NCBI GenBank assembly: GCA_029781465.1
Contig: JAKOWQ010000183.1
Coordinates: 1-36,429 of the forward strand
Direction: 5' to 3'
DNA length: 36,429 bases
DNA from: Pseudomonadota bacterium
GTDB taxonomy: Bacteria; Pseudomonadota; Alphaproteobacteria; Sphingomonadales; Sphingomonadaceae
Position numbers and translations under genes: made by a program. Shown in pieces: positions 1 to 36,429 of this stretch; the first letter of the stretch is position 1, and every line of letters begins with the position of its first letter. The notes beneath the pieces were generated by a model. That model was not told the origin of the DNA and did no database searches. It saw only the letters and a list, made by a program, of their open reading frames with translations.

Positions 1-240
1 GGCCACGCCAGTCGCTTCGTGCGCGCCGGTGCGCGCAGGATCGCGAGCCACGAGGTATCCAGGCTTGCCAATGTCGCGTTCGTCAACCCCGCTGGCTCCA
101 GGGTGCTGATCGCCCACAACCGCGCCGCCACGCCCGCCAGCGTGGTGGTGCGCGACGGCGACCGGATCTTCCGTGCGACTCTTCCCGCGGGTGAGGTCGC
201 CACCTTCGTCTGGCCGGGCAGCGCGGTGGGCCCGGGATGA
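1..240 (+). CDS. C-terminal fragment of GH30-family glycosidase (glucosylceramidase-like), 5' truncated by window edge
   Basis: Open frame from base 1; C-terminal beta-domain pattern GHASRFVRAGARRIAS...VAFVNPAGSRVLIAHNRAA...TLPAGEVATFVW typical of GH30. Confidence 0.7.
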   Translation, partial: GHASRFVRAGARRIASHEVSRLANVAFVNPAGSRVLIAHNRAATPASVVVRDGDRIFRATLPAGEVATFVWPGSAVGPG

Positions 241-1502
241 ACCGGATCAGGCAACTCGGCATCACGGGCGCCTTCGTTTCCGTGACCACGCTGTTTTTTG
301 CCTGGGGGTTTATCGCCTCGAACAACGACCCGCTGATCGTGGCGCTGCGCGCTGTGTTCCAGCTCAACTACACCGAGGCGCTGCTGACCCAGCTGGTGTT
401 TTTCCTGGCCTACGGCCTGGTTTCGCTGCCTGCGGCCTCGCTCGGCAACCGGCTTGGCCCGGTCAACACCATCATCGTTGCGCTGGCGGTGATGGTTGGC
501 GGCTGCTTGCTGGTCCAGGTCAGCGTCAGGCTCGATTCCTATCCGCCGATCCTTGCCGCGCTGTTCGTTCTGGCGAGTGGAATCACGATTCTGCAGGTGG
601 CCTCCAATCCGCTTGCGGCGGCGCTCGGGCCACAGGAAAGCAGCCACTTCCGGCTCAACTTCGCGCAGACCTTCAACTCGCTCGGGGTGGTTCTGGGGGT
701 TCACTACGGGTCTTGGATCATGCTGGGCGACGCGGTGATCGCGGGCGATCACGGGCAGATCACCGATCCGGCGCAGCGCGCCGAAGCGCTGGGCGCGGTC
801 ACCCAGGCATTCCTGATCATGGCTTCGCTGCTGGCCCTGGTCACGCTGTTCGTCTGGTCGCAGCGCCGCCGCATCAGCGCCGCGGCAAGCGGGGCTGGCC
901 CACTGCCCGAAGCCTCGGTGCTCGATGCAATCCGCTCGCGCTGGGCCATCTTCGGGTCGGTGGCGATCGGTCTCTATGTCGGGGCGGAGGTTTCGGTCGG
1001 CTCGATCATGATCAATTTCCTGCACCAGCCGCATATCCTGGGGCTGCCCTACGAAGTGGGCGGGCGCTATCTCGCCAACCTCTACTGGGGAGGGGCGCTG
1101 GCAGGGCGGCTGATCGGGAGCATGCTGCTGACACGCATGGCGGCACCCCGCCTGCTTGGTGCCTGCGCGCTGGCCGCGGGCACCTTGTGCCTGACGGTGG
1201 TATCGGCCGAGGGCGCCGTGGCCGGCTTTGCCGCCTTGTCGGTCGGCCTGTTCAACTCGATCATGTTCCCGACCATCTTCACCATCACGCTCGAACGGTC
1301 GGGGGCAAGCCAGTCCTCGACCTCGGGACTGCTTTGTCTGGCGATCGTGGGCGGCGCGTTGTTGCCGTTGCTGGTCGGGCTGTCGGCGGATCGGCTCAGC
1401 CTGGAGACTGCCTTCGCGGTGCCGATGCTGGCCTATCTGGTGATTGCCGCCTTCGCGCTGCGAGCCGGGGCGGTAGGCGCCCAGGGCCGGGCCCCGGGAT
1501 AG
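237..1502 (+). CDS. Sugar MFS transporter, FucP/GluP (FHS) family
   Basis: 421 aa, 12-TM-like; FFAWGFIASNNDPLI and ASNPLAAALGPQESSHFRLNFAQTFNSLG motifs of the fucose/glucose-galactose permease family; ATGA overlap with upstream gene. Confidence 0.85.
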   Translation: MNRIRQLGITGAFVSVTTLFFAWGFIASNNDPLIVALRAVFQLNYTEALLTQLVFFLAYGLVSLPAASLGNRLGPVNTIIVALAVMVGGCLLVQVSVRLDSYPPILAALFVLASGITILQVASNPLAAALGPQESSHFRLNFAQTFNSLGVVLGVHYGSWIMLGDAVIAGDHGQITDPAQRAEALGAVTQAFLIMASLLALVTLFVWSQRRRISAAASGAGPLPEASVLDAIRSRWAIFGSVAIGLYVGAEVSVGSIMINFLHQPHILGLPYEVGGRYLANLYWGGALAGRLIGSMLLTRMAAPRLLGACALAAGTLCLTVVSAEGAVAGFAALSVGLFNSIMFPTIFTITLERSGASQSSTSGLLCLAIVGGALLPLLVGLSADRLSLETAFAVPMLAYLVIAAFALRAGAVGAQGRAPG

Positions 1503-1517
1503 GCAGGGCGCGATCGT

Positions 1518-2987
1518 TCAGCCGCACTGGCCGGTCTTTCGAGCGCCGCCTGACCAGGCTTGCCAGGCAGCTTGCAGGCTGTCTGCGGTTCCCGTCCCGA
1601 ACACATAGCGATCCGGGCGAACCAGCACCGCGCCGGCATCGCGTTGGTCGAGCCAGGCACCGAGCTGTGCGGCAAACGGCAACAGCGCCGCCGCCGTCAG
1701 ATCGGCACGGGCGATCAGCCAGTGGCCGGGGCCCAGCACTTCATCGAGGCGCTGTCCGTCTTTGCCGATCGGTTGCGGGAAATAGGCGCCCGCTGCCGTG
1801 CTGCCTGCAAGGATCGCACCGGTCGTGATCGGCGGATATTCCATGCTTCCATCTGGGCTGTGCCCGGCGGCGCGCGCGGCAAGCATCTGCGCATCGCGCG
1901 CTGCGGCGGCTTGCGGATCGGTGATGCAGACCGTGCGCCCCATCATGATCGCCATCTCGATCGTCGCGCGCAGGTTGGGTTCGCGCTCGGGCTGATAGGT
2001 ATCGAGCAAACTGCCGGGCGCCCCATCCTGGATTACCGCCGCAAGCTTCCAGGCGAGATTGGCCACATCGCGCAGACCCGAACACATTCCCTGCCCGGCG
2101 AAGGGCGGGGTCTGGTGCGCCGCATCGCCCACCAGCAGCACCTGCCCCTTGCGCCACTCGGCCGCGATCCGGGCGCGGAAGGTGTAGACCGCCTTGCGCT
2201 CCAGCCGCACCGCGCCCCTGACGTTCCAGGGATCGAGCAGCTTTTCGACGAAGGCGTCAGCGCTGACCTGCTCCGGCGTTTCACCTGGCAGAATCATGAA
2301 TTCCCAGCGATGGCGCCCTTCGCCCATCAGCACGCAGGTGGTCGGGCGGGCGGGATCGCAGATCTGGAGGTTTTCGGTCGGCAGCCTGGAGTAGTCGTCA
2401 ACCAGCACATCGACCACCAGCCAGGGTTCCTCGAAATTGAGATCGTCGAAGGCGATCCTTGAGGCCTCGCGCACCGGGCTGCGGGCGCCGTCAGCCCCAA
2501 TCAGATAGCGCGCCCGCACAGACCGTTCGCCCTCGGGAGTGGAAATGCGCGCCGTGACGCCCTCGCCGTCATCGGCAAAAGACATCAGCTCCCAGCGGCT
2601 GTGCAGCCTGGCATTGGGGTAACGGGATAGCGCCTGGCGAAGCGCGGCCTCGACGCTGGGCTGGTGGATCATGTTGGCCGCCGGCCAGCCGCCCGGGCCA
2701 AGCCGGTCCGATCCTTCGAAGCGCAGCAGGACTTCGCCCTTGGCGTTGAGGAAATCATAGCGGCTGGCGCGGCGGCTGGTTGCCATCACCGCATCGGCGA
2801 CCCCGGCCTCCTGCAACACCCGCATTCCTTCGTGATCGATATGCGCGGCGCGCGGCAGCGGGTAGATATCCGCTTCCTTCTCGGCGACCACCACTGTCAC
2901 CCCGCGCCGTGCCAACAACACCGCAAGGGTGACACCGGCGGGCCCGCCGCCCGCGATCAGCACATCGCAATCGTACAGCTCGGGCAT
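1518..2987 (-). CDS. FAD-dependent aromatic monooxygenase (MhpA/PheA-TfdB type hydroxylase)
   Basis: 489 aa; GGGPAGVTLAVLLARRG dinucleotide-binding motif, DGARSPVR, GDAAHQTPPFAGQGMCSGLRD FAD motif. Confidence 0.85.
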   Translation of the reverse strand: MPELYDCDVLIAGGGPAGVTLAVLLARRGVTVVVAEKEADIYPLPRAAHIDHEGMRVLQEAGVADAVMATSRRASRYDFLNAKGEVLLRFEGSDRLGPGGWPAANMIHQPSVEAALRQALSRYPNARLHSRWELMSFADDGEGVTARISTPEGERSVRARYLIGADGARSPVREASRIAFDDLNFEEPWLVVDVLVDDYSRLPTENLQICDPARPTTCVLMGEGRHRWEFMILPGETPEQVSADAFVEKLLDPWNVRGAVRLERKAVYTFRARIAAEWRKGQVLLVGDAAHQTPPFAGQGMCSGLRDVANLAWKLAAVIQDGAPGSLLDTYQPEREPNLRATIEMAIMMGRTVCITDPQAAAARDAQMLAARAAGHSPDGSMEYPPITTGAILAGSTAAGAYFPQPIGKDGQRLDEVLGPGHWLIARADLTAAALLPFAAQLGAWLDQRDAGAVLVRPDRYVFGTGTADSLQAAWQAWSGGARKTGQCG

Positions 2988-2990
2988 GAT

Positions 2991-3830
2991 TCAGGCCTCC
3001 GCCGTCATCGTGCCCTCAATGTGGCCCAGCCCATCGATCTCGGTGCGCACCACATCGCCCGGCTTGAGGAACTGGCGCGGGTCCATCGCCGCCCCGACCC
3101 CGCCCGGGGTGCCGGTGAACAGGCAATCGCCGGGCTCCAGCGTCATCCCCATCGCAAGATGCTCGATCTGTTGCCAGACATTGAAGACCAGGTGCCGGGT
3201 GTTCGAATCCTGCCGCTTCTCGCCATTGACGAAGCAGCGGATGCCAAGTGCGTGCGGATCGCCCAATTCGTCGGCGGTGACGATCCACGGACCCATCGGG
3301 GCGTGAGTGTCGAAGCTCTTGCCGAACGACCACTGCGGCGTGGCGTGCTGGGCCAGGCGTTCGGTGACGTCGTTACCCACGCAGTATCCGAATATTGCAG
3401 CAGGGGCATCGGCAGCGGCGATGTGCTTGCCGCCCCTGCCGATCACCGCAACCAGCTCGGCCTCGTAATCGTTGGTGAAGGCGCCGCGCGCGATCAGGAT
3501 CGGATCGTAGGGGCCGTTGACGCTGGTCTGGGCCTTGGTGAACCAGACCTGCTTGTCGGGCGTGCCCATCTTCGATTCCGCGATGTGATCGGCATAGTTG
3601 AGCCCGATCGCGAAAATCTTGCCCGGGCGCTGGACCGGGGCTTCGAGCCTGACCGAGGCAAGCGGCACCCCGCCGCCAGCGATGGCCCGAGCCTCGAGCT
3701 GCGGCTTCACCGCGTCCCACTGGCGGATCAGGTCGATCATCGTGCCGGGCACACCGGTATCGATTACGCTGTCGCCGACAACGATGCCGGTGCGGGTCTT
3801 GCCATCGGCGGTATAGGTGCAGAGCTTCAT
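2991..3830 (-). CDS. Fumarylacetoacetate hydrolase family protein
   Basis: Start placed at MKLCTYTADGKTRTG (the ORF track starts further upstream); IFAIGLNYADHIAES, NDYEAELVAVIGR, FTGTPGGVG motifs. Confidence 0.88.
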   Translation of the reverse strand: MKLCTYTADGKTRTGIVVGDSVIDTGVPGTMIDLIRQWDAVKPQLEARAIAGGGVPLASVRLEAPVQRPGKIFAIGLNYADHIAESKMGTPDKQVWFTKAQTSVNGPYDPILIARGAFTNDYEAELVAVIGRGGKHIAAADAPAAIFGYCVGNDVTERLAQHATPQWSFGKSFDTHAPMGPWIVTADELGDPHALGIRCFVNGEKRQDSNTRHLVFNVWQQIEHLAMGMTLEPGDCLFTGTPGGVGAAMDPRQFLKPGDVVRTEIDGLGHIEGTMTAEA

Positions 3831-4846
3831 GCGGGATTTCCTTGAGGTTGGCGGCGAAACAGCCGCTTGAGACGCAGCATCAGCGCGGCAAAAAACGCGA
3901 TCAGCCCGGGCGGCGGAGCCAGCTTGCCGGCAAACATCGGATGGGGCGAACCCCATTGCACGGCAAGAAGCGCGCTTATCGGCATCTTCTGCGGCGGGTC
4001 CTTGGCGGTAAACAGATCGCCGTCGGTCCAGTGCTCAAGCTCGTTGCCGAACGGATCCTTCCAGTAATCGAACACCTGGCTGCCCATGATGTGACGGCCA
4101 ATGCCCCAGGCGGCATTGCGCTTGCGCCCCTTGAGGTGCTGGTGGCCCAGCATCAGGTCGTCGATATTGGAGACTTCGAACGCGGCATGCAGGATGCCAA
4201 GTTCTCCCGGCAACTGGGCGAGAAACAGGGTGTGGTGGTCGGCCGGCTTGTCACCGCGGTCGCAGCGCATGAAAGCGCCGACAGGAATGTCCCTGGCCGC
4301 TTCGACTTCGTCCGAAGTAAGGAATCCGAAGCGCTCCTTGTACCATTTCTCCGAGGCCCTGAAGTCCCGCACCTTGAGCACCGCATGACCGATCCGGCGG
4401 ACATGGCTGGGGCCTGGGTCAAGCCGCACCGCAGTTCGCTGACGCTGCCGGGCGGCGGCGGTGTTGCGGGGCAGATCGGCAAAGGGCAGGCTGCCCTCGG
4501 TCCGCGCCTGGCCCGCAACCACTTCGACCCGGTAGCCATCGGGATCGGTCAGCCGCACGATCCTGCCGCCGCCGGGTTCGTTCAATTCTTCCACCGGCGC
4601 GCCGACATGCGCGGCGAGCGTTTCGAGATCGGCGAGTGTTTCGGCGCGAAAGCCGATCGCGAGGAACCGCGCTTCGCCCGGCTCGGTGACGTGAAGGAAG
4701 GGGCGGCCGTCGCTGCCTTTTGCGTAAAGGCGCCCGTCCTGTTCGAAACAGGCCATGCCGAAGTCTTCGAGAAACGCGCGCATCGCCGCCAGATCGGGCG
4801 CGCCATAGCGCACATGGGCGATGTCTTCGATGCAAATGACGCTCAT
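3827..4846 (-). CDS. Type I extradiol (catechol 2,3-dioxygenase-like) ring-cleavage dioxygenase, VOC superfamily, with hydrophobic/basic C-terminal tail
   Basis: Two VOC modules; candidate metal ligands in GHAVLKVRDF, LHAAFEVSNIDD and GNELEHWTDGD; DHHTLF and HIMGSQVFDYWKDPFG also fit. Start placed at MSVICIEDIAHV. Confidence 0.82.
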   Translation of the reverse strand: MSVICIEDIAHVRYGAPDLAAMRAFLEDFGMACFEQDGRLYAKGSDGRPFLHVTEPGEARFLAIGFRAETLADLETLAAHVGAPVEELNEPGGGRIVRLTDPDGYRVEVVAGQARTEGSLPFADLPRNTAAARQRQRTAVRLDPGPSHVRRIGHAVLKVRDFRASEKWYKERFGFLTSDEVEAARDIPVGAFMRCDRGDKPADHHTLFLAQLPGELGILHAAFEVSNIDDLMLGHQHLKGRKRNAAWGIGRHIMGSQVFDYWKDPFGNELEHWTDGDLFTAKDPPQKMPISALLAVQWGSPHPMFAGKLAPPPGLIAFFAALMLRLKRLFRRQPQGNPA

Positions 4847-4883
4847 CGCGGTGTCTCCCGGCTTGCGAATCCTGGCGATTCGC

Positions 4884-4903
4884 ACTTGACTATCTGGTCA
4901 ACT
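4884..4903. promoter_or_regulatory. Imperfect operator half of a tandem pair (ACTTGACTA-TC-TGGTCAACT)
   Basis: Related to the adjacent perfect palindrome with two arm mismatches; lies in the divergent promoter region of the dioxygenase operon and TetR gene. Confidence 0.6.
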
Positions 4904-4908
4904 AACGG

Positions 4909-4930
4909 TACTTGACTAGATAGTCAAGTA
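4909..4930. promoter_or_regulatory. Perfect 22-bp palindrome TACTTGACTA-GA-TAGTCAAGTA, candidate TetR operator
   Basis: 10-bp perfect arms immediately upstream of the TetR start (4946) and divergent from the catabolic operon. Confidence 0.75.
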
Positions 4931-4945
4931 AGGTAATCCCGCCCC

Positions 4946-5575
4946 ATGGCCAGCCTGCCGCTTCAGTCCAACCCGCGCGCCGCGCGCACCCGCGCGGCCA
5001 TGCTGGCCGCCGGGTTCGAGCTGCTCGCCGAACGCCCGATCGACGCCATCGCAATCGATGAAGTGGTGGCCCGGGCCGGGGTGGCCAAGGGCAGCTTCTT
5101 CAACCACTTCTCGGACAAGCCCGGCTTCGCCCATGCAATCGGAGCGACGGTCAGGGCGGAACTCGAAACACTGGTCGGCCTTGCCAACGCGGGCGTCGAC
5201 GATCCCGCTATCCGGCTCGCGGGGGGCATGCGCGTGGCGGTCGGTTTCGCGCTCGATCACCGCGATCGGGCAATCGTCATGTTGCGCGGGCTTGAGCTGT
5301 CGACCGGGCTGCACCACGAACTCAACCGCGGAATCCGGGCCGACATCGAAGGTCTGGTCGCCGCCGGACTGGCGCGCGAAGAGGCCCGGACCAGCGGCGT
5401 GCGTTATTGGCTGGGGCTGTGCAACATGGCCATGCTCAATGCCATCGAGCGGCGGCCGTCGCGGCCCGAAGCGGCCGAGCGGCTGCGCGAAATGCTGGTG
5501 CTTGGCCTGGCCGGACTTGGCGTTCCCGGCGAGAGGGCGGGTATGGTCGCGCGGCTGGTTTCCGCTCAGCTCTGA
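4946..5575 (+). CDS. TetR/AcrR family transcriptional regulator
   Basis: N-terminal HTH AIDEVVARAGVAKGSFFNHFSDK; divergent to the catabolic operon. Confidence 0.88.
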   Translation: MASLPLQSNPRAARTRAAMLAAGFELLAERPIDAIAIDEVVARAGVAKGSFFNHFSDKPGFAHAIGATVRAELETLVGLANAGVDDPAIRLAGGMRVAVGFALDHRDRAIVMLRGLELSTGLHHELNRGIRADIEGLVAAGLAREEARTSGVRYWLGLCNMAMLNAIERRPSRPEAAERLREMLVLGLAGLGVPGERAGMVARLVSAQL

Positions 5576-6774
5576 GCTTCGCCAAGCCGGATCGGAAGAA
5601 ACAGCAAGGCTCCCAGCGCCAGCAGTCCGATCGAGGCCAGCTGGGCAAGGGCATAACTGCCAAAATGGTCGAAGACCAAGCCAAAGCCCAGAATCCCGAT
5701 CGCGCTTCCCAGCCAGCCGAAGCCATGCAACGCGCCGAACACCGTCCCGTAATTCTCCACCCCGAACCGGCGGGCGACGAAGTAGGCAAAGATCCCGATA
5801 TCGGCGCCCTGCATCACGCCCAGCAGCATCCCCGCAGCCAGAATCGGGATCGCCGCGCCTTGATCGAGCAGGAACACGCCGAAGCCCAGACCCGGCACCG
5901 CGGTCAGAACCAGGGCGACAAGTCGCGGCTCAAGCTTGTCGAGCAGAAAGCCGCCGCCCAGCTTGCCGGCAAACTGGCCCAGCGCAAAAGCCGTTACGCC
6001 CCAGGCCGCGGTTTGCGAGGAAAGCCCTTCGTCCTGGATCATCGGCGAAAGCTGGCTGATCGCGCCCGAGGTGGTGATGGCCACCAGGATGTTGGCACCC
6101 ACCAGGAGCCAGAAATCGCGAGCCGCAAGGAACGAGCGAGCGGCTGGCGTCGGCATCGGAACGAGCGGCGCAAGCCGGGCCACGCTGGCACTGCGCGGCA
6201 TCAGCGCAAGAACGAGCGGCAGGCCGACGGCGAAGCCAATGAACGCCAGCGCGGCAAAGCCATAGCGCCAGCCCTCGATCGCGATAACCCGTTCGAGAAT
6301 CGGTGGCACCAGCGCGGCTGAGATCGAGGCACCGGTGCCGACCAGCCCCAGCGCCAGCCCGCGATTGCGGCGGAAATGCGCGTTGACCGGACGGGTGAGC
6401 AGGACCGTGCTCGCACCGCCGCCAACAATGCCGGCCAGCGCCACGGTCAGGCCAAGGCCATAGAGATCGTCCACCAGCCAGGCCTGGCTCAGCTCGATCG
6501 CTGCCATGATTGTGGTCGCGACGATGAACACCGGACGAAAGCCGAACATGTCGGCCAGCTTGCCCACCAGCGGTGCGCCAAGCGCGGCGGTGATGATCAG
6601 CGCCTGAACCATCCCGGTTTCGCCGCGGGTCAGGTGGAGTTCCTTGGCCAGTGGGATCAGGAACATCGAAAAGGTATAGAACATCAGCGAAACGCCGGTG
6701 GCGTTCGCCGTGGCCGAGGCCGCGACGATCCGCCAGCCGACCTGCCATTCGTTTTGTTCCGGAGCGGATGTCAC
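5566..6774 (-). CDS. MFS transporter, monocarboxylate-transporter-like
   Basis: 402 aa with repeated hydrophobic segments; FGVENYGTVFGALHGFGWLGSAIG; 3' end overlaps the TetR gene convergently. Confidence 0.8.
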   Translation of the reverse strand: MTSAPEQNEWQVGWRIVAASATANATGVSLMFYTFSMFLIPLAKELHLTRGETGMVQALIITAALGAPLVGKLADMFGFRPVFIVATTIMAAIELSQAWLVDDLYGLGLTVALAGIVGGGASTVLLTRPVNAHFRRNRGLALGLVGTGASISAALVPPILERVIAIEGWRYGFAALAFIGFAVGLPLVLALMPRSASVARLAPLVPMPTPAARSFLAARDFWLLVGANILVAITTSGAISQLSPMIQDEGLSSQTAAWGVTAFALGQFAGKLGGGFLLDKLEPRLVALVLTAVPGLGFGVFLLDQGAAIPILAAGMLLGVMQGADIGIFAYFVARRFGVENYGTVFGALHGFGWLGSAIGILGFGLVFDHFGSYALAQLASIGLLALGALLFLPIRLGEAQS

Positions 6775-6783
6775 CTTGGGTAT

Positions 6784-7158
6784 CTAGCCTGCCATGGCCT
6801 TCATGTAGGTGCCCATGTCGAAGTAGTCGCGCCAGACCTTGATCTTGCCGTCTTCCATCTCGAACACCCCGCAGCAGGGCAGGTCGACCTGCTTGCCGTC
6901 CCGGGTTACCGTGTGATCGATCCGTTCGGCGATCACCAGATTGCCCGCTTCCGCGATATTGAGCACTTCCCAGTCGGTGCTGGCCCAGCCCCCGGCGAAA
7001 CCGGCGATGAAGGGGCGCAGCGCGGCATGGCCCTGCACCGGGGCGATCGGCATGTTGTAATAGACCCCGTCCTCGGCGAAATAGCCGGTCAGCTCATCGG
7101 GATCGAGCCGTGACCAGGCGGCGATGAAGTCGCGCACGATCCGCAAATTGCCCCCCAT
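6784..7158 (-). CDS. Limonene-1,2-epoxide hydrolase / SnoaL-like family protein
   Basis: NTF2-like fold pattern; ERID and WRDYFD match the Arg-x-Asp...Asp catalytic arrangement of limonene epoxide hydrolase. Confidence 0.75.
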   Translation of the reverse strand: MGGNLRIVRDFIAAWSRLDPDELTGYFAEDGVYYNMPIAPVQGHAALRPFIAGFAGGWASTDWEVLNIAEAGNLVIAERIDHTVTRDGKQVDLPCCGVFEMEDGKIKVWRDYFDMGTYMKAMAG

Positions 7159-7161
7159 CGC

Positions 7162-8340
7162 TCAATCCTCCGCCGCGAAACTGATTTCGGCGTGGTCGCG
7201 CAGGCGCTGCACCAGCGCTTCGCCCAGCAGCGCGCCGGGGGTGGAGATGCCGCCACCGGCGGTGCAGGAAAGCAGCGCGATCCCGGTTTCGGCGATCATC
7301 CGGCTGGTCGATCCATAGCCCGGATCGTAGCGCCCCTTGACACCGTAGTGCAGCGAGCGGCCATCGGGCCATTCGCCCACGAACAGCACGTCGTAATAGC
7401 CATTTTCGCGTTCTTCCTTGCTCGGGCCTTCGCCCGGCTTAGGCGGTTTGGCGCCGAACGGGTTCTTGAGCATCTCGCCAATCGCGTGGGCGGCCTTCTC
7501 GCCCAGCTCGCCGGGGCTGGTCAGCATCATCTCGTCATAGCGGAAATCGCTGCCATAGGGATGGCCGAGCAGGAAATTGGTGCGGTGGACGTTCTTGACG
7601 TTGATCGTCGCCATGATGAACGGCGCGGCCCACTTGCCCAGCGCCTCGTCGTATTCGGGCACCAGGCCGAGCGGCTGGGACGGTCCCTCGAAGCCGGGGG
7701 TCAGCCCGAAGGGGCTTTGCAGCACCTTGATCAGCGACGGGTCGCGCGCCACGGCCTTCATCGTTTCGGTCAGGCTGGCGGCGGTTCCGCCCGAAAAGGT
7801 GCCCTGCATCGCCCGCACCCGGCCCTTCACACGCGGGGCGGGCCCGCCAAAACGCCGGATCGCTTCCTGCTGGAGCATGAACACGCCCAGATCGAAGGGG
7901 ATCGAATCGAAGCCCGAGGAAAAGCTGATCCGCGCGCCCGATGCCTTGGCCGCTTCGTGATACTTGTCGGCCATCTGCCGCATCCAGGCCGGCTCGCCGC
8001 ACAGGTCGGCATAGTCGGTCCCCGCCGCGACGCAGGCCGCCAGCAAGGGCTCGCCATAGAGCTGGTAGGGGCCGACCGTGGTGATGACCACCCGGGCGCT
8101 TTCGGCCAGCGCCTTCATGCTCGCCGGATCGTCGGAATCGGCGACCACCAGCGGGGTGTCCGCCGGTGCCCCGATCAGGTCGCGCACTTCGGCCAGCTTG
8201 TCCGCGCTGCGCCCGGCCATGGCCCATTTGGGGCCCTTGCCCTGGTAGTGGTGGGCAAGATATTCGGCGACCAGGCGCCCGGTATAGCCGGTGGCGCCAT
8301 AGACAACGATATCGAAGGGGCGATCGGCCTTGGCGGTCAT
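7162..8340 (-). CDS. Saccharopine dehydrogenase NADP-binding family protein (trans-acting enoyl reductase-like)
   Basis: FDIVVYGATGYTGRLVAEYL; VVITTVGPYQLYGEPLLAACVAAGTDYADLCGE; start placed at MTAKADRPFD. Confidence 0.82.
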   Translation of the reverse strand: MTAKADRPFDIVVYGATGYTGRLVAEYLAHHYQGKGPKWAMAGRSADKLAEVRDLIGAPADTPLVVADSDDPASMKALAESARVVITTVGPYQLYGEPLLAACVAAGTDYADLCGEPAWMRQMADKYHEAAKASGARISFSSGFDSIPFDLGVFMLQQEAIRRFGGPAPRVKGRVRAMQGTFSGGTAASLTETMKAVARDPSLIKVLQSPFGLTPGFEGPSQPLGLVPEYDEALGKWAAPFIMATINVKNVHRTNFLLGHPYGSDFRYDEMMLTSPGELGEKAAHAIGEMLKNPFGAKPPKPGEGPSKEERENGYYDVLFVGEWPDGRSLHYGVKGRYDPGYGSTSRMIAETGIALLSCTAGGGISTPGALLGEALVQRLRDHAEISFAAED

Positions 8341-8438
8341 GCAGTCTCTCCTCGCGTCCGATTCACCGGATCGCGGCACAGACTGCACATATCAGTAGCG
8401 ATGTCGAACCCAATTTGCCTGACGTTACGGCATGGGCA

Positions 8439-8993
8439 TCACAGCCGGGGCAGAGTCACCCCGCGCTGGCCCATGTATTTGCCGCTGCGGTCGCCATAGC
8501 TGGTTTCGCACGGTTCGTTGCCTTGCAGGAACAGGAACTGGCAGGCCCCCTCGTTGGCATAGATCTTCGCCGGGAGCGGGGTGGTGTTGGAAAATTCCAG
8601 CGTCACGTGGCCCTCCCATTCGGGTTCCAGCGGCGTCACGTTGACGATGATCCCGCAGCGGGCATAGGTGCTCTTGCCCAGGCAGATCACCAGCACATCG
8701 CGCGGGATGCGGAAATATTCCACCGTGCGGGCCAGGGCAAAGCTGTTGGGCGGGATCACGCAGACGTCGGTCTTGACGTCGACGAAGCTGTCGGCGGTGA
8801 AGTTCTTGGGATCGACCACCGCCGAATGGACGTTGGTGAAGATCTTGAACTCGTCCGCCACCCGCGCGTCATAGCCGTAGGACGAAAGCCCATAGGAAAT
8901 GCACCCGTCGCGCTGCTGGCGCTCCACAAAGGGTTCGATCATGCCCGTGTGGCGGGCCTCGTTACGGATCCACTTGTCGGAAAGAATCGGCAT
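8439..8993 (-). CDS. dcd: dCTP deaminase
   Basis: 184 aa; [72 protein letters not shown] are dcd signatures. Confidence 0.96.
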
Positions 8994-9031
8994 GGGGATG
9001 TGATTGCCGATGCGCCGGGGCGGAGCAAGGG

Positions 9032-10030
9032 TCAGACCCCGTGATAGTCCCGGTACCAGCGCACAAAGCTGGGGACACCTTCCTCGATGGAGGTGGTGGG
9101 GGAATAGCCCAGGTCGCGCCGGATCGCCTCGATATCGGCATAGGTCTTGTGGACGTCGCCGGGCTGCATCGGCAGCATCTCCATCGCGGCCTTGCGCCCG
9201 CAGGCTTCCTCCAGCAGGCCGATCACCTTCATCAGCGGCTCGCTGCGGTTGTTGCCGATGTTGTAGAGCGCGTGGGGTTTCACGCTGCCGCCCGCCTTCT
9301 CCGCGCCGTCATCGGCGGGTGCATGGTCGAGGCAGGCCACCACCCCGGCGATGATATCGTCGATGTGGGTGAAGTCGCGGTACATGTCGCCGTGATTGAA
9401 CACCGGGATCGGCTCGCCCGCGAGGATCCGGCGGGTGAAGTTCCACATCATCATGTCGGGCCGCCCCCAGGGGCCATAGACCGTGAAGAAGCGCAGCCCT
9501 GTCAGCGGGGTGCGGAACAGGTGGGCGTAGGTTTCGCTCATCAGCTCGTCGGCGCGCTTGGTCGCGGCGTAGAGCGAAACCGGGTGATCGACCCGATCCT
9601 CGACCGCGAAGGGCAGCTTGGCGTTGCCGCCATAGACCGAGGAGGAGCTGGCATAGACCATGTGCTCGACCTGGCGGTGGCGCGCCAGCTCAAGCAAGTT
9701 GACATGTCCCGCCAGGTTGGAGCTGACGTAAGCTTGCGGATTTTCAAGCGAATAGCGCACCCCTGCCTGGGCGCCGAGGTGGACGATGCGGTCGATCCCG
9801 GTGGCTTCCAGCGCGGTGTTCAGCGCCGCCATGTCGGAGAAATCGAGGTGGTGGAAGGCGAAGCGGTTGCCCCCCGCCGCGCTCAGCGTCGCCAGCCGGT
9901 CGCGCTTGAGCTGGACGGGGTAGTAATCGTTGAGGCTGTCGATCCCGGTAACCACATCGCCGCGCGCCAGCAGGCACTGGCACAGGGCATGTCCGATGAA
10001 TCCGGCCGCACCGGTAACGAGAACGCGCAT
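9032..10030 (-). CDS. NAD-dependent epimerase, UDP-glucuronate 4-epimerase-like
   Basis: [62 protein letters not shown]. Confidence 0.88.
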
Positions 10031-10095
10031 GAAAGTGTCCCTAATCTCCGGTGCCTTATTTCATGGTTAACACTCGCGCGTTAGAGGAAATGCGC

Positions 10096-11212
<1,117 letters not shown>

Positions 11213-11235
<23 letters not shown>

Positions 11236-12511
11236 AGTCTGCGTTGTAGGACTGGGTTATATCGGCCTGCCCACCGCCGCGATCGTCGCGCGCGCCGGGT
11301 GCCGGGTGCGCGGGGTGGACGTGTCGCAGCGGGTGGTGGAAACCATCAACCGCGGCGAAATCCATATCGAGGAAGTCGATCTCGATGGCCTGGTCCAGGG
11401 CGTGGTCGCGCGCGGTCTGCTTTCCGCTTCGATCGAAATGGCCCCGGCGGACGTTTTCGTGATCGCGGTGCCTACTCCCTTTGACAAGGACCACGCGCCC
11501 GACATTTCCTATGTCCTCGCCGCGGGCGAGGCGGTGGCCAGGGTGCTCAAGGCGGGCGACACGGTGATCCTCGAATCGACCTCGCCGGTCGGCACCACCG
11601 AGGCGCTGCGCGATCTGATTGCCGCGCGCCGTCCCGATCTCAAATGCCCGGGCCTCGCCGCCGAAACGCCCGACGTTTCGATCGCCTACTGCCCCGAGCG
11701 GGTGCTGCCCGGCAAGATCCTCGAGGAGCTGACCAACAACGATCGCTCGATCGGCGGGATCACCCCGCGCTGCGCGCGCAAGGCGCTGGCCTTCTACAAG
11801 CTGTTCGTGCGCGGCACCTGCGTGGTGACCGACAGCCGCAGCGCCGAGATGACCAAGCTGGTCGAGAACGCCTACCGCGACGTCAACATCGCCTTCGCCA
11901 ACGAGCTGAGCATCGTTGCCGACAAGATGGGGCTCGACGTGTGGGAGGTGATCCGCCTCGCCAACCGCCATCCGCGCGTCAACATCCTCCAGCCCGGTCC
12001 GGGCGTGGGCGGGCACTGCATCGCGGTCGATCCCTGGTTCATCGTCCACGGCGCGCCCGAGGAAACCCCGCTGATCCGCACCGCGCGCGGGGTCAACGAT
12101 GGCAAGATCCACCACGTGATCGCCCGCGCCGAGGCGCTGATCGAGGCCCATCCGGGCATTCCGGTCGCCTGCCTCGGCCTCGCCTTCAAGGCCAATATCG
12201 ACGATTTCCGCGAAAGCCCGGCGCGCCTCGTCGCGGTTACCCTGGCGCGCAAATACGGCAACCGGATTGCGCTGGTCGAACCCTATGCCAGCGAGCTCCC
12301 GCGCGAGTTCGAGGGCACCGGGGCGCGGCTGGTCGATATCGATACCGCGCTGGAAAGCTGCGGTATCCTGATCGTGCTGGTCGATCACGATCAGTTCAAG
12401 GCCGTGCCGCTGGCCGAACGCGCCCGCCACCTGGTCTATGACACGCGCGGCATCTGGCTCGATCAGCCCCAGGCCGAGGCCGGGCCGGAAGCGCTGCGGC
12501 TGGCCAGCTGA
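11213..12511 (+). CDS. wecC: UDP-N-acetyl-D-mannosamine dehydrogenase
   Basis: VCVVGLGYIGLPTAAIVARAG, YCPERVLPGKILEELTNNDRSIGG, GVGGHCIAVDPWFI, FKANIDDFRESPA; start MKSDAKPEV overlaps the 3' end of wecB. Confidence 0.92.
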
Positions 12512-12572
12512 ACGGCGCCGACGCGGCGCCCTTGCCCGCGCTGCACCCTTGCCCGCGCCGCGCGATACGGCG

Positions 12573-12986
12573 ATGATGGCTCCCATGGTGCGCGTCGTTC
12601 CCAATGCCCTGCTCTACTGGGCCGCGATCCTTGCGCTGGGCTTCGTGCTCGGCGCGGTGCGGCTGCTGGTGCTGGTGCCGCGGCTGGGCGTGGCCGGGGC
12701 GGTTGCAGCGGAGCTGCCGGTGATGCTGGGGGCAAGCTGGCTGGCGGCGGGCGCGCTGCTGCGCCGCCGTCCGCTGCCCAGCCACAACGCGGCGCTGGCG
12801 ATGGGCGCGCTGGCCTTCGCGCTGCTGATCGCCAGCGAGATCTGCCTTGCCACGCAACTGTTCGGGGCGAGCCTAGCGGGCTGGGCCCGGGGCGTCGCCA
12901 GCCCGGCGGGGCTGCTCGGGCTGGGCGGACAGGTGCTGTTCGGCGCCATGCCCGGCTGGCGTTGGCGCGGGGGACAACAGCCTTAA
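12573..12986 (+). CDS. Small integral membrane protein, unknown function
   Basis: MMAPMVRVVPNALLYWAAILALGFVLGAVRLLVL...; about four hydrophobic segments; follows wecC on the same strand. Confidence 0.6.
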   Translation: MMAPMVRVVPNALLYWAAILALGFVLGAVRLLVLVPRLGVAGAVAAELPVMLGASWLAAGALLRRRPLPSHNAALAMGALAFALLIASEICLATQLFGASLAGWARGVASPAGLLGLGGQVLFGAMPGWRWRGGQQP

Positions 12987-13078
12987 CGCCCCGGCAACCC
13001 TTTGCTGCGACAATTGCGCCTCAAAGTCCGTTCCGGCGCAACCCCGCGCGGGGGCGGCCCAGCGAAAGGTCCTGCCCG

Positions 13079-13225
13079 ATGCAGACCGACGAACAAGGCC
13101 AGCGCGCCGCCGACCGCCGCGGCGAAGACCGCCGCAAGGCGCAGGTCAGCCCGCTCCCTTTCCCCGACCGCCGCAAGGCCGCCCGCCGCTCCGGCACCGA
13201 TCGCCGCACCGCCGCGCGCGGCTGA
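13079..13225 (+). CDS. 48-aa Arg-rich small protein with repeated DRR motifs
   Basis: MQTDEQGQRAADRRGEDRRKAQVSPLPFPDRRKAARRSGTDRRTAARG; AAAGGT upstream of the ATG as possible RBS. Confidence 0.45.
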   Translation: MQTDEQGQRAADRRGEDRRKAQVSPLPFPDRRKAARRSGTDRRTAARG

Positions 13226-13323
13226 ATTCCCGGGATAGTGCCACGCGCGAAGGCGCGAGGAGGGTGCGTCGGGGGCGCGGTTGTCCGCAACAGGTTAGAC
13301 GGCCGCTCCCGGCAAATGTCCGA

Positions 13324-13551
13324 TCACAGGCTGATCCGCTCACCGTCGTGCAGAAACGAACGCCCGATCCCGGGGTTGCTATCCTGATAGGTGGTGATGT
13401 TCCCATAGCCGGCATCGTTCTTCCGGATCGAAATGCTGACTTCGCCATGGGCCTGGATATAGCCATTGAAAACCACCGTGCCGCCGGCATTGTTGTCGGT
13501 AACGCGGAAATTGTTGCCAAAGGGATCATCGTTGGCAAGGGTCACATTCAT
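13324..13551 (-). CDS. 75-aa hypothetical protein
   Basis: MNVTLANDDPFGNNFRVTDNNAGGTVVFNGYIQAHGEVSISIRKNDAGYGNITTYQDSNPGIGRSFLHDGERISL; GGGGAGAGG upstream of start; balanced, folded-looking composition unlike the antisense frames. Confidence 0.65.
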   Translation of the reverse strand: MNVTLANDDPFGNNFRVTDNNAGGTVVFNGYIQAHGEVSISIRKNDAGYGNITTYQDSNPGIGRSFLHDGERISL

Positions 13552-13949
13552 CGGGCCTCTCCCCGTTTGCGCGCCACAAGCGGTCGCGAATCCGGTTTGT
13601 CACTTCAGGGGCCGGCACGCCGTGATTCCGGTCACGCGGCGGCACCGGGGGCGAGGGCAACCGGGTTCACGCGAGGGTGCGGAGGCGCGAAGGGGACGCG
13701 CCCGGGGCGCGGTTGCATGGCAAGTGGAAGTGAAGTGCGAAAGGCGCCGGCGGGCAAGGGTCGCCACGCCGCAGGCTTTCAGGCCGCAATTGCGATTTTG
13801 GTTGAGGGTCGACCCGGCGGCAACTCGCGATCCAGCCCCACTGTGCCCCTTCTCGCCCTTTGAGCCCTTGCGCGAACTCTATCAGGCGTACGGCTGAGCC
13901 GGGGGGTGGGGGGCTAGGTTAGCTGTCACCGTAATTCCACCGTAATTCC

Positions 13950-14843
13950 CTAATCAATCTTCCCTGCATTCCTGAGCAACAGAGCTTCGCAAGGCGTTTT
14001 GGGTCGGTAAGATTGAAACTCCCTATGCCCAACCTTCAGGCCTAGCTCCTGCATAAGCTCGCGATCATAGCCGGAATAGAGCACTGCAATTCCGGCGCGC
14101 GCCAATTTGTCTCTTGCTCCACCATTCTTGCGGAGGCGCTTCATGAAGTCGTCCTGCTTTGCGACTCCTGAAATCAGTACGCGAGAAACGGGAGTTTCGA
14201 GGCAGTTTTCGAAGAGCTTTACAAGTCTTTCTGTGCCGCCTTTCGGCTTCATGATCTCATCACGCAGATCGTCACTAATCGAATTCCAGAAGTTCGGTGT
14301 GTATGCGAAGTCACGCACCATCCACCAGATGTTGCCGGTTCCCTCGGCAGAAAAACTGGTCTTTTTATCCTGATTCTCTCCCGACCGCAGATAAGCCTTT
14401 CGTGCTCGCGCCAGACCGACTGCACATGTGGACGCAGATTCGTTTACTCTGAGTAGGACGCAAAGCTGTTCAAGCGCTTCGTGGGGTATCATCCAGCCGG
14501 ATCGACCTCCCGTCGTAGATTTGACGTCGACCTCCCTGCCACCGATCTTTAGGTCAAGGATAATGCCACGGGGCACCTGCAACCAGTCGCGAAGCAAATT
14601 CTCGAACTTAGTTCCGAGATAGGTTTTCTCAGTTTTTTCAAGTTGCGAGAGGAAGAATCGATTGGTCCGTGCCGTGTCGATTACCTCATCAATGGCTGAA
14701 CGAAAAAACGATCTCAATCTCTCTTCGAAAATCTCTTTCCCGCCGACGGCTGCCAGGAGATCGGACTCGAGTGCATGGAGGTCGTCATAGTCAATGTGGC
14801 CCGATGGCAGTGGCTGATGGCCGCTATCGCTAAGAATGTTCAC
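13950..14843 (-). CDS. Type II restriction endonuclease, NaeI family
   Basis: 297 aa; QLEKTEKTYLGT, LDLKIGGREVDVKST (D-x8-D-x-K spacing as in NaeI D86/D95/K97), GVAKQDDFMKRLRKNGGAR all resemble NaeI as recalled. GTG start with GTGA overlap with the MTase stop. Confidence 0.88.
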   Translation of the reverse strand: MNILSDSGHQPLPSGHIDYDDLHALESDLLAAVGGKEIFEERLRSFFRSAIDEVIDTARTNRFFLSQLEKTEKTYLGTKFENLLRDWLQVPRGIILDLKIGGREVDVKSTTGGRSGWMIPHEALEQLCVLLRVNESASTCAVGLARARKAYLRSGENQDKKTSFSAEGTGNIWWMVRDFAYTPNFWNSISDDLRDEIMKPKGGTERLVKLFENCLETPVSRVLISGVAKQDDFMKRLRKNGGARDKLARAGIAVLYSGYDRELMQELGLKVGHREFQSYRPKTPCEALLLRNAGKID

Positions 14844-15799
14844 GCCACAGCTCGAACCGAAAAGACCTTTTGAACCGCGAGTGCAATCTTAAGATTGTTA
14901 GCAACCGCCTTCGCCACTGGCGGCGGAAATGCATTCCCAACTTGGCGATAAGCCGTCGTCTTGCGGCCATAGAACTGCCAGTTGTCAGGGAAGCCTTGGA
15001 TGCGGGCAACCATTCGAACGGTTAGGCGCGGCATACCACAAAAATCCGCTTCGGGCGCTTCTTCGGCAATCGACCTGCCTTCAACGCCCAATGCCGCCCA
15101 AGCCTTCCTCGCACGGGTTGGTCCCAAGTCTGGTCCGCCATGCTTCTTGGATCCACCAACAATGGTCGGCGCAATGTCGTTCGCCAATTCAGCCCAACGT
15201 TTTACGCCGAGCCAACCATTTGCACCCATCAGATCGCGAAGGGTTTCACCGACCGTCGGTGGATTATGCGGCAATACATCAGGCCAGTCGAATGCTTCGA
15301 CTAGGTCGTTGCGCAGGGCGACAATGACAACACGCGGCCGCAGCTGGGGAACGCCAAAATCCGATGAGTTCATCAGGCGCCAGTCGATTGTGTAGCCAAG
15401 TTTCTTGAACTCGGCCTTCAGAAATAGGCGATAATTTTCAAAAACTGGCGAGAGGAAGCCTCTGACGTTCTCGATCATCACGGCTTTGGGACGAATTTCA
15501 TCGATCAGGCGAATGGCCGCAGGGAAGAGATTGCGTTCATCCTTTTCACCCAACTGCCGACCGGCAACAGAGAACGGGGGGCAGGGCAGGCCGCCAGTGA
15601 GTATATCGACACCTTTGAATGGCCGACCATCGAACTGGTTCATGTCAGCCGTTCGCACATCCCATTGGGGCCGGTTGAGTCGAAGTGTCTTGGCGAAGTC
15701 AGGTTCGATTTCAACCAACGCAGTGTGGTGAAACCCGGCCTGCTCAAGCCCTAAAGCTTGGCCTCCAGCACCTGCGCAAAATTCAATCGAATGCATCAT
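14840..15799 (-). CDS. DNA (cytosine-5-)-methyltransferase, partner of the NaeI-family REase
   Basis: FCAGAGGQALGLEQAGF, GGLPCPPFSVAGRQ (PC motif), ENVRGFLSP (ENV motif), QVGNAFPPPVAKAVA; AAGGAG RBS; ATG at 15796 may be preferred over 15799. Confidence 0.95.
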   Translation of the reverse strand: MMHSIEFCAGAGGQALGLEQAGFHHTALVEIEPDFAKTLRLNRPQWDVRTADMNQFDGRPFKGVDILTGGLPCPPFSVAGRQLGEKDERNLFPAAIRLIDEIRPKAVMIENVRGFLSPVFENYRLFLKAEFKKLGYTIDWRLMNSSDFGVPQLRPRVVIVALRNDLVEAFDWPDVLPHNPPTVGETLRDLMGANGWLGVKRWAELANDIAPTIVGGSKKHGGPDLGPTRARKAWAALGVEGRSIAEEAPEADFCGMPRLTVRMVARIQGFPDNWQFYGRKTTAYRQVGNAFPPPVAKAVANNLKIALAVQKVFSVRAVA

Positions 15800-15817
15800 T
15801 CGCTCCTTTGAGCGACA

Positions 15818-15846
15818 AGAGTATGTTCTTTATCCGTTCTCGTCAA
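15818..15846 (-). promoter_or_regulatory. Candidate promoter of the R-M operon: TTGACG-17 bp-TACTCT, containing GTTC-N7-GTTC (15825-15839)
   Basis: -35 TTGACG (15846-15841), 17-bp spacer, -10 TACTCT (15823-15818); the spacer holds GAACGGATAAAGAAC, matching the alphaproteobacterial LexA box form GTTCN7GTTC. Confidence 0.6.
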
Positions 15847-16914
15847 TCACTCCGCCGCGTTCACCCCGCCTGCCGCAAACATATCCGGCTCGCTCCCCTC
15901 GTCCGCGGCGTCATTCGCCCCGGCAACCTCGCCCTTGGCCTTGCGCCTTGCGTCGAAGCTTGACCAGACGTCGTTCCAGTTGCCCTTGGTCGCGGCCTTG
16001 GAATATTCGGTCGCGCGGGTTTCGAAGAAGTTGGCGTGTTCCACCCCGTTGAGCAGCGGGGCGAGCCAGGGGAGGGGGTGGTCCTCGATCATGTAGATCG
16101 CGGGCAGGCCCAGCTGGCTCAGGCGCCAGTCGGCGATGTAGCGGATGTAGCGCTTGATTTCCTTGGGGCTCATCCCCGGGACCGGGCCCAGCTCGAACGC
16201 CAGGTCGATGAAGGCATCTTCCAGCCGCACGGTCTTCTGGCAGCAATCGATGATGTCTTCCTTGACGCTCTTGGTCAGGCACTGGCGCTCGGCGCAGAAG
16301 GCGTGGAACAGGCGGGTAATGCCCTCGCAGTGCAGGCTCTCGTCGCGCACCGACCAGGAGACGATCTGGCCCATGCCCTTCATCTTGTTGAAGCGCGGGA
16401 AGTTCATCAGCATGGCGAAGCTGGCGAAGAGCTGCATCCCCTCGGTAAAGCCGCCGAACATCGCGAGGGTGCGGGCAATATCCTCGTCGCTGTCGACCCC
16501 GAAGGTGTGCATGTAGTTCGCCTTGTCGGCCATCTCGGTATATTCGAGGAAGGCCGAATACTCGGTCTCGGGCATGCCGATGGTATCGAGCAGGTGGCTG
16601 TAGGCGGCGATGTGGATCGTCTCCATGTTGGAGAAGGCGGCCAGCATCATCTTGACCTCGGTCGGCTTGAACACCCGCCCGTATTTCTCGTGATAGCAAT
16701 CCTGCACCTCGACATCGGCCTGGGTGAAGAAGCGGAAGATCTGGGTGAGCAGGTTGCGCTCATGCTCGGAAATCTTCTGCGCCCAGTCGCGGCAGTCCTC
16801 GCCCAAGGGAACTTCCTCGGGCATCCAGTGCACCTGCTGCTGGCGCTTCCAGAAATCGTAGGCCCAGGGATATTCGAAGGGCTTGTAGGTCTTGCGGGCT
16901 TCGAGAAGGGGCAT
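15847..16914 (-). CDS. nrdB: Ribonucleoside-diphosphate reductase subunit beta (class I)
   Basis: MPLLEARKTYKPFEYPWAYDFWKRQQQVHWMPEEVPLGEDCRDW; SWSVRDESLHCEGITRLFHAF; start placed at MPLLEAR. Confidence 0.95.
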   Translation of the reverse strand: MPLLEARKTYKPFEYPWAYDFWKRQQQVHWMPEEVPLGEDCRDWAQKISEHERNLLTQIFRFFTQADVEVQDCYHEKYGRVFKPTEVKMMLAAFSNMETIHIAAYSHLLDTIGMPETEYSAFLEYTEMADKANYMHTFGVDSDEDIARTLAMFGGFTEGMQLFASFAMLMNFPRFNKMKGMGQIVSWSVRDESLHCEGITRLFHAFCAERQCLTKSVKEDIIDCCQKTVRLEDAFIDLAFELGPVPGMSPKEIKRYIRYIADWRLSQLGLPAIYMIEDHPLPWLAPLLNGVEHANFFETRATEYSKAATKGNWNDVWSSFDARRKAKGEVAGANDAADEGSEPDMFAAGGVNAAE

Positions 16915-17016
16915 CTTACGACTCCGGAATGAGATCAGCGAACGAGGATAGCGCAAAGCCCCCTGCGGCCGAAGCCGAGGGGGTGTGCGAAGCTGGGGAT
17001 AGGATGGGGTGGAGGG

Positions 17017-17397
17017 CTAGTTCCAGAACCAGCCGGGCTTCTGCGCGCGGGCCTTGCGGTTCTTCCACATCGCGACATAGAGCCACAGCCCGGAAAAGCT
17101 GAAGAACACCATCGCTAGCCCGGCGAGCGAGGCGATCACCGTGCCCAGCGGGCCGAAGCTTTCGCCCGAATGCAGGTGATGGATCAGCCCGACGTTGAAG
17201 GCGGACTGCGGCGGCCTGGGCCGGCAGATCATCGTTTCGGGGCACTGGAAGCCATCGGGCACGATCGCCGCGGGGCGTTCCTGCTCGCCGCCCAGCACCT
17301 CGCCCCAGATCGGCACCTGGCTGAGCACCCCGGTCACCGCGATCCACAGCAGGACCACGCCGAACAGAACCGAAAGCCAGCGATGCCACTTGCGCAT
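17017..17397 (-). CDS. PepSY-domain membrane protein
   Basis: MRKWHRWLSVLFGVVLLWIAVTGVL...LIHHLHSGESFGPLG...FSFSGLWLYVAMWKNRKAR. Confidence 0.8.
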   Translation of the reverse strand: MRKWHRWLSVLFGVVLLWIAVTGVLSQVPIWGEVLGGEQERPAAIVPDGFQCPETMICRPRPPQSAFNVGLIHHLHSGESFGPLGTVIASLAGLAMVFFSFSGLWLYVAMWKNRKARAQKPGWFWN

Positions 17398-17499
17398 GGG
17401 GGAAAGCTCCTTGGAAACGAATTGCCTTTGTTCCAAAGCCTTCCGCACCGCGCCGGGCAAGCGCCAAATGGTCGCCAATTGTAATCGCGTGCGCTTTCA

Positions 17500-18189
17500 T
17501 CATGCCGCCCCGGGCTTGCGCGCGACGAGCAGCATCGATTTCCACAACCAGGGCAGCCGCCCGACCCCGGCGAATTCGCCGACCGTGAAGCCCGCGTCTT
17601 CGAGCAGCCGACCCAGCGTGGCGCGGCTCCAGAACTTGATGTGTCCGCCGTGCCACAGCGGGTTGTGATGGTGGTCCCACTTGCCCGCCAGCGACAGCGC
17701 CAGGTTCTTGAGGTAGCCGTGATAGGGCGTGGTGACGATCAGCGCGCCGCCCGGGCGCAGCGCTTCAAAGCAGAAGCGCGCCAGGCACCGCGGATCGTAG
17801 AGATGCTCGACCACCTCGGTGCTTACCACCAGGTCGAAACTGCCAGGATCGCCAATCCCCTGGCCTTCCAGCGGGCGGGCGAAATCGCACACGGCAAAGG
17901 CCGCGCCGCTGCCCCGGGCCTGGGCAAGCGCGATCCCCTCCGCGTCGCCGTCAACCCCGGTGACCGCAAAGCCGCGCGCCGCCAGGGCAGCGGCAAGCGA
18001 GCCATTGCCGCATCCGGCATCGAGCACGCTGCGGGGGGCCAATGCCTCGACCCGGGCGATCACCGCCGGATTGAGATAGCCCGAGGATTCGGGGTCCTGC
18101 GCGGTCCAGCCATAGGAATCGGTCTTGTCCGAGGCGGGAGTGGCGCAAGCCGCCGCCATATCGCCGGACGTGTCGGCCGCCGGCGTCAC
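17500..18189 (-). CDS. Class I SAM-dependent methyltransferase
   Basis: VLDAGCGNGSLAAALAARGFAVTGVDGD; VSTEVVEHLYDPR; GGALIVTTPYHGYLKNL. Confidence 0.85.
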   Translation of the reverse strand: MTPAADTSGDMAAACATPASDKTDSYGWTAQDPESSGYLNPAVIARVEALAPRSVLDAGCGNGSLAAALAARGFAVTGVDGDAEGIALAQARGSGAAFAVCDFARPLEGQGIGDPGSFDLVVSTEVVEHLYDPRCLARFCFEALRPGGALIVTTPYHGYLKNLALSLAGKWDHHHNPLWHGGHIKFWSRATLGRLLEDAGFTVGEFAGVGRLPWLWKSMLLVARKPGAA

Positions 18190-18235
18190 TGCCCCAGCCT
18201 CTTGGCTTCGGTAACCGGCAGGGCGGCAGCAAGGA

Positions 18236-18382
18236 TCACAACCAGTCAGCTCCCTTTGCCAGGAACAGCGCTCCGACCGCCGCCAGGGTCAACGAAGCGG
18301 GCCAGCCCAGCCTGCGCACCTGCGGGCTGAGCACGGCTCCCAGGATCATCGCTGCTCCGGCCCCGATCGCAAACCAGTTCAT
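18236..18382 (-). CDS. 48-aa small membrane protein
   Basis: MNWFAIGAGAAMILGAVLSPQVRRLGWPASLTLAAVGALFLAKGADWL, two hydrophobic segments; sits directly downstream of nrdA. Confidence 0.5.
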   Translation of the reverse strand: MNWFAIGAGAAMILGAVLSPQVRRLGWPASLTLAAVGALFLAKGADWL

Positions 18383-18401
18383 GATGGCCCGCCTACCCGC
18401 C

Positions 18402-20456
18402 TTACTGACAGGCCAGGCATTCCTCGTAGTCGGTCTGGCCACCGGCGCTGAGCTCGAACTTGGCTGCCTCGGCGGTGTTGTCGGCCTCGACCCCGCCGGC
18501 GAAACCGGCGCGCTGCACCGACTTGCTGCGCAGATAGTAAAGGCTCTTGATGCCCTTCTCCCAGGCCTGGAAGTGCAGCATCATCAGGTCCCACTTGTCG
18601 ACATCGGCGGGGATGTAGAGGTTCAGCGACTGCGCCTGATCGATATAGGGGGTGCGATCGGCCGCGAATTCGAGCAGCCAGCGCTGGTCGATCTCGAAGC
18701 TGGTCTTGTAGACCGCCTTTTCCTCTGGCGACAGGAAATCGAGGTGCTGGACCGAGCCGCCGCGCTCGAGGATCGAGTTCCAGACGTTGTTGGTGTCCTT
18801 GGCCTTGGTCTGGAGCAGCTTCTCCAGATAGGGGTTCTTGACCACGAAGCTGCCCGAGAGGGTCTTGTGGGTGTAGATATTGGCCGGGATCGGCTCGATG
18901 CAGGCGCTGGTGCCGCCGCAGATGATGCTGATCGAGGCCGTGGGCGCGATCGCCATCTTGCACGAAAAGCGCTGCATCACCCCCATGTCGGCGGCATCGG
19001 GGCAGGCGCCGCGTTCCTGCGCCAGCAGCAGGCTGGCCTCATCAGCCTTGGCGGCGATGTGCTTGAACATCTTGAGGTTCATCGCCTTGGCCATCGCAGA
19101 TTCAAAGCCGATGCCCTTCATCTGCAGGAACGAGTGGAAACCCATTACCCCCATGCCGACCGAGCGTTCGCGCGCGGCGGAATACTTGGCGCGGGCCATC
19201 TCGTCGGGCGCGCGGTCGATATAGTCCTGCAGCACGTTGTCGAGGAAGCGCAGCACGTCCTCGATGAAGCGCTCGTCCTTGTTCCACTCGTCCCAGGTTT
19301 CCAGGTTGAGGCTGGAGAGGCAGCACACCGCAGTGCGATCGTTGCCAAGGTGGTCCTTGCCGGTGGGCAGGGTGATCTCGCTGCACAGGTTCGAGGTCGA
19401 AACCTTGAGCCCCAGGTCGCGGTGATGCTTGGGCATCATCCGGTTCACCGTGTCGGAGAAGACGATATAGGGCTCGCCGGTGGCCAGCCGGTTCTCGACC
19501 AGTTTCTGGAACAGGCTGCGGGCATCGACCGTGCCGCGCACCGAACCGTCCTTGGGGCTCCTCAGCTGGAATTCGGCGCCGTCGCGCACGGCTTCCATGA
19601 ATTCGTCGGTCAGCAGCACGCCGTGGTGCAGGTTGAGCGCCTTGCGGTTGAAATCGCCCGAGGGCTTGCGGATCTCGAGGAATTCCTCGATCTCGGGGTG
19701 CGAGACGTCGAGATAGCACGCGGCCGAACCGCGCCGCAGCGAGCCTTGCGAAATCGCCAGGGTCAGGCTGTCCATCACCCGCACGAAGGGGATGATCCCG
19801 CTGGTCTTGCCGTTGAGCCCGACCGGCTCGCCGATCCCGCGCACGTTGCCCCAATAGGTGCCGATCCCGCCGCCGCGGCTCGCCAGCCAGACGTTCTCGT
19901 TCCAGGTGCCGACAATCCCCTCGAGGCTGTCCGACACCGAGTTGAGATAGCAGCTGATCGGCAGACCCCGGTTGGTGCCGCCGTTGGAGAGCACCGGGGT
20001 GGCGGGCATGAACCACAGCTTCGAGACATAGTCGTAGAGCCGCTGGGCGTGATCGGCATCGTCGGCATAGGCGGCGGCGACGCGGGCGAAGAGATCCTGA
20101 TAGCTTTCGCCGGGCAGCAGATAGCGGTCGTCGAGCGTTTCCTTGCCGAATTCGGTCAGCAGCGCATCGCGCGCGCTGTCGGTCACCACGGCGAAACGGC
20201 GGTCGTGGATCGCCTTGCTGTCATCCCGGGGGGCGGCGGCCACGGCCACGGCGCTGGCCAGCGCCTCGGCGCCCAGCTTTTCGACCAGACCGGCCGAGCC
20301 GGCATCGTTCTTGTCCGTCATCGGCAGCGCCGGGCCCTCGCCCGCCTCCTTGCTCGCCTTGCGGGGAGCCCTGGCCGCGGTCTCCGCCTCGGCGCTGTCC
20401 GCCAGGCTTGCTTCGACCTCTGCCATCGTCGGCTCTTCCCCGTTCCTGAAATCCAC
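18402..20456 (-). CDS. nrdA: Ribonucleoside-diphosphate reductase subunit alpha (class I)
   Basis: RYLLPGESYQDLFARVAAAYADD, SRGGGIGTYWGNVRGIGEPVG, SEITLPTGKD, APTASISIICGGTSACIEP; start could be MAEVEASLAD about 10 codons inside. Confidence 0.95.
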   Translation of the reverse strand: MDFRNGEEPTMAEVEASLADSAEAETAARAPRKASKEAGEGPALPMTDKNDAGSAGLVEKLGAEALASAVAVAAAPRDDSKAIHDRRFAVVTDSARDALLTEFGKETLDDRYLLPGESYQDLFARVAAAYADDADHAQRLYDYVSKLWFMPATPVLSNGGTNRGLPISCYLNSVSDSLEGIVGTWNENVWLASRGGGIGTYWGNVRGIGEPVGLNGKTSGIIPFVRVMDSLTLAISQGSLRRGSAACYLDVSHPEIEEFLEIRKPSGDFNRKALNLHHGVLLTDEFMEAVRDGAEFQLRSPKDGSVRGTVDARSLFQKLVENRLATGEPYIVFSDTVNRMMPKHHRDLGLKVSTSNLCSEITLPTGKDHLGNDRTAVCCLSSLNLETWDEWNKDERFIEDVLRFLDNVLQDYIDRAPDEMARAKYSAARERSVGMGVMGFHSFLQMKGIGFESAMAKAMNLKMFKHIAAKADEASLLLAQERGACPDAADMGVMQRFSCKMAIAPTASISIICGGTSACIEPIPANIYTHKTLSGSFVVKNPYLEKLLQTKAKDTNNVWNSILERGGSVQHLDFLSPEEKAVYKTSFEIDQRWLLEFAADRTPYIDQAQSLNLYIPADVDKWDLMMLHFQAWEKGIKSLYYLRSKSVQRAGFAGGVEADNTAEAAKFELSAGGQTDYEECLACQ

Positions 20457-20690
20457 CTTGCTGCCCCCGTACTATCCCGATGCTCAACCAACCCGGCCCG
20501 TTTCCCCGGCTGCGAATCGGCAAGCAGGCCAATCTAGCAGACGGGGAGAACAAAAAGGGAAAAACTTATCCCCATGCCATCCCCAGACCGATGCACCAGG
20601 GGGCTTGATCGAGGCCCGAATCCGCCACCCCGGCGCCCGACGCGCGGCTGCGGCTGAATCTAGGTCTAGAGGTCCCCCCGTGTGCCGGAC

Positions 20691-20704
20691 CACTACCTAT
20701 AGTG
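20691..20704. promoter_or_regulatory. Candidate NrdR box (CACTACCTATAGTG) upstream of nrdA
   Basis: 12 of 14 positions match a CACTATATATAGTG-type NrdR core; on the minus strand it overlaps a possible -10 (ACTATA), 17 nt downstream of TTGCAC (20726-20721). Confidence 0.6.
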
Positions 20705-21048
20705 CCCGAACCGGAATCGGGTGCAAGAGGGTAAATCGGCTGGCAACCATGATCGCGCGCTGTCCACAGCCCCGTGAATCATGTCGCGGTGCAGCGACGC
20801 GCGGAAATCCGGGGGCCGGGCCGCGGCGCAAGAGTCAAAATCAAAATTGAAAAAAATTTTGCACCGGAATCGCCGCTCCGGGGCGTTGACAAGGATGGAA
20901 TCGGAACCGGAAATTTTGTTGCCGATTTGGCTCACGCAAAGGGCCGTTGCGGGCGTGCTTTACTGCTTGATACCGGCAACACACCTGCTAGGGTCAGGAC
21001 CCATTACCCCAGCCTCGGCGGCAAGATCGCAACGGAGAATCGCCTGCC

Positions 21049-21291
21049 ATGATCAACCTGATCGGTGCCCTCATCAGCGGCCTGCTCGTCGGCTGGGCCG
21101 CGCGCTTCTTTTACCCCGGCTGGGTGCCGATGGGCCTGGGGATGACGATCCTGCTGGGGATCGGCGGATCGCTGCTCGCCAGCTTCGTCGCCGGGGGCGG
21201 GCGTTATGGCGCCCAGGTCAACCGCGCCGGCTGCCTCGCCTCGGTGCTGGGGGCAATGGCGCTGATCTTCATTGGCCGGCATATGTTCTAG
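21049..21291 (+). CDS. GlsB/YeaQ/YmgE-family small membrane protein
   Basis: 80 aa; LIGALISGLLVGWAARFFYPG...GMTILLGIGGSLLASFV; family recognised by glycine-patterned TM segments. Confidence 0.75.
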   Translation: MINLIGALISGLLVGWAARFFYPGWVPMGLGMTILLGIGGSLLASFVAGGGRYGAQVNRAGCLASVLGAMALIFIGRHMF

Positions 21292-21400
21292 GCGGCGCGG
21301 ACAAGTCCAGACGGGGCGTCTCGCAGAATAGCCCGCCGGAAAGCGGACCTTCTGGATACGACAACGTAGCAGTCATTGCGAGATGTGGTTATGCTGGGGC

Positions 21401-21919
21401 ATGGTCTCACTAGATGACCCCTTCTGGTCCAGCCTGTCCCATGCTTATGGGAGCGCCCAAGATATTCCGGGGTTGATCCATGCCCTCGCTCAAGGCCCTG
21501 GACCAAAATCGTCCTACGAAAGCGAGCCTTGGTTCAGCATTTGGTCTAGCCTCTGCCATCAGGGTGACGTGTTCGATGCCTCATACGCTGCCGTCCCCCA
21601 TATTGTTGAAATTGGCTGTAACGCGGCTGGCCCGGTTGATTTCAGCTTCTTTCAGTTCCCTGCGGCGGTAGAAGTCGCCCGAAAGAAGGGGCGGGGCCCC
21701 ACTGTGCCGGTTGATCTGTCTGAATCTTATTTCTCTGCGATCAAGCGGATTGAGGACTGCATAACCCGACACCGAGATGAAGTTTGGGACGAGACAACTC
21801 TACTATCGGTGTTGGCTGCGCAGGCGGTGGCCAAGGGGAATCAAAGGGTAGCAGAAGCTGTCATGAATTTGGACGACACTCTGATCCAGCGCTTGATCGA
21901 TCTCGACTTCGATGACTGA
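21401..21919 (+). CDS. Hypothetical protein of lower GC content, unknown function
   Basis: MVSLDDPFWSSLSHAYGSAQDIPGLIHAL...WSSLCHQGDVFDASYAAVPHIVEIG...; coherent acidic protein; start chosen at the internal ATG. Confidence 0.7.
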   Translation: MVSLDDPFWSSLSHAYGSAQDIPGLIHALAQGPGPKSSYESEPWFSIWSSLCHQGDVFDASYAAVPHIVEIGCNAAGPVDFSFFQFPAAVEVARKKGRGPTVPVDLSESYFSAIKRIEDCITRHRDEVWDETTLLSVLAAQAVAKGNQRVAEAVMNLDDTLIQRLIDLDFDD

Positions 21920-22020
21920 CCAATGTCAGCTCCCCCCGACACCCCCGCCATTGGGCTTATCTGCGTCACCCGCCTAAAGTTGGCGCCCATCTACGCCAGC
22001 GATTGCCCCAGCCGCCGCGC

Positions 22021-22899
22021 CTAGCGCGCGTGGGCGGCGATCGCGTCGGCGATTTCCTCGACCAGCTCGACCGGCAGGTCGTGGCCCATGCCGGGGATTT
22101 CGTGGAGCCTGGCCCCCGCGATATGAGCGGCGGTGTCGCGCCCGCCCGCGACGGGAACCAGCGGATCGTCCTGTCCGTGGATCACCAGGGTCGGCGCGGT
22201 GATTGCTTTCAGCCGCTTGCGGCGATCGCCATCGGCGATGATCGCGGCCATCTGCCGGGCGATCCCGGGGGGATAGTAGCCGCGCCGGTAATCGCGCTCG
22301 ATCCGCTCGCGCAGCCGGGTTTCCTCGGCCGGGTAGCCCGGGCTGCCGATGGTCCGCGCCACCTTCACCCCGTAGTCGACCGCGTCGGGCAGGCTCGATG
22401 ACATCGGCCGCCCGGTCAGCACCTTCATCGCCTCTGGCCGGGCGCGGGGCAGGCGGCGGTTGCCGGTGGTCGACATGATCGAGGTCAGGGTGCGGACCCG
22501 CCCGGGATGGTGCACCGCGAGCAGCTGCGCGATCATGCCCCCCATCGAGGCGCCCACCACATGCGCGCTTGCGATCCCCAGCGCATCGAGCAGCCCGACG
22601 GCATCGCCGGCCATGTCGCCAAGGCTGTAGGCGGTACGCGGCCTGAGGCCGATCATCGCCTTGAGTACGGTGCGGGGGATATTGGGCACCCCGGCGGCAT
22701 CGAAGCGCTGCGAAAGGCCGACATCGCGGTTGTCATAGCGGATCACGTGATAGCCGCGCGCCACCAGCGCATCGACCAGCTCGGTCGGCCACAGGGTAAG
22801 CTGCCCGCCCAGCCCCATCACCAGCAGCAGCGGCTCGGCGGCGGGATCGCCGTGGCTTTCGTATTCGATCGCGATCCCGTTGGCACTGACTTGCGGCAT
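22021..22899 (-). CDS. Alpha/beta hydrolase
   Basis: LLLVMGLGGQLTLWP, RYDNRDVGLSQRFD, AHVVGASMGGMIAQLLA nucleophile elbow, GMGHDLP; start placed at MPQVSANG. Confidence 0.88.
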   Translation of the reverse strand: MPQVSANGIAIEYESHGDPAAEPLLLVMGLGGQLTLWPTELVDALVARGYHVIRYDNRDVGLSQRFDAAGVPNIPRTVLKAMIGLRPRTAYSLGDMAGDAVGLLDALGIASAHVVGASMGGMIAQLLAVHHPGRVRTLTSIMSTTGNRRLPRARPEAMKVLTGRPMSSSLPDAVDYGVKVARTIGSPGYPAEETRLRERIERDYRRGYYPPGIARQMAAIIADGDRRKRLKAITAPTLVIHGQDDPLVPVAGGRDTAAHIAGARLHEIPGMGHDLPVELVEEIADAIAAHAR

Positions 22900-22977
22900 G
22901 GTGGCTCCCCGGTTTGCTTTGGCGGGGAGGAATAGCGCGAAGGGTGCAATGCGCAACCTGTCCGCAACACCGCCCCC

Positions 22978-23114
22978 GTCACCCTGAACTTGTTTCAGGG
23001 TCCATCGTGCCGAACAAGCGAAGAGCCGATTCGAAAGCCAACCGTGCGGGCAGCTCAAACCTGCCAATCACTGGGCGAAACGGGAAATGGACCCTGAAAC
23101 AAGTTCAGGGTGAC
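22978..23114. repeat. Palindromic intergenic element: two inverted 28-bp copies of GTCACCCTGAACTTGTTTCAGGGTCCAT
   Basis: 22978-23005 and 23087-23114 are exact reverse complements separated by 81 bp; each arm has its own internal dyad CCTGAAC/TTTCAGG. Confidence 0.9.
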
Positions 23115-23142
23115 GACCAGGTAGGGTTGGGATTGACCCGCT

Positions 23143-24246
23143 TCAATCGTCCTTGCCGCTGCGCCAGCCGTGCTCGCCGCGTTCGTGGATGATGTTGGCG
23201 CGGCCCACGATCAGATCGTCGACCATGCCGATCCGCTTCACGTCCTTGTCCTTGTAGGGCAGCGAGTGGAGCACATAGCGCATGGCGTTGAGCCGCGCGC
23301 GCTTCTTGTCGTCGCTCTTGACCACGGTCCAGGGGCTGTCGGCGGTGTCGGTGGCGAAGAACATCGCCTCCTTGGCGCGGGTATAGTCGTCCCACTTGTC
23401 GAGGCTGGCGAGATCGACCGGGGAAAGCTTCCACTGCTTGAGCGGGTGGACCTTGCGTTCCTTGAAGCGGCGGCGCTGCTCGGCCTGGCTGACCGAGAAC
23501 CAGAACTTGATCAGGTGGATGCCGCTGCGCACCAGATTGCGTTCGAACTCGGGCGCCTGACGCAGGAATTCCTTGTATTCCTCGTCGTTGCAGAAGCCCA
23601 TCACCCGTTCCACCCCGGCGCGGTTGTACCACGAACGGTCGAACAGCACGATCTCGCCCTTGGTCGGCAGGTGCTCGACATAGCGCTGGAAATACCATTG
23701 CCCGCGCTCGACCTCGCTGGGCTTTTCCAGCGCGACCACGCGCGCGCCGCGCGGGTTGAGGTGCTCCATCATCCGCTTGATCGTGCCGCCCTTGCCGGCC
23801 GCATCGCGCCCCTCGAACAGGATCACCACCCGCTGGCCGTTTTCCTTGGCCCATTGCTGAAGCTTGAGCAGCTCGGTCTGGAGGATGAATTTCTCGCGCT
23901 CGTAATCCTTGCGCAGCATCTTGTACTTGTAGGGATAGCCGCCCTTGCGCCAGTCCTCGGCCAGCTCGTCGCTGGTCCGGCGCGGCTTGCCGCCGGGCTT
24001 GGGCAGGCCAAGGTGATCGCGCATCCGCGCCGCATCGTCGGGCGAGGCGCCCTCGATGATCGCGGCTACCCCGTCGCTGGACGGACCACCGGTAGCATCG
24101 GCCACCGCGTCGAGCGCGGCTTCTTCGGCTTCCACGGCTGCTTCGGTGCGTTCCTCGGCCAGCGTCTCCTCAACGATCGGCGCCACGGCGGCGTCGTTGG
24201 CGGGGCGCGTGCTTGCGGCCCGCTTGCTGGGAGTACGATTGGTCAT
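23143..24246 (-). CDS. ppk2: Polyphosphate kinase 2 (PPK2), copy A
   Basis: RVVILFEGRDAAGKGGTIKRMMEHLNPRGARVVALEKPSEVERGQWYFQRYVEHLPTKGEIVLFDRSWYNRAGVERVMGFC. Confidence 0.95.
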   Translation of the reverse strand: MTNRTPSKRAASTRPANDAAVAPIVEETLAEERTEAAVEAEEAALDAVADATGGPSSDGVAAIIEGASPDDAARMRDHLGLPKPGGKPRRTSDELAEDWRKGGYPYKYKMLRKDYEREKFILQTELLKLQQWAKENGQRVVILFEGRDAAGKGGTIKRMMEHLNPRGARVVALEKPSEVERGQWYFQRYVEHLPTKGEIVLFDRSWYNRAGVERVMGFCNDEEYKEFLRQAPEFERNLVRSGIHLIKFWFSVSQAEQRRRFKERKVHPLKQWKLSPVDLASLDKWDDYTRAKEAMFFATDTADSPWTVVKSDDKKRARLNAMRYVLHSLPYKDKDVKRIGMVDDLIVGRANIIHERGEHGWRSGKDD

Positions 24247-24454
24247 GACCGCTGCCTTTCATCCATTGTCGCGGGAACACGCGCTGCGGCCTTGCCTATG
24301 GCACGCAAAGGTTCCCTTCCGGTTATCATCGTGACCGCGAAATGCCGGAATTTCCGACTCTTCGCGCTTGACAGGATGATCGCGCCGGGCAGGCGGTGGA
24401 GTCAAACGGATTGCTTGCAACGGCTGTTGCGCAGCGGGCAACCCGGCAGTGCGA

Positions 24455-25525
24455 TCAAGGCCGCGGGCGGGAACGGGGAATGCGCTCGCCGCGTTCGCGG
24501 ATCACATTGGCCCGGCCGACCAGCAGCCGGTCTACCGTGCCGACGATGGCTGCGTCCTTGCCGGCATAGTCGAAGGCGCTCAGCACAAAGCGCATCGCAT
24601 TGAGCCGGGCGCGCTTCTTGTCGTCGCTCTTGATCACGATCCAGGGGCAGTTCTCGGTATCGGTGGCGGAGAACATCGTTTCCTTGGCGCGGGTATAGTC
24701 ATCCCACTTGTCGAGGCTGGCGAGGTCGATCGGGGAGAGCTTCCACTGCTTGAGCGGATGGACCCGGCGCTCGGTGAAGCGGCGCAGCTGTTCCTCGCGG
24801 CTGACCGAGAACCAGAACTTGATCAGGTGGATGCCGCCGCGTGTCAGGTTGCTCTCGAATTCCGGGGCTTCGCGCAGGAAATCGCGGTATTCCTCCGGGC
24901 TGCAAAAGCCCATCACCTGTTCCACCCCGGCGCGGTTGTACCACGAACGGTCGAACAGCACGATCTCGCCGCGGGTTGGCAGATGCGCGGCATAGCGCTG
25001 GAAATACCACTGTCCGCGCTCGGTCTCGCTGGGCTTTTCCAGCGCCACCACCCGCGCGCCGCGCGGATTGAGGTGCTCCATGAAACGCTTGATCGTCCCG
25101 CCCTTGCCGGCCGCGTCGCGCCCTTCGAACAGGATCACCACCCGGTTGCCGGTTTCCTTGATCCAGGTCTGGAATTTGAGCAGCTCGGCCTGGAGCAGGA
25201 ACTTCTCGCGCTCGTAATCGTGGCGCAGCATCTTGTATTTGTAGGGATAGCCGCCGCGCTTCCAGCCCGGAGCCAGTTCGTCGCTGGTCTGGCGCAGCGG
25301 GATCGAGACGGGGGGCAGGCCGAGCGCTTCGCGCAGGCGGGCGGCGTCATCGGGGGCGGCACCTTCGATCAGCGCCTCGATTTCGGCCAGCGAGCCGCGG
25401 GCGATCAGCAATTCCACCGCCGCGCGCGCGGCTTGCTGCGCCGCGACCACGCGCTCCTCGGCGATGCTCCGGCTTATCGGGGCGAGGGGGCTGGCGCCCT
25501 CCGGATCGGATGACTCGTCGTTCAT
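24455..25525 (-). CDS. ppk2: Polyphosphate kinase 2 (PPK2), copy B
   Basis: Same PPK2 motifs as copy A (GRDAAGKGGTIKRFMEHLNPRGARVVALEKPSETERGQWYFQRY, VLFDRSWYNRAGVEQVMGFC); start placed at MNDESSDPEG. Confidence 0.94.
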   Translation of the reverse strand: MNDESSDPEGASPLAPISRSIAEERVVAAQQAARAAVELLIARGSLAEIEALIEGAAPDDAARLREALGLPPVSIPLRQTSDELAPGWKRGGYPYKYKMLRHDYEREKFLLQAELLKFQTWIKETGNRVVILFEGRDAAGKGGTIKRFMEHLNPRGARVVALEKPSETERGQWYFQRYAAHLPTRGEIVLFDRSWYNRAGVEQVMGFCSPEEYRDFLREAPEFESNLTRGGIHLIKFWFSVSREEQLRRFTERRVHPLKQWKLSPIDLASLDKWDDYTRAKETMFSATDTENCPWIVIKSDDKKRARLNAMRFVLSAFDYAGKDAAIVGTVDRLLVGRANVIRERGERIPRSRPRP

Positions 25526-25591
25526 GGTCGCCGTGCGATCGCTGCGGGGCAATTGTTGCAGTTTGATGGCAGCCGGCGATCCGATTTCTTG

Positions 25592-25642
25592 CCCGATCGG
25601 GGCAGACTCCCGATCGGGACAGACTCCCGATCGGGCCAGACT
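25592..25642. repeat. Three 17-bp tandem units CCCGATCGGG-N-CAGACT
   Basis: 25592-25608, 25609-25625, 25626-25642; each unit has the perfect palindrome CCCGATCGGG; located between nadB stop and ppk2 copy B start. Confidence 0.9.
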
Positions 25643-27215
25643 AGGGCACCAGCACCGTATCGCGCGGCTGGTCGAGCATGCCGGGATAATCGAGGATGCA
25701 ATGCAGCCCTCGGCTCTCGTGCCGCTCGAGCGCGGAGCGGACGATCAGTTCGGCGCATTGCAGCAGGTTTCTGAGCTCGATCAGGTCGGTCGAGACGCGG
25801 AAGTGGCCGTAATAGTCCTCAACCTCGTCGGTCAGGAGCTTGATCCGGTGGGCCGCGCGTTCGAGCCGCTTGGTGGTGCGCACGATGCCGACATAGTTCC
25901 ACATGAAGCGGCGGATTTCGGTCCAGTTCTGCTTGATGACCACTTCCTCATCGCTGTCGGTCACGCGGCTTTCGTCCCAGGCGCGGACCGGGGGCGGGGC
26001 ATCGAAGCTGTCCCAACGGGCAAGGATGTCGGCCGCTGCCGCCTCGCCGAAAACGAAGCATTCGAGCAGGCTGTTGGAGGCAAGCCGGTTGGCGCCGTGC
26101 AGCCCGCTTTCGGTGCATTCACCCGCGGCATAGAGCCCAGGCAGGTCGGTGCGGCCCGCCAGGTCGATCACGATCCCGCCGCAGGTGTAGTGCTGGGCGG
26201 GAACCACCGGGATCGGCTCCCTGGTCATGTCGATGCCCAGCGAGATCAGCTTGTCGTAAATGTTGGGGAAGTGTTCGCGCACGAATTCCGGCGGCTGGTG
26301 GCTGATGTCGAGGTGGACGAAATCGAGCCCGTCGCGCTTGATCTCGCTGTCATTGGCCCGCGCGACGATATCGCGCGGGGCCAGCTCGGCGCGCTCGTCG
26401 TAGTCGGGCATATAGCGGTGCCCGGTTTTCGGGTTGATAAGGTGTCCGCCCTCGCCGCGCACCGCCTCGGTGATGAGGAAGTTCTTGACCTCGAGGTTGT
26501 AGAGGCAGGTCGGGTGGAACTGCATCATTTCCATGTTGCCCACCCGGCAGCCCGCGCGCCAGGCCATCGCGATCCCGTCGCCGGTGGCCCCGCGCGGCGC
26601 GGTGGAGAACTGATAGACTCGCCCCGCGCCGCCCGTTGCCAGCACCGTGGCCCGCGCGGTGTGCGCCTCGACCTTGCCGGTCGCTTCGTCGAGGGCATAG
26701 ACTCCCCAGACCCGGCCCGATCCCGAATAGCGCTCCTCGTGGCGGCCGGTAATCAGATCGATGCAGGCTCGCCCCGGCAGCAGGGTAATGTTGGGGTTGG
26801 CCTGGGCGGCTTTGAGCAGGGCTTCCTGCACCGCCCAGCCGGTGGCGTCGGCAACGTGGACGATCCGGCGGTGGCTGTGCCCGCCTTCGCGGGTGAGATG
26901 GAGATGCTCGCCTTCGGTATTGAAGGGGACACCGAGTTCGATCAGCCGGTCGATCGCATGGGGCGCACGCTCGATCACGAATTCGACCGTCTCGAGCCGG
27001 TTCAGTCCCGCCCCGGCGACCATCGTATCGCGGATATGATCCTCAAAGGTATCCCCGGCGTCGAGCACCGCGGCGATCCCGCCCTGGGCCCAGGCGGTCG
27101 ACCCGCCGGTCAGATCGCCCTTTGCAAGAACGAGGACCTTGAGCCGCTCGGCCAGCGCCAGCGCCGCGGTCAGCCCGGCCGCGCCGGAACCCACGACGAT
27201 GACGTCGTGGGTCAC
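25641..27215 (-). CDS. nadB: L-aspartate oxidase
   Basis: DVIVVGSGAAGLTAALALAE, GGSTAWAQGGIAAVLD, TGGAGRVYQFSTAPRGATGDGIAMAWRAG, YTCGGIVIDLAGRTDLPGLYAAGECTESGLHGANRLASNSLLE. Confidence 0.95.
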   Translation of the reverse strand: MTHDVIVVGSGAAGLTAALALAERLKVLVLAKGDLTGGSTAWAQGGIAAVLDAGDTFEDHIRDTMVAGAGLNRLETVEFVIERAPHAIDRLIELGVPFNTEGEHLHLTREGGHSHRRIVHVADATGWAVQEALLKAAQANPNITLLPGRACIDLITGRHEERYSGSGRVWGVYALDEATGKVEAHTARATVLATGGAGRVYQFSTAPRGATGDGIAMAWRAGCRVGNMEMMQFHPTCLYNLEVKNFLITEAVRGEGGHLINPKTGHRYMPDYDERAELAPRDIVARANDSEIKRDGLDFVHLDISHQPPEFVREHFPNIYDKLISLGIDMTREPIPVVPAQHYTCGGIVIDLAGRTDLPGLYAAGECTESGLHGANRLASNSLLECFVFGEAAAADILARWDSFDAPPPVRAWDESRVTDSDEEVVIKQNWTEIRRFMWNYVGIVRTTKRLERAAHRIKLLTDEVEDYYGHFRVSTDLIELRNLLQCAELIVRSALERHESRGLHCILDYPGMLDQPRDTVLVP

Positions 27216-28147
27216 GCCGCCGCCCGGCTGGTCAGGGCGACGAACACATCCTCCAGATCGGCCTCGCGGGTGGTAACGTCGACGATGGCGAAGCCCATGC
27301 CCTGGATCAGCGAAAGCACTTCGCCGGCATTGCTGCGGTCCTTGTCATAGGTGATCTCGATCACCTGATCGCCGGTCTTCTCGCACTTGTGGAAGGCCGG
27401 GTGCGAGGGGCATTCGCCAATCGGCTTGTCGAGCGTTACCACGACAACCTTTTCGCGCGCCATTTCAACCAGTTCGCGGGTTGGCTTGTTGGCGATCAGC
27501 TGGCCGTGGTTGATGATCGCGATACGGTCGCACAGCTGTTCGGCTTCTTCGAGGTAATGGGTGGTGAGCACCACGGTGACCCCGCCCGCGTTGAGCTCGC
27601 CCACCAGTTCCCACAGCTGGCGGCGCAGTTCGACATCGACCCCGGCGGTCGGTTCGTCGAGTACGATAACCGGGGGCATGTGGACCAGCGCCTTGGCGAT
27701 CAGCAGGCGGCGCTTCATCCCCCCCGAAAGGGTGCGGGCATAGGCATTGGCCTTGTCGGCCAGATGAACCTGGCCAAGCAGCTCGAGGCTGCGCCGCGCG
27801 GCCTTGGGCACGCCGTAGAGCCCGGCCTGGTTTTCCAGCACCTCGAAAGGGGTGAAGAAGGGATCGAATACCACTTCCTGCGGCACGATCCCGATCGCGC
27901 GCTTGGCGTTGCGGCTGTCGGCATCGATATCGAAGCCCCAGATTTCCGCGCTGCCGCTGGTTTTCATCACCAGCCCGGCAAGGATGTTGATCAGCGTGGA
28001 TTTGCCCGCGCCGTTGGGGCCGAGCAGCCCGAAGATCTGCCCTTGCGGCACGTCGAAACTCACTCCATCGAGCGCCAGCTTGGCCGGGGCGTTGCCGGCC
28101 GGGGCATAGCGCTTGACGAGATCCTTGATGCTGATTGCGGGAGGCAT
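27212..28147 (-). CDS. ABC transporter ATP-binding protein
   Basis: Walker A GLLGPNGAGKSTLIN, signature LSGGMKRRL, Walker B VIVLDEPTAGVD; start placed at MPPAISIKDL; overlaps nadB start. Confidence 0.92.
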   Translation of the reverse strand: MPPAISIKDLVKRYAPAGNAPAKLALDGVSFDVPQGQIFGLLGPNGAGKSTLINILAGLVMKTSGSAEIWGFDIDADSRNAKRAIGIVPQEVVFDPFFTPFEVLENQAGLYGVPKAARRSLELLGQVHLADKANAYARTLSGGMKRRLLIAKALVHMPPVIVLDEPTAGVDVELRRQLWELVGELNAGGVTVVLTTHYLEEAEQLCDRIAIINHGQLIANKPTRELVEMAREKVVVVTLDKPIGECPSHPAFHKCEKTGDQVIEITYDKDRSNAGEVLSLIQGMGFAIVDVTTREADLEDVFVALTSRAAA

Positions 28148-28294
28148 GTCCATGCCCTGCATTTGGGACAGGAAAGTGCCCGCGTAAAGCCCCAAGCAAG
28201 GGCGGAAAACGGGGATGGCGAACGATGATCCCTACCGCGCCGTTAACCATACCCCTGCAAGGTGCCTTCACCGCGCCGCGCTAGACCGGCCGGC

Positions 28295-28918
28295 ATGACC
28301 TGGGGGGTCTTCTGGCGCAGCACCGTGCTGCAACCGCTGAAACGCGCAGTTTGCGCGGGGGCGGCTTGCGCTCTGGTCACCGGATTCGCCACCCCCGCCA
28401 ACGCCGGTGAAGTCACCACCGCGACCGGATCGAGCCGGGCGACAATCGTGGCGCCGCTGACGCTGGTGAAGATCCAGGATCTCGATTTCGGGCGGATCGT
28501 CGCACGGCCCACCGCCGGAACGGTCACGGTCGATCAGATCACCGGGGCCTGTACGGTAACCGGCGCGATTCTCGAGGTCGGCACCTGCCACTATGCCAGC
28601 TTTGCCGGGATGGCCGGAGGGCGCAACATGAACGCCCGCATCTCGCTTGACAGCGTGGTCAACCTGACCGGTCCGGGCCAGACCATGGTACTCGACAACG
28701 TCAAGCTGGGGACCAATTCGACGATCAGCTTCGCCGGTAACACCAATGCCAATGGCCAGGGCGTGGGACTGACCCAGGGCAACGGCAACCAGCGCTACAC
28801 CATCGCCACATCGAGCGGCATCTTTGTGCTCAATGTTGGCGGCAGACTCAATGTCAACGCCAATCAGGCGGGGGGCACCTACACGGGATCGCTGACCGTT
28901 ACCGTGCAGTACCAGTAG
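28295..28918 (+). CDS. Secreted DUF4402-type protein
   Basis: Signal peptide ending ATPANA; ATIVAPLTLVKIQDLDFGRIV and C-terminal GGTYTGSLTVTVQYQ typical of DUF4402. Confidence 0.78.
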   Translation: MTWGVFWRSTVLQPLKRAVCAGAACALVTGFATPANAGEVTTATGSSRATIVAPLTLVKIQDLDFGRIVARPTAGTVTVDQITGACTVTGAILEVGTCHYASFAGMAGGRNMNARISLDSVVNLTGPGQTMVLDNVKLGTNSTISFAGNTNANGQGVGLTQGNGNQRYTIATSSGIFVLNVGGRLNVNANQAGGTYTGSLTVTVQYQ

Positions 28919-28957
28919 ATATGGAAATCGCGCCGCCGCCCTGCTAAGGCCCGCGCC

Positions 28958-29155
28958 ATGAGCACCCCGCACGAAACCGCAATCGTCACCACCACCCGCG
29001 TTTGCTGCGATGGCGCCACCGGCATCCCCGGCGGCGCCGCGCTCGGTCATCCGCGCGTGTGGCTGGAAATCGACGAAAGCGGCGAGGCCGAATGCGGCTA
29101 TTGCGGCAAGCGCTTCGTGCTCAAGGGCGGCTCGGCGGACAAGGCCGCGGCCTGA
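28958..29155 (+). CDS. Zinc-finger domain protein (CHCC type)
   Basis: 65 aa; VCCDGATGIPGGAALGHPRVWLEIDESGEAECGYCGKRFVL. Confidence 0.85.
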   Translation: MSTPHETAIVTTTRVCCDGATGIPGGAALGHPRVWLEIDESGEAECGYCGKRFVLKGGSADKAAA

Positions 29156-29192
29156 CACTGGCGCTCCGGCGCCAAGGCCCTATATCGGGGCG

Positions 29193-30626
29193 ATGACCAG
29201 TCCCGATCCGCGTTCGCTGCTCTATCGTCAGCTCGATCCCGCCCGTGCCCAGGCGCTGACCGCCGAGGCGCTGGCGCGGTGCGACGATGGCGAGCTGTTC
29301 CTCCAGTTCATCGCCTCGGAAACCTTCGTCTTCGATGACGGGCGGCTCAAGACCGCGGACTATTCGCGCGATTCCGGCTTCGGCTTGCGCGGGCTTTCGG
29401 GCGAGATGACCGGCTTTGCCCATGCCAACGAGATCAGTGAGAGCGCGATCCGCCGTGCGGGCGAAACGCTGCAACTGCTCGATCCGGCCAGGGGCCAGCC
29501 CGCGCCTCCCCCGCGCCAGAGCAACCGCCATCTCTATACCGATCTGTCGCCGCTCGATGCGCTGCCCTTTGCGGACAAGGTCCGCCTGCTCGAAACCATC
29601 GACGCAGCGGCGCGGGCGCGCGATCCGCGCGTGGCGCAAGTCAGCGCCAGTCTGGCGGCGAGCTGGTCGGTGGTGGAGATCGTGCGCGCCGACGGGTTCG
29701 TCGCCCACGATGTGCGCCCGCAGGTGCGGCTCAACGTCAGCATCGTGGCCGAGGCCAACGGCCGGCGCGAAACCGGCAGTTTCGGGATCGGCGGTCGGCG
29801 GCTCTACGACGATCTGTTCGCGCCGGAAACCTGGAACCGCGCGATCGACCAGGCGCTGGCCCAGGCATTGACCAATCTCGAAAGCGTCGCCGCTCCTGCC
29901 GGTGAGATGACCGTGCTGCTTGGCCCCGGCTGGCCCGGGGTGCTGCTGCACGAGGCGGTCGGTCACGGGCTTGAGGGCGATTTCAACCGCAAGGGGACCT
30001 CGGCTTTTTCGGGCCGGATCGGCGAGCGCGTCGGCGCACCGGGCGTGACGGTGATCGACGATGGCTCGCTTGTCTCGCCGCTGGGCGGGGGGCGGCGCGG
30101 CTCGCTTTCGATCGACGATGAAGGCACACCCACAGGGGAAACCGTGCTGATCGAGGACGGGATCCTGAAAGGCTACATGCAGGACCGGCTCAACGCCCGG
30201 CTGATGGGAGTAGCCCCCACCGGTAACGGGCGGCGCGAGAGCTATGCCCATGCGCCGCTGCCACGGATGACCAACACCTTCATGCGCGGCGGCAACGACG
30301 ATCCGGCGGAGCTGCTGGGACGCGTGAAGAACGGGATCTTCGCCAAGAGCTTTGGCGGCGGGCAGGTCGATATCGTTTCGGGCAAGTTCGTCTTTTCCTG
30401 TACCGAGGCCTACCGGATCGAAAACGGAAAGCTGGGCGCGCCGATCAAGGGAGCGACGCTGATCGGCGACGGCCCCAGCGTGCTGACCCGGGTAACCGGG
30501 ATCGGCAACGACATGGCGCTCGACGAAGGGATTGGCGTTTGCGGCAAGGGCGGGCAGAGCGTTCCCGCCGGGGTCGGCCAGCCCACCCTGCTGGTCGAGG
30601 GGCTGACCGTGGGCGGAACGGGCTGA
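29193..30626 (+). CDS. tldD: Metalloprotease TldD
   Basis: HEAVGHGLEGDFNRKGTSAFSGRIGERV; MTNTFMRGG; GGGQVDIVSGKFVFSCTEAYRIENGKLG; start placed at MTSPDPRSLL. Confidence 0.94.
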   Translation: MTSPDPRSLLYRQLDPARAQALTAEALARCDDGELFLQFIASETFVFDDGRLKTADYSRDSGFGLRGLSGEMTGFAHANEISESAIRRAGETLQLLDPARGQPAPPPRQSNRHLYTDLSPLDALPFADKVRLLETIDAAARARDPRVAQVSASLAASWSVVEIVRADGFVAHDVRPQVRLNVSIVAEANGRRETGSFGIGGRRLYDDLFAPETWNRAIDQALAQALTNLESVAAPAGEMTVLLGPGWPGVLLHEAVGHGLEGDFNRKGTSAFSGRIGERVGAPGVTVIDDGSLVSPLGGGRRGSLSIDDEGTPTGETVLIEDGILKGYMQDRLNARLMGVAPTGNGRRESYAHAPLPRMTNTFMRGGNDDPAELLGRVKNGIFAKSFGGGQVDIVSGKFVFSCTEAYRIENGKLGAPIKGATLIGDGPSVLTRVTGIGNDMALDEGIGVCGKGGQSVPAGVGQPTLLVEGLTVGGTG

Positions 30627-30685
30627 TCCGTCAGCCGCCGTTCAGGTAGGTGTGATAGCATCTCATCCATCCAAGGAGATCCGAC

Positions 30686-31087
30686 ATGCGCAAGCTTGCA
30701 ACCGCCCTCACCGCCGCCGCGATGCTGCTGGGTGGCACCGCGCTGGAAGCCAAACCCAAGCTCACTCCCGAACAGCGACTGGAGAAATTGCTTGAGGGGC
30801 GCGAGGCCGGCAAGCCGGTGCACTGCCTGCCGATGTGGCAGACCAGCGAGATGGAGATCATCGATCACGTCGCGATTGTCTATGGCCGCGGCGAAACGAT
30901 CTGGGTCAACCGTCCCAAGGATCCCAAATACCTCGATTCCGACGATATCCTGGTGACCCGCACCTATGGCACCGAGCTGTGCGATCTCGATATCGTGCAC
31001 ACGATCGATCGCTCCTCGCACTTCACCACCGGCTTCATCAGCCTGGGCGAATTTGTCCCCTACAAGCGGGTCAAGCCCGCCGAATAG
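30686..31087 (+). CDS. Secreted hypothetical protein
   Basis: 133 aa; signal peptide MRKLATALTAAAMLLGGTALEAK; two Cys in mature part (VHCLPMW, ELCDLD). Confidence 0.7.
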   Translation: MRKLATALTAAAMLLGGTALEAKPKLTPEQRLEKLLEGREAGKPVHCLPMWQTSEMEIIDHVAIVYGRGETIWVNRPKDPKYLDSDDILVTRTYGTELCDLDIVHTIDRSSHFTTGFISLGEFVPYKRVKPAE

Positions 31088-31115
31088 GGCACTCCATACC
31101 GATTGACAGCGAGCG

Positions 31116-31146
31116 CCGCCCGGAGCGATCCGGGCGGTGTTTTTTT
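31116..31146 (+). terminator. Rho-independent terminator
   Basis: CCGCCCGG-AGCGAT-CCGGGCGG-TGTTTTTTT: perfect 8-bp stem, 6-nt loop, U-tract. Confidence 0.9.
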
Positions 31147-31174
31147 GGTGGCTTGACTCCGTCCGGCAAACAAT

Positions 31175-31190
31175 TAGGGTCCGTACCCTA
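31175..31190. promoter_or_regulatory. Candidate operator TAGGGT-CCGT-ACCCTA upstream of the P450
   Basis: 6-bp perfect arms; 16 bp after TTGACT (31153-31158), so overlaps the expected -10 region. Confidence 0.55.
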
Positions 31191-31221
31191 GAACGGCCAT
31201 GCAAGGCCGGGGGAGAGGACC

Positions 31222-32472
31222 ATGGCAACCGCAGCACCGCTGGAACGCACCCAATCGCCGATCGCGCCGATCGATGTTTCGCGCAAGGAGCTCTACGAAG
31301 GTGAGGGCTGGCAGGAACCGTTCCGCACCCTGCGTGCCGAGGCGCCGATCCAGTACGTTCCCGACAGCGAATTCGGCCCCTACTGGTCGGTCAGCACCTA
31401 CAAGCCGATCGTCCACGTCGAGGCGCTGCCCAAGATCTTTTCCTCAAGCTGGGAATACGGCGGGATCGCGATCCCCGGCAAGGTCGACGAGCTGATCGAG
31501 GGCGAGATCCGCATGCCGATGTTCATCGCCATGGACCCGCCGCACCATACCGCGCAGCGCCGCACCGTGGCCCCCAGCTTCGGCCCTTCCGAGGTCGCGG
31601 CGATGAAGGCCGAAGTCCAGCAGCGCACCGCCGAGGTGCTTGACAGTCTGCCGATCGGCGAGGCGTTCAACTGGGTTGACCGGGTTTCGATCGAGCTGAC
31701 CACCGGAATGCTCGCCCGGCTGTTCGACTTCCCCTGGGAAGAACGCCACAAACTGACATACTGGTCGGACATGGGCGGCAACGTCGAGGCGATGAAACGC
31801 CCAGAGGATATCGCCAAGCGCAACGCCGCCCTGTTCGAGATGGGCGCTGCCTTTGCCGAACTGTGGCAGCAGAAGATCGCCAATCCGGGCAAGGACCTGA
31901 TCTCGGTCATGCTGCGCAGCGATGCGATGAGCACGATGAGCCAGGAAGAATTCATCGGCAACCTGATCCTGCTGATCGTCGGCGGCAACGACACCACCCG
32001 CAATTCGATGTCGGCCTTTGCCTGGGGGCTCGAACAGTTTCCCGATCAGCGCGCCAAGCTTGAGGCCGATCCCTCGCTGATTCCCAACGCGGTGCAGGAA
32101 CTGGTGCGCTGGCAGACCCCGCTGGCGCACATGCGCCGCACAGTCCAGGAAGATACCGAGCTGGAAGGGGTGACCATGAAAAAGGGCGACAAGGTCGTGC
32201 TGTGGTACATCTCGGCCAACCGCGACGAGTCCGTGTTTGCCGATGCCGACAAGGTGATCGTCGATCGCGAGAACGCCCGCCGCCATCTGTCCTTCGGCTA
32301 TGGCATCCACCGCTGCGTCGGCGCGCGGGTGGCCGAATTGCAGCTCACCACCCTGCTCGAGGAAATGGCCAAGCGGCGCCTGCGCGCCAATGTGGTGCGC
32401 GAGCCGGTGCGGGTGGCAACCTGCTTCGTTCACGGCTACAAGGAAGTCATGGTCGAGCTGTCGCACTACTGA
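31222..32472 (+). CDS. Cytochrome P450, CYP153-like
   Basis: FGPYWSVSTYKPIVHVE, GGNDTTRNSMSAFAWGL (I-helix), heme loop LSFGYGIHRCVGARVAELQL. Confidence 0.9.
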   Translation: MATAAPLERTQSPIAPIDVSRKELYEGEGWQEPFRTLRAEAPIQYVPDSEFGPYWSVSTYKPIVHVEALPKIFSSSWEYGGIAIPGKVDELIEGEIRMPMFIAMDPPHHTAQRRTVAPSFGPSEVAAMKAEVQQRTAEVLDSLPIGEAFNWVDRVSIELTTGMLARLFDFPWEERHKLTYWSDMGGNVEAMKRPEDIAKRNAALFEMGAAFAELWQQKIANPGKDLISVMLRSDAMSTMSQEEFIGNLILLIVGGNDTTRNSMSAFAWGLEQFPDQRAKLEADPSLIPNAVQELVRWQTPLAHMRRTVQEDTELEGVTMKKGDKVVLWYISANRDESVFADADKVIVDRENARRHLSFGYGIHRCVGARVAELQLTTLLEEMAKRRLRANVVREPVRVATCFVHGYKEVMVELSHY

Positions 32473-33113
32473 TGAAGACCCGCGACCGGATCGTTCTGGA
32501 GGCCCGCGCGCTGTTCAACGAGCAGGGCTATGGCAATGTCACCACGGCGATGCTGGCGGCGCATCTCGGCATCGCCGAGGGCAATCTGTGGTACCATTTC
32601 AAGACCCGCCAGGCCCTGCTTGAGGCGATTGCCGAGCAATTCGCCTCGCGGATCGATGCACGGCTCGACATGGTGCCCGATGCGCTCGATCCGATCGGCA
32701 GCTATGCCCGCATGCTGGGGCGGCTGATGGCGGAGCTGAGCGATTTCCGCTTCATCTACCGCGATCAGGCGAGCTACGGCGAGCATGTCGAACCGGTCGC
32801 GGGCAAAGCTCCGGGCTGGCTGGGGCGGACCTTTGACCAGCTTGAGCGCTATTTCGATACGCTGGCCGATGCCGGGCTGCTTGACTGGCCGCGCGAACGG
32901 CTGCGCGATCTGGCGATCAACACCACGATCATCCTGCGCTACGGGCTGGAACACTATCGCGAAATGGGCGAGCCGACCGGGGCCGGATCGGGGGCCGTGC
33001 GCCGCACTCTGCACCGCCACCTGACCCTGTTCGAACACCGCCTCGCCCCCGAAGCCGCGATCCGGCTGCACGAGGCGATCGAGGCGATCGGCGCGCGCGC
33101 GCTGGCGGCCTGA
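32472..33113 (+). CDS. TetR/AcrR family transcriptional regulator
   Basis: MKTRDRIVLEARALFNEQGYGNVTTAMLAAHLGIAEGNLWYHFKTRQAL; TGATG overlap with the P450 stop. Confidence 0.88.
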   Translation: MKTRDRIVLEARALFNEQGYGNVTTAMLAAHLGIAEGNLWYHFKTRQALLEAIAEQFASRIDARLDMVPDALDPIGSYARMLGRLMAELSDFRFIYRDQASYGEHVEPVAGKAPGWLGRTFDQLERYFDTLADAGLLDWPRERLRDLAINTTIILRYGLEHYREMGEPTGAGSGAVRRTLHRHLTLFEHRLAPEAAIRLHEAIEAIGARALAA

Positions 33114-33137
33114 ACCGCTTGGCGCTATGGCGCCGCC

Positions 33138-33632
33138 ATGACCAGCCAAGCGATCCTCGTTCTCACCACCGGCGGAACCATCGACAAGGCCTATTTCGAT
33201 GCGCTGTCGGAATATCAGATCGTCGAAAGCGGGATCCCCGCCTTGCTGAACGAAGCCCGCGTTGCCCTGCCATTCCGGGTGATCGAGCTGATGCGCAAGG
33301 ACAGCCTTGAGCTGACCGAGGCCGACCGGGCGCTGATTGCCAGCGCCGCGCGCGAGGCGCCCGAAAGCCGCATCGTCGTGACCCACGGCACCGACACCAT
33401 GACCGACACCGCCCGCGTCCTCGCCGCCGATGTACCGGGCAAGACCATTGTCCTCACCGGCGCGCTGACCCCGGCGCGCTTTGCCGAAACCGACGCGCCC
33501 TTCAACCTCGGCATGGCCTTCGCGGCGGCCCAGACCTGCCCGGCGGGGGTGTGGATCGCGATGAGCGGCGAGGTGTTCGACGGCCTGAGGGTGCGCAAGG
33601 ATCGGGCGGCGGGCAAGTTCGTGGCGGCCTGA
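33138..33632 (+). CDS. Short single-domain asparaginase family protein
   Basis: LVLTTGGTIDKAYFDAL and VVTHGTDTMTDTA active-site motifs; 164 aa, N-terminal domain only. Confidence 0.85.
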   Translation: MTSQAILVLTTGGTIDKAYFDALSEYQIVESGIPALLNEARVALPFRVIELMRKDSLELTEADRALIASAAREAPESRIVVTHGTDTMTDTARVLAADVPGKTIVLTGALTPARFAETDAPFNLGMAFAAAQTCPAGVWIAMSGEVFDGLRVRKDRAAGKFVAA

Positions 33633-33650
33633 TCGCCGGATCGCGGCTTG

Positions 33651-34337
33651 TTATCGCAGCCGCGCGGCCGCCTCCTGGGCCTGGGCTTGGCACTTCGAAG
33701 CAAGCGGGGCCAGCCGCTCGAGATAGGATTCGAGCAGCGCAGGCGGGGCCAGTTCGGGCCGGCCACTGTCAAACGGCGGAGCGGGGGCATATTCCAGGCC
33801 GAGCTGGATCGTCCGCGCCAGATCCTCGCCGCCGATTTCGGCCAGCACGGTCAGGGCAAAGTCGATCCCCGCGGTCACCCCGCCCCCGGTGATCAGCTTG
33901 CCGTCGCGCACGACCCGGGCTGGATCGGGAACGGCGCCGAATGCGGCAAGCAGATCCCGCCAGGCCCAGTGACAGGCGGCACGCTTGCCGCCAAGCAGAC
34001 CCGCGGCGCCGAGGATCAGCGATCCCGTGCAGACCGACGTGACATAGCGCGCGGTATCGGCAAGGCGGCGAATCTGGCCGACGAAAGCCCGATCGAGCGC
34101 CCAGTCGAGCGCGTTGCCGCCGCCGGGCACGCACAGCAGGTCGCAGCGTTCGATCCCGGCGATCGGCACGGTTCCGGCAAAGGAGAGGCCATCGGCCGGA
34201 ACCTCGCCGCCAGCCGGGCTGGCGATGATCGTCACGCTGTCTGGCAGCCGCGAGATGAACTGGTGCGGCCCGGTAAAATCGAGATGGGTCATGCCGGGAT
34301 ATATCGCGAAAACGACGGTGAAAGGCTGGTCGGGCAT
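33651..34337 (-). CDS. inhA: DJ-1/PfpI family protein, isonitrile hydratase-like
   Basis: THLDFTGPHQF, RYVTSVCTGSLILGAAGLLGGKRAACHWAWRDLLAAFGAVP, GGGVTAGIDFAL, LEYAPAPPF match the Pseudomonas isonitrile hydratase pattern; Asp and Cys-Thr catalytic residues conserved. Confidence 0.8.
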   Translation of the reverse strand: MPDQPFTVVFAIYPGMTHLDFTGPHQFISRLPDSVTIIASPAGGEVPADGLSFAGTVPIAGIERCDLLCVPGGGNALDWALDRAFVGQIRRLADTARYVTSVCTGSLILGAAGLLGGKRAACHWAWRDLLAAFGAVPDPARVVRDGKLITGGGVTAGIDFALTVLAEIGGEDLARTIQLGLEYAPAPPFDSGRPELAPPALLESYLERLAPLASKCQAQAQEAAARLR

Positions 34338-34417
34338 CGGCTCACTCCAGGGATTACGGCTCTTCACTGCCATTGCGGCGATCTTGACGAAATGACATTG
34401 ATCCCTCAATTCGGGCC

Positions 34418-35380
34418 ATGCCCCGTTCTATCGCCATGATCCTGTTTCCCGGCTTCCAGATCCTCGACGTGACCGGGCCGGTGGCGGCATTCGAGATCGC
34501 CGGGCGTTTCACTCCCGATGCCTATCACCTGACGCTCCTTGCGGCAGAGGGCGGGCCGGTCGTGGCTTCGGCAGGGATCGCGCTGCAAGCCTGGCCCCTT
34601 AGCGGAGCGGGAAGCTTCGATACCGTTCTGGTCGCTGGCGGAGATGGCAGCCGCAAGGCGATGCACGATCCGTTGCTGTGCGAATTCCTGCGGCGCAGCG
34701 CCGGACAGGCGCGGCGCTTGGGCAGCATCTGCTCGGGCGCCTATCTGCTTGCCGCCGCAGGGCTGCTGGATGGGCGCCGGGCCACCACCCACTGGCGCCG
34801 CGCGCCCGATCTGGCTGCGCGCTTTCCGCGCGTTGACGTCACCGTCGATGCCATCTTCGTCGTCGATGGTCCGGTCTGGACCTCGGCCGGGATCACCGCC
34901 GGGATCGATCTCGCCCTGGCAATGATTGCCGAAGATCTGGGCGAGGAAACCGCGCGTGCCGTGGCCCGGGAAATGGTGGTCTATTACCGGCGTCCGGGCG
35001 GGCAATCGCAGTTTTCGGCCCTGCTCGAACTGGATTGCGGCGACGATCGCTATTCCGAACTGCTCGGCTGGATCCGCGAAAACCTGGCGGCACGGCTAAC
35101 GGTGGAAGACCTGGCCGATCGTGCGGGGATGAGTCCGCGCAACTTCTCCCGTGCCTTCGCACGCGCGCTTGGGCAAAGCCCGGCCAAGGTGGTCGAGCGG
35201 CTGCGGATCGAAGCGGCGAGGGATCTGGTGGAAAGCGGCGCTCTGCCGATCGAGCGGATCGCGGTGCAGGTCGGGTTCCATGATCCCGAACGGATGCGCC
35301 GGGCTTTTCTGCGCGCTTTCGGCCACCCCCCGCAGGCGATGCGGCGCCTGGCCCAGGGGCAGGCGGCAGGCCGTCGCTAG
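34418..35380 (+). CDS. GlxA-family transcriptional regulator (DJ-1 domain plus AraC HTH)
   Basis: SICSGAYLLAAAGLLDGRRATTHWR DJ-1 domain; LTVEDLADRAGMSPRNFSRAFARALGQSPAKVVERLRIEAA AraC HTH. Confidence 0.9.
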   Translation: MPRSIAMILFPGFQILDVTGPVAAFEIAGRFTPDAYHLTLLAAEGGPVVASAGIALQAWPLSGAGSFDTVLVAGGDGSRKAMHDPLLCEFLRRSAGQARRLGSICSGAYLLAAAGLLDGRRATTHWRRAPDLAARFPRVDVTVDAIFVVDGPVWTSAGITAGIDLALAMIAEDLGEETARAVAREMVVYYRRPGGQSQFSALLELDCGDDRYSELLGWIRENLAARLTVEDLADRAGMSPRNFSRAFARALGQSPAKVVERLRIEAARDLVESGALPIERIAVQVGFHDPERMRRAFLRAFGHPPQAMRRLAQGQAAGRR

Positions 35381-35790
35381 AGCGTTCGCCCCAGGGTCAC
35401 CACGTCCTGATCGTCATAGCCAATTGCCCGGTAAAAGCCCCGCGCGGCCAGATTGTCGCCCCGGACCATCAGGCGAATGCGCGGACAGCCGAGTTGGCGC
35501 AGCCAGTCTTCGGCGGCGGCCATCAGCGCGCGCCCGATCCCCCGTTTCAGATGATCCGGATCCGTAGCGAGATAATAGACCCAGCCGCGATGCCCGTCGA
35601 ACCCGGCCATGATGCTGCCGACAAGGGCTTCGCCCTTGCGCGCGATCAGCACTGCCGATGTCGGATTGCCCAGGGCAAGGTCGAAATCGGCCCCGGGATC
35701 GTTCCACGGGCGGGTCAGCCCGGCGGCCTGCCACAGCGCGATCACCGCCGCGCGGTCGGCACCGGTCGCGGGCCCGACCCTTATTCCCAC
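35377..35790 (-). CDS. GNAT family N-acetyltransferase (YpeA-like)
   Basis: [57 protein letters not shown]. Confidence 0.85.
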
Positions 35791-36429
35791 TCGATCGTTC
35801 CGGGGGGCTTGCTGGTATAGTCGTAGACCACCCGGTTGATCCCCTTGACCTCGTTGATGATCCGGGTCGCCACGCGGCTGAGAAAAGCGGCGTCGAAGGG
35901 ATAGATATCGGCGGTCATGCCGTCGGTGCTGGTCACCGCGCGCAGCGCGCAGACCGAATCGTATGTGCGATAGTCTCCCATCACCCCCACGGTCTTGACC
36001 GGAAGCAGCACGGCGAAGGCCTGCCAGATCGCATCGTAAAGCCCGGCGCTGCGGATTTCCTCGAGGTAGATCGCATCGGCCTTGCGCAGGATGTCGCAGC
36101 GTTCGCGATCCACCTCGCCCGGAATGCGGATCGCCAGGCCCGGCCCCGGGAAGGGGTGGCGGCCGACGAACACCTCGGGCAGGCCGAGTTCGCGGCCGAG
36201 CTCGCGCACCTCGTCCTTGAACAGCTCGCGCAGCGGCTCGACCAGGCTCATGTTCATGCGCTCGGGCAGGCCGCCGACATTGTGGTGGCTCTTGATCGTC
36301 ACGCTCGGCCCGCCGGTGAACGAAACGCTTTCGATCACATCGGGATAGAGCGTGCCCTGGGCGAGAAACTCGGCCCCGCCGATCTGCTTCGCCTCGGCCT
36401 CGAACACGTCGATGAAGGTCTTGCCGATG
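35781..36429 (-). CDS. guaA: GMP synthase (glutamine-hydrolysing), C-terminal part; 5' end outside window
   Basis: [67 protein letters not shown]-terminal [26 protein letters not shown]. Confidence 0.95.

Follow-up and report, generated by a model that had tools for sequence, protein, structure and literature searches.

A predicted LexA operator in the promoter of a NaeI-type restriction-modification operon and its conservation in Alphaproteobacteria

A type II restriction-modification (R-M) operon of a Sphingomonadaceae bacterium, encoding a C5-cytosine methyltransferase (M) and a NaeI-family endonuclease (R), is very probably a member of the LexA (SOS) regulon of its host, repressed by LexA and derepressed upon DNA damage. 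The features that point to this are present in the DNA itself: an operator, the promoter geometry around it, the order of the genes, an intact NaeI-type endonuclease, the LexA box of the host, and the conservation of the box at related loci. LexA binding, repression and induction at M-R would then follow from the way LexA works at such sites. The window, by which we mean the whole stretch of DNA analysed (36,429 nt), is an entire contig (G000:C4) of a 2.59-Mb genome bin, and the SOS regulon of the host was read from individual stretches of this bin.

Results

Predicted operator and promoter of the M-R operon

The sequence GTTCN7GTTC occurs once in the whole window, at 15825-15839, and, as the preliminary description had claimed, it lies in the -35/-10 spacer of the R-M operon, between TTGACG and TACTCT and upstream of M-R (Table 1). 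Read on the minus strand, TTGACG is followed by a 17-nt spacer containing GAACGGATAAAGAAC (15839-15825), TACTCT, AAGGAG, and the methylase ATG at 15799, and the exact box overlaps the predicted promoter of M. The motif by itself is no evidence, because 0.8 matches are expected by chance in the window and 52 of 100 shuffled versions contain one; the earlier caveat of about one chance match per window was thus well placed. The predicted -10 element agrees with the consensus at 3 of 6 bases, and no M promoter with TTGACG/TACTCT was reported for the window by a generic sigma-70 scan. Despite the weak -10 and the miss by the scan, this promoter is supported by the arrangement TTGAC-N2-GAAC-N7-GAAC-ATA, which is kept in identical register in 10 Sphingomonadales loci, the window counted. 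A leader hairpin (fold -8.8 kcal/mol, z -1.9) carries the ribosome binding site of M in and next to its loop. This hairpin was considered as a conserved second control and rejected, since the window leader folds but the hairpin is not kept in relatives.

Table 1. Predicted and annotated features of the M-R operon region (window coordinates)
Feature	Position	Strand	Basis
R gene, NaeI-family type II restriction endonuclease, 297 aa	13950..14843	-	PF09126 E 2.6e-50; PDB 1ev7 E 6.4e-28
M gene, C5-cytosine methyltransferase, 319 aa, first in operon	14840..15799	-	PF00145 E 8e-71; TIGR00675
Short leader with AAGGAG ribosome binding site	15800..15817	-	inside 6-bp hairpin TCGCTC-AAAG-GAGCGA
Probable -10 TACTCT, weak match	15818..15823	-	sequence; ATA immediately 3' of box in the 10 Sphingomonadales loci
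LexA operator (predicted)	15825..15839	+	exact GTTCN7GTTC, GTTCTTTATCCGTTC; minus strand reads GAACGGATAAAGAAC
-35 element TTGACG	15841..15846	-	sequence; TTGAC equidistant from box in the 10 Sphingomonadales loci (window counted)
nrdB (ribonucleotide reductase beta), upstream neighbour, outside the R-M operon proper	15847..16956	-	NF007186 E 2e-176

M, R and their neighbourhood

The M and R reading frames share 4 nt. The profile alignment of R spans positions 16-250 of 288 in PF09126, and residues 30-268 of the NaeI structure 1ev7, which comprise the catalytic and DNA-binding regions. Residues E81, D97, D106 and K108 of R align with E70, D86, D95 and K97 of 1ev7, the active site of NaeI, and at least 82 of 83 homologues retain them. 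The same alignment places a valine, not a lysine, at the position of NaeI L43; a topoisomerase-like variant of NaeI was therefore rejected, and R is expected to be an endonuclease.

The upstream gene nrdB is on the same strand as M, and its stop codon touches the -35 element. Because the gap between nrdB and M is only 47 bp, read-through from nrdAB could give LexA-independent transcription of M-R. A linked C-protein gene (small HTH) was sought between nrdB, M and R, where none was found in the 47-bp gap or the 4-nt overlap. A codon-usage model of the core genes of the window does not recognise M and R, which suggests that they were acquired by the host. M is also located directly downstream of nrdB in L053-L055, L057-L060, L139, L143 and L147-L149. 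The R-M operon occupies the nrdB site in several Sphingomonadales genera, yet is found in just 10 of 301 genomes of the order; this reflects either an old shared insertion that was lost many times or a hot spot for insertion. In Novosphingobium sp. UBA6722 (L053:5163-5846), which is the closest relative, the match to R starts at residue 70, and the N-terminus may be frameshifted. Two 40-kb viral contigs from IMG/VR (L237 and L238) carry a solitary relative of M (62-63% identity), possibly an anti-restriction methylase, and neither R nor a LexA box. No homologue of R was found in phage records; with these records devoid of R, and with box and R both missing beside the two viral M genes, a phage origin of M-R was rejected.

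NaeI and NgoMIV endonucleases both recognise GCCGGC. Since one M family pairs with NaeI-like as well as with NgoMIV-like endonucleases, this M family probably recognises GCCGGC too. The observed/expected ratio of GCCGGC is 0.58 in 145 kb, and other palindromes are equally low or lower, so that avoidance of GCCGGC is not distinctive and was discarded as proof of specificity.

LexA box of the host

The host lexA gene (G000:C204; TIGR00498, 168.6 bits) has two exact GTTCN7GTTC boxes just upstream. Two boxes are also present at recA, one each at recN, dinG, uvrD, mmcB and SRAP, and one that rmuC has in common with the divergent formate-tetrahydrofolate ligase gene. Judged from the boxes at these genes, the LexA box of the host is GTTCN7GTTC, as in Caulobacter crescentus, for which this operator is tabulated (PMC9578287). 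Deriving the box from the host lexA and recA promoters, as had been advised, thus gave the same form at both. The dinG box, GTTCCTTTTCCGTTC, and the window box differ at two spacer bases, and with a matrix built from the SOS-gene boxes, the window box ranks among the top 11 of 75 non-training sites of the genome. Most genomic matches to GTTCN7GTTC are noise, since the host genome contains 82 of them as compared to 66 for a reversed control pattern.

Conservation of the box upstream of M

We compared 97 loci, i.e. 96 M homologues and the window; 80 were fetched by protein similarity alone, and 17 (window included) came from genome and plasmid searches. An exact GTTCN7GTTC is located within 150 bp upstream of M at 83 of the 97 loci, many of which are closely related Rhodobacteraceae and not independent. 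The background of the loci themselves predicts 0.46 boxed loci, and shuffles gave 0.4 with at most 3. When M was clustered at 80% identity, the box was found in 17 of 29 clusters; NaeI is present in 19 of the clusters, and 14 of these have the box. Among 301 genomes drawn across the order without selection on M, all 10 NaeI systems (window and L139 included) have the exact box. Draws from the class and phylum, likewise not selected on M, yielded six further NaeI systems, four with the exact box; as for the other two, G120 contains GTACTTGTTTTGTTC and G057 has no convincing copy. The exact box is missing from five alphaproteobacterial NaeI loci, of which L062, L127, L135 and L142 have copies with one mismatch, and L137 a poor copy only. 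The preliminary description had suggested orthologous loci as a check on the box, and they bear it out. Its picture of an isolated oddity does not hold, as the box is the rule among NaeI systems of Alphaproteobacteria and is found again with NgoMIV and EcoRII.

The position of the box varies from about -29 to -101, and its orientation flips. In L057 and L139, it is inverted and shifted, and lies across the -10 of TTGACT-16-TATGTT. Conservation of a box whose place moves argues for selection on LexA binding rather than for an inherited fixed promoter. A second box between M and R, for separate control of R, was found in none of the 97 loci except for an incidental match in L142.

Box, partner endonuclease and host LexA

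Among alphaproteobacterial loci, leaving out L111 (whose contig ends after M), the box is present in 80 of 85 with a NaeI or NgoMIV partner versus 2 of 7 with another or no partner (Fisher p 1e-4). It is retained where NaeI is replaced by an NgoMIV-type enzyme (L058:4951-5811, L061:4960-5802 and L131:4948-5808), and is found in one of two further NgoMIV loci from the class draw. A third partner, an HNH protein of roughly 190-240 aa that may serve in repair or as a further restriction enzyme, follows M in L105, L125, L126, L128, L130 and L055; among these loci, only L055 has the box.

GTTCN7GTTC is present at every alphaproteobacterial host lexA examined. In the host bin of L112 (labelled Acidobacteriaceae), it is absent both at lexA and at M. 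It is also absent at M in two Akkermansia bins with NgoMIV systems; one of these bins has no lexA match, and the other has a match below the family cut-off only. Across the loci compared, the presence of the box follows the host LexA specificity, which agrees with the box form proposed in the preliminary description for this host.

Box in unrelated R-M families

Most of the other C5 methylases examined in Alphaproteobacteria as a control have no box. Some of the boxed ones belong to other R-M systems, namely Dcm-Vsr-EcoRII (L166 and L168) and Eco47II (L157), although the latter box is from an AT-rich genome and could be due to chance. Of 11 genomes with EcoRII-C in the class, nine have a Dcm-type methylase upstream of the enzyme, with the order M, Vsr, R where checked. 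An exact box is located at the methylase start in five of these nine EcoRII/Dcm/Vsr systems (L195, L197, L198, L201 and L202); in L198 and L201, it lies just within the longest reading frame but ahead of the following start codon. LexA control of type II systems in Alphaproteobacteria therefore seems to have more than one origin. The EcoRII-type methylases checked (L168, L195, L198 and L201) have an N-terminal helix-turn-helix, and two layers of control are possible in boxed systems of this kind. The wider proposal, that unrelated families (NaeI, NgoMIV, EcoRII/Dcm/Vsr) have each been wired to LexA at the methylase promoter such that under-methylation leads to self-cutting and thereby to more methylase, could go either way.

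Discussion

According to the proposed mechanism, LexA would bind GTTCTTTATCCGTTC, filling the -35/-10 spacer of the M promoter, and hold M and R at a low basal level. DNA breaks would activate RecA (RecA*), LexA would cleave itself, and both genes would be expressed at once, with translation of R following that of M on the overlapping frames. As to the purpose of this control, a damage-gauged R-M system is the most likely one: a shortfall of methylation or the cutting of foreign DNA would produce breaks and hence more LexA cleavage, upon which more M would restore protection of the chromosome and more R would strengthen restriction. LexA would thus fill the role that dedicated C proteins have in other type II systems. 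Such a feedback loop, in which self-cutting raises the methylase, is attractive because SOS is known to be triggered by imbalance of type II R-M (PMC3874152). The feedback loop has live alternatives in inducible defence and in a simple damping of expression, and these readings are not mutually exclusive.

Two readings would take the main LexA out of the picture. A chance match in the AT-richer spacer of a promoter, with no regulatory role, would suit the number of matches expected in the window and the small excess of genomic matches over the reversed control; nevertheless, it is rejected as next to impossible given 83 boxed loci out of 97 against about 0.5 expected, and a full set of 10 in the order-wide draw. 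It is also very improbable that another repressor with the same half-sites, such as a phage-type or S24-family LexA paralogue, binds the box instead of the main LexA. Weak S24-type matches below the lexA cut-off do occur in several of these genomes, but most of them are partial and fall on the peptidase half; moreover, the box agrees with the boxes that these hosts have at lexA and recA, and it is lacking in the L112 host, whose lexA is likewise without one.

The remaining two readings keep LexA and differ in what its control is for. That LexA serves mainly to keep basal expression low and to delay R on entry into a new host, with damage induction as a by-product, is rather unlikely. The order of M first and R second with an overlap fits it, as do the lack of a C-protein gene between nrdB, M and R and the mostly unboxed state of solitary or HNH-linked relatives. 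However, joint repression of M and R gives no differential delay of R from LexA, and the loci are apparently resident, with the nrdB site common to several genera. Slightly better placed, albeit still unlikely, is SOS-inducible antiviral defence as the sole purpose, where phage or conjugative DNA would elicit SOS and thereby more restriction. Operon-wide control predicts induction of R, and the box is common to EcoRII-type and NgoMIV-type systems, both of which accord with defence. Yet M would be induced as well, and restriction must precede the build-up of SOS, so that, for the infected cell itself, the response would be late.

Control of R-M systems is normally ascribed to their own C proteins, to the methylase or to promoter strength. 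If the class-wide LexA operator is real, restriction damage would directly set the expression of R and its methylase, closing the loop. A LexA operator on R-M systems would explain, in a way open to test, how such systems escape autoimmunity and remain resident, and it predicts more restriction in DNA-stressed cells, with an effect on gene transfer. Defence and DNA-damage response appear to be linked here, as almost all related alphaproteobacterial systems have the LexA box.

With the alphaproteobacterial LexA regulon described in Caulobacter crescentus, M-R shares the operator, its core-promoter position and the host clade (PMC9578287). The known targets of that regulon are repair, polymerase and division genes, whereas here the target would be a type II R-M operon, which is not among the targets in the SOS papers searched. 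With the type IIE system NaeI (PDB 1ev7 and 1iaw; PF09126), it shares the endonuclease family, the four catalytic residues and a C5 methylase partner. The NaeI locus of Rhodococcus opacus (L141), in contrast, has another layout, with M divergent and HNH and vsr genes beside R, so that operon and regulation differ. Neither form of LexA-type box, GAACN4GTTC included, has an exact copy in L141, and the idea of a clade-specific GAACN4GTTC box at this actinobacterial locus was dropped. No description joining NaeI or type II R-M with LexA control was found in the open-licence literature.

The nearest descriptions found there are two, Caulobacter ScmA and SymE. ScmA is a solitary YGCCGGCR methylase, along with the unlinked vsrA, which is SOS-induced (PMC12907096). 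This pair shares with M-R a C5 methylase, the bacterial class, a core GCCGGC motif, which is probable for M, and an SOS link, which is predicted for M-R, but its damage-induced gene is vsrA, and neither an R gene nor a LexA-controlled M is described for it. In E. coli SymE-SymR, a LexA site overlaps the promoter of a toxin module, as predicted at M, although that module is a type I toxin-antitoxin with an antisense RNA rather than an R-M system (PMC1891008). In a review of R-M regulation, SOS is presented as a result of R-M action, and a LexA site is given for SymE only (PMC3874152). C-protein-controlled type II systems, covered in the same review, resemble M-R in using transcriptional control to match the levels of M and R; they possess a C gene for this purpose, whereas M-R has none and the host LexA is its proposed regulator.
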